DNA of 44,134 bases, taken from the NCBI GenBank assembly GCA_002067755.1, contig MVQH01000084.1, positions 1-44,134 of the forward strand, written 5' to 3'. Position 1 is the first letter of the stretch. The number at the start of each line of letters is the position of its first letter. Under the pieces are notes generated by a model. It worked only from the letters and a program-made list of their open reading frames with translations, was not told the DNA's origin and did no database searches. A program made the translations under genes and the position numbers. The stretch comes from Methanosaeta sp. PtaB.Bin018. GTDB lineage: Archaea > Halobacteriota > Methanosarcinia > Methanotrichales > Methanotrichaceae. Shown here in pieces: positions 1 to 44,134 of this stretch.

Positions 1-2253
1 CCCGTGAGACTTGCCATAGCGCTCGTTTACGGCTCCCTGGTCGGCCAGAAGCTCCTCCATGGAGAGGCCCATCATGGAGGCGACGGTGCCGCGCAGCGGC
101 ACACCGCTTCCTTCGAATCTCATTATGGAGTTGATGAACTCCACACGCTTCTCACCTTCTGGAAGCTGGCCGAAGATGTGCATGCCGGAGTCTATCTGCG
201 TGTTTCTCACGCGGCTGAGCTCGTTGTGAGCTTTGGTCACAATCTCCTCGATTGGCATCTCCTCAATATGCCTAATGCTCTTGTCTAGGTTTGCAGCCTT
301 GATTGCGTCGATGAGCAGATGGCGCAGCTCGTGTGACCTTGCGTGGTCGTGCTTGGCAATCTCATACTCTCCGAGCAGCCTGTCCACCTCCAGCAGCTCG
401 TCGTAGAGCCCCGACTCTGTCATGACCGTCTGCATGTGGTCCACTAAGACAGCGTAGCTGCGCCTCTTGGCGATGGTTCCCTCGGGCGGGTTATCGGCGT
501 TGTAGATGTACAGATGGGGGATGGTTCCGATGCAGATGTCGGGATAGCAGTTCCTGGAAAGCCCCACGCCTTTTCCGGGCAGGAACTCCAGGTTGCCGTG
601 CGTCCCCACGTGGATGAGCACATCTGCACCGAAGATCTCCTCAAGATAGCGGTAGGTGGCCATGTACTGATGCGTGGGCGGCACATCCGGGTCGTGCAGG
701 ATCTTGCAGACCTGGCCGTCGCAGCGCGCTCCTGCGCAGCCGCGTTTGGGCTGGACGCAGACTACGGCATTGCCATACTGAACGCCCGTGATCACGATCT
801 TGCCCTGGTAGAGCATGGCTGCAGGGATGTCGTTCTTCAGCTCGCCGGGCGGATTGCCCCAGGCCTCGCAGACGCGGTCCTTTACCTGGGGCGTGAGCGT
901 GTCAAACCAGCGCTCATACTCCTCTTTGGTCTGATAGGCCAGGACTCCCCCTTTGGCCACGATCTCCTCGATTGGAGTCCAGCGGAACTCGGAGATGGCT
1001 TTTCGGCCCATGATGGTCTCGATCAGCTCTTTGCCAGTCGCAGGAGCGTTTTCCAGAGAATAGCCGGCTTGCGCCATCCTGTTCATGATTCTCGAGACGC
1101 TCTCGATTGTGTCCAGGTGCGCGCCGCCGCCGACGGCCGCTTCAACAGAGGCACATGGGTTGTTGTGGAGGATGAAGGCCACACGCCGCTCGGCTATCGG
1201 CTTCCTGGCCAGGTCGATCCATTTCTTAACTCTTTTTGAAAGCTTCGCGCAGCGCTCCGCAATAGGCGTGCGCTCCTCATGATCGCCTTGCTTTGACCCG
1301 GCGCTTATGATGATGGGCTCGATCATCCCTTCGAACTCAGGCATGGCCACAGCCCAGCCGATGTCGTTGGACAGTCCGATGCTGTTCTCCCATTCATCCA
1401 GGGTCATCCGGGTGGAGAGGACGGGCTCAAATACAGGTGCATTCAGCTTTTTCAAAAGAGCTATGCCCGTCTGGTTACTTTTTGCCTCTCCCAGATTGCT
1501 CCTATCCTGACCCAGGAAGAAGGGAGCCGTCTTTACCATGGCATCTATGATCGGCTTGCCCTCAATGAAGAAGTAGTCCCAAACCACCTCGCCCATGCTC
1601 CTGGTGCCAAGATCCTCATCTCGGACGGAATATGAGAACACAGGGATGACGTTCAATCCTTCCCGCTCCAGCGCTCTGATCAGCTCGTCCTCTGTGGCCA
1701 GATTTCTGTTTACCCAGTAAAACCTTGAGAAGAGCAATCCTACGGTCGGGCCGCCGTCGGGCTCATACCACTTGAGATACTCCCGGACATCGTCAAAGTG
1801 GCGTGGAGCATCCGGATGGTACGCCCCTTCCCAGGGCATGGGGCAGGGAGGAAGCGCAGCCACATCCATATGCAGCAGCTCCCGGCAGAGATACAGGAGC
1901 ATGTTGCGCATGTTATCCTCTCCGCCGTGCGTCAGGTAAGCATTTGCGGTGACCACAACTTTTGCAGGAGCTGTGGAGAGCATCCAGTAGGCCTGGTCAT
2001 AGCCAAGACATACGATAGGCTTATTCTTTCCAATCTCCTTCAGCCTCGGCTCGATCTCATCCCAAATTCCATCACTGCCGCGGTGAATGAAGATCAAGTC
2101 GGAGTCCTGGCAGGACTTCAATGCTTCTGCTATCTTGTCCTGGTTGTCCTCGAGCCTCTGGGTCGAATAAAGCTGCAGGTCAAAGGCCAGTTGCTTTCCT
2201 GCCCTGGAGATTATGGGCAGATATGGGTTTCCAACGAGACATGTGATTTTCAT
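1..2253 (-). CDS. cobN: CobN/ChlH-type metal chelatase large subunit (partial, 3' end outside window)
   Basis: The frame is open from an ATG at 2253 to the window edge, giving about 751 N-terminal residues of a protein that is usually 1,200-1,300 aa. It reads as the large subunit of the CobN/ChlH/BchH family, which inserts Co or Mg into a tetrapyrrole with the help of AAA+ and VWA subunits. Visible family motifs include TANAYLTHGGEDNM near the N-terminus and HVGTHGNLEFLPGKG further on. An AGGAGGAGA Shine-Dalgarno lies just before the ATG. It is the last gene of a minus-strand run after the permease and ATPase genes, and the likely AAA+/VWA partner is encoded divergently at 4853. Methanogens make cobalamin with CbiX and F430 with CfbA, so the true metal and substrate of this CobN are uncertain. 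Confidence 0.93.
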   Translation of the reverse strand, partial: MKITCLVGNPYLPIISRAGKQLAFDLQLYSTQRLEDNQDKIAEALKSCQDSDLIFIHRGSDGIWDEIEPRLKEIGKNKPIVCLGYDQAYWMLSTAPAKVVVTANAYLTHGGEDNMRNMLLYLCRELLHMDVAALPPCPMPWEGAYHPDAPRHFDDVREYLKWYEPDGGPTVGLLFSRFYWVNRNLATEDELIRALEREGLNVIPVFSYSVRDEDLGTRSMGEVVWDYFFIEGKPIIDAMVKTAPFFLGQDRSNLGEAKSNQTGIALLKKLNAPVFEPVLSTRMTLDEWENSIGLSNDIGWAVAMPEFEGMIEPIIISAGSKQGDHEERTPIAERCAKLSKRVKKWIDLARKPIAERRVAFILHNNPCASVEAAVGGGAHLDTIESVSRIMNRMAQAGYSLENAPATGKELIETIMGRKAISEFRWTPIEEIVAKGGVLAYQTKEEYERWFDTLTPQVKDRVCEAWGNPPGELKNDIPAAMLYQGKIVITGVQYGNAVVCVQPKRGCAGARCDGQVCKILHDPDVPPTHQYMATYRYLEEIFGADVLIHVGTHGNLEFLPGKGVGLSRNCYPDICIGTIPHLYIYNADNPPEGTIAKRRSYAVLVDHMQTVMTESGLYDELLEVDRLLGEYEIAKHDHARSHELRHLLIDAIKAANLDKSIRHIEEMPIEEIVTKAHNELSRVRNTQIDSGMHIFGQLPEGEKRVEFINSIMRFEGSGVPLRGTVASMMGLSMEELLADQGAVNERYGKSHG

Positions 2254-2333
2254 AATGGTCTCCTCCTGACTTTCTTTTTACCACAAAATTTGCGTTTAAT
2301 CACATTTACGTCTCAAATCAAATGATAATGCCA

Positions 2334-3119
2334 TCAGCCCGCCGCAGCGCCATTCAAAGACCGCAGAGGCACAATGCAGGGCTTATCCAGAGATCTCATA
2401 ACCAACGCCTCAACGCCGTAGACCTCGCTGATATTTTTCTCGCTCAGCAGATCATTAGGGGCTCCGGCGGCGTAGACAACTCCCTTCTTCAGCATCACCA
2501 ATGTATCCGAGAACCGGGCGGCAAGGTTGAGGTCGTGTATGGCCATCACTGCCGATATGCCCTTCTCTTTGACCAGTGAACTTATGGTCTCCATGACATC
2601 CAGCTGGTGCTTCATATCCAGGTTGGACGTGGGTTCGTCAAGAAGGAGCACTGCGGGCTCCTGGGCAAGAGCCCTGGCGATTAGCACCTTTTGCTTCTGG
2701 CCGCCGGAGAGCTGGCCGAAATCGCGCATGGCCAGCTCCTGCAGATTTAAAAGCTCCAGGGTGTCCGCTACCTTGTCCAGATCTGCATCGGAGACGCGCC
2801 AGCTGATGTGAGGCCTTCTGCCCATGAGAACTGTGTCAAAAACGGTAGTGGCAAGCGGCGTGGAGCTGGACTGAGGCACATAGCCTAATCGCCTGGCGAT
2901 CTCCTGCTGCTTCATGCTCTGTACATCCTGCCCCTCCAGCAGGATGCTTCCCTTGGGTTTGAGGATGCGGTCGATGCATTTGATGAGCGTGGTCTTGCCC
3001 GATCCGTTCGGCCCCACAAGGCTCAAGATCTCAGCGTCATCTACAATGACGTTCAAATCGTCAAGGATCTTGTTGCTTTGGTAGCTGAAGGTCAGGTCTT
3101 TGATCGAGATTTTTACCAT
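2334..3119 (-). CDS. FecE/BtuD-type ABC transporter ATP-binding protein
   Basis: This is a 261-aa ATPase subunit of an iron-siderophore/cobalamin-type importer. Walker A is GPNGSGKTT near residue 36, the signature is LSGGQKQKV, and Walker B is LLLDEPTSNLD followed by the switch histidine in AIHDL. Length is normal for FecE/BtuD. The start ATG at 3119 is preceded by AGTGAGG. It lies 129 bp downstream of the permease gene and 80 bp upstream of cobN, all on minus, and the 129-bp gap is AT-rich enough to hold a second promoter. It should energise the permease at 3249-4328. The cargo (Fe chelate, corrinoid or another metal chelate) cannot be read from the sequence, but the cobN neighbour favours cobalt or a tetrapyrrole. 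Confidence 0.92.
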   Translation of the reverse strand: MVKISIKDLTFSYQSNKILDDLNVIVDDAEILSLVGPNGSGKTTLIKCIDRILKPKGSILLEGQDVQSMKQQEIARRLGYVPQSSSTPLATTVFDTVLMGRRPHISWRVSDADLDKVADTLELLNLQELAMRDFGQLSGGQKQKVLIARALAQEPAVLLLDEPTSNLDMKHQLDVMETISSLVKEKGISAVMAIHDLNLAARFSDTLVMLKKGVVYAAGAPNDLLSEKNISEVYGVEALVMRSLDKPCIVPLRSLNGAAAG

Positions 3120-3248
3120 TGGGCCTCACTTTCCAGGTGGATATTTCGCCTTAAGGCTTACTCTCACACCATGTTAATAAAATTTTTTATTGCAATTGTA
3201 TTACCGAATAATAAAAGAATGAGGATCTGGCCCTACTCTGCCTGCAGC

Positions 3249-4328
3249 TCACCAGAACTCCTTCTTCCGGTGCATGAAAAGGTATACGAAAAAGGGCACG
3301 CCCAGGAAGGCTGTCATGATGCCCACCGGCAGGATGACTGGAGCGAGTAGGGTCCTGGCCACTGTATCAGCGGCGAGCAGCAGCAATCCACCGGCCAGAC
3401 CTGAGATTGGCAGCAGGAATCTGTGATCTCCCCCGATTATCATGCGCGTGATGTGAGGCGAGACCAGGCCGATGAATCCGATGGTGCCCGTAAAGCAGAT
3501 CACCGCCGCAGTTATGAACGATACCAGCATCATGCAAACGACGCGCGTCCTCTCCACATTTACTCCCAAGCTCTTTGCGGTCTCGTCGCCCGCACCAAGG
3601 GCATTGATATCCCAGGATTTTAGGAGGAGATACGGGAAGCAAACGACAATGACCACAGTGACTATCCAGACCTTATCCCAGGAGGAGCGGCCCAAAGAGC
3701 CCATCATCCAGAAGACGACCTCTTGAACCTGCTCCGCATGCCCCACGTACTGCAGAAAGGATGTCATTGCCGAGAAGAGGTACATGATGGCAATTCCTGC
3801 CAGGATCATTGTCTCGGGGGTGATGCCCTTGTATTTTGCCAGTCCGTAGACGGCGAAGGAGGCGAGAACTGTGAAAATAAAGGCATTGCCCACGATCAGC
3901 CACTGCCCGCCCACAAATCCAGCGCCCATGACTATGGCCAGAGCAGCTCCGAATCCCGCGGCTGAGGAGATTCCCAGGGTGAAAGGGCTGGCAAGGGGAT
4001 TTTTGAGGATGCCCTGCATCACCGCTCCGGCAATGGCAAGTCCGATGCCTCCAACTATCGCCAGGAGGATGCGATGCAGCCTCAGCCCCCAAACGATGGT
4101 GTCCGAGAACCAGTTTGTCTGGAAATAGCCGGGAAAGAACCTGGCAAGGATCGTGGCATAAACATCAGCGACTCTTATATCAGCTGAACCTCGCGTGGCA
4201 GCATATCCTGCCAGCAAAATTATCGCTAAGATGAAGGCGAAGAGACAGAAGATCTTTTTGCTGATGAACTTCTCATACTGCTCCCTCAGATCCGCAGCAG
4301 GATTATCATGGGAATGTGCAGCCGACAT
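3249..4328 (-). CDS. FecCD/BtuC-type ABC transporter permease
   Basis: The product is a polytopic membrane protein of about 359 aa of the FecCD family, with many hydrophobic helices and the family sequences LRLHRILLAIVGGIGLAIAG and GTIGFIGLVSPHITRMI. The latter is close to the coupling region that meets the ATPase. I chose the ATG at 4328 (MSAAHSHDN) because CTGAGGAG lies 7 nt before it. The frame stays open to a TTG at 4499, but that part is better explained by a small ORF in another frame (4340-4486). Downstream on the same strand are its ATPase and cobN. No binding-protein gene lies in the unit; candidates in the window are at 8640 and 23372. Confidence 0.92.
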   Translation of the reverse strand: MSAAHSHDNPAADLREQYEKFISKKIFCLFAFILAIILLAGYAATRGSADIRVADVYATILARFFPGYFQTNWFSDTIVWGLRLHRILLAIVGGIGLAIAGAVMQGILKNPLASPFTLGISSAAGFGAALAIVMGAGFVGGQWLIVGNAFIFTVLASFAVYGLAKYKGITPETMILAGIAIMYLFSAMTSFLQYVGHAEQVQEVVFWMMGSLGRSSWDKVWIVTVVIVVCFPYLLLKSWDINALGAGDETAKSLGVNVERTRVVCMMLVSFITAAVICFTGTIGFIGLVSPHITRMIIGGDHRFLLPISGLAGGLLLLAADTVARTLLAPVILPVGIMTAFLGVPFFVYLFMHRKKEFW

Positions 4329-4339
4329 CGATCTACTCC

Positions 4340-4486
4340 TCAGAATAATACCTTCGCCGCATCCAGATATTGCCCCAGCCTTTTCACGGCCCCATCTATC
4401 CCAATTTCCGCTCCTGCAAAGCCTTTTACTGAGCGTGAAAGGCTCTCGTTGCAGAGTAACAGATTCAAGCTGCAAATGACATTCAT
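4340..4486 (-). CDS. small 48-aa ORF in the leader of the permease gene
   Basis: An ATG at 4486 opens a 48-codon frame that ends in TGA at 4340-4342, 11 nt before the permease start. Its stop overlaps the CTGAGGAG Shine-Dalgarno of the permease, so the two could be translationally coupled. The second half (EIGIDGAVKRLGQYLDAAKV) looks like real protein sequence and its codon use resembles the neighbours. It may be a conserved small protein, a regulatory leader peptide, or the surviving tail of a lost gene such as a binding protein. I do not recognise a family. An upstream TATA-like TTTATTAATATT (minus reading, near 4545) would place this ORF first on the transcript. Confidence 0.5.
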   Translation of the reverse strand: MNVICSLNLLLCNESLSRSVKGFAGAEIGIDGAVKRLGQYLDAAKVLF

Positions 4487-4852
4487 GCCTGATCCCCAAA
4501 TTCCATCGATTAGAGCGACAAAGGTACTTTATGCTAATATTAATAAATCTTTTGGTGTTAGTATTATTCGATCACAATAATGATGCAGATGTCTGCTCTA
4601 ATGCGATTCTTCCAAAACCGCTCATTCACTGCCATATGATTCCAGTTAAGGAGCATCCGTTATAGCGCGTCTGCCTCGTCAGGTGCAGATTGATGATGAT
4701 CTGATTATTCCGCCTGACTTGATATTAATAAATTTATCTCATTGCTAAATAAATTAAATAATATTATTTTCTAGAAATAATTTATGAAAATAGCACTTAG
4801 TAATACGGCATAAAGCCTTATATAGATCCGAAACAAGCTTATAAAAAAGGCG
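4487..4852. promoter_or_regulatory. AT-rich divergent promoter region with a nested stem-loop
   Basis: This 366-bp gap separates the minus-strand transporter/cobN unit from the plus-strand chelatase subunit and holds no convincing gene. For the plus gene, a TATA box CTTATATAG at 4817-4825 lies about 30 nt before the ATG, so the mRNA leader would be very short. At 4678-4718 there is a nested inverted repeat: outer arms GTCAGG/CCTGAC and inner arms CAGAT/ATCTG around an 8-nt loop. It could be an operator for a metal-responsive repressor. Its position outside the predicted plus transcript argues against a plus-strand riboswitch. Confidence 0.5.
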
Positions 4853-6916
4853 ATGACAATGCATCATTTGAAGAGAAGAACCCTCCCATTCACATCTATC
4901 GTCGGCCAAGACGACATGAAGTTCGCCCTGATTTTAAATGCTATAAATCCCCGCATAGGTGGAGTTCTTATCCGAGGCGACAAGGGCACCGCCAAGTCCA
5001 CTGCTGTGCGGGCCCTGGCCGACCTGCTGGAGGATATACTCGTGGTCGAGGACTGCCCCTTCAACTGCGACCCAGCCAACCAAGAGGCCATGTGCGATCT
5101 ATGTTTTGAGAAGAGTCAGAAAAATCAGATAAAAGGGATTAAGAGAAAGACGCCTGTCATCGATCTGCCCCTGGGGGCGACGGAGGATAGAGTGGTCGGC
5201 TCCTTAAATGTAGAGAAGGCCATCAAGGAGGGCATAAAAGCCCTCGAACCTGGCATCCTTGCGGCCTGCAATCGTGGGATACTTTACATAGATGAGGTCA
5301 ACCTGCTAGATGATCACGTAGCTGATGTTCTATTGGATTCAGCCGCCATGGGAGTGAACATCGTGGAGCGCGAGGGTGTGTCAGTGGCCCATCCCGCTCG
5401 CTTCATCCTGGTCGGGACCATGAACCCCGAGGAGGGAGAGATCAGGCCGCAGCTTCTGGACAGGTTCGGGCTGCAGGTGAGCGTGGCCGGAATCGAGGAC
5501 GTTGAGCAGCGAATGCAGATCGCAAAGATGGCTGACGAATTCGATCTCGATCCTGAGGGATTTGTAAGGGCATATCAGGACGATCAGGACCGGCTGAAAG
5601 AGCAGATATGCAAAGCCAGGGAGATGCTCCCCCAGGTTACATTGAGTGATGATCTGCTCCGCACAATAGCTGCTACCTGCATAGACCTGGGGGTCAGGAC
5701 GCACAGGGCGGAGATAGTGATCTCCAGAACGGCTAAGACCATTGCCGCCTTCCAGGGAAGGAGAGAGGTCCAGCCCGAGGACGTGAAGAAGGCCATGGAG
5801 CTGGCACTGGCCCACAGGATGAGGAGCCGGCCTTTTGAGCCGCCGACGTTGAACAAGGATAAGCTGGACAGGTCCATGGAAAAGCAGCAGCATGAACATC
5901 AGCATGAGCACCAACATGAGCAGCAGCAAAAGAGACCTCCTCAGCAGCAAAAACCCCCGCAGCAGAAAAAGCAGGAGCAAGAGCCACAGCAGCCCGACTC
6001 GCAGCAGGACTCCAACCAGTCACAGGCTGCATCGCCGCAGGAGCGGATCTTCGAGATAGGAGCCCCAATAGATGTTCGGAAGATTGGGATCTCCCGCAGG
6101 AGAGACAGGGTGATGCGCCGCAGGGTCAGCGGCAGGAGGATGAACACCCTGGCGGCCCAAAACACGGGCAGATATCTCAGGCAGAGGATGCCGACAGGAA
6201 GAAAGGACATCGCCATCGACGCCACAATCCGGGCCGCTGCCCCATACCAGAGATCGAGGTCTGGAAACAACGCCATCAAGGTGAAGAGCGAGGACATCAG
6301 GGAGAAGGAGCGCGTTGGGAAGACATCCGCTGTGGTCTTATTCGTTGTGGATGCCAGCGGCTCCATGGGTGCGAATCAGAGGATGGAGAGCGCTAAAGGT
6401 GCTGTCCTGTCTCTCCTCATGGACTCCTATCAAAAGAGGGATAAGATAGGCATGGTGGCGTTCAAGGGCAAGGACGCGGAGCTCATCCTGCCTCCCTGCT
6501 CCAGCGTGGATCTGGCCTTGAGCCGCCTGCGGGAGCTTCCCACAGGCGGCAAGACGCCGCTCTCCGCCGGCCTCTCCCGCGGCCTACAGCTCTTGCAGGG
6601 GGAGATGAGAAAGAACGATGAGATCAAGCCCATGATGGTACTCATATCCGACGGCCGGGCCAACGTGGGCATGGGCGGCAAGATCAAAGATGAGCTCTTG
6701 GAGATCTCCAAGAGGAGTCGCCAACTTGGGGTCAACACCATAGTCATAGACACTGAGGTTGTGGAGAACTCGTTCATGGATATGAGGCTTGGATACTGCA
6801 GGGATATCGCAGAGACTGCAGGGGGAAAGTACTATCCCATCTCAGGGCTGACGCCCGAGGCGCTCTACAGCATCATCGACCTGGAGCATAAGCTCCTCTT
6901 TGATGCCAATACCTGA
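4853..6916 (+). CDS. fused ChlI-ChlD-type chelatase subunit (AAA+ and VWA domains)
   Basis: The 687-aa protein joins an N-terminal AAA+ ATPase (Walker A GDKGTAKS near residue 42; Walker [11 protein letters not shown]) to a C-terminal von Willebrand A domain with an intact MIDAS motif DASGSMG near residue 501. Between them, about residues 342-400, is a low-complexity linker rich in Gln, His and Pro ([10 protein letters not shown]). The layout matches BchI plus BchD fused in one chain, the motor/adaptor that drives CobN- or ChlH-type metal insertion. The divergent cobN gene at 1-2253 is the obvious partner. ATGs at 4853 and 4859 are both possible; AAGG precedes the first and a TATA box at 4817-4825 implies a short leader. 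Confidence 0.93.
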
Positions 6917-6960
6917 AAGTATATCGATTAAATGGCGTTCTGGAGGGATCACGAGGCTTT

Positions 6961-7821
6961 ATGAGCAATATAATCGATATATCAGGCTTAAATAAAGAAT
7001 ACTCCGGGAAGAAGGTTGTCGACGGGCTTAACCTGTGCGTATCTCAAGGCGAGCTCTTCGGATTTCTAGGGCCCAACGGAGCTGGCAAGACAACAACCAT
7101 ACGCATCCTGACCACACTTACGAAGCCCACATCAGGAAAGGTGCTCATCAACGGCATCGATGTAGCCAGAGATCCTGCAAGTGTGAAATCGGAGTTCGGC
7201 GTGGTCCAGCAGCACCTAAGCCTGAACAGAGATCTGACCATTGCCGAGAACCTCGAGCTGCACGCACGGCTGCATCACATCTCCAGATCGGAGCGAAGGA
7301 AGAGGATAGCTGAGCTGCTGGACTATGTGGAGCTCTCCGATCATGCCGACTATCTCATCGACAGCGTGTCGGGGGGCATGAAGAGAAGGGCCATGATCGC
7401 CCGGGCCCTAATCCATAGGCCTAAGCTCCTCTTTCTGGATGAGCCGACTGTGGGGCTGGATGCTCAAACCAGGCGCAGGGTCTGGGATCTCATACGCAGG
7501 ATGAACTCTGAAGGCACAACGGTCTTCTTGACCACACACTACATTGAGGAGGCAGAGGCTTTATGCCAGAGGGTAGGAGTGCTTCATCACGGCAAGCTGA
7601 TCGCTCTCGGAAGCCCTCTGGAACTCCGCCAGAGGCTGGGCATGGTCGCAGTTGAGCTACAAGAGAAGGAGAACGGCACAACCTACCGCTATTTTCCGGA
7701 TCGATCGAGCGCTGCCAGGTTCATCCAAAGCTTGCCCAATACCGAGCGGGTGATCATGAGGGAGTCGAACCTGGAGGATGTATTCATAGAGCTGACAGGC
7801 CAGAAGGTCATAGGGGATTAG
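6961..7821 (+). CDS. ABC-2 type exporter ATP-binding protein
   Basis: The 286-aa ATPase carries Walker A GPNGAGKTTT near residue 38, signature VSGGMKRRAMIARAL and Walker B LLFLDEPTVGLD, followed by the C-terminal extension typical of DrrA/NodI/CcmA-type drug or polymer exporters. It begins 45 bp after the chelatase subunit on the same strand, and its stop codon touches the ATG of its permease partner. Such pairs export antibiotics, lipids or polysaccharides. Nothing in the sequence identifies the cargo. Position behind the chelatase gene may reflect co-transcription rather than a shared task. Confidence 0.93.
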   Translation: MSNIIDISGLNKEYSGKKVVDGLNLCVSQGELFGFLGPNGAGKTTTIRILTTLTKPTSGKVLINGIDVARDPASVKSEFGVVQQHLSLNRDLTIAENLELHARLHHISRSERRKRIAELLDYVELSDHADYLIDSVSGGMKRRAMIARALIHRPKLLFLDEPTVGLDAQTRRRVWDLIRRMNSEGTTVFLTTHYIEEAEALCQRVGVLHHGKLIALGSPLELRQRLGMVAVELQEKENGTTYRYFPDRSSAARFIQSLPNTERVIMRESNLEDVFIELTGQKVIGD

Positions 7822-8559
7822 ATGCTCGATGCATACAGCATACTCTGGTCAGACTTGGCAGCACTCAAGCGGCGCTGGCCTCGCTACCTCATAACCACGC
7901 TGATGAGTCCTATCCTCTATCTGGTGGCCTTCGGCTGGGGACTTGGCCGGGGAATTAACCTGAATGGGACGAGCTATCTCGAATTCGTGATACCGGGAAT
8001 AATCGCCCTGACGGCCATGACCACCAGCTTCAATGGGGCTGGGACCAGGCTGAACGTCGACAGGCTCTACTTCAAGAGCTTCGATGAATGCCTCATGGCC
8101 CCAGTGGGGCTGCCCTCCTTGCTGTTGGGAAAAGCCCTGATCGGCGTTGTGAGGGGTGTCTTAAGCTCTGTTGGTTTTTTGGCAGTGGCCCTGCTTATCG
8201 CACCGCACATGCATATCAGTCTGCCATTTGTTCTTGGGCTCTTGCTCTGCTGTCTGACGTTTGCCTTTCTGGGGGTGCTCGCCGCCCTTCTGGCACGCTC
8301 GCATGAGGACATGGCCACCTTCGGAAGCCTGATCCTGATGCCCATGACATTCCTGGGAGGAACATTCTTCTCCCTGGCCCAGGTGCCATTCGGGCTGAAG
8401 ATGGCGCTCTATGCGCTACCCCTCACCCACGCCAGCCTTTTTCTGCGGGCTGCAGCCCTGGACCAGCCTCTGCCCTGGGCATCATTCCTGATCCTGCTGG
8501 CCTTCTTTGCCATATTTCTGTGTGGAGGGATGCTGGCCTTGAAGAGGATGAGCGTTTAG
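7822..8559 (+). CDS. ABC-2 type exporter permease
   Basis: This 245-aa membrane protein has about six hydrophobic segments and the ABC-2 family pattern, including the central FVIPGIIALTAM stretch and the C-terminal PMTFLGGTFFSLAQVP stretch. Its ATG follows the stop of the ATPase gene with no spacer, so the two are translationally coupled and form one exporter. Length fits the DrrB/NodJ class. The gene is followed by a T-rich stretch at 8565-8579 that probably ends the transcript. Cargo is unknown. Confidence 0.92.
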   Translation: MLDAYSILWSDLAALKRRWPRYLITTLMSPILYLVAFGWGLGRGINLNGTSYLEFVIPGIIALTAMTTSFNGAGTRLNVDRLYFKSFDECLMAPVGLPSLLLGKALIGVVRGVLSSVGFLAVALLIAPHMHISLPFVLGLLLCCLTFAFLGVLAALLARSHEDMATFGSLILMPMTFLGGTFFSLAQVPFGLKMALYALPLTHASLFLRAAALDQPLPWASFLILLAFFAIFLCGGMLALKRMSV

Positions 8560-8564
8560 ATCCA

Positions 8565-8579
8565 TTGTTTTACTTTTTT
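8565..8579 (+). terminator. T-rich archaeal terminator after the ABC-2 pair
   Basis: Two T runs (TTGTTTTAC then TTTTTT) follow the permease stop by 6-20 nt on the plus strand. Archaeal RNA polymerase commonly terminates at such U-tracts without a hairpin. The next gene has its own TATA box shortly downstream, which fits transcript separation here. Confidence 0.4.
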
Positions 8580-8582
8580 GAA

Positions 8583-8619
8583 ATTTGCAGAAAAATTTAT
8601 AATCAATGATGTTGCAAAT
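8583..8619 (+). promoter_or_regulatory. TATA promoter bracketed by an inverted repeat
   Basis: Perfect 7-bp arms ATTTGCA (8583-8589) and TGCAAAT (8613-8619) stand 23 nt apart and enclose the TATA-like AAATTTATAATC. Transcription would start near 8625, about 15 nt before the ATG at 8640. A repressor bound across these arms would cover the TATA box, so this is a plausible metal-responsive operator for the downstream binding protein. That the arms are an operator is inference. Confidence 0.45.
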
Positions 8620-8639
8620 CAAAATTTTAGTGATATAAT

Positions 8640-9899
8640 ATGAATATATTATCATCAAGTAGCATGAAATCTGTATGCTGTATCTTGGCGCTCCTTGCCC
8701 TCGTCATGCCAATCGCCGCAGCTGAGCAGCAGGGCAGCACAGACCTGCTGAGAATATTCGGCAATGCAAATATGGACGACAGGATAGATGACGCCGACGC
8801 AGCCTATGTGCAGGGCATAGTTGACGGGAAGTGTGCGCCAACGAAGCTTTCCGATGCCAACTTAGACGGCAGGATCGACTCCTTGGACATTGACACGATA
8901 AATGAGATAATTAAGGGCGAGGAGAAGGAGCTGACAGTCTCCGACTCAATCGACAGGAATGTGACGATCAAGATGCCGGCGAAGTCCCTAATCGCCCTGG
9001 GCAGCTACAGGAATGAGGCCGTCAAGATACTTAATGCACAGGATATGATGGTGGGAGTATCATCGGATATCATTGAGATGAAATACTATTATCCAGAGCT
9101 GGCAGATAAACCGGCTGTCGGAACCTGGTCTACACCTGACAGCGAGGCCATCGTCAACCTCCGGCCGGATATCGTCATCACCTCTGCCAACCGCGACCGG
9201 GCCACAAAACTGGAGGAGAGCCTCAAATCAGCGGGCATAGCTGTTCTCGGCCTTGATTTCTACAGAGATAACATCATCCGGTCGGAGATGAAGACGCTGG
9301 GATTCATCCTGAACAAGAATGATGAAGCAGATAGGTATCTGCAATGGCGAAACGGCTATGAGCAGCCCATAAGGGATTATGTAGCCGCTCTCAAGGAAGA
9401 TGAAAAGTCGCGCCTCTTCATGGAATGGGGATCAAAGAATACAATCTCTGAGATATCCAGTTACGGCAAAGGCAGCAGCGGTGACTCCGTCTGCGACTTC
9501 ACGGGTGGAAGGAACATCGCCGCAGACCTTCCCGAGTATCCCAAAGTGGATAGCGAGTGGGTCTTGAAGGAGAATCCGGATGTGATCATAAAGTCCCTGG
9601 CTCCGGGCAGCGGAAGCGCCGGCTGGAACAGCACGAAGGAAGCTGCAGCGATCTTAAAGAGCTATGTAGATGAAAGGCCGGGATGGAGCAACCTGGACGC
9701 TGCCAAAAACAACAGGATATATCTCTTGAGCACTGAGATCGCCTGGGGACCCGACGGCATTGTGGGGGATGCTTACTATGCCAGATGGCTGAATCCCGAG
9801 ATAGATATCGATCCCGAGAAGATCTACAAGGAGTACCTTGAGATGTTCATGGGCCTGGAGTATCCAGAGGGAGTTGTGCTGGGGTACCCTGAGAAATGA
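8640..9899 (+). CDS. secreted metal/corrinoid-type ABC binding protein with dockerin-like module
   Basis: The 419-aa protein has a signal peptide (hydrophobic stretch about residues 11-28, ending near PIAAAE). Residues about 38-95 form two calcium-binding dockerin-type repeats, NANMDDRIDDADA and DANLDGRIDSLD, each followed by a short helix. The rest is a TroA/FecB/BtuF-fold binding domain with GVSSDIIE, AVGTWSTPDSEAIVNLRPDIVI and EWVLKENPDVIIKS. It resembles the binding protein at 23372, including a shared PEIDIDPEKIYKEYLEMF-like tail. The likely role is surface capture of a metal chelate or corrinoid for a FecCD-type permease such as 3249-4328. Fusion to a dockerin-like module suggests attachment to a cohesin-bearing surface protein or simple calcium stabilisation. 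Confidence 0.88.
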   Translation: MNILSSSSMKSVCCILALLALVMPIAAAEQQGSTDLLRIFGNANMDDRIDDADAAYVQGIVDGKCAPTKLSDANLDGRIDSLDIDTINEIIKGEEKELTVSDSIDRNVTIKMPAKSLIALGSYRNEAVKILNAQDMMVGVSSDIIEMKYYYPELADKPAVGTWSTPDSEAIVNLRPDIVITSANRDRATKLEESLKSAGIAVLGLDFYRDNIIRSEMKTLGFILNKNDEADRYLQWRNGYEQPIRDYVAALKEDEKSRLFMEWGSKNTISEISSYGKGSSGDSVCDFTGGRNIAADLPEYPKVDSEWVLKENPDVIIKSLAPGSGSAGWNSTKEAAAILKSYVDERPGWSNLDAAKNNRIYLLSTEIAWGPDGIVGDAYYARWLNPEIDIDPEKIYKEYLEMFMGLEYPEGVVLGYPEK

Positions 9900-10064
9900 A
9901 GGACGAGTGAGGCTGGTGTTCCTTCAGCGAGTCTCTAGAGCTGATCCACCAGCATCCCCTTGAAAACCTTTTTCCCAACCTCTTCACTTGCCAGCCATCA
10001 CCTGCCAGCTCCACTCCTTGTAGCCGAAAGATGGAATAGCTCACGCTCAGCCGGGCCGTCGACC

Positions 10065-10105
10065 GCAAACTATAAATAATCATAACGAATAAATAAGTAG
10101 TTTGC
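10065..10105 (+). promoter_or_regulatory. inverted repeat flanking a TATA box (GCAAACTA/TAGTTTGC)
   Basis: Perfect 8-bp arms GCAAACTA (10065-10072) and TAGTTTGC (10098-10105) are separated by 25 nt that are strongly AT-rich, with TATAAATAAT at 10071-10080. It looks like a repressible archaeal promoter reading rightward, but no intact gene follows. The AACTA/TAGTT half-sites recur at 10707-10737. Confidence 0.45.
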
Positions 10106-10706
10106 CGCGTTTTGCGCTGTGTGGACGAGACGACGCAGTTCGGCTTAGCTCTCAAGGCCAAGGAATTCGACAAGCTCATCCTCCGTGGATGTCGTCGAAA
10201 TTTCCAAGGTCCGGAGAGGTGCTGTCTTCTGGGCAGCATCCGGAATAGCACCAGAGAAAAGCTGAAAGGACAAGAGATACACGCCTTAAAGGGCGTAGTA
10301 TGCCTTAAATTCAGCGCTCTGGAGTGCTCGTCAGGAGCAGGACGCGGCATAAAGCCGATGGCAAATGAGAGCATAAGGCCCAGCACACCATGGTGTGGGA
10401 CTCCCATGAGACGGACGCTGCGACAAAGTTCAGCGCTGTGCTCTCCAATGGCCAGGTTTTGATCGGGCTCGGGGCGAGGTCAGGCCATCACCGTGGTGAT
10501 CGGCTCCCATTTAAAGGACGCTGTGGATTTCGGCGCTGGCCCGCTCCAGACTCGACATCGGGATTTTTTTAGAGATCTTGATCGATTGTCTATTCTCCCT
10601 TTTAGCTCATTGGGCCACGTGAACGCTCAACCATCATTCCATCAATTGTATCTTATTCATACTTTCATTTATGTAAAAATGGTTTTCTGTTATCTTTTTC
10701 CGGCAA

Positions 10707-10737
10707 AACTACTTAATCTTATACGTACTATGTAGTT
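10707..10737 (+). promoter_or_regulatory. TATA promoter of the 81-aa gene within an inverted repeat
   Basis: AACTACTTA (10707-10715) and TATGTAGTT (10729-10737) form a 9-bp inverted repeat with one mismatch. The TATA-like ACTTAATCTTATAC at 10711-10724 overlaps the left arm and lies about 25 nt before the ATG at 10741. This predicts a leaderless mRNA whose promoter is covered by the repeat. Confidence 0.45.
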
Positions 10738-10740
10738 ATC

Positions 10741-10986
10741 ATGGCACGAGCCCAAAAGCGCATGATAAGACCTCATAAGCAGCTGGTGAAGCCCTACGAA
10801 TCCATGAGCAGCACCTCCTCCAAGGTCCTGGAGCTTCATATAGCGAAGGAGATCCTGGCAGAGACCTTCCAGATCTCGATTCACGAGGTGGAGGACATGA
10901 TCCAGAACCGCTTCGAAACATGCTCCCAAGGACGCGGCCGAGATGGCAGAGTGCTATGGCCGCGAGAGTTCTGGCTAGATGACTGA
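10741..10986 (+). CDS. uncharacterised 81-aa protein
   Basis: I do not recognise a family. The product is basic at the N-terminus (MARAQKRMIRPHKQ). It is predicted helical in the middle (HIAKEILAETFQIS, HEVEDMIQNR), which would suit a small DNA-binding or partner protein. It ends with an aromatic patch, RVLWPREFW. Good promoter placement (TATA about 25 nt before the ATG, no Shine-Dalgarno) supports a leaderless transcript. It is flanked by decayed sequence: the region 9900-10740 on the left and a PIN-like relic on the opposite strand on the right. The inverted repeat around its promoter raises the possibility of autoregulation. Confidence 0.6.
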   Translation: MARAQKRMIRPHKQLVKPYESMSSTSSKVLELHIAKEILAETFQISIHEVEDMIQNRFETCSQGRGRDGRVLWPREFWLDD

Positions 10987-10991
10987 GCATT

Positions 10992-11087
10992 TCAATTCAA
11001 ATCAGCGACTTGATAGCCCTGAACTGCTCTAATGCCTCTAAACCTTTCGGCGTTGTATGATATGAGATCGGATCCGTCCCAGAGACG
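10992..11087 (-). pseudogene. C-terminal relic of a PIN-domain (VapC-like) protein
   Basis: On the minus strand 31 codons read LWDGSDLISYNAERF, then RGIRAVQGY, and end in TGA at 10992-10994. This resembles the C-terminal end of VapC-type PIN toxins, where a DLL(I/V)S-N--F motif is followed by G(I)-GL. No start codon or upstream catalytic acidic residues remain, because the frame meets a stop just before 11087, next to the UPF0282 gene. It looks like the tail of a lost toxin gene. Assignment rests on a short pattern and is tentative. Confidence 0.4.
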
Positions 11088-11090
11088 TCT

Positions 11091-12017
11091 CTAAATCTCA
11101 GCGTACAGCTCCTTTCTTCTTGCTTCCAATAAGTCTGGCTCCCTGCCAGCGTACTCTGCAGCGCTCAAAACCCTGACGCCATTCTCCTCTGCGCATTCGT
11201 AGACCTTTGCCAACTTCGCTTTATAATTTTGGTCCCGTAGAAGATGGTGATCCAGGATGATGACCCTCACAGTGGTCTCAGTTATTATCTTGGCTATATT
11301 CGCAACAGATCGCGCCAGGCTCTCCACAGAGTACCTGTAGCCGAGCATATAGGTCATAGGGCCGTCGAGGATAAGGAGATCAGGCCTCTCACGAAGAATG
11401 AAATCAACTTGCTCATCCAGAGAGGGGCCCTCGACATCGCTTGAAAAAACCATTTTCTCTCCGTGGCAAGAGATGCTTGTCTCCAGCACATAACCGAGCC
11501 GAGAATTCGTGCCGTGATAGACTGGAGGCGAGAATTTAATAGTAGTAGCAGCATGTTGAAATGATCTTCCATCCGCAAATTCGACTGCCTTGGGCAGGCC
11601 CCGCAGTTCTTTCAGGAAATGCGATGCCCTTTCCATTTGGCTTTTATTGATGTTATTCTTAGGGTCTTTGATGTAAAGCGTCTTATCTCTGTAAAAATCG
11701 ATCTCATCAGGATTGTGATGGTCGTAATGATAATGGGTTACGATCAACAGGTCACAGTTGGAGGCATAGCTCTTTATATCATTCCAGGCCTGGTCCATCC
11801 TCTCCAACTCCAGTCGATGGGGAGGCAGCCCAAACCTCCTTGGTCCGAGTGACACTGCGGGGTCGATGAGCACCTTCACGTCCTCGGTCTCCACGTACGT
11901 GGCCATCGACCGAACTCCAAAGCTGTCGAAGGCCAGGGGAAGAACCTTCAGCCTTTGCAGATCTCCTCTCATACCTTGCAGGTTTGGCAACCTCAGAGTA
12001 TCATCTTTTTGCTGCAT
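11091..12017 (-). CDS. UPF0282-type metallo-beta-lactamase-fold hydrolase
   Basis: The protein of about 308 aa has the MBL metal motif [11 protein letters not shown] in its first half, and later [15 protein letters not shown] and [10 protein letters not shown], which match the archaeal UPF0282 family. The family core usually starts near [19 protein letters not shown]. Here two ATGs are possible, 12017 and 11972 (MRGDLQRLK), and neither has a clear Shine-Dalgarno. The shorter form fits the family better, because the sequence upstream of about 12000 overlaps a decayed plus-strand frame. The substrate is unknown. The gene stands alone between relic sequences. Confidence 0.88.
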
Positions 12018-12020
12018 CAA

Positions 12021-12220
12021 TCGGCAGTGGGTCGTGAATCAGTTACAGGTTTGAACTTTGGCTCATACGAAGCAATACAGATTCATGGAGGGAAGCATAA
12101 GGCAAAAACGAGACCGATGCGGTGAAGCACATAGATCTTCTCTCCTCAGATCTCGCAGACGATCCTCGCCTGTTTGGTCACCTTTACCACACTGCAAGGT
12201 ATCCCATGCTTCATTCGTGA
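12021..12220 (+). pseudogene. decayed coding relic upstream of nikA
   Basis: Two frames on plus read like one protein interrupted by a frameshift near 12100. The first runs about 12030-12100 with [20 protein letters not shown]. The second runs about 12105-12220 with NETDAVKHIDLLSSDLADD and then PRLFGHLYHTARYPMLHS, ending in TGA at 12218-12220. No start signal is visible and I do not recognise the family. The remaining 12221-12331 carries the nikA promoter. The whole gap 12018-12331 therefore holds a relic and a promoter and no intact gene. Confidence 0.35.
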
Positions 12221-12331
12221 TAACTCTCATAGATGTGACAGCCAAAGTCCTTTTCATCAAACCATTGGTAGTACTCATATCGAAATACTTAATACTAATT
12301 AAACTGAAAACCAAAAAATGGTGAGGTGCAT

Positions 12332-13888
12332 ATGTCAAAAATTAGAGAATTGCCTGCTATAATGACGACGTTTTTGATATTATTGCTATTGACGTCGCCC
12401 ACAATTGCCGATTCGAGCTCCTCAGAGAAGATCCTGAAGGCGGATTTGATCTTCGGTCCTGACGAGAATCTCGATCCAGCCTACAAATACACAGGCTGGT
12501 ACCTGCGCGAGGCAGGAATATATGATACCCTCTTCGCTTTGGATAAAGACATGAACCTAGTGCCATCGCTTGCTACAGGCTTCGATCAGATCAGCGATAC
12601 CGAATACAAGATCCATTTGAGAGAGGATGTGAAATTCCACGATGGCACGCCACTTAACGCGGATGCTGTGGTATATTCTCTGGAAAGAGTGATGGCCTCC
12701 TCAAACTCCCGTCATAGCGAGTACAGTTTCATAGAATCGGTCACCAAGGATGACGAGTTCACTGTAACCATCAAGACCAAGGAGCCCTATTCTCCAACAA
12801 TAGCATCTCTGGTCGATCCACTGGTCTCCATAGTCAAGCCAGATGTAGATCTAAACAAGACTCCAGTGGGAACAGGCCCATTCAAGTTTAAGTCCTACGA
12901 AAAGGGCGTCAAGCTATCGGTGACCAGGAACGACGAATACTGGGGAGAGAAGCCGAAGCTTGATGGAGCAGATCTGTTCTTCGTTAGCGACCCCATGACC
13001 CGTGCCATGCAACTGGAAGGAGGCGACGTGGACATCGTAAGGGGTCTTCCTCAAACAGAGGTCAAGAGCATAAAGGGCAAATCAAACCTTGAGGTGCTGG
13101 AGAAGGAGACCCTGCGAGAGAACTTCTTGTATGTGAATATGAGGAAGGCGCCATTCGATAATCTCTCTGTTCGCCAGGCACTCAACCATGCCATCGACCG
13201 CCAGGAGATCGTAGATACGGCACTCGAAGGTGTAGGCGGCGTTCCGGCGATTGGAGTCTTCTCGTCTGTTAATCCTTGGTCGGCAAATGACGAACTGAAG
13301 CCCTATGCCTACGATACAACAAAGGCCAAGGAGCTTTTGGGGCAGGCGGGCATTACCGATAAGGACGGTGACGGATGGCTTGACTTTCAGGGCAAGCCCT
13401 TTAACATTACCATCAAGACTTACACATCCAGGGCGGAGAACAAGCCTTCTGCAGAGGTAATTGCTGCGCAGCTGGAGAAGATCGGCATCAAATCCGGGGT
13501 GGAGGTACTGGAGACGGGAGCTCTGAGTAGCGATCTTAGCAATGGAAACTACGATCTGGCCCTTTATTCCTGGAGCACTGGCACAACAGGAGACCCAGAT
13601 TACTTCCTCTCCAAGCACTACGAGTCCAAAGGGGCTGAGGCTAAGAAGACCGGTTATTCCAATCCGGACGTAGACTCGTGGCTGCAGAAGGCCAGAGCCA
13701 CGTTCGATCAGAAGGAGAGGATGAATTATTACACCAAAGTGCAGGAGCAAATCTTCAAGGAATCTCCGAACATCTTCCTCTTCTATCTAAATGAGCTGGT
13801 CGGCCAGAACAAGAGGGTTAAGGGATACGAGATATATCCATCCTGTGAGATCACCTTCCTGACACCGGATCTATCCCTGGAGGATTAG
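12332..13888 (+). CDS. nikA: NikA/DppA-type ABC transporter substrate-binding protein
   Basis: The mature protein follows a signal peptide (about residues 5-27, ending TSPTIADS). It is about 518 aa, normal for family-5 peptide/nickel/opine binding proteins. Typical features are LREDVKFHDGTPLNADAVVYSL, TGPFKFKSYEKG, NDEYWG and VRQALNHAIDRQEI. The ATG at 12332 follows GGTGAGGTG; a GTG at 12326 lies inside that Shine-Dalgarno. ACTTAATAC near 12287 may be its TATA element. It heads a plus-strand run with a methyltransferase and two permeases, and the matching ATPases converge from the other side. Nickel or a nickel chelate is a reasonable cargo in a methanogen, but oligopeptides cannot be excluded. 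Confidence 0.88.
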   Translation: MSKIRELPAIMTTFLILLLLTSPTIADSSSSEKILKADLIFGPDENLDPAYKYTGWYLREAGIYDTLFALDKDMNLVPSLATGFDQISDTEYKIHLREDVKFHDGTPLNADAVVYSLERVMASSNSRHSEYSFIESVTKDDEFTVTIKTKEPYSPTIASLVDPLVSIVKPDVDLNKTPVGTGPFKFKSYEKGVKLSVTRNDEYWGEKPKLDGADLFFVSDPMTRAMQLEGGDVDIVRGLPQTEVKSIKGKSNLEVLEKETLRENFLYVNMRKAPFDNLSVRQALNHAIDRQEIVDTALEGVGGVPAIGVFSSVNPWSANDELKPYAYDTTKAKELLGQAGITDKDGDGWLDFQGKPFNITIKTYTSRAENKPSAEVIAAQLEKIGIKSGVEVLETGALSSDLSNGNYDLALYSWSTGTTGDPDYFLSKHYESKGAEAKKTGYSNPDVDSWLQKARATFDQKERMNYYTKVQEQIFKESPNIFLFYLNELVGQNKRVKGYEIYPSCEITFLTPDLSLED

Positions 13889-14680
13889 TTGAAACGGCAG
13901 GACATCGAACAAACGGATCCCAAAAAGATCATAGCTGGATATTGGGATCTTCGAAGCAGAAGTTACTCCAAAGGGGTCACAGACTCCAGGGACGAGGAGA
14001 TGGAGATCTGGAAAAGATGCCTGGCGCCCTTCATCACTGATATTGGGCTGCGCAAAGCTCTAGATGTGGGTTCAGGTACAGGCTTCCTCTCCTCTCTTTT
14101 GGACGACATGGGCATCGATGTCATCTGCCTGGATCTATCTCGCGGCATGCTTGCCCTAGCCAGAGAAGCTCTGCTCCAAGAGAGAAGAGACCTAGATCTT
14201 TTCCAGGGAGATGCTGAAGCGCTGCCATTTCGTTCATCTTGCTTTGATATTGTAGTCAGCAGGCATCTCCTCTGGACATTGCCAGACCCAGTGAAAGCCC
14301 TTGCCGAGTGGATGCGCGTATTGAGGCCAGGCGGAAGGCTTCTGGTCATAGATGGAAACTGGTTTGATCCCGCTGTCCGCAAAAGGCTGGGACGAGGGCT
14401 GTCCGGCATCCTGGCCAATTTTTCCAAAAGTCGAAACCCAGTGCCATTTCACAGGTTTTACGATCCCATTGGGCAAGAGCTCCCTCTTTACAGCGCTTGC
14501 GGGCCAGAGAGGTATCTGGCTTTTTTTGAGGATGCTGGAGTGAAGAATGTCACCCTCGACCGCCTGAGTGAGGCAAACCGCTTCTACAAGAGCCATACCA
14601 GCCTTTCCTACAGGCTTGCCAATGCAAATGCCCTCTTCCTGGTTACTGGCGAGAAAGGCGAACAAGAGACAAAAAGCTAG
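13889..14680 (+). CDS. class I SAM-dependent methyltransferase in the nik operon
   Basis: The 263-aa protein has the class I SAM-binding motif LDVGSGTGFLSSLL near residue 53, an acidic residue at the end of strand 2 (VICLDLS), and the later motif VLRPGGRLLVIDGN. It starts at a TTG that directly follows the nikA stop; the GGAGG inside the end of nikA serves as Shine-Dalgarno. It lies between the binding protein and the first permease. That position suggests a role with the transported ligand, for example modification of a metallophore or release of metal from a chelate. This is inference from position only; the substrate cannot be told from the sequence. Confidence 0.85.
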   Translation: MKRQDIEQTDPKKIIAGYWDLRSRSYSKGVTDSRDEEMEIWKRCLAPFITDIGLRKALDVGSGTGFLSSLLDDMGIDVICLDLSRGMLALAREALLQERRDLDLFQGDAEALPFRSSCFDIVVSRHLLWTLPDPVKALAEWMRVLRPGGRLLVIDGNWFDPAVRKRLGRGLSGILANFSKSRNPVPFHRFYDPIGQELPLYSACGPERYLAFFEDAGVKNVTLDRLSEANRFYKSHTSLSYRLANANALFLVTGEKGEQETKS

Positions 14681-14707
14681 CATTCATAGAATCAAAGGAA
14701 GAAGAAA

Positions 14708-15655
14708 ATGTTGTCATTCATCCTGAGACGCCTCCTCCTATTGCTGCCGGTCTTGCTGCTAGTCTCAATCATCTCGTTCTCGTTGTTCTGCCTGGCACCC
14801 GGGGACCCAGCTGAGATTCTGCTCACAGGGCCTATGGGCACTGCCGATCCTGCGACTGTTCAGGAGTTCAGGCATAAGGCAGGCTTTGATGATCCGCCCC
14901 AGATTCAATACCTCAGGTGGCTGTCCAGAGCAGTTCGTGGTGATCTGGGATATTCTTATATCACGGGGGAGAAGGTTCTGGACGAGATCCTGCACAGCTT
15001 CCGCTCGACGCTGAGGCTGGCATTGGCCAGCTTGGTCATATCTTTCATGATATCTGTTCCAATTGGAATCATGTCTGCAGTGAAGCGCGAATCTATGTTC
15101 GACTGTCTGGGCATGGCGCTGGCATTATTGGGCGTATCAGTCCCAAATTTCTGGCTTGCCTACCTTTTGATAATCGCCTTCGCTCTTCGGCTCGACATTC
15201 TCCCAGTTGCAGGATACGGGTCGAACGGGGACTTCGAGCATTTGATCTTGCCGGCTTTGACTTTGGGCATATCAGCAGCCGCAATCACCAGCAGAGTGAT
15301 GCGCGCAAGCATGCTGGAGGCACTCTCGCAAGACTACATCCTTGCGGCCAGGGCCAGGGGATTGCATGAGAGATCGGTGGTGCTGGGCCATGCTCTAAGA
15401 AATGCTCTCTTGCCTGTGATCACCGTGGTGGGATTGAACTTTACATATCTGCTCAATGGTTCGCCTGTGGTAGAGACGATCTTCGCTTGGCCGGGCATTG
15501 GCAACCTCATGACCTACTCCATCTACGACAGGGACTATCCTGTGATCCTTGGCTGCATGCTTTTCCTGGCTGTGTTATTCTTGGCATTGAATTTGCTGGT
15601 GGACATCTGTTACTACTACCTCAATCCGAGGCTGAGGCATGAAGCTGAGCACTGA
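14708..15655 (+). CDS. nikB: NikB/DppB-type ABC transporter permease
   Basis: The 315-aa inner permease has six or so membrane helices and an N-terminus typical of DppB/NikB (FILRRLLLLLPVLLLVS, then LAPGDPAEILL). The EAA coupling loop DYILAARARGLHERSV is intact. GGAAG stands a few nt before the ATG. It overlaps nikC by 17 bp, so both permeases should be made in equal amounts and form the heterodimeric channel. The ATPases needed to drive it are encoded on the opposite strand at 16467-18112. Confidence 0.92.
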   Translation: MLSFILRRLLLLLPVLLLVSIISFSLFCLAPGDPAEILLTGPMGTADPATVQEFRHKAGFDDPPQIQYLRWLSRAVRGDLGYSYITGEKVLDEILHSFRSTLRLALASLVISFMISVPIGIMSAVKRESMFDCLGMALALLGVSVPNFWLAYLLIIAFALRLDILPVAGYGSNGDFEHLILPALTLGISAAAITSRVMRASMLEALSQDYILAARARGLHERSVVLGHALRNALLPVITVVGLNFTYLLNGSPVVETIFAWPGIGNLMTYSIYDRDYPVILGCMLFLAVLFLALNLLVDICYYYLNPRLRHEAEH

Positions 15656-16466
15656 TCGCGGATGCAAGCTCGCGATTTTGATCATCGCATGCCTGGTCCT
15701 GGGAGCTCTTCTGGCAGGGTGGATCGCACCCCACGATCCTGAGAAGGCAATGCCTGAGCTGCGGCTGAAATCTCCTGACTGGGAGTATCCACTTGGGACG
15801 GACCATTTGGGCCGCTGCATCTTCAGCCGGATGATATTCGGCATCAGAATGTCTCTTTTAATCGGAGTGGGCGTCGTGCTCTTCTCTGCAATCCTTGGAA
15901 TATTTTTGGGTGGTACAGCAGGATACTTCGGAGGCATCCTGGATGAGACAATTATGCGGGTTGTGGACGCGTTCTTGGCCTTTCCAAGCATCTTTTTGGC
16001 TCTGGCGGTCATCGGTTTTCTTGGATCAGGTCTCACCAACATGATGCTCTCCCTAATCTTGGTGGAGTGGACTGGATATGCCCGGCTGGTACGAAGTATC
16101 ATCTTATCGTTGAAGGGAGGGGAGTTTTTAGAGGCAGCTATGAGCCTAGGAGCTTCGGATCAATACATATTGAGAAAACATCTTCTACCAAATGTCATGC
16201 CTCAGGTCCTCGTCATGGCGACCTTGGGCGTAGGCTATGCAATTCTTGGCGCAGCTTCTCTGAGCTTTCTTGGCCTTGGTGTCCAGCCTCCGACACCAGA
16301 GTGGGGATCGATGATGAATGACGCGCGGCCCTTCGTCAGAGCCGAACCGCAAATGATGATATTTCCAGGAATCGCCATAACGATCACCGTTTTGGCCTTC
16401 AATTTGCTCGGCGAAGGGCTAAGGGAAAGGCTGGACCCTCGATCAAATATCAAGATGGATCTTTAG
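15639..16466 (+). CDS. nikC: NikC/DppC-type ABC transporter permease
   Basis: This 275-aa permease shows the DppC/NikC features PLGTDHLGRCIFSRMIFGIR near residue 50, the EAA loop EAAMSLGASDQYILRKHLLP, and SFLGLGVQPPTPEWGSMM. The ATG at 15639 lies inside the end of nikB behind a GAGG. Its stop TAG at 16464-16466 is directly followed by the stop (minus strand) of nikE, so the two halves of the transporter locus converge with no spacer. Confidence 0.93.
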   Translation: MKLSTDRGCKLAILIIACLVLGALLAGWIAPHDPEKAMPELRLKSPDWEYPLGTDHLGRCIFSRMIFGIRMSLLIGVGVVLFSAILGIFLGGTAGYFGGILDETIMRVVDAFLAFPSIFLALAVIGFLGSGLTNMMLSLILVEWTGYARLVRSIILSLKGGEFLEAAMSLGASDQYILRKHLLPNVMPQVLVMATLGVGYAILGAASLSFLGLGVQPPTPEWGSMMNDARPFVRAEPQMMIFPGIAITITVLAFNLLGEGLRERLDPRSNIKMDL

Positions 16467-17186
16467 CTAGGCGCGTTTCGCGGACTCGATTCTCTTGATC
16501 TTTCCCCTGTCCATCATCGCGATCCTGTCGCTCATGTGTCTTACGACCTCTTGGTCGTGAGATATGAAGAGCATGGTCAGGCCGAAGTCTTTTTTCAGGT
16601 CCATGATGAGCCGCAGTATCTGGGCCTGTACTGAGACGTCCAGCGATGCAGTGGGCTCATCCGCCACGATGAACTCGGGATTTATGGCCAGGATTCTTGC
16701 CAGAACCACCCTCTGATTCTGCCCACCGCTGAGCTGGTAGGGAAAACGATTCACATGTTCAGGGTTTAAGCCCACGATATCCACGAGCTCCAGCACTCGT
16801 TCTTTGATCTCAGCCTTGCCCATCCTTCCGTGCAGCCCCAGGCGAAACGGCTCTGCTATGCTCTCCCCGATCCTCATTTTCGGATTCAAAGAGGATTCGG
16901 GGTCCTGGAAGATCATCTGCATTCGAGGCCGCATCTTGCGCATTTCTTTGCGACCAAGCCCTGTTATGTCGACGCCGTCAAAGACTATCTTGCCTGATGT
17001 GGGCTCTATCAGCCTCAATAGCAAGCGCCCTACTGTGGTCTTGCCGCATCCGCTCTCTCCCACCAAACCCAAAGTCTCTCCTTTATCGATGAAAAAAGAG
17101 ACGCCATCTACTGCCCTGGTGTACTGTTTGTTGATCATGCCGGAAGAATAATGCTTTTTGAGATCCTGCACATCGATCAAGCGCAT
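16467..17186 (-). CDS. nikE: NikE/DppF-type ABC transporter ATPase, short form
   Basis: The protein is 239 aa from the ATG at 17186, which has GAGGTG at good spacing; a GTG at 17195 is possible but less likely. It has Walker [11 protein letters not shown]-loop [10 protein letters not shown], signature LSGGQNQRV and Walker [13 protein letters not shown]. It ends soon after the D/H-loop region and lacks the roughly 70-80 residue oligopeptide C-terminal extension present in most DppF/NikE proteins and in its neighbour nikD. It overlaps nikD by 10 bp and is translated after it. It forms the second nucleotide-binding subunit for NikBC. Confidence 0.9.
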
Positions 17187-18112
17187 AAAAGACACCTCAC
17201 GTAATGCCCCCTCTCTACCTCCACCATCTCTGGATGTCTCCTTTCGCAGATCTTCATGGCCCGGCTACAGCGAGGATGGAATCGGCAGCCATGAGGCGGA
17301 GCGATGAGGGACGGACTGGTTCCTGGAATGGGCATAAGTCCCTTGCTGGGAAGTGAGTTGATGAAGCCTTGCATATACGGATGAATGGGCTCTTCCAGGA
17401 TCAAGCGAGATGATGCATCCTCCAGCAGCTCGCCTGCGTACATGACCGCGATTCTATCGCATATCGCCTCCGCCACGCCCAGGTCATGAGTGATTATCAG
17501 AAGCGATTTGTGGGCGGTGGCCTCGCGCAGGAGATCGACTATCTGCATCTTGGTCTTGGCATCGAGCCCTTTTGTAGGCTCGTCGGCCACTATGAAGGAA
17601 GGATCACATGCCAGTCCCATAGCGATCATGACGCGTTCCTTCATGCCTCCAGAGAGCTCATGAGGATATTGATCGGCTCGCCTCTGAGCATCTGGAATAT
17701 TGACAGATTCAAGCATCTCCACTGCTTTGCTTTTAGCCTCCCTTTTGCCAAGTTTTTGGTGAAGTTGGATCGCCTCAGCGATCTGATCGCCTATCTTCAG
17801 CACTGGGTTGAGGGAGGTGGTGGGATTTTGCAGGATCATGGATATCTCTTTTCCGCGCAGGCGCCTCATCTCCTCTTCATCGAGCTGCAGGATGTCCCTT
17901 CCGCGGTAAAGGATACGACCCTCGATTGTAGTTGATGGCTGCAGCAGTCGGACAATCGACATGCCCAGGACAGTCTTTCCGCAACCCGTCTCTCCAATCA
18001 GCCCAATCCTCTCACCCTCCGCGATCTGCAAATCTACGGTGTCCACAGCCTTTACCATGCCGTCCTGGGTGGGAAACTGGGTTTTTAGATGGATGATGTC
18101 TAGCAATAACAT
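17177..18112 (-). CDS. nikD: NikD/DppD-type ABC transporter ATPase
   Basis: The 311-aa ATPase has Walker A GETGCGKT, signature LSGGMKERV, Walker [13 protein letters not shown] and the full oligopeptide-transporter C-terminal extension. That extension includes HPYMQGFINSLP and the cysteine pattern CRFHPRC-x5-C-x13-C typical of the family's Fe-S-like or Zn-like cluster region. It opens the minus-strand half of the split locus. A TATA-like AAAATTTAAG lies upstream near 18140. With NikE it should power NikBC. Confidence 0.92.
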   Translation of the reverse strand: MLLLDIIHLKTQFPTQDGMVKAVDTVDLQIAEGERIGLIGETGCGKTVLGMSIVRLLQPSTTIEGRILYRGRDILQLDEEEMRRLRGKEISMILQNPTTSLNPVLKIGDQIAEAIQLHQKLGKREAKSKAVEMLESVNIPDAQRRADQYPHELSGGMKERVMIAMGLACDPSFIVADEPTKGLDAKTKMQIVDLLREATAHKSLLIITHDLGVAEAICDRIAVMYAGELLEDASSRLILEEPIHPYMQGFINSLPSKGLMPIPGTSPSLIAPPHGCRFHPRCSRAMKICERRHPEMVEVERGHYVRCLLCA

Positions 18113-18263
18113 TCGCGGATCTAATGTATCATTTTGGTCTTAAATTTTGCTACGAATTATCGGCATCATGAAGCATGGGGAAAAATGTATCGTCCAGGGG
18201 CACAAAAAAAGTATGTCTTAAATTTTTAATTATGTTTCATCGTTATATTGGGATAATGTCATT

Positions 18264-18434
18264 CTAGTCGATGAAACCCTGAGCTTCGAAGACCAGATTC
18301 CCATTCTCATCTATCTCCCTGAATACCGCCCAAGTAGCTCGATCTCTTGTTACAGGATTCATCAGATCATCGAAGTAAAAGATCTCTGACCTCACCCGTC
18401 CGTTTGAAGATCTTTTTCCTTTTACTTTATACAT
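18264..18434 (-). CDS. uncharacterised 56-aa protein
   Basis: An ATG at 18434 opens a 56-codon frame ending in TAG at 18264-18266. The product starts basic (MYKVKGKRSSNGRVR) and continues with SEIFYFDDLMNPVTRDRATW and FREIDENGNLVFEAQGFID. It has ordinary amino-acid composition for this genome, with alternating hydrophobic residues that suggest a small beta-rich fold. A TATA-like AATTTTTATAG (minus reading, about 18457-18467) lies at a suitable distance, with no clear Shine-Dalgarno. I do not recognise the family. It stands between nikD and MC1 with spacers on both sides. Confidence 0.6.
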   Translation of the reverse strand: MYKVKGKRSSNGRVRSEIFYFDDLMNPVTRDRATWAVFREIDENGNLVFEAQGFID

Positions 18435-18480
18435 AACATATTATTGTCGTAGTTCTACTATAAAAATTATTAAGGAGATA

Positions 18481-18717
18481 ATGGATCATCATATGACATC
18501 TAATCTCAGGTTTTATTTAGGGAACAAAAACCAAAAACACAATCAGCCGCACGAAATAGTCTCCCTTAACATGTATCATAACTTCTCGGGCGATTTTTCA
18601 GCTCAAGACATTCTGCGCGAAGGTACCACCATGCAATTCATACCCAACTCCCATCATGTACGCAGCGTTCTTTTTCGATTTCATCACACTAATAACAGAA
18701 AAATTCATATTATATAA
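18481..18717 (+). CDS. doubtful 78-codon ORF before MC1
   Basis: The ATG at 18481 has a good AAGGAGAT Shine-Dalgarno, but the predicted product is rich in His and Asn, AT-driven in composition and without recognisable structure. The TATA-like element just upstream is better placed for the divergent 56-aa gene. It may be a chance ORF or a lineage-specific small protein. Downstream 18718-18755 leads directly into the MC1 gene. Confidence 0.22.
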   Translation: MDHHMTSNLRFYLGNKNQKHNQPHEIVSLNMYHNFSGDFSAQDILREGTTMQFIPNSHHVRSVLFRFHHTNNRKIHII

Positions 18718-18755
18718 CTGTATCATGTCAGGCTTGTATTCTAATTGGAGGGACA

Positions 18756-19031
18756 ATGATAGGAGAAAAAAGGAATTTTGCCTTAAGGGGCATCGATGGA
18801 AAGGAGATGAGCGTCTTTACAGGGAGATCTCCCAGACAGGCAGCATTGAAGGCAGCCAACAGGGGTCATACGGAGATTCGCCTTAGGGAACATGGAACGA
18901 AGAAGGTGCATATCTTTAAAGGAGAACGTGTTAAGGTTAAAAAACCAAAGAATGCTCCAGACTGGATGCCAAAGAATATCTGGAAGCCAAATGTCAAAAA
19001 GATCGGCGTGGAAACCCTGAAAGATATTTAA
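18756..19031 (+). CDS. chromosomal protein MC1
   Basis: The 91-aa basic protein matches non-histone chromosomal protein MC1: RNFALRGIDGKEMSVFTG near the start, then the hallmark PRQAALKAANRG, then EHGTKKVHIFKGERV and PDWMPKNIWKPNVKKI. MC1 is a monomeric architectural protein that bends DNA strongly and is abundant in Methanosarcinales. Length is close to the usual 93. GGAGGGACA directly precedes the ATG. Known homologues carry a short insertion after ANRG that is smaller here (about four residues shorter), which may affect the DNA-contacting arm. Confidence 0.93.
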   Translation: MIGEKRNFALRGIDGKEMSVFTGRSPRQAALKAANRGHTEIRLREHGTKKVHIFKGERVKVKKPKNAPDWMPKNIWKPNVKKIGVETLKDI

Positions 19032-19072
19032 GAGATATTCTCTTCGCGAAGGAGGCATCTGCGAGCCATTAA

Positions 19073-19096
19073 CTCTGGGCAGGCCTCTGGGCAGGC
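19073..19096 (+). repeat. 12-bp perfect tandem duplication
   Basis: CTCTGGGCAGGC occurs twice head to tail (19073-19084 and 19085-19096) in the gap between MC1 and the Hfq-like gene. It directly precedes a hairpin sequence at 19100-19124. Confidence 0.85.
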
Positions 19097-19099
19097 CAC

Positions 19100-19124
19100 A
19101 AAATCGTATCCGATACGCGATTTT
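19100..19124 (+). other. hairpin-forming inverted repeat downstream of MC1
   Basis: AAAATCGTAT and ATACGCGATTTT can pair to form a stem of about 10 bp with a 2-nt bulge and a CCG loop, or a simpler 7-bp AAAATCG/CGATTTT stem. It follows MC1 by about 70 nt and lies downstream of the convergent Hfq-like gene. It could be a transcript-end structure or part of a small RNA. Confidence 0.4.
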
Positions 19125-19193
19125 AGGGCAGGAACGCTGCTACATTCAGAGGGCTTGCCCGGAGCTCAATGGAAAAAAAGGCCGTTTCATCTG

Positions 19194-19442
19194 TCAAAGA
19201 TCCGGTTTGTACCCGCGCGGCTCGTCTACAACTTCGATGGTAGCAATGGCATGCTTGAAGACGAGAAGCTGGCCTTTTGCAGTCTGGAGAAGGATCTCAT
19301 AGGGATTGAACGACTCAATGATTCCGGTGACGGGCTGGCCTCCAGAGATCAGGCGTATTATGACCCTTTTGCCCCTGAACTTGGGAATGAATTGAGGAGG
19401 TGTTTGCTTCACTGCTGGCTTTTCTTCTTCGGACATGTTCAT
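19194..19442 (-). CDS. Hfq-like Sm/Lsm-fold RNA-binding protein
   Basis: The 82-aa protein has a single Sm domain: Sm1-like RGKRVIIRLISGGQPVTGII followed by FNPYEILLQ, then an Sm2-like LLVFKHAIATIEV. The KHAI sequence is the hallmark of bacterial Hfq Sm2 and differs from the usual archaeal Lsm (RG-N) pattern. Such proteins form hexameric rings that bind U-rich RNA. ATGs at 19442 and 19436 are both possible. It converges with MC1 and diverges from the photolyase gene, so its promoter lies in the AT-rich 19443-19526 gap. Confidence 0.82.
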   Translation of the reverse strand: MNMSEEEKPAVKQTPPQFIPKFRGKRVIIRLISGGQPVTGIIESFNPYEILLQTAKGQLLVFKHAIATIEVVDEPRGYKPDL

Positions 19443-19526
19443 CCATCATTCTAGAACAGCCTATTTATTAATCTGCCCCTAATTGATGGCTATCATCTCC
19501 GAGATGGGTATGGGTGTGGTAGCAAG

Positions 19527-20868
19527 ATGTTTGTGAATCCAAAGAGAATCAGAGTCTTGGTCGAAAAAGAGAAGGCAAAAGGACCTGTGGTCTACTGGAT
19601 GGGACGTGACCAACGTGCCCGCGACAACTGGGCACTTCTGCATGCAAAAGAGCTGGCAGAAAAGCATGATTCGCCCCTGGCTGTGGTTTTCTGCCTCGTT
19701 CCCAAGTTCCTGGGAGCCACGAGCAGGCAGTACAGATTCATGCTTCAAGGTCTAAAAGAGGTGGAGAGGAATTTGCGGGCTCTTGACATCGCATTCTTTC
19801 TTCTCCAGGGAGATCCAGGCAGAGAGATACCCACTTTTCTGAGCGAACAAGATGCGAGCGCTCTTGTTTGCGATTTCTCACCCCTTCGACAAAGCCGGAT
19901 TTGGAAAGAAGTTGTTGCAGGCAAGATCGAAATTCCCTTTTTTCGAGGTCGACGCCCACAACATAGTGCCATGCTGGCTGGCATCGCCAAAGGCCGAGTG
20001 GGCTGCCTACAGCTTCCGTCCCAAGATACATCGTCTTCTGCCAGAGTTTATGGATGAGTTTCCTCCCCTCAAGAGGCATCATGTGTCATGGAAAGATGAT
20101 GTTCAGAACGATTGGAGGTCAGCAGAGTGTGGAATTGAAGTGGATACTGTCCCAGAGGCGAACTTCAATCGGTCGGGCGAGGTTGCGGCAGCAGAGCAAT
20201 CCCTGGATTTCATAGAAAATAAGCTCTCAAGTTATGAATCGAACAGGAACGATCCCTCGCAGGACGGCCAATCCAATCTCTCTCCATATCTGCACTTCGG
20301 CCAGATTTCAGCCCAGCGAGTTGCATTGCAGGTCCTTGCCAGTTTGAAAGATGCAGATGCATTCCTTGAAGAGCTGATCGTGCGCCGGGAATTATCAGAC
20401 AACTTCTGCTATTACAACCCCGACTACGACTCATTTCAGGCCTTTCCTGAGTGGGCCAGAGCGTCCTTGGAAAAGCATGCAAAGGACAGAAGAGAATATC
20501 TCTACACTGCCGAAGAGCTGGAGAGGGCACATACCCATGACAACCTCTGGAATGCAGCTCAGATGGAGATGGTCTACAAAGGAAAAATGCACGGCTATAT
20601 GAGGATGTACTGGGCAAAGAAGATCCTGGAGTGGACAGGATCGCCTGTTGAGGCCCAGCAAATTGCCATCTACCTCAATGATCGATATGAACTGGACGGC
20701 AGAGATCCAAACGGCTATGTTGGTATTGCCTGGAGCATCGGTGGCGTTCATGATCGCGCCTGGAGGGAACGGTCGATCTTTGGAAAAGTGCGTTACATGA
20801 GCTACAAGGGAGTGAGCAGAAGGTTTGATGTTGAGGCCTATGTCAAATCAATAAAAAATATAAAATAG
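19527..20868 (+). pseudogene. phr: class II CPD photolyase with a +1 frameshift
   Basis: The first frame (19527 to about 19943) gives the alpha/beta domain with ARDNWALLHAKELAEKH and [10 protein letters not shown]. The second frame, from about 19942 to 20868, continues without loss: [43 protein letters not shown] and the class II signature [20 protein letters not shown]. Joined, they give about 447 residues, the normal length for a class II photolyase that repairs cyclobutane dimers with FADH-. The break is at CCC TTTTTT CGAG (T run 19938-19943): five Ts would restore a single frame. It may be a true mutation, a sequencing error in a homopolymer, or slippage-dependent expression. Its stop lies 1 bp from the stop of the convergent flavin reductase. 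Confidence 0.88.
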
Positions 20869-20869
20869 C

Positions 20870-21439
20870 TCACTTGACCTCCTTCAGGCTGCGTCCCATG
20901 CTCCAGGCAATACCAACATAGTCTCCAACCTTCCAATATCTGTTATCTGGCATGCTCAAGAGCAATGGGTTCATCTTTCTTATGTCCAGCTTGCCCTCGG
21001 AGAAACAGCTCTCCTCCGCGTAGGAGCTCACGATCTCGCCGATGTAAAGATCATTTGTAGGCAGCTCATGGATCTCTTTTAGCGTGCACTCTATGCAAAG
21101 CGGGCAGCTCTTGATCATCGGCGCTGTTTTAAGTGTCCCGAAGAAGACATCGAAGAGCCCCGACTTGTCCGTTTCTTTGCCAGATACAAGGCCGCAGTAG
21201 TCCGCCTGTTCAGCCATGTTTGCGCCCGGGAAGTTGACGCTGAAAGTCCCGTTCTCCCGGATGCCCTTTGCCGTGTGTCGCGGCTTGTTCAGGCTCACCA
21301 CCAGCATGGGCGGGGCGGCATTCGCCCTGCAGATCCAGGCCACGGCCATGAAGTTCGGCTTGCCATCTACCATCGCACCCACCAAAGTAACAGGCATGGG
21401 ATAGATGGAAACGTTCCTCCCGAGATTTACCTTGCTCAT
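20870..21439 (-). CDS. flavin reductase-like FMN-binding protein (copy 2)
   Basis: The 189-aa protein has the split-barrel flavin reductase fold typical of archaeal FMN-binding proteins: YPMPVTLVGAMVDGKPNFMAVAW, PPMLVVSLNKPRHTAKGI, and ADYCGLVSGKETDKS. I chose the ATG at 21439 (MSKVNLGRN), which has GGGAGG 8 nt upstream; the frame is open to 21475. It is a paralogue of the adjacent 21468-22046 gene, with many matching blocks, so this is a tandem duplication. Partners and electron acceptor are unknown; NAD(P)H- or F420-linked flavin reduction is the family expectation. Confidence 0.88.
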   Translation of the reverse strand: MSKVNLGRNVSIYPMPVTLVGAMVDGKPNFMAVAWICRANAAPPMLVVSLNKPRHTAKGIRENGTFSVNFPGANMAEQADYCGLVSGKETDKSGLFDVFFGTLKTAPMIKSCPLCIECTLKEIHELPTNDLYIGEIVSSYAEESCFSEGKLDIRKMNPLLLSMPDNRYWKVGDYVGIAWSMGRSLKEVK

Positions 21440-21467
21440 ATTTCTGCCTCCCAGAACAAATCTGGAA

Positions 21468-22046
21468 TCAAACATCTTTTCCTATTGAGAATGCCTTTCC
21501 AAGATATTTTCCTACTGCGTGATATCTGCGCCCTTCAGGCGAGAATAAAATTGGCCTCAACTTCTCTATATCCGGAAGTCCATCCTCGCCCAACACAGCT
21601 TCATCCGCCTTCACGTCCAGGATCTCGCCAATGAACTGGGTATGCAGCCCGATCTCCACATAGCGCAGCAGCCTGCACTCGAGCACTACTGGGCACTCCT
21701 TCACAAAAGGCGCATCGACTATCTCGCTTTTCAGCGCAGTCAGCCCGGAGGTGGAGAATTTATCTGTGTCTTTCCCGGAAGCCATGCCAAAATAGTCAGC
21801 TTGCCTAACATGATCTTCAGAGGGTATGCTCACTGTGAAGGCCTTGCGCGCCATGATGTTGCCGTAAGTGTAGGTGGCTTTGCGCAGCGAAACTGCGACG
21901 CAAGGCGGGACGGAGCAGCATATTCCAGCCCAGGCTGCAGTCATAGCGTTCGGCCTGCCAGCATTATCATAGGTTCCCACAAGAACGACGGGGGCAGGGT
22001 AGAGAATTGTCTTTGCTCCAAGCGATTTTTTCATATTACCAGCCAT
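21468..22046 (-). CDS. flavin reductase-like FMN-binding protein (copy 1)
   Basis: This flavin reductase-family protein of about 192 aa has the same block order as its neighbour: YPAPVVLVGTYD, PPCVAVSLRKATYTYGNI, and ADYFGMASGKDTDKF. The start could be the ATG at 22046 (MAGNMKKS), which overlaps the nitroreductase stop by 11 bp, or the ATG at 22034 just after that stop. The frame itself is open to 22094. Order on the minus strand is nitroreductase, copy 1, copy 2, so the three form one operon of flavin enzymes. Confidence 0.88.
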   Translation of the reverse strand: MAGNMKKSLGAKTILYPAPVVLVGTYDNAGRPNAMTAAWAGICCSVPPCVAVSLRKATYTYGNIMARKAFTVSIPSEDHVRQADYFGMASGKDTDKFSTSGLTALKSEIVDAPFVKECPVVLECRLLRYVEIGLHTQFIGEILDVKADEAVLGEDGLPDIEKLRPILFSPEGRRYHAVGKYLGKAFSIGKDV

Positions 22047-22545
22047 TATAGTGCACCCGATCCTTTTTGTACCTTTCTTGTTGTGCAGGCTCATGATCAG
22101 GGTATCCCACTGGGATCAAGGCAAATGGAGTGATCTCCACTGGCAGGTTGAACAGATCTCTCAATCCCTCCACGCGATCCTTCATGGGATAGACGCCTGC
22201 CCATACGGCCCCAAGGCCAATTGCATGCGCTGCCAACAAAATGTTCTGCACAGCCGCTGAGCAGTCCTGCACCCAAAAATCAGGATACTTCTTAAGGCTT
22301 GAATCTGCACAAACCAGAAAACACACAGCAGCCTGCCTGCACATGGAAGCAGTAGAGACTATCCTGGGAATCTGATCCAGTATTTTGGGATCGTCAATTA
22401 CTATGAACTGCCATGGCTGCTCATTGCCTGCAGAAGGCGCGAACATGGCAGCCTCCAGCATCACAGAAATCTGCTCTTCAGAGACTGCCTGCTGCTTGAA
22501 TTTCCGGACGCTCCTGCGAGTCTTTATTGCTTCTAGTGTTTCCAT
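22036..22545 (-). CDS. nitroreductase-family FMN oxidoreductase
   Basis: The 169-aa protein begins with ETLEAIKTRRSVRKFKQQ and has MLEAAMFAPSAGNEQPWQF and the later AIGLGAVWAGVYP, typical of small NfsB/FMN-type nitroreductases that bind FMN at a dimer interface. A TATA-like AAATTTATAAGC near 22578-22590 and GAAGG before the ATG make this the first gene of the flavin-enzyme operon. The natural substrate is unknown. Possibilities include F420-free reduction of quinone-like or nitro compounds, or detoxification of oxidants. Confidence 0.9.
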   Translation of the reverse strand: METLEAIKTRRSVRKFKQQAVSEEQISVMLEAAMFAPSAGNEQPWQFIVIDDPKILDQIPRIVSTASMCRQAAVCFLVCADSSLKKYPDFWVQDCSAAVQNILLAAHAIGLGAVWAGVYPMKDRVEGLRDLFNLPVEITPFALIPVGYPDHEPAQQERYKKDRVHYNGW

Positions 22546-22694
22546 ATCAAATTCCTTCGGTAGATATGTGATCCCTGCTTATAAATTTATGACGATCTGT
22601 CATCTGATGAAGTGCGCTTCAGGTGGATCACAGCAGACGTGCTCGCCCTCGGTTAGTGCAGAATTTGCAACTTCTGTGGGGAGGGACTGGACGG

Positions 22695-23132
22695 TTAAAT
22701 ATTCCACTTGGCGCCGAAATATGTCTCCCTTACGCTCTTCGCCTTCTCTTTTGCCCATCTCTCGACTCCTATCTTCCGTATCAATGCCAGGTTGAACACC
22801 TTAATGTTGTGAGGAAGCACAGATGCATGTTCTGCATATGGATGCAGGTTATCACAAGGGAAGTCAGAGCAGTCCGCGCACGACTCGATCCCCTTCGAAC
22901 TGATGCACCTAAACACTTTGCAAGGCTCAGTCCCAAAGGGCGGCACACCGCCTCTCTTTCGGCACCCTTTGCATGCAACCTTCTCATATATCTTCTCATA
23001 TGATAGTGGCAGGCCAAATTCCTGAACCCTCAATGCTACCTGCCTCCTGATCTCTTCATCGTCGTTGGCCAAATAGAAAGGACAATTAAAGCAGTCCAGG
23101 CCACAAGGCGCTGTCAATTCTTTCAGATCCAT
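22695..23132 (-). CDS. DUF3795-type cysteine-rich protein
   Basis: The 145-aa protein shows the DUF3795 pattern: an N-terminal CGLDCFNCPFY, then CKGCRKRGG, EPCKVFRC and SCADCSDFPCDNL. About ten cysteines in pairs suggest zinc or Fe-S binding. The C-terminal third is helical and ends with a short polar tail. These proteins are common in methanogens and anaerobic bacteria, with no established function. It stands alone on minus, 149 bp after the nitroreductase start region. Confidence 0.85.
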   Translation of the reverse strand: MDLKELTAPCGLDCFNCPFYLANDDEEIRRQVALRVQEFGLPLSYEKIYEKVACKGCRKRGGVPPFGTEPCKVFRCISSKGIESCADCSDFPCDNLHPYAEHASVLPHNIKVFNLALIRKIGVERWAKEKAKSVRETYFGAKWNI

Positions 23133-23231
23133 GAAGCTGACCTCAATTCTTTATTCTATCTCATTCATTGTTTTGTGATCGTATGGTCTTTCTGGTTGTA
23201 CACAGGCTTAAAATCCAACTGTCCAGTCGTC

Positions 23232-23300
23232 TCACCTCCCCTTCAGGATCTTAGCCATCCTCCCCTCGCACGAAGCCACCTCGTCCGCGGTCACTAACAT
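23232..23300 (-). pseudogene. short coding relic upstream of DUF3795
   Basis: Twenty-two codons from the ATG at 23300 read MLVTADEVASCEGRMAKILKGR and stop at 23232-23234. This looks like the C-terminus of a real protein. A second protein-like stretch, GHVLFGIDELESNRRDR, precedes it in another frame up to about 23355, suggesting a frameshifted relic. Family unknown. Confidence 0.25.
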
Positions 23301-23371
23301 CGATCGCGCCTATTGGATTCAAGTTCATCGATGCCGAATAACACGTGGCCTGTCATCCCTGATGACTTGAA

Positions 23372-24478
23372 CTATCCTATTGGTGGATATACCAAAATTC
23401 TATCTTTAGGGGAATCGATTCCGAGCCTGGACATGTACTCCTGGAAAATTTCATCTGGGTCTAAATCGATGTCTGGATGGAAGATCTTGGCGAGGTAGGC
23501 CGCACCTACTACATTATCGAATCCATAAAGCACCGAGTTCCAGACTAAGTAGATCTGATCGCTCTTCACGGCACTCATGTAACTTGCTCCCGGTCGGCTC
23601 AAGATCTCGTTTCTAATCCCTTCCAGGACGACTGTGTCTTTGCTTGGAGCAGCCTCCCATCCCAATGTGTCAACAGAGCCGAGCTTCAAGAGGATGTCAG
23701 GATTTTGCTTTATGGCCCATTCCCAGGAGACCTTCGAAAACGTCTTTGGTTGCCGGTTTACGTTGTATCCATTGGCCAGCTCAATCAGCATATTCGCGCT
23801 GGATGTGGTTCCATATATATTGAGGTCTCCCGTCCCTTTCGATGCACTCATCTCCATATAGACCTTCGGTCTTGGCTTTCCTGCCACAGCGCTCTTTATT
23901 TGGGCAACCTTCTCATTGTACCAGTGGATACTCTCTTGAACCTCGCTCTCCTCATCAAGAGCTACGCCGAGCTTCTCCAGATCTTGAGTGACATTTTCCA
24001 TCTTATAAGCATCAAGTCCGATCACGGCGATATCTGGAAAGCCATCCAGGGCTGATGAGATCTCGCTGACTGGATCCATGCCATTAACCGAGCACAGTAC
24101 AACGATATTTGGCGCCGTCTTTCCTCCATCCCTGGCCAGCTCCCCTATCATCTCATAATCATACTCATGCCAAGTTCCCACAGATTGCTTATTCTTTATT
24201 CCGGGAAGGTAGCCTGTTCTCGATATCGCATCATCACCCACTGCAATTATCTTGTCTTGCTCCCCAAGCAGGTACACCAGCTTGGCCACATTGGAATCAA
24301 GCACGACTATCTTCTCAACAGGCACCTTGATCGTAACCTCTCTTCCAGCATCATCCACGATGCTTCTCGGATAGCCGGCTGAATCGGCTGCCATTGCAGC
24401 GCAACTTAGGAGGAAGATAACAAAAACCGCTATACAAAACAGTCGAGTTCTGGTCGCAGAGAATTTTTTATAATCCAT
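23372..24478 (-). CDS. secreted metal/corrinoid-type ABC binding protein
   Basis: The 368-aa protein has an N-terminal signal peptide (about residues 10-30, ending AAMAADS) and a TroA/FecB/BtuF-fold domain: SIVDDAGREVTIKVPVEKIV, VLLGEQD-like KLVYLLGEQDKIIAVG, and SWEWAIKQNPDILLKLG. The tail PDIDLDPDEIFQEYM parallels that of the dockerin-linked protein at 8640, so the two are paralogues, this one without the dockerin-like module. AAGGAGG precedes the ATG. No permease or ATPase is adjacent. A 10-bp inverted repeat lies in its divergent promoter region. Confidence 0.88.
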   Translation of the reverse strand: MDYKKFSATRTRLFCIAVFVIFLLSCAAMAADSAGYPRSIVDDAGREVTIKVPVEKIVVLDSNVAKLVYLLGEQDKIIAVGDDAISRTGYLPGIKNKQSVGTWHEYDYEMIGELARDGGKTAPNIVVLCSVNGMDPVSEISSALDGFPDIAVIGLDAYKMENVTQDLEKLGVALDEESEVQESIHWYNEKVAQIKSAVAGKPRPKVYMEMSASKGTGDLNIYGTTSSANMLIELANGYNVNRQPKTFSKVSWEWAIKQNPDILLKLGSVDTLGWEAAPSKDTVVLEGIRNEILSRPGASYMSAVKSDQIYLVWNSVLYGFDNVVGAAYLAKIFHPDIDLDPDEIFQEYMSRLGIDSPKDRILVYPPIG

Positions 24479-24566
24479 CTGATGCCTCCTTCTTCTTTGA
24501 TCAAATCTATTTGTGTTAATTCAAAATAAGTAGATTTAAAGCTTGCGCACCTTAAAACCCACATCC

Positions 24567-24603
24567 CCATGCATGCTGAAGCTAGTAGTATCGGCATGCA
24601 TGG
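24567..24603. promoter_or_regulatory. perfect 10-bp inverted repeat in divergent promoter region
   Basis: CCATGCATGC (24567-24576) and GCATGCATGG (24594-24603) are exact reverse complements separated by 17 nt. They lie between the divergent start codons at 24478 and 24649, upstream of TATA-like AATTATTTATT (about 24611-24621) for the plus gene. Size and spacing resemble operators of dimeric or tetrameric metal regulators such as NikR, whose half-sites are 14-16 nt apart. The assignment to any regulator is inference. Confidence 0.55.
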
Positions 24604-24648
24604 TAATAACTAATTATTTATTCGCATAAGCTCTAAAATGCTACGCAT

Positions 24649-25491
24649 ATGAGATTTGATCTCAGAGTCATTGTGGAAAATTCGGCACTCTACCCAAGCA
24701 TGTGGTCCCAACATGGGCTATGCCTCTACGTTGAGATGGATGTGGGATCTGACAGGAAGAGAATGCTCATAGACACAGGTCAATCGCCCGAGGTAACTGT
24801 TCATAATATCGACGCCTTGGATCTCGGTTTTGACGATCTCGATCTTATCTTTCTGAGCCACGGCCATTATGATCACACCGGAGGCCTGATGGGAATCTTG
24901 AGACGTATGAGCTGCAGAGTACCAGTTTTGGCCCATCCTGATATCTTCTCTCCCAAGCTGAAAGGCCATCCTTTTCTGAGGTTCATAGGTCCGCCCTTCA
25001 GCCGCGCCCAGGCCGAGTACGCCGGGGCAATTATGCTTGAATCCACTGGGCCTATCAGAATAGCAAAGAACGTCATGACTACTGGAGAGGTGGAGCGGTC
25101 AGTGCCATTCGAGAAGGTAGAAAGTTTCTGGACGATCAAAGATAACCTATACTGCCCTGATACAATCCCGGACGACCAGGCCTTGATAGCAAATATCGAG
25201 GGCAAAGGATTAGTGGTTATCACAGGTTGTGCTCACGCGGGAGTGATCAATACCATCAGGCATGCGCAGAGGATCATGGGGGTTGAGAAGTTATACGCAG
25301 TGATAGGAGGCCTCCATCTTATGGATGCCGATGATGAACGCATCGCCTCCACAGCGAGAGCATTGCTGGAACTTGATCCTTCAATTGTGCGGCCAGGACA
25401 CTGCACAGGACAGAAGGCATTATCACATCTGCAGCAGACGCTCGGCGATCGCTGCAGGCCTCTTGCCACTGGTGACCTTATCAAGCTATGA
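24649..25491 (+). CDS. MBL-fold metallo-hydrolase of the COG1237 type
   Basis: The 280-aa protein has a metallo-beta-lactamase core: LIDTGQSPEV, the metal motif LSHGHYDHTGGLMGIL, VVITGCAHAGVINT and a C-terminal GGLHLMDADDE and RPGHCTG. This set matches the COG1237 group, often annotated as a dihydropterin-ribofuranosyl-aminobenzene phosphate synthase-like protein; that activity is not established for members like this. The stop overlaps the start of the radical SAM gene (ATGA), so the two are co-translated. Confidence 0.88.
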   Translation: MRFDLRVIVENSALYPSMWSQHGLCLYVEMDVGSDRKRMLIDTGQSPEVTVHNIDALDLGFDDLDLIFLSHGHYDHTGGLMGILRRMSCRVPVLAHPDIFSPKLKGHPFLRFIGPPFSRAQAEYAGAIMLESTGPIRIAKNVMTTGEVERSVPFEKVESFWTIKDNLYCPDTIPDDQALIANIEGKGLVVITGCAHAGVINTIRHAQRIMGVEKLYAVIGGLHLMDADDERIASTARALLELDPSIVRPGHCTGQKALSHLQQTLGDRCRPLATGDLIKL

Positions 25492-26462
25492 AAAACCATT
25501 GGAAGTGTTGGAAGATGATTGCTTTTGGACCCGTCCCTTCCAGGCGTCTGGGGCGCAGCCTGGGGATAAACAACATCCCGCCCAAGGTCTGCACCTACTC
25601 ATGTGCCTACTGTCAGGTGGGCAGAACTTCCCAGATGGAGACCCAACGTCGCCCATATTATCCTGCCAAGGAGATCTTTGATGAGGTCAAGGAGAAGGTG
25701 GAGAAGTCCAGGGAACTGGGGATGGCCATCGACTACCTCACCTTCGTTCCAGATGGAGAGCCCACTTTAGACTTAAATCTGGGCAGAGAGATCGATATGT
25801 TGAGATCTCTGGGGATACGTATAGCAGTGATAAGCAACGCTTCCTTGATATGGTACAAAGACGTCCAAAAGGAGCTATGCAAAGCTGACTGGGTCTCACT
25901 GAAGGTGGATGCCGTCGAAGAGACGGCCTGGCACAAGATCAACCGACCTCACAGATCGCTCGAACTGAAGACAATTCTGCATGGAGTTCGCGACTTTTCC
26001 AGGATCTATGGAGGCACACTGGTCACTGAAACGATGCTGCTAAGAGGCATCAACGACGGCGAACATGCCCTGGAAATGATCGCAGATTTCCTCTCAGATG
26101 TGAGCCCGACGGCAGCATACATCTCCATGCCCACAAGGCCACCCGCAGAAGAGTGGGCCAGGTTACCATCAGAGGAGAGCATCAATCGGGCCTATCAGAT
26201 CTTCAATTCAAGGCTGGAGCATGTGGAGCTTCTGGTGGGATATGAAGGCGACTCCTTTGCGTCCACAGGAGATGCAGAGCAAGATCTCCTTGGCATCATG
26301 GCAGTGCATCCGCTAAGAGAGGATGCAGTGAAAGGATTCCTTGAGCGGGCTGGCAAGGAGTGGATTCTCATTCAGAGGCTGATGGCCTCCGGCCAGATTG
26401 CTGAGACGGAATACGGCGGGAAAAAGTTTTATTCTAGACCTCCGGCAGTCACGCTGAGATGA
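25488..26462 (+). CDS. radical SAM protein
   Basis: The 324-aa protein has the radical SAM [4Fe-4S] motif CTYSCAYCQ (CxxxCxxC) near residue 34, preceded by FGPVPSRRLGRSLGINNIPP, a leader seen in archaeal and bacterial radical SAM proteins of the COG0731-like type. FVPDGEPTLD and VISNASLIW are further core strands. The start at 25488 overlaps the upstream stop; an ATG at 25515 (MIAFGPVPS) would also leave the whole domain intact. The C-terminal 90 residues look helical and may be a small winged-helix-like domain. Substrate unknown; coupling to the MBL hydrolase suggests one pathway. Confidence 0.88.
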   Translation: MKNHWKCWKMIAFGPVPSRRLGRSLGINNIPPKVCTYSCAYCQVGRTSQMETQRRPYYPAKEIFDEVKEKVEKSRELGMAIDYLTFVPDGEPTLDLNLGREIDMLRSLGIRIAVISNASLIWYKDVQKELCKADWVSLKVDAVEETAWHKINRPHRSLELKTILHGVRDFSRIYGGTLVTETMLLRGINDGEHALEMIADFLSDVSPTAAYISMPTRPPAEEWARLPSEESINRAYQIFNSRLEHVELLVGYEGDSFASTGDAEQDLLGIMAVHPLREDAVKGFLERAGKEWILIQRLMASGQIAETEYGGKKFYSRPPAVTLR

Positions 26463-26495
26463 GAATTATCAGCAGGGCATGCACAAAAGCCATTC

Positions 26496-27089
26496 TCACC
26501 CTGATCTCCTACCCGTAACCGTCCCCGTGCGGATCCCACCTTGAGCATCGAAGGCATAGTAGCTTCCGGAGAGGTAATCCTTGCTTGCGGTCAAAGCACA
26601 TCTGTAGAGCTGAAGATCCTCCAGGGAGAGCAGATCCAGGTAGAGCACATCCATTGCGATTGTTCCGCTTGCAGAGACGGTAGTTGTCAATCCACCCAGG
26701 GATAAACTACCCCGCCCAAAGACGCTATTTTGGTTCTGCAAGAGCTGCAGATCAACCTTTCCAATCATCCCTCCAAGCATATCAAGCTGCCAATTGCCCT
26801 GAAGATCTTCATTTGAGGATGCATAAGGTCCAAGATACCCTCCGCCGCCGATCATTTTCAGGTACTCCCATGTATGCTCCGGATCGAGAGGACGCATCAG
26901 GGGATCGATGCCCAATGGGTCTGCTTGAGGGTCTATGTAGACCTTTTGATCATCATCCAAGCTGCTCGTTCTTCTCAAATCAGTAGGTATTTTGTAGATA
27001 TCCGTTCCTAAAGGATCATATTGTGACTCAGCCTGAAGTGTCAAGCATAAGGCCATAACCACCCAGGACACCAACATCTTTGCGAACAT
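26496..27089 (-). CDS. exported protein of unknown function
   Basis: The 197-aa protein has a signal peptide (VSWVVMALCLTLQAES). A proline/aspartate-rich linker follows, with two related motifs, YDPLGTDIYKIP and ADPLGIDPLMRPLDP. The C-terminal domain of about 100 residues alternates beta-strands: WQLDMLGGMIGKVDLQLL, FGRGSLSLGG, TVSASGTIAMDVLYLDL. It is probably a surface or pseudoperiplasmic beta-barrel-like or lipocalin-like domain. ATGs at 27089 and 27077 are both possible. I do not recognise a family. Confidence 0.75.
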   Translation of the reverse strand: MFAKMLVSWVVMALCLTLQAESQYDPLGTDIYKIPTDLRRTSSLDDDQKVYIDPQADPLGIDPLMRPLDPEHTWEYLKMIGGGGYLGPYASSNEDLQGNWQLDMLGGMIGKVDLQLLQNQNSVFGRGSLSLGGLTTTVSASGTIAMDVLYLDLLSLEDLQLYRCALTASKDYLSGSYYAFDAQGGIRTGTVTGRRSG

Positions 27090-27177
27090 CTGTTATAAAC
27101 CCCCGTTATCTTATCTATACTATTTCTATTTCTACTATTGCCTAAAAGAGCGTGCGAAATGCTTTATGGGATTCTAC

Positions 27178-27469
27178 TCTTCATGCGCCCTCGCGTTTCT
27201 TCCCAGAGCTTCTTTTAGGTCGCAGCGAACGTTTTTTTTTTAAAAGCTCATTCTCGGGATGTGCTTGCCCTGGCAGCCTCTCCTGCTCGGCAATCCTGGC
27301 CTCGTACTCGCATCGGTTGCCATTTGCCGCTGAATGCTCTCCCTGGATTCTCGGCCAATTCATCCCACCATCGAGAAGGGAGGCTGGGATGGATGCAGTG
27401 CTCGCGGGCAACTTAGGCCAGCTGCCTGCCGGACTCAAGCTCGGACACTGCGGATGTCTTGAACTCTTA
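27178..27469 (-). mobile_element. decayed IS3-family orfA (helix-turn-helix transposase subunit)
   Basis: Read on minus from 27466, the sequence gives EFKTSAVSELESGRQLA, a TAA, then VAREHCIHPSLPSRWWDELA and ENPGRAFSG. After a frameshift near 27320 it gives NGNRCEYEARIAEQERL and PENELLKKK. This follows IS3-family OrfA: HTH with LA-(V)A-E-GIHPSLLSRW, the ENAPRAF spacer, and the YEARIAELERL-ENELLKK leucine zipper. Two in-frame TAA codons (27417 and 27469 region) and the shift show it is dead. No orfB or clear terminal repeats are visible in 27090-27177. An A10 run (T10 on plus at about 27233) sits where IS3 elements carry their slippery A-tract. The rest of the gap 27470-27553 holds only the leader of the next gene. 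Confidence 0.7.
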
Positions 27470-27553
27470 AGGTCGTAAAAGCCGTCAATTGACCAGAAAA
27501 CTTAAACATCAGGAGCAATATCCAAACTTTCAGCGTTAGGAGATGAATTGAAA

Positions 27554-27730
27554 ATGGCTGATTGCGAACTATGTACCCGCGCGCGACCAACGCTCTTTCC
27601 CATCAAGGCACCTGTTCACAACTTGAGCTATCCAGAAGGAGCTTACAAAGGCGTGTGCGACATATGCCTGGAAAACATGGAGAAGGCCTGGCAGGAGCGC
27701 TTTGGGCCAAAGACGGAAGCAAAGAAGTAA
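27554..27730 (+). CDS. small CxxC/CxxC zinc-ribbon-like protein
   Basis: The 58-aa protein has two Cys pairs, CELC at the N-terminus and CDIC about 30 residues later, which suits a small zinc-binding ribbon. A helix follows (LENMEKAWQERFG) with a lysine-rich tail. AGGAGATGA at 27538-27546 lies at normal distance from the ATG; a TTG at 27548 is an alternative. It may open the run of genes leading to mer. Function unknown. Confidence 0.72.
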   Translation: MADCELCTRARPTLFPIKAPVHNLSYPEGAYKGVCDICLENMEKAWQERFGPKTEAKK

Positions 27731-27804
27731 AAGCGCACAGAATCTTTTTTCCATCAGAGCGTTTGAGTCCATCGCTGTCAGCTTTGCTTGATCGGTGACC
27801 CAGC

Positions 27805-28182
27805 ATGAGGCTGCAAAGGGAAGAAAAAGTTGTGATAGTGCTGCTCCTCATGGCCCTTGGATCTCTGACAGTGGCCTTCTGGGCTTTTGGCCCTGAAGAT
27901 GGCTCTGGAGTCTCTTATGCATCAGCAAAGGACTCCGGCCTTTCGTCAGTGCAAGGCGAGGTTCTGGAGATGAAGCCGACCAAGAGCGGCGGCAACCTGA
28001 TTCTTCGGCTGGACTCGACCTCTATGCAGATATTCATCCCTGCCAGCGCTGGTGCAGCTGAGATTCGAGGCAAGGTTCGAGTTGGCGACCGCATATCAGT
28101 TCGTGGAAAGGTCTCTGTGTACAATGGCGCAGAAGAGCTGGCAGTCTCTCGAGCCGCAGATGTTCAGGTTATATCAGCCTGA
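27805..28182 (+). CDS. membrane-anchored OB-fold protein
   Basis: The 125-aa protein has one N-terminal membrane segment (VVIVLLLMALGSLTVAFWAF) followed by an OB-fold-like domain: GEVLEMKPTKSGGNLILRL, MQIFIPASAG, and VRVGDRISVRGKVSVYNG ending in a final strand AADVQVI. This pattern resembles small nucleic-acid-binding OB domains (tRNA anti-codon-type) facing the outside of the cell. The gene is 15 bp upstream of the SAM hydrolase. Ligand unknown. Confidence 0.75.
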   Translation: MRLQREEKVVIVLLLMALGSLTVAFWAFGPEDGSGVSYASAKDSGLSSVQGEVLEMKPTKSGGNLILRLDSTSMQIFIPASAGAAEIRGKVRVGDRISVRGKVSVYNGAEELAVSRAADVQVISA

Positions 28183-28197
28183 AGGATCCAGGGGCAT

Positions 28198-29905
<1,708 letters not shown>

Positions 29906-29926
29906 TCGTATTTCGGAGCGAAAGTC

Positions 29927-30457
29927 ATGCGGGGGCTCTACATTGGGCGCTTCCAGCCCTATCATCTCGGTCATCAATCGGTTCTCCAGGAGATCTCCAA
30001 GGAGATGGATGAGATAGTGATAGCAATAGGGAGCGCCCAGGAGAGCCACACACCTGAAAACCCTTTCACTGCCGGAGAGAGGGCTGAGATGATCTATGCA
30101 GCCTTGGAGCAGGGCGATTTGAGGAATCGATGCTATGTCATCCCGATACAGGATATCAACAGAAACTCGGTTTGGGTCTCCCACCTGCAATCCATGGTTC
30201 CCCGCTTTGATGTGGTCTATTCCAACAATCCTCTTGTGGTCAGGTTGTTCTCTGAGGCAGGTGTGGATATTAGATCGCCGCCCATGTATCAGAGAGACTT
30301 GTACTCAGGTACGGCCATCCGCAGCCTGATGCAGGAAGGCGGCGACTGGACGAGACTGGTTCCAGTGGCCGTGGCCTCGCTCATCATGAGGATCGGCGGA
30401 GTAGAGCGCCTGGCCTGTGTTTCGAGAAGCGACACATCTTCACAATTCATTTTGTGA
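29927..30457 (+). CDS. nadM: archaeal NMN adenylyltransferase
   Basis: The 176-aa protein has the nucleotidyltransferase HxGH site in GRFQPYHLGHQSVL at the N-terminus and the C-terminal phosphate-binding YSGTAIRSLM, matching archaeal NadM. It makes NAD+ from NMN and ATP. GGAG lies about 10 nt before the ATG, 21 bp after mer. The last 15 residues look variable. It converges with PAN with an 18-bp gap. Confidence 0.93.
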   Translation: MRGLYIGRFQPYHLGHQSVLQEISKEMDEIVIAIGSAQESHTPENPFTAGERAEMIYAALEQGDLRNRCYVIPIQDINRNSVWVSHLQSMVPRFDVVYSNNPLVVRLFSEAGVDIRSPPMYQRDLYSGTAIRSLMQEGGDWTRLVPVAVASLIMRIGGVERLACVSRSDTSSQFIL

Positions 30458-30475
30458 TATGTCGTCGTTGCATCT

Positions 30476-31711
30476 TCAGATGTACTGCTGAATCAAGCCT
30501 TCGGGCTCGCTTATCTGGTTCCTCTCTTTGTGCAATATTTTGAGAGCTGCATTCTCAAAGTCGCTCTGGTAGACTGTTGTGCGCTCCTCACGGATCGCAC
30601 ACATGCCAGCCTCGGTAGAGAGTGCCTTGAGGTCTGCGCCGCTCGAGCCCTCGGCAAGGTCAGCGATGTGCTTGAGATCCACATCTGCATCAAGGCTCAT
30701 GCCACTGGTGTGGATCTTCAAGATCGCCTCACGGGCCATGCTATTGGGCAGAGGTATCTCTATCACCCGGTCAAAACGTCCAGGCCTGAGCAGGGCTGGA
30801 TCGAGCATGTCAAGGCGGTTGGTGGCAGCGATCAGCTTCACCTCGCCGCGAGCATCGAAGCCGTCCATCTCTGCAAGGATCTGCATTAAGGTCCTTTGCA
30901 CCTCGCGATCGCCGCTGGTGGCCCCGTCCATGCGTCGGGCACCGATGGCATCCAGCTCATCTATGAAGATTATCGCTGGGGACTTGTTTTTGGCCAGCTC
31001 GAATAGCTCGCGGACGAGGCGTGCGCCCTCTCCGATGTACTTTTGCACGAACTCAGAGCCCACTACCCGCAGGAAGGTGGCCTCGGTGCTCTGTGCCACT
31101 GCCTTGGCCAGGATCGTCTTGCCAGTTCCAGGCGGACCGTAAAGCAGAACTCCTTTTGGCGGCTCGATGCCCACTGCAGTGAAGAGGTCAGGACGCTTCA
31201 AGGGCAGCTCCACAATCTCCCTGATCTCCGAGATCTGGCTGTCCAGGCCTCCGATCTGAGAAAATTGGACATCAGGAGCCTCTTCGATCTCCATGCCGAA
31301 GACTGCTGGATCTCGGGGCGATGGCAGGACGCACATTACAGCAAATGACTGCTGATTTAGCCCAACCTGGACCCCTGGCTTGATGTCTTCCTCAATGAAC
31401 TGGGATAGATTCACGACGAATCTTGGACCTGTGCTGCTCTTAACGATGACTCTGTTCTCGTCAAGAACATCGACGATAGTTCCCACGATCATAGGACCTA
31501 CCCGCAGACGCTCCAGTTCGCTGCGCAGCTTTCGGGCCTCGCGCTCGAACTTGAGCTTCTGATTTTCAATCAGCCGCTTCTCCCCTTCCACACGGTCCTT
31601 CTGCTCTCGCAGCGCCAGGTTGCGCTCTTCAAGCTGGCGCATTCGGTCCAGGATGTAGCGCGAGAAATCCGCACCGGCCTGTGACTCGTTCATGCCTTCT
31701 CCACTATCCAT
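30476..31711 (-). CDS. pan: proteasome-activating nucleotidase (PAN)
   Basis: The protein is 411 aa from the ATG at 31711, or 405 from the ATG at 31693, which has GTGGAGAA before it. It has an N-terminal coiled coil (about residues 15-72), an OB domain, and an AAA+ domain with Walker A GPPGTGKT near residue 193, Walker [12 protein letters not shown] and sensor/arginine-finger region [12 protein letters not shown] unfolds substrates for the 20S proteasome. The pore loop FVQKYIGEG is present. The C-terminus ends QQYI, so the HbYX docking motif has Gln where a hydrophobic residue is usual. The frame extends to a TTG at 31771 inside MBF1, which is unlikely to be used. Confidence 0.94.
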
Positions 31712-31722
31712 AATTACAAAGG

Positions 31723-31748
31723 TTATTAAACTCCGACCCCTATAAAGG
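31723..31748. promoter_or_regulatory. crossed divergent TATA boxes for PAN and MBF1
   Basis: The 45-bp gap between the PAN and MBF1 start codons contains TTATTAAAC (31723-31731), about 28 nt before the MBF1 ATG, and CCTATAAAGG (31739-31748), whose minus reading is about 28 nt before the PAN ATG. Each box therefore lies nearer the other gene, so the two promoters overlap and initiation complexes would compete. Leaderless or very short leaders are implied for both. Confidence 0.5.
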
Positions 31749-31756
31749 TTTCCGAA

Positions 31757-32245
31757 ATGACAGAGAAGCAATGCGAGATTTGCGGTGTGCAGATCGCGGG
31801 CTCGCCGCAGAGGATAGTTATCGACGGCTCGGCGCTGGAGGTTTGCAAGAGCTGTGCGCGCTTTGGCAAACCCGAGGATAAATGGTCGCCGGTTCCAAGG
31901 AAGATGGTTCCTGTGGAGAGGGCATTCACAGTAAAGCGACCCAAGCCTCGCGATCAGTTCAAGGATTTAGTGGAGCTGGTCCCTGAGTTTGGGCGCAAGA
32001 TCCGGGAGGCTCGGGAGAGCTTGGGCCTCTCGCCCGAAGAGCTCGGCGCAAAGATAAAGGAGAGAGCTGCTCTCCTCCGGAAGATCGAGCGCGAGGAGAT
32101 CTCGCCTGAGGATGAGATCCGCAAGAAGCTTGAGAGAGAGCTCAACATAAAGCTCACGGACCAGGCAAGCGAGGCCAGGGTTAAGGCCAGCAGTGCAAGC
32201 AGGGGATTGACGCTGGGAGATATTGCAAGCATCAGACGAAAATGA
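31757..32245 (+). CDS. archaeal multiprotein bridging factor MBF1
   Basis: The 162-aa protein has an N-terminal zinc ribbon (CEICG and CKSC), a basic linker rich in Lys/Arg/Pro, and a C-terminal Cro/C1-type helix-turn-helix ([23 protein letters not shown]). This is the archaeal MBF1 layout. In eukaryotes MBF1 joins activators to TBP; in archaea links to the ribosome and stress response are reported. It overlaps the downstream gene by 4 bp (ATGA). Confidence 0.93.
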
Positions 32246-32814
32246 TTGCCAGTGCAGCTCGCCAAATCATCGGCGGTGGAGTAATCGTCTACCCCACAGA
32301 GACCGTTTATGGCCTGGGTGCGAACGCCCTGGATGAGCAGGCGGTGATGAGGGTCTTCCAGATCAAAAAAAGGCCCCTGTCCATGCCAATTTTCATGGCC
32401 GTCTCCAGCATCCAGATGCTGGGAGCGGTTGCAGTAATTGGCGATGATGATATGGACCTGCTCGAGCAGCTCTTTCCTGGGCCCGTCTCAGTTTTGGTCC
32501 GCAAGAGGAGCATCGTGCCCGACATCCTCACAGCCGGGTCCCCTCTCGTTGGCATCAGAATCCCAGATCACGAAACAGCCCTGAAGATAATCGATCTGGC
32601 CGGTCCCATCACTTCGACAAGCGCAAACCGCACCGGCTCGCCGCCTCCCACAAGCGCCGCGGAGGTCTCAAGAGAGATAGCCGATAGGGTCGACCTTGTG
32701 GTGGACGGGGGAAAGAGCAGGTATGCAGAGCCATCTACCCTCCTGGATCTTTGCAGCCGAAAGATAATACGCCCCGGCGCGGGCTTGGATAAAGTATTGA
32801 AGGCGATATCTTGA
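32242..32814 (+). CDS. threonylcarbamoyl-AMP synthase (Sua5/YrdC family)
   Basis: The 190-aa protein has the YrdC domain: VIVYPTETVYGLGANALDE near the N-terminus, KKRPLSMPIFMAV, PGPVSVLVRK and GPITSTSANRTGSPPPTS. It makes threonylcarbamoyl-AMP for tRNA t6A37. It lacks the extra Sua5 C-terminal domain, so it is the short form. It overlaps MBF1 and the following gene by 4 bp each, so all three are translationally coupled. Confidence 0.93.
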   Translation: MIASAARQIIGGGVIVYPTETVYGLGANALDEQAVMRVFQIKKRPLSMPIFMAVSSIQMLGAVAVIGDDDMDLLEQLFPGPVSVLVRKRSIVPDILTAGSPLVGIRIPDHETALKIIDLAGPITSTSANRTGSPPPTSAAEVSREIADRVDLVVDGGKSRYAEPSTLLDLCSRKIIRPGAGLDKVLKAIS

Positions 32815-33743
32815 GGGCCAGGATAAGAGATTTCTTTGAGACAAAGGACGGCTGGATCTTCGCGGTGGCGGATTACACTCATTTGCAAGGACTGCGCTCC
32901 CTGCTTCGCTATGTTCCAAATGAAGCTGGAGAGCGCGAGGCTGGAGGCAAGCGCTACCAGAAATTGGATTTTGGACCTGCCTATGAGTTCTTGAGGAGAG
33001 TGCGGCCTGATTATGTTCAAGACCTTCATGTGGTCCCAGAATCGGATGTGCTCAAGCTTTACAGGCCGCCCGATGGCCTCAGGGCCGTGGCTGCGAAGGA
33101 TACGAGAGTCATGAGGATAGCCACAATCCTCGCAGATGCAGGAATCCCATGGGAGCAGATGGGCATCACCGGCTCCATGCTCGTCGGCCTGCAAAGCCCT
33201 GGCTCAGACATAGATTTCGTAGTTTATGGGCCATGGTGGTGGAAGGCCAGGGAGATAATAGAAGAGGCCAAAGTGCGGGGAGATGTTCGGGATCTGGACG
33301 AGGCCATGTGGAGAAAGATTTACTCCAAGCGAAAACCTGAAACGAGCTTCGACGAGTTCATGCTCCATGAGAAGCGGAAAGGCAACAGGGGCATGATCGA
33401 TGGCACTTACTTCGACCTGCTCTTCACACGCGACTGGAGCCAGATCCAACAGCATCCGATGGGAAAGCCCGCTGGCAGGTGCAGGATAGAGGCAGAGGTG
33501 GTTGATGCGCAGTTCGCCTTCGACAGCCCGGCCATATACCGGCTGGATCACGAGGAGGTTGTGGAGATATTCTGCTACTCTCATACATATGCAGGCCAGG
33601 CACTGCCGGGCGAGACGATAGAGGCACAGGGGGCTCTGGAAGAGACAGCACAAGGCCTGCGCCTTGTGGTAGGAACCACACGCGAGGCCAGAGGCGAATG
33701 GATCAGATCTCTCACGCTTCTGGAAGGTGAAAAAGATTATTAA
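32811..33743 (+). CDS. predicted nucleotidyltransferase (pol beta superfamily)
   Basis: The 310-aa protein starts at a TTG overlapping the previous stop. After an N-terminal domain of about 110 residues it has a nucleotidyltransferase core, GSMLVGLQSPGSDIDFVVYG, with the GS-x(9-11)-DxD pattern near residue 125. The last 80 residues form a small beta-rich domain (EEVVEIFCYSHTYAGQALPG). This order matches an archaeal family of predicted nucleotidyltransferases (COG1665-like). Substrate unknown. Coupling to the t6A synthase suggests a role in RNA or tRNA metabolism. Confidence 0.8.
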   Translation: MRARIRDFFETKDGWIFAVADYTHLQGLRSLLRYVPNEAGEREAGGKRYQKLDFGPAYEFLRRVRPDYVQDLHVVPESDVLKLYRPPDGLRAVAAKDTRVMRIATILADAGIPWEQMGITGSMLVGLQSPGSDIDFVVYGPWWWKAREIIEEAKVRGDVRDLDEAMWRKIYSKRKPETSFDEFMLHEKRKGNRGMIDGTYFDLLFTRDWSQIQQHPMGKPAGRCRIEAEVVDAQFAFDSPAIYRLDHEEVVEIFCYSHTYAGQALPGETIEAQGALEETAQGLRLVVGTTREARGEWIRSLTLLEGEKDY

Positions 33744-33754
33744 GAGGTTTTTGG

Positions 33755-35269
33755 ATGTTGCAAGTTCGTCCCTTCGATATCGAGATAGGTCAGCACAAGG
33801 TCATGCTCAATTTAGTGGATGCTAGGGAGAGGGGCTTGAATGCAGGCGACCGGGTCAGGGTCAGAACAAAAGGCGCTGCGACCACTGCGATTCTCGACAC
33901 TACCACTCAAATGGTCAAGCCCGGTGAGATTGGAATCTTCACTGAGGCGCTAAAAGAGCTGAAGAGCCCTACCAGTGTCGATGTCCTTCCTGCTCCCAAG
34001 CCCGCGTCCCTCTGCTACATCAAAAAGATGATGGACAAGCAGAAGCTCACTGAGGATCAGATTCGTGCCATAGTGCAGGACATCGTGGACAACAACCTCA
34101 GCGAGATTGAGCTCTCCGCCTACGTCACAGCCTCATACATTCATAACATGGACTCACAGGAGACTGAATGGCTTACAAGGGCGATGATCGAGACTGGTGA
34201 GAGGATCCACTTCGATTCTCATCCCATCATGGATAAACATAGTATTGGCGGGGTTCCGGGCAACAAGGTGTCCCTTCTTGTGGTGCCGATCGTCGCAGCC
34301 TCAGGCCTTCTGATCCCCAAGACCAGCTCTCGAGCCATCACCGGCGCTGGTGGGACGGCCGACCTGATGGAGGTTATGGCCAATGTGGAATTCACTGCCG
34401 AGGAGATCAAGGAGATGACTGAGAAGGTGGGAGGGGTCATCGTCTGGGGCGGAGCCACGAACATCGCTCCTGCAGATGATAAGTTGATCAAGGCTGAGTA
34501 TGCTCTGTCCATCGATCCCTACAGCCAGATGCTCGCCTCCATCATGGCCAAGAAAGGGGCTGTCGGTGCGGACTCCGTGGTAGTGGACATGCCAGTCGGT
34601 CCGGGCACCAAGCTTGCCACCCCCGAGAACGGCCGCTCGCTCGCCAAGGACCTCATCGACCTGGGAGAGCGCCTAGGCATTCGCGTTGAGTGCGCAATGA
34701 CCTTTGGAGGCTCTCCAGTGGGCAGGACCATAGGACCTGCCCTGGAGGTACGAGAGGCTTTGACTGTTCTTGAGAACAAAGGCGGACCGAATAGCCTCAA
34801 GGAGAAGAGCCTGTCTTTAGCCGGCATCTTGCTTGAGATGGGCGGTGTGGCCGGAAGAGGAGAGGGCTACAAGGCTGCAGAGGAGATACTCACCAGTGGA
34901 AAAGCCCATAAGAAGCTCATGGAGATCATCGAGATCCAGGGAGGCAATCCTCAGATCAAGAGCGAGGAGATCGTCATCGGCGAGAACTGTGAAGATATCT
35001 TAGCCCCCACAAGCGGATACGTCGTAGCTTTCTTCAACAAGAGGCTGGTGGAGCTGGCACGCATGGCAGGCGCGCCAGCTGACAAGAAGGCAGGCGTGAT
35101 AATCCACAAGAAGATGGGAGAGCGGGTAAAGAAGGGCGAGCCTTTGATCACCATCTGCTCAAGCTCCGACTGGGAGCTCGAAAGCGCAGCGAAGGATGCG
35201 AAGAGGCAGATGCCAATCGTCGTCGAGGGCATGCTACTGGAGAGGTACCCCAGGATCACAGAGCTTTGA
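33755..35269 (+). CDS. AMP phosphorylase (archaeal DeoA type)
   Basis: The 504-aa protein has the thymidine phosphorylase family fold. An archaeal N-terminal domain of about 85 residues is followed by the core with DKHSIGGVPGNKVSLLVVPI, KTSSRAITGAGGTADLMEV and GGATNIAPADDKLI. The N-terminal extension marks AMP phosphorylase, which releases adenine from AMP and gives ribose 1,5-bisphosphate for the AMP pathway with R15P isomerase and type III RuBisCO. Neither partner is in this window. The HDAC-like gene follows with a very short gap. Confidence 0.93.
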   Translation: MLQVRPFDIEIGQHKVMLNLVDARERGLNAGDRVRVRTKGAATTAILDTTTQMVKPGEIGIFTEALKELKSPTSVDVLPAPKPASLCYIKKMMDKQKLTEDQIRAIVQDIVDNNLSEIELSAYVTASYIHNMDSQETEWLTRAMIETGERIHFDSHPIMDKHSIGGVPGNKVSLLVVPIVAASGLLIPKTSSRAITGAGGTADLMEVMANVEFTAEEIKEMTEKVGGVIVWGGATNIAPADDKLIKAEYALSIDPYSQMLASIMAKKGAVGADSVVVDMPVGPGTKLATPENGRSLAKDLIDLGERLGIRVECAMTFGGSPVGRTIGPALEVREALTVLENKGGPNSLKEKSLSLAGILLEMGGVAGRGEGYKAAEEILTSGKAHKKLMEIIEIQGGNPQIKSEEIVIGENCEDILAPTSGYVVAFFNKRLVELARMAGAPADKKAGVIIHKKMGERVKKGEPLITICSSSDWELESAAKDAKRQMPIVVEGMLLERYPRITEL

Positions 35270-35289
35270 TTGGTGATACGAGGTCGACC

Positions 35290-36135
35290 ATGTTAGTGGC
35301 AATCACATATCATGAGGATTTTGCAAAGAGTGGATTTTCAGTCCTCAAAGAGAGGATCCGTCCGTCCTATGAAAAGCTGATGGAGTCGGGGCTGGTCGAC
35401 GGCGTTGAAGTACAGGTTTTTTCGGCAAAACCTGTGCCTTTAAGGCTGGTCGAGAGAGCACATACTCCTGAACATATGGCCAACATGCAGAGCGATCCGT
35501 ACAGGAATGTGGCACTGCTGTCTGCTGGCAGCGTCATGATGGCGGCGGAGATGGTAGCAAGGGGTGAAGCAAAGGCCGCCTTCGCATATACTGGGACAGC
35601 AGGGCACCATGCCTCGCGGGGAAGCTGCTGGGGTTTTTGCTATTTCAACGATGTCGCCATCACCATATTGCGCCTGCGCGAGATGGGCCTGGAGCGCTTT
35701 CTCATAATAGATGTAGATCCTCATTTTGGGGATGGCACGCGTGACTTCTTTGGTGAGGATCCTAACGTCTTTCACATAAACTTTCACAGCGGCAGCGATG
35801 AGGTGCATGACCCTCAAATGAACAATTACGACATCGGCCTCACCTTTGGAGCCAGCAACGAAAGGTTCCTGGGGGCCTTGAAGAGCGCCCTTGAGCTGGC
35901 CAAGGACTTCGACTACCAGATCGCCTTCGTCATATTTGGCCACGACTCCCATCAGGACGACTATGGTGGCTTCAACCTCACATTCGAAGCCTATCCGAGG
36001 ATGGCGCAGATGATCTGGGAGGCTGTCGGGAGGAAGAATTTAGTCTGGGTTCTAAGCGGTGGCTCGTGTGTGCATGTGGCAGAGCGGGTGATACCAGACA
36101 TCATCAGAGTGCTGGCAGGACGGTGGCCGTCTTGA
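35290..36135 (+). CDS. histone deacetylase family protein
   Basis: The 281-aa protein (ATG at 35290 with GAGGT 5-7 nt upstream; the frame is open to a TTG at 35266) has the HDAC-fold active-site elements GTAGHHASRGSCWGFCYFND with the His-His dyad, the zinc ligands in IDVDPHFGDGTRDFF, HINFHSG and FGHDSHQDDYGG. Archaeal relatives act as lysine deacetylases or as deacetylases of polyamines and small molecules. Which substrate applies here is not visible. The catalytic residues are all present. The next gene starts 2 bp after its stop. Confidence 0.9.
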   Translation: MLVAITYHEDFAKSGFSVLKERIRPSYEKLMESGLVDGVEVQVFSAKPVPLRLVERAHTPEHMANMQSDPYRNVALLSAGSVMMAAEMVARGEAKAAFAYTGTAGHHASRGSCWGFCYFNDVAITILRLREMGLERFLIIDVDPHFGDGTRDFFGEDPNVFHINFHSGSDEVHDPQMNNYDIGLTFGASNERFLGALKSALELAKDFDYQIAFVIFGHDSHQDDYGGFNLTFEAYPRMAQMIWEAVGRKNLVWVLSGGSCVHVAERVIPDIIRVLAGRWPS

Positions 36136-36137
36136 AG

Positions 36138-36989
36138 ATGGCCTCCAACTGCTATCCATGCATATTGGATCGGGCCAAGTTCGAGAGCGACCTGGTCCTC
36201 TCATCAGAGGCAGAGAAGAAGGCTGCTATTGAGGAGCTGGTGGACTTCATGGCCTGCCACAAGGGAGGAGTTCCTGCCCTGGTAGGGACCGAGAGGGAGA
36301 GGATCATAAAAAGGCGCAGTGGAAAGTCCGATCCGTATCAACTCCTAAAAGAGGAGAGCAACCGCGTTGCAAGGAGTCTCCTGCCTGTGGCTGAGAGGTT
36401 CTACGAGGAGGCAGATGATAAGATCGAGGCATTGATCCGAATAGCCGCCGCAGCCAACTCCATGGAGTTCGGCGTCAAGGGCCACGACTTCGACAACTCC
36501 ACATTTGGGAGCGTCTTCCTGATCACTTTGCGCGAGCGGCTGGCTGGCGATATGGAGGAGGTGAAGAGACGCCTGCATAGCTTCAAAAATATCTTCTATC
36601 TGACAGACAACTCAGGCGAGGCGGTCTTCGATCTGTTTGTGATCGAGAAGCTCAGGGATATGGGCAAGAGCGTCGCGATAGGATCGAAGTCCAAGCCCAT
36701 CTTGAACGATGTGACTGCAGAGGAGATAGCCGCCATGACATGCGAACGTGTCGTGCCCACGGGCGATGTGGTTGGAACATCCCTGGAACACTTGAGTCCT
36801 GAGGCTTCGGCGCTTTTGAACAACCCGGACTGGCTTGTTCTGTCCAAAGGCATGGGAAACTTTGAGACGATCTCTGAATACGATCAGATGCTGTCAGGGC
36901 GACTTATCTATGTGTTCCGCGCCAAGTGCGAGCCCGTGGCCATGAAGATGAACGTCCCCAGGGGAACGCTAGTGGCATGCCCGGTTTAA
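36138..36989 (+). CDS. DUF89 damage-control phosphatase family protein
   Basis: The 283-aa protein begins MASNCYPCILDRA, with the CxxC found in archaeal DUF89 proteins, and has the family motifs FYLTDNSGEAVFDLFVIEKL with the metal-binding Asp-Asn, and SKGMGNFETIS near the C-terminus. DUF89 (ARMT1-like) proteins are metal-dependent phosphatases thought to remove damaged sugar or nucleotide phosphates. The position after AMP phosphorylase supports a sugar-phosphate target; this is inference. The frame extends to 36066 within the HDAC gene, but the ATG at 36138 fits the family start. Its stop overlaps the stop of the convergent PAC2 gene in a TTAA. Confidence 0.9.
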   Translation: MASNCYPCILDRAKFESDLVLSSEAEKKAAIEELVDFMACHKGGVPALVGTERERIIKRRSGKSDPYQLLKEESNRVARSLLPVAERFYEEADDKIEALIRIAAAANSMEFGVKGHDFDNSTFGSVFLITLRERLAGDMEEVKRRLHSFKNIFYLTDNSGEAVFDLFVIEKLRDMGKSVAIGSKSKPILNDVTAEEIAAMTCERVVPTGDVVGTSLEHLSPEASALLNNPDWLVLSKGMGNFETISEYDQMLSGRLIYVFRAKCEPVAMKMNVPRGTLVACPV

Positions 36990-37648
36990 CGGTAGTTCAT
37001 GTCCACGTCTTCGGGAACGAACTGTTCGGGACCCTCGGTCTCCTGCTCCATCAGAGATATCTCCAAATCGAGATTAAGCAGTCCTTTCAATGCCTCCAAG
37101 AGGCTCGTCGCAGCTCTTATGTCCACGAGGTCTTCTCCAGTGCTCGTTCCGAGCAGGCAAAAGCCGCGCATTTCATGCAATGGCGCAAGCCCGGCCAGAA
37201 GGCCGTTCAGGCCTCCGATGGCACCAGTCCTCAAGAGCGGAATTTTATTTTGCGCTAAGGCAGCGGCGCTGTCAAAGTCGCTGGCAGCGCCCAGCACCTT
37301 CTCCTTTGTGTCTCCAACATAAGCTGCCAGGGTTATGACGTCGGTCACCTTTTCTTCCTTCAATGTTTCAAGGACCTCTCCGGCCAGCAGATACATTCCC
37401 ACAACATCCAGCGGCTGGGCGTCGCCAGACAGGAGCAGCATATTTTTTCTGTTTTTTGGAACCTTCAGTTCGGCATGCAAAAGCTCAGACATTCCATTGG
37501 AGACCATAACTTGCGCTGGAAAAACACGCGAAAAAAAGGACTTGTATGTGCTGGACTCCAGCGCCGTGGCAAGATACTCGCAAGCCACCTTGCCTACGCT
37601 CCCAATTCCAGGAAGTCCAGCAATGCATATTTTACATGATTCAAACAT
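36986..37648 (-). CDS. PAC2-family protein (proteasome assembly chaperone-like)
   Basis: The 220-aa protein shows the archaeal PAC2 fold: ICIAGLPGIGSVGKVACEYL at the start, MLLLSGDAQPLDVVGMYLLAGEVL, VITLAAYVGDTKEK, IGGLNGLLAGLAPLHEMRGFCLLGT. Archaeal members (PbaA/PbaB-like) are homologues of proteasome assembly chaperones; some bind PAN. In this window PAN lies 5 kb away. The ATG at 37648 has no strong Shine-Dalgarno. The upstream exported-protein gene ends 4 bp before it, so the two are co-transcribed. Confidence 0.88.
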   Translation of the reverse strand: MFESCKICIAGLPGIGSVGKVACEYLATALESSTYKSFFSRVFPAQVMVSNGMSELLHAELKVPKNRKNMLLLSGDAQPLDVVGMYLLAGEVLETLKEEKVTDVITLAAYVGDTKEKVLGAASDFDSAAALAQNKIPLLRTGAIGGLNGLLAGLAPLHEMRGFCLLGTSTGEDLVDIRAATSLLEALKGLLNLDLEISLMEQETEGPEQFVPEDVDMNYR

Positions 37649-37652
37649 CGTT

Positions 37653-38267
37653 TTACTTGCCCACAGCCCTGATCATCCAGTTGACCTTTATGGTCTCATT
37701 TGTATCCGTCATCTTGAACTGAGCAGGAATCATCTGGCCATTCATGAAGAAGTACGAGTTGCCTGTCCCGCTGTCGCTTTCCATGGCGATGCCCATGGCT
37801 CCCCTGTCATAAAATACCACGTAGAAATCGCCTGTCACCTGCAAAGCTGGTATCTCAATTGCGCTGAATCCCGTTGGTGGAGTCGTGGAGAGGAAGTAGT
37901 TATTCTGCTCGTCTGCAAACTTGTAGAGCAGGTTGTAGTCTTTGTCTCTTATCTCTATGAGGAAGTTCCTGTCAGATGGAAATGTCTGTGTGGTATTATT
38001 AAATCCGCTCCAGCCCATTACCTCGATCCAATTAAGCTTCCATCCGGCATTGGGGGCAGTGAATTTCACAGCTTCGCCCACGTTGATACCACTTATTCCA
38101 AAGTCGTTTATGGCTGAGTAGAGCGAGAGGTTCATATCCGACAAGTTCTTTCCGCTGTCTGCTCTGAGAATGGTCAATTTCGATGTGCTCGTGGAATCCT
38201 CCGCCATTGCATCAAAACACAGTGCTGCACAACATAAGGCGGCAATTATTATGATACTCTTCTTCAA
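37653..38267 (-). CDS. exported beta-rich protein of unknown function
   Basis: I chose the TTG at 38267, which follows GGGTGATAA and yields a clean signal peptide (LKKSIIIIAALCCAALCFDAMA). The ATG at 38303 or the frame opening at 38381 would put polar residues before it. The mature part of about 180 residues is rich in strands: LNWIEVMGWSGFNN, NFLIEIRDKDYNLLYKF, FYVVFYDRGAMGIAM and a final VNWMIRAVGK, suggesting a jelly-roll or Ig-like domain on the cell surface. I do not recognise the family. It precedes the PAC2 gene on the same strand. Confidence 0.7.
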   Translation of the reverse strand: MKKSIIIIAALCCAALCFDAMAEDSTSTSKLTILRADSGKNLSDMNLSLYSAINDFGISGINVGEAVKFTAPNAGWKLNWIEVMGWSGFNNTTQTFPSDRNFLIEIRDKDYNLLYKFADEQNNYFLSTTPPTGFSAIEIPALQVTGDFYVVFYDRGAMGIAMESDSGTGNSYFFMNGQMIPAQFKMTDTNETIKVNWMIRAVGK

Positions 38268-38390
38268 ATTATCACCCAACGAGAGCCATTGAACTCTATC
38301 CATATATAGGTGCTGATGGAGTTGATCTGGATTTTCCAAAGGTATCAGCTCCTTGCAACCTGTGGGCATCCTGTGACACATGTTATATTA

Positions 38391-39161
38391 TTATGTTTTT
38401 ATTCTGCATTTTGCAGCCTTCTGCACGCTTTGATCTGGGTCTTGAGCCAGTTGCATCAGCGTCTTTGCAGTCGTTCTCGGGTTTGAGGCCACAGCCTCAC
38501 GAACCCTCCAGGACCAATGGCAAGAGAGCTCCTCCAGGATATTTTCGTTGAGGTTTATGTTTCTGGCCACCGCCTCCCTGATCTCCCAGCTCTTGTCCGA
38601 TGCGAGGGCTGCCAGTGCCGCCTGTGGTGTCCTCGGGTTCGATGCAACTGTAGCCCGGACATCCATGATTCTGTCAGATGATAGATAGACGAGCAGATCC
38701 TCTGGCGTCGAGGGATTTTGGGCGATGTTGTTTCGAACAAGCCAGCTCACATCCTTTGCCAGCCTGCTCATCAGCTCAGCTCTCATAAGAGGATTGGATG
38801 CTGCCGCTGCCCTGACATGCTCATCTAAATCGCGAGCCAGATACTCCAGTGTCTCTTGATCGACGTTCCTGTTCCGCGCCACAGCCTCCTTCACCAGATA
38901 TCTGTTCTTTTGCAGAGTGCTGTCGTAGTCCACCATCTCATCGCCTGCAAGCATCTCCAGGATCTTGGATGGTGTTCGGCTGTTCAAAGCAACTGCTGCC
39001 CTGACGAAGCCGGAGCTGTCGGCGGCAAGCCTCTCAAGCGCATCCTGCGAGGCCTTAGCATTTCCTGCCACCGCCTCTCTTACCCATTGTACTGGATCCC
39101 CGGCAAGGACCTTCAAGATCTCTTCTGGGGTGCCAGAATCCCAGGCAACCTTGCGGCGCAC
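38391..39161 (-). CDS. LRV-type helical repeat protein
   Basis: The 256-aa protein consists almost wholly of about nine repeats of 26 residues with the pattern VREAVAxNPxTPxxxLxxLAxD, as in the leucine-rich repeat variant (LRV) and HEAT-like superhelices. The third repeat carries an insertion of about nine residues. There is no N-terminal Fe-S cluster segment like that of the Azotobacter LRV protein. The annotated start is a GTG at 39161, but the frame upstream still reads as a repeat (ELSRSWDWH before VRRKVAW) up to a stop near 39220, with no usual start codon there. It lies 38 bp after the VLRF1 gene, which suggests a shared mRNA and possibly a scaffold role. The partner is unknown. Confidence 0.8.
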   Translation of the reverse strand: MRRKVAWDSGTPEEILKVLAGDPVQWVREAVAGNAKASQDALERLAADSSGFVRAAVALNSRTPSKILEMLAGDEMVDYDSTLQKNRYLVKEAVARNRNVDQETLEYLARDLDEHVRAAAASNPLMRAELMSRLAKDVSWLVRNNIAQNPSTPEDLLVYLSSDRIMDVRATVASNPRTPQAALAALASDKSWEIREAVARNINLNENILEELSCHWSWRVREAVASNPRTTAKTLMQLAQDPDQSVQKAAKCRIKT

Positions 39162-39199
39162 ATGCCAGTCCCAGGATCTTGAGAGCTCAAATGGATCGT

Positions 39200-40147
39200 C
39201 TATTGGCGTGCGAAATCACATCCATTTTGTTCAATTCGATAGCATTTGAAGCCATAGACCTCATCGAGCAGCCTGTCCAGCCTCTTTTCATCATGCCGAT
39301 CAAGCCGCCGCTCCACCACAGGGAGCCCTAATGCTGGCGCAATCTGTTTCATTAGGCTCAGATCTCCGCCCAGCACCGCATACTTGACCACTGATGCATA
39401 CTTTGCCCTGAACTCTGCCAGTCTCTGGAGCACAGCCTCAATGTGGTTCGATACATCCTCCTCGCGCAAACGCTCAAATCTTTTCTGGCTCCAGCCTCCT
39501 TTGCTGTGCTTCTCTTTAACCTGGCTTTCCACAAACTCCTGCACCTCAAAGGCATCCCTGCCAAATGCCACCCCTAAAAGAGTGTCTCCTGCGTGGGCTG
39601 AGACTACAAGCACTGGCATCTCCATCAGATCTCGCAGATGATCGAGCTGGAATGTGCTGCCCTCGGCTGAGGAGCATTCGAGAATTGGAAATGGGGGGAC
39701 TAGCAGCAGGGTGAAGAGCTGAGGATATCTCAAGAATACCCAGCCACGTGTCGACTTGACGGCCCGGGCATATCTCTCTGCTTCCGGCGGAAGGCCACTG
39801 TTGTCGGGCAGAAATGCTGTCAGAAGATCGTCCATTGGAGAGCGGCATGTCTGCAGGCGTCTCATGAGCCCCTCCATCTCACGGATGCTGAGCCTCGTTC
39901 CAGGCGGATGGGCTCGTCTCTCCTCCAGGATTGTGGTTCCAGCAGCAGTCGATGCCGCCATCCTCTGTTCTGTTGCCTTGAGGGCCAATTTGGCCTCCTG
40001 GTAGGCTGATGCGAGCTTGCGGATCTTCTCCTCCCTCTTTTCTAAAGTTCGCACTAGCTCTTCATTCTCTCGTCTCAGCTCTGCCATGCTAAATTCCAGC
40101 TCGTGGATGCGGTCAGCCAGCTTCTTTTTGCCGAAGAGATCTACCAA
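39200..40147 (-). CDS. Vms1-like (VLRF1) peptidyl-tRNA hydrolase
   Basis: The 315-aa protein starts at a TTG with GGGAGGCAGGAG upstream. Residues about 10-65 are a charged coiled coil. The C-terminal half holds an eRF1-domain-2-like fold with the motif GGWSQKRFER at about 217-226. The Gln in this loop (about residue 221) corresponds to the catalytic Gln of Vms1/ANKZF1-type release factors. Then follow HIEAVLQRLAEF and YAVLGGDLSLMKQIAPAL. These proteins free nascent chains from peptidyl-tRNA on split or stalled ribosomes. A TATA-like element lies near 40207-40220, between this gene and the tRNA. Family assignment is by motif; activity is inferred. Confidence 0.82.
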   Translation of the reverse strand: MVDLFGKKKLADRIHELEFSMAELRRENEELVRTLEKREEKIRKLASAYQEAKLALKATEQRMAASTAAGTTILEERRAHPPGTRLSIREMEGLMRRLQTCRSPMDDLLTAFLPDNSGLPPEAERYARAVKSTRGWVFLRYPQLFTLLLVPPFPILECSSAEGSTFQLDHLRDLMEMPVLVVSAHAGDTLLGVAFGRDAFEVQEFVESQVKEKHSKGGWSQKRFERLREEDVSNHIEAVLQRLAEFRAKYASVVKYAVLGGDLSLMKQIAPALGLPVVERRLDRHDEKRLDRLLDEVYGFKCYRIEQNGCDFARQ

Positions 40148-40260
40148 ACTCCTGCCTCCCGATGACCCGGGTCAGCCAAACTGCAGAATCAATTCATCCA
40201 TCAGAAATATTTATTACACAATGGTAACATCTGATTTATCATCGCCAGGACATGGAGCGA

Positions 40261-40347
40261 CGGACTCGCTGGGACTCGAACCCAGGTCAGCGGGTTTCTT
40301 CGAAAGATCTCCGAAGCCCGCTAGGATGTCCTCTACCCTACGAGCCC
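40261..40347 (-). tRNA. tRNA-Arg(TCG) with a 15-nt intron
   Basis: On the minus strand the 5' acceptor GGGCTCG pairs with CGAGTCC (one G-U), followed by a G discriminator. The D-loop has A14, G15, G18G19 and A21. The anticodon arm is GCGGG-CTTCGGA-CCCGC with anticodon TCG, and the T arm is CTGGG-TTCGAGT-CCCAG. A 15-nt intron (40296-40310) follows position 37. CTTCG/CGAAG with 3-nt bulges GAG and AAA gives the bulge-helix-bulge cut by archaeal splicing endonuclease. CCA is not encoded. It stands upstream of the VLRF1 gene on the same strand. Confidence 0.92.
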
Positions 40348-40499
40348 ACCAAATATGGTTCAAGGTAATTTCCATGCTATTAACCTTTCCCAAAAGAGGC
40401 AGATTCGATTAATTATAAGTGTCTACCGCATGGTTTATTAATAATCAGGTCGGAAGGCAGACTCCGAGTGCAGTACACCAAGATCAGTCGTGTGGTAAC

Positions 40500-40985
40500 A
40501 TGAAAAAAAAAGCTTCAAGAGCTACAACAGAAGATGGGGTGCAAGAGATTTGGAAAGGCCTTCATGGGGAGGAAGGGTCGACGATCCCCCTTCTTCAAAA
40601 GGTTCAGTCCAAGCTGGGTTATATTTCTCCAGAAGCATTAAGAGAGATCGCCGAGGCGATGGGACTCTCTGAGAGCGAGGTTTACGGGATCGCCACCTTT
40701 TATTCCGAGTTCAAGCTAACCAAACCGGGCAGGCATCAGATAAAGATCTGCATGGGAACATCCTGCTACTTGGGCGGTGGAAAAGAGCTGCTGGAGCACA
40801 TGAGCCGGGAGCTGGGCATCAAACCGGGGAGGACCACAGAGGACGAGAGGTTTAGCCTGGAGACTGTGGCATGCCTTGGCTGCTGTTCCAAGTCACCTGT
40901 AATGGCCGTCGACGGAGTGATCTACGGAGGCCTTTCGCCATCTTCGGCCGAGAGCATACTTGCACATCTAGAATCGGAACCTTAA
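40500..40985 (+). CDS. NuoE-like [2Fe-2S] thioredoxin-fold subunit
   Basis: The 161-aa protein has the NuoE/HoxE/HydC layout: a helical N-terminus (LLQKVQSKLGYISPEALREIAEAMG, YGIATFYSEF) and a thioredoxin-like domain with four cysteines of a [2Fe-2S] cluster, CMGTSC and CLGCC. I chose the ATG at 40500, where the domain begins; the frame is open to 40419. TTTATTAAT near 40434 is a TATA candidate. It starts a three-gene module with the NuoF- and NuoG-like genes, the NADH-side arm of complex I and of NAD(P)-linked hydrogenases or formate dehydrogenases. Confidence 0.93.
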   Translation: MKKKASRATTEDGVQEIWKGLHGEEGSTIPLLQKVQSKLGYISPEALREIAEAMGLSESEVYGIATFYSEFKLTKPGRHQIKICMGTSCYLGGGKELLEHMSRELGIKPGRTTEDERFSLETVACLGCCSKSPVMAVDGVIYGGLSPSSAESILAHLESEP

Positions 40986-40993
40986 GAGCGATT

Positions 40994-42898
40994 ATGAAGA
41001 TTGCATCGGATCCTCAGAGCTGGGCAAAATTTCGCAGGAAGGCAGAAGAGGCTTGGCTGGAGCTGCTCCAGGGGGATCGCCCTCTGATATGCACAGGCAT
41101 GTCCACCTGTGGCATATCCGCCCAGGCCGCCGATGTCCAGGCGGCAATTGAGCAGGAGCTCAAAGCTCAAGGAATAGACGCAAAAAGCATGAATGTGGGA
41201 TGCCTTGGGCTCTGTTATGCTGAACCGCTGGTCTACATAAGAATTCCAGGCCGCCCAATGGTCTGTTATGGCAATGTGACTGTGAAGTCTGGACCGAACC
41301 TGATAAAGGATCTTTTTTTGGGCAATAATCTCAAAGAAGAAGCTCTCGGAGCCATAGACCTCCCGGAGATGAAGGACCTTCATCATCCCAATCTGCCTTC
41401 AATCTGGGACCATCCAATGATCAAGCCTCAGGTAAGGATTGCTCTTCGCAACTGCGGAATCATCGATCCAGAAAAGATCGAGCATTATATCGCGCGTGGC
41501 GGCTACAGAGCGCTCTCCAAGGCCATTGATATGTCTCCTGAAGAGGTCATCGAAGAGGTAAAGACCTCCGGTCTGCGCGGACGAGGTGGTGCCGGTTTTC
41601 CCACGGGCATGAAATGGGAATTCTGCCGCCGCTCGCCTGGCCTGGAGAAATATCTCATATGCAATGCGGACGAGGGCGACCCTGGGGCATTCATGGATCG
41701 CTCCATCCTCGAGGGCGATCCACACGCTGTCATCGAGGGCATGCTCATCGCTGCCCATGCCATAGGCTGTACGCGAGGGTTCATCTACTGCAGGGCTGAG
41801 TATCCGCTGGCCCTGAAGAGGCTCCAGTTGGCTCTGGACCAGGCAGCAGAGCTAGGACTGCTGGGAGATCACATCCTTGGCTCTGATATGAGCTTCGACA
41901 TAACTATAAAAGAAGGTGCTGGGGCCTTTGTCTGCGGCGAGGAGACCGCCCTGATGGCCTCCATTGAAGGGAAGCGCGGCATGCCCAGAGCCCGCCCGCC
42001 GTTTCCAGCCAACTCAGGGCTGTGGGGCAAGCCTACAAACATCAACAACGTAGAGACGCTCGCCAATCTGTCGTCCATCATAAACAACGGCGGAAGCTGG
42101 TATTCTGCATGGGGAATTGGCAGGAGCCGGGGAACAAAGACGCTCTCCCTGGCAGGATCTGTGCGAAGAACAGGGCTGATCGAGGTGCCTTTGGGCATAA
42201 CCCTTCGCGAGATCATCTACGGCATAGGTGGCGGGATTTCGGGCGACAAAGCCTGCAAAGGCATACTCACAGGCGGGCCTTCCGGGGGATGCCTGCCAGC
42301 TGCCTTTCTCGACCTTCCTGTGGACTATGAGTCGCTGACTGAAAAAGGATCCATAATGGGCTCTGGCAGCATGATAGTAATTGATGAGGATACATGTGTC
42401 GTGGATACTGCCAGGTTCTTCCTCTCCTTCACACAATCTGAGAGCTGTGGCAAATGCACGCCCTGCCGCATTGGGACAAGGCAGATGCTTGCATCTCTCG
42501 AGAAGATCACCAGAGGTCTGGGCGATATGACAGATCTCGTCCGGCTTGAGGAGATCGCAAATGTCGTGAGGAGTGGCTCGCTCTGCGGCCTTGGCGCAGG
42601 TGCTCCCAATCCCGTTCTGACTACCATCAAGTACTTTTACGATGAGTACGAGGCGCACATCCTTCAAAAGAGGTGTCCTGCGCTGGTTTGTAGGGAGCTC
42701 ATCGGCTATTTTATAGATGAGCTGAAGTGTCGGGGCTGCGGACTGTGCCTGGAGAGCTGTCCTGTAGACGCCATATCGGGCGAGAAGGGAGCTGTTCACG
42801 TCATAGATCAGAGTGCCTGCATAAAATGCGGCGCTTGCCTTGAGGTCTGTCCGGAGAAATTCAGCGCTGTGGTGAAGAGGCCAGTTCAATGCATCTGA
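40994..42898 (+). CDS. NuoF-like flavoprotein subunit with extra iron-sulfur domains
   Basis: The 634-aa protein has three parts. An N-terminal thioredoxin-like [2Fe-2S] domain has CTGMSTCGIS and CLGLCYAEP. The FMN/NAD(H)-binding NuoF core has GLRGRGGAGFPTGMKWEF near residue 195, CNADEGDPGAFMDRSILE, CGEETALMASIEG and the SESCGKCTPCRIGT cluster ligand motif. A C-terminal 2x[4Fe-4S] ferredoxin has CRGCGLCLESCPVDA and CIKCGACLEVCP. This long form is typical of HydB/HndC-type subunits in bifurcating hydrogenases and related NAD(P)-linked complexes. The ATG at 40994 is 8 bp after the nuoE-like stop; the frame is open to 40871. It overlaps the next gene by 10 bp. Confidence 0.95.
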   Translation: MKIASDPQSWAKFRRKAEEAWLELLQGDRPLICTGMSTCGISAQAADVQAAIEQELKAQGIDAKSMNVGCLGLCYAEPLVYIRIPGRPMVCYGNVTVKSGPNLIKDLFLGNNLKEEALGAIDLPEMKDLHHPNLPSIWDHPMIKPQVRIALRNCGIIDPEKIEHYIARGGYRALSKAIDMSPEEVIEEVKTSGLRGRGGAGFPTGMKWEFCRRSPGLEKYLICNADEGDPGAFMDRSILEGDPHAVIEGMLIAAHAIGCTRGFIYCRAEYPLALKRLQLALDQAAELGLLGDHILGSDMSFDITIKEGAGAFVCGEETALMASIEGKRGMPRARPPFPANSGLWGKPTNINNVETLANLSSIINNGGSWYSAWGIGRSRGTKTLSLAGSVRRTGLIEVPLGITLREIIYGIGGGISGDKACKGILTGGPSGGCLPAAFLDLPVDYESLTEKGSIMGSGSMIVIDEDTCVVDTARFFLSFTQSESCGKCTPCRIGTRQMLASLEKITRGLGDMTDLVRLEEIANVVRSGSLCGLGAGAPNPVLTTIKYFYDEYEAHILQKRCPALVCRELIGYFIDELKCRGCGLCLESCPVDAISGEKGAVHVIDQSACIKCGACLEVCPEKFSAVVKRPVQCI

Positions 42899-44134
42899 GA
42901 ATCGACGAGCAGGAGATAGATGTCCCTCCAGGAACAACTATTAAGGAGGCAGCAAAGCTTGCAGGAATAAAGATACCAGGCCTGTGCGATCATCCAGACC
43001 TTGAGCGCTACGGAGGCTGCAGGCTCTGCTTGGTAGAGGTGGAGGGCATCCGCGGCTATCCCTCATCCTGCACTATGCCAGTATCAGAAGGCATGAAGGT
43101 CAGAACAAATACGCCTGCCCTGAAGGACTTGAGGTTGAACATTTTGGAGATGCTCCTCTCTGAGCATCCCTGCATCTGCCTGATCTGTGAGCGCTCCGGC
43201 AGGTGCGATGAGGTTCGAGAGGGCATGAGGAAGGTTCCACAGACCATGGGCTGTCGCTACTGTCCTAAGGATGGTAGATGCGAGTTGCAGGAGGTAGTGA
43301 CGCAGATTGGCCTGAAGAAGGTCGAGCTATGTCGCATCGGCACCGAAAAAGAGATCATTCGAAGCCCTTTCTTCGACCGCGACCCAAATCTCTGTATACT
43401 CTGCGGCCGATGCGTGCGAGCATGCGCTGACCGCGGCCTGGGCGTCATCTCTTTCAATTTCAGGGGATTTGACACAGTGATAGGAACTGCCTTCGAGAAG
43501 CCCTTGGAGGACGTTGGTTGCCGGTTTTGCGGGGCTTGCGTGGATGTGTGCCCCACTGGCGCCCTTGTGGAGAGGGCAAACAAATGGTCCGGAGTCGCAA
43601 AGAGGGTCGTGGAGACCATCTGTCCCTACTGCAGCAGCAATTGCCAGATAGGCATCGAGGTCAGGGATGATAAGATCCTTCGCACCAGGCCCCAAGGAAG
43701 TAAGCTCTGTGTGCGCGGAAGATTCGGCCTCGAGTTCGTCTCGCATCAGAGACTCACCAGGCCTATGATTCTCAAAGGCGAAAGGCTGGTCGAGGCTGGC
43801 TGGCAGGAGGCGATGGAGCTTGTGGCCGAACGGTTGGGGGGCTACAAAGGCCGAAGGTTTGCAATGCTGCTCTCCGGAGTCCTGACCAACGAGGCGCTCA
43901 GGACCGCAAAGAAGTTCTCGGAGAGGATCATGAACGGCCGGGCGGTGGCTGAGGATACATCCTCAGACTTCAGTCTGACGGAGATCATCCAGGGGCCATT
44001 GCTTGCAGTGGGAGAGCTGGCAGAGACCAATCCCGCAACTGAGCTTGCCATCCGGTCCACAAAGCCTGTGGTGATAAGCCCCTTCAGGACCCTGCTGGCA
44101 AAGAAGGCCTCAGTCTGGCTCAGATGCCGGCCTG
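42889..44134 (+). CDS. NuoG-like iron-sulfur / molybdopterin-fold subunit (partial, runs off window)
   Basis: The first 415 residues are visible. They contain an N-terminal [2Fe-2S] ferredoxin (CDHPDLERYGGCRLCLVEVE and a fourth Cys in SSC), the His-ligated [4Fe-4S] site HPCICLICERSGRC, two [4Fe-4S] clusters (CILCGRCVRAC, CRFCGACVDVCP) and then the start of a molybdopterin oxidoreductase domain with CPYCSSNCQIGIEV and LCVRGRFGLEFV. The order is that of NuoG and of FdhA-like subunits. In the visible part the usual formate dehydrogenase DHCARLCH-like stretch is not seen, which favours a NuoG-like electron conduit. The stretch ends at the window edge, so a catalytic residue further on cannot be excluded. 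Confidence 0.9.
   Translation, partial: MHLRIDEQEIDVPPGTTIKEAAKLAGIKIPGLCDHPDLERYGGCRLCLVEVEGIRGYPSSCTMPVSEGMKVRTNTPALKDLRLNILEMLLSEHPCICLICERSGRCDEVREGMRKVPQTMGCRYCPKDGRCELQEVVTQIGLKKVELCRIGTEKEIIRSPFFDRDPNLCILCGRCVRACADRGLGVISFNFRGFDTVIGTAFEKPLEDVGCRFCGACVDVCPTGALVERANKWSGVAKRVVETICPYCSSNCQIGIEVRDDKILRTRPQGSKLCVRGRFGLEFVSHQRLTRPMILKGERLVEAGWQEAMELVAERLGGYKGRRFAMLLSGVLTNEALRTAKKFSERIMNGRAVAEDTSSDFSLTEIIQGPLLAVGELAETNPATELAIRSTKPVVISPFRTLLAKKASVWLRCRP

Follow-up and report, generated by a model that had tools for sequence, protein, structure and literature searches.

Conserved linkage of an archaeal Vms1-like release factor gene with an LRV-repeat protein gene in the Methanotrichaceae

The archaeal aVLRF-1 family of release-factor-like proteins was described by Burroughs and Aravind in 2019 as having an N-terminal coiled coil and a GGxSQ motif but no Pelota domain (PMC6514570). 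According to the same study, the eukaryotic Vms1 derives from bVLRF-1 (PMC6514570). Mutations of G292, Q295 and R288 in yeast Vms1 cause a strong loss of function (PMC5989216). In the literature searched, no experimental test of archaeal nascent-chain release after ribosome splitting was found.

The window, i.e. the whole stretch of 44,134 nt analysed here from Methanosaeta sp. PtaB.Bin018 and contig C84 of this Methanothrix genome, carries on its minus strand, in this order, a tRNA gene, the gene of an aVLRF1 protein (VLRF1), the gene of an LRV-repeat protein (LRV), the gene of a protein lacking Pfam matches and the gene of a PAC2-family protein. The features of the locus are as follows.

39200..40147, minus strand: aVLRF1 release-factor-like protein, 315 aa, TTG start (Pfam, AlphaFold2, Foldseek)
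39911..40138, minus strand: N-terminal long helix or coiled coil of VLRF1, residues 4-79 (AlphaFold2; extension in 35 aligned homologues)
39623..39898, minus strand: degenerate eRF1 domain-1-like region, residues 84-175 (profile alignment to 4af1/3agk; AlphaFold2)
39236..39613, minus strand: RNase-H-fold peptidyl-hydrolase domain, residues 179-304 (eRF1_2 and acVLRF1 matches; AlphaFold2; Foldseek)
39464..39520, minus strand: catalytic loop and start of the next helix, VKEKHSKGGWSQKRFERLR, residues 210-228, with the catalytic Q221 (invariance in 35 sequences)
38391..39161, minus strand: LRV-repeat (HEAT-like alpha-solenoid) protein, called from GTG 39161 (Pfam, AlphaFold2, 1lrv match)
39162..39203, minus strand: probable N-terminal part of LRV ahead of GTG 39161, IDDPFELSRSWDWH, which overlaps the VLRF1 stop codon (alignment with 12 relatives)
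40259..40348, minus strand: tRNA-Arg(UCG) with a 15-nt anticodon-loop intron, upstream of VLRF1 (ARAGORN with introns allowed; relatives)

The intron of the tRNA at c[40259,40348] is canonical. Neither Rfam nor ARAGORN with default settings detected this gene, and the SeC(TCA) anticodon that ARAGORN assigned with introns allowed was rejected as an artefact of intron placement, as the tRNA at the same place is Arg(TCG) in several relatives. An intron-bearing tRNA is retained upstream of VLRF1 in several genera. On the other side of the pair, the 242-aa protein encoded between LRV and PAC2 (37653-38381) has no match in Pfam or NCBIfam; a homologue occupies the same place in the nearest relative (L061). 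The PAC2-family (proteasome-assembly-chaperone-like) gene at 36986-37648, on the same strand and two genes downstream of LRV, is also common to the nearest relative and not to the other Methanothrix loci read.

The first-pass annotation of this DNA had paired the two genes and named linkage in relatives as a point to check, its absence being half of the condition that would refute the claim; the claim withstood this half. Among the Methanotrichaceae, LRV immediately follows VLRF1 on the same strand in 35/35 genomes with both genes on one contig, a set made up of 29 genomes and six more taken from coordinates (G119, G130, G152, G161, G217 and G252). In these genomes, the most plausible LRV start lies between ~38 nt before and ~170 nt after the VLRF1 stop. 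In four further genomes (G024, G026, G028 and G036) the two genes fall on different contigs, VLRF1 lying at the edge of its own. Genus g4 (G028 and G036) was considered as a counter-example with broken linkage and was rejected as such, since its VLRF1 contigs end just past the gene and have repeat-like flanks. In this genus, repeat-like sequence around the VLRF1 end and the LRV start (L071:1-1135, L072:9987-10141) apparently breaks the assembly there. Neither gene was found in four incomplete Methanotrichaceae genomes; among these, the G023 contig breaks off at the nuoE gene next to the locus, and in G009 this place is rearranged. Each sampled Methanotrichaceae genome has either both genes or neither, and the PF01816 matches in 25 scanned Methanothrix genomes all fall in the VLRF1-adjacent LRV gene. 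The genes immediately outside the pair vary by genus (nuoE/F-like, PAC2, GyrI-like, coenzyme A biosynthesis-like and others, several of these names being assigned by eye), so the two genes have stayed together more stably than the region around them. In the main texts of the open literature searched, no description of the pair was found, and the conserved pairing seems to be unreported.

Outside the Methanotrichaceae the picture is different. In a profile search of 295 Halobacteriota genomes (E 1e-10), the LRV protein was found in 11/11 Methanotrichaceae vs 0/284 other genomes, whereas clear aVLRF1 orthologues are present in most Methanosarcinaceae, in haloarchaea and in families f8, f18, f25 and f27. 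Judged by the LRV profile, gene order and sequence starts rather than by a full domain scan, no LRV neighbour of aVLRF1 was recognised in the loci read from Methanosarcinaceae, haloarchaea and other families. The gene next to aVLRF1 encodes DUF7109 in 22 Methanosarcinaceae genomes, and in the Methanosarcinaceae loci read it is followed by a gene for an FtsJ/RlmE-type rRNA methyltransferase with a TRAM domain. Examples of this arrangement, which is possibly a 50S-related operon, are L076:8617-11046, L084:6688-9140, L104:6780-9233 and L105:7489-9891. In family f27 (G177; L096:873-4011), aVLRF1 is convergent with a gene whose start resembles EF-2 by eye. Haloarchaeal DUF7109 is present but unlinked to VLRF1; together with its occurrence where VLRF1 is missing, this led us to reject DUF7109 as a universal VLRF1 partner. 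LRV as a generic archaeal RQC scaffold was rejected as well, because it is absent from 284/284 sampled non-Methanotrichaceae Halobacteriota genomes. The confinement of LRV to the Methanotrichaceae, with DUF7109/RlmE in the same slot of most Methanosarcinaceae, suggests that LRV is an accessory particular to this lineage and no general component of archaea, and the existence of aVLRF1 elsewhere without a recognised LRV neighbour suggests that the factor can fulfil its general function without LRV.

Our preferred joint reading, to which we assign a probability of about 0.5, is that VLRF1 releases nascent chains on the split 50S subunit and that LRV is a Methanotrichaceae-specific accessory binding VLRF1 or the 50S/nascent-chain complex. 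From the conserved co-directional adjacency of the genes we infer a physical or functional partnership of LRV with VLRF1; LRV may even be a 'dedicated scaffold', as the first-pass annotation called it. A more specific version, in which LRV is a dedicated aVLRF1 partner that takes over in trans a role which flanking repeat domains may play in cis in eukaryotic Vms1/ANKZF1, binds the factor on the 50S and couples release to the handling of the freed chain, appears doubtful. A tentative but credible alternative is that VLRF1 is a rescue release factor and LRV is unrelated to it in function, the two genes having simply stayed side by side since the ancestor of the Methanotrichaceae. The absence of LRV wherever aVLRF1 is found outside the family would fit with this, as would the DUF7109 and RlmE genes that hold the downstream slot in Methanosarcinaceae and the tRNA-Arg that is also often kept upstream without obvious functional reason. 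However, simple inheritance accounts less well for the turnover of the other flanking protein genes between genera, which the VLRF1-LRV pair does not share, for the close or overlapping arrangement of the two genes in many genomes, and for their strict co-occurrence in the sampled Methanotrichaceae, where four incomplete genomes lack both.

The properties of VLRF1 itself bear on the first part of the preferred reading. The protein matches the Pfam families acVLRF1 (E=2.6e-15) and eRF1_2 (E=2.9e-7) and keeps an intact K-GG-x-SQ-x-RF-x-x-LR. In an alignment of 35 archaeal homologues from Methanotrichaceae, Methanosarcinaceae, haloarchaea and other Halobacteriota families, 13 columns are invariant (V210, H214, K216, G217, G218, S220, Q221, R223, F224, R228, E230, H235 and G261), and 9-10 of the 13, including the catalytic Q221, lie in loop residues 210-228. 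The AlphaFold2 model (mean pLDDT 89) consists of one helix (residues 4-79), an eRF1 domain-1-like region and an RNase-H-fold domain, after which the chain stops (residue ~304 of 315), so that there is no C-terminal Pelota domain; an N-terminal extension matching the helix was found in the 35 aligned homologues. The GGxSQ loop is modelled with low confidence and is probably flexible. The coiled coil, the Pelota loss and GGxSQ match aVLRF-1, and hence VLRF1 is, by profile, fold and motif, a member of this family described in 2019, and this part of the locus was already known. VLRF1 is under purifying selection (dN/dS 0.20 vs the nearest relative).

The top structural matches of VLRF1 in Foldseek are the archaeal aRF1 structures 4af1 (E 1.5e-10) and 3agk, with low whole-chain TM-scores of 0.2-0.3, probably because the domain arrangement and the coil differ. 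VLRF1 profile positions 87-282 align with aRF1 9-235, which reveals a remnant of the eRF1 stop-codon-binding domain. In the profile alignment to 4af1/3agk, NIKS of aRF1 falls in a gap and YxCxxxF was not found in VLRF1, suggesting that VLRF1 cannot read stop codons canonically. Its most likely role is peptidyl-tRNA release on the split 50S, independently of a stop codon. The release action, including its substrate, chemistry and timing, is proposed by homology to Vms1 and eRF1. After a stalled ribosome is split, VLRF1 would enter the empty A site of a 50S subunit still holding peptidyl-tRNA, on which its coiled coil and degenerate eRF1-like domain would dock. The K-GG-W-S-Q loop would then set Q221 at the peptidyl-transferase centre and the nascent chain would be freed, VLRF1 working as a single-component, stop-codon-independent release factor, while the LRV alpha-solenoid, by binding VLRF1 or the 50S/nascent-chain complex, might recruit, position or regulate the factor. 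The genome of the window also encodes an NFACT/NEMF (NEMF/RqcH-type) homologue (G000:C96, 6e-60), which makes an RQC-like pathway plausible.

Two other activities of VLRF1 were weighed. A 2026 review calls Vms1/ANKZF1 a CCA-end endonuclease (PMC12868832), and VLRF1 might likewise cleave the CCA end of tRNA instead of hydrolysing an ester bond; we consider this unlikely, as the GGxSQ loop of aVLRF1 is closer to that of the GGQ release factors, a likeness in sequence that cannot tell the chemistry. The second activity is that of Balon-like factors, which are among the Foldseek relatives of VLRF1, weaker than aRF1; Balon is presumably a member of the bacterial baeRF clade. That aVLRF1 with LRV serves in ribosome hibernation or A-site occupancy in the manner of Balon, and does not release peptidyl-tRNA, would agree with the frequent lack of the catalytic Q among members of the baeRF clade (PMC6514570) but is very unlikely, because aVLRF1 keeps GG, S and Q without exception in the sequences aligned whereas the baeRF families thought to be inactive usually lose Q (PMC6514570).

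The proposed accessory of the release factor, LRV, holds about ten LRV repeats of ~24 aa, with matches to PF01816 (E=2.3e-42, 140.9 bits against a cut-off of 21.6) and to LRV_2 (1.8e-15). Its AlphaFold2 model (pLDDT 95.9) is a nearly all-helical solenoid with one short beta-hairpin insert (residues 92-101) in a conserved stretch at residues 88-103, and among solved structures its sequence is closest to 1lrv (E 1.9e-9 over the repeats). The gene is under purifying selection (dN/dS 0.16 vs the nearest relative). These results, together with those on VLRF1 and the tRNA, bear out most of what the first-pass annotation had described, namely a Vms1-like release factor with its catalytic loop and N-terminal coiled coil, a superhelical LRV protein next to it on the same strand, and an intron-bearing tRNA upstream.

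The distance of 38 bp between the two genes given there did not hold up equally well, since it depends on GTG 39161 as the LRV start. The LRV frame upstream of this codon contains no ATG, GTG or TTG and stays open as far back as 16 nt ahead of where the VLRF1 stop codon ends. When the relatives are aligned, the residues encoded before GTG 39161 (DDPFELSRSWDWH) line up in each case with the beginning of the repeat array; in the extended frame L7, W13, R16 and R17 are invariant in 13 sequences, with L7 and W13 preceding the GTG codon. As conserved first-repeat residues precede that codon, the true start probably lies upstream of it, or else the first half-repeat has been lost, and the 38-bp gap is therefore not secure. 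Most LRV relatives have an ATG upstream, whereas the window and the nearest relative (G014) have no ATG, GTG or TTG there; the candidate start position 39203 reads ATA in the window and GTA in that relative. A Methanothrix relative whose LRV does begin at a canonical codon is the G012 locus (L065). In the window, translation may begin at ATA 39203, a non-canonical codon that overlaps the stop of VLRF1. The two most similar genomes have a VLRF1 C-terminus that is ~10 residues longer and extends across the region in which LRV usually starts (39161-39218). A programmed frameshift fusing VLRF1 to LRV was considered, as the frames overlap, and was dropped for want of supporting evidence.

The view that such a system would be new for archaea proved too broad, for aVLRF-1 was described in 2019 (PMC6514570) and LRV occurs only in Methanotrichaceae among the sampled Halobacteriota. 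The new part is the conserved VLRF1-LRV linkage, a lineage-specific variant of a known release-factor family and not a new system. Methanothrix combines aVLRF1 with a NEMF/RqcH-type protein and with an obligate genomic neighbour, and aVLRF1 occurs widely across Halobacteriota. A putative partner that is specific to the lineage and tracks the factor through genome rearrangements offers a handle for pull-down and for reconstitution of the archaeal RQC release step.

In comparison with known systems, VLRF1 belongs to the same family as aVLRF-1, sharing the coiled coil, the remnant of the stop-codon domain, the RNase-H fold with GGxSQ and the lack of Pelota; unlike the locus here, the main text of the aVLRF-1 account mentions no LRV or HEAT neighbour (PMC6514570). 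With aRF1/eRF1, the closest solved fold (4af1, 3agk), VLRF1 shares the GG..Q loop, but it has no NIKS, YxCxxxF or C-terminal domain and has a coiled coil added. The LRV protein is built of the same repeat as the Azotobacter LRV protein (1lrv). The Azotobacter protein carries an N-terminal Fe-S cluster, for which there is no room here, as LRV has two cysteines in all and neither is conserved among relatives. Vms1/ANKZF1, the eukaryotic RQC release factor, shares with VLRF1 the superfamily clade, the catalytic Gly/Ser/Gln loop and the expected substrate, peptidyl-tRNA on the split large subunit. The relation between aVLRF1 and Vms1 is only distant, however. The Rei1 zinc finger and ankyrin repeats of the Vms1 type have no Pfam match in VLRF1; as a separate protein, LRV could be no more than analogous to the Vms1 ankyrin part.
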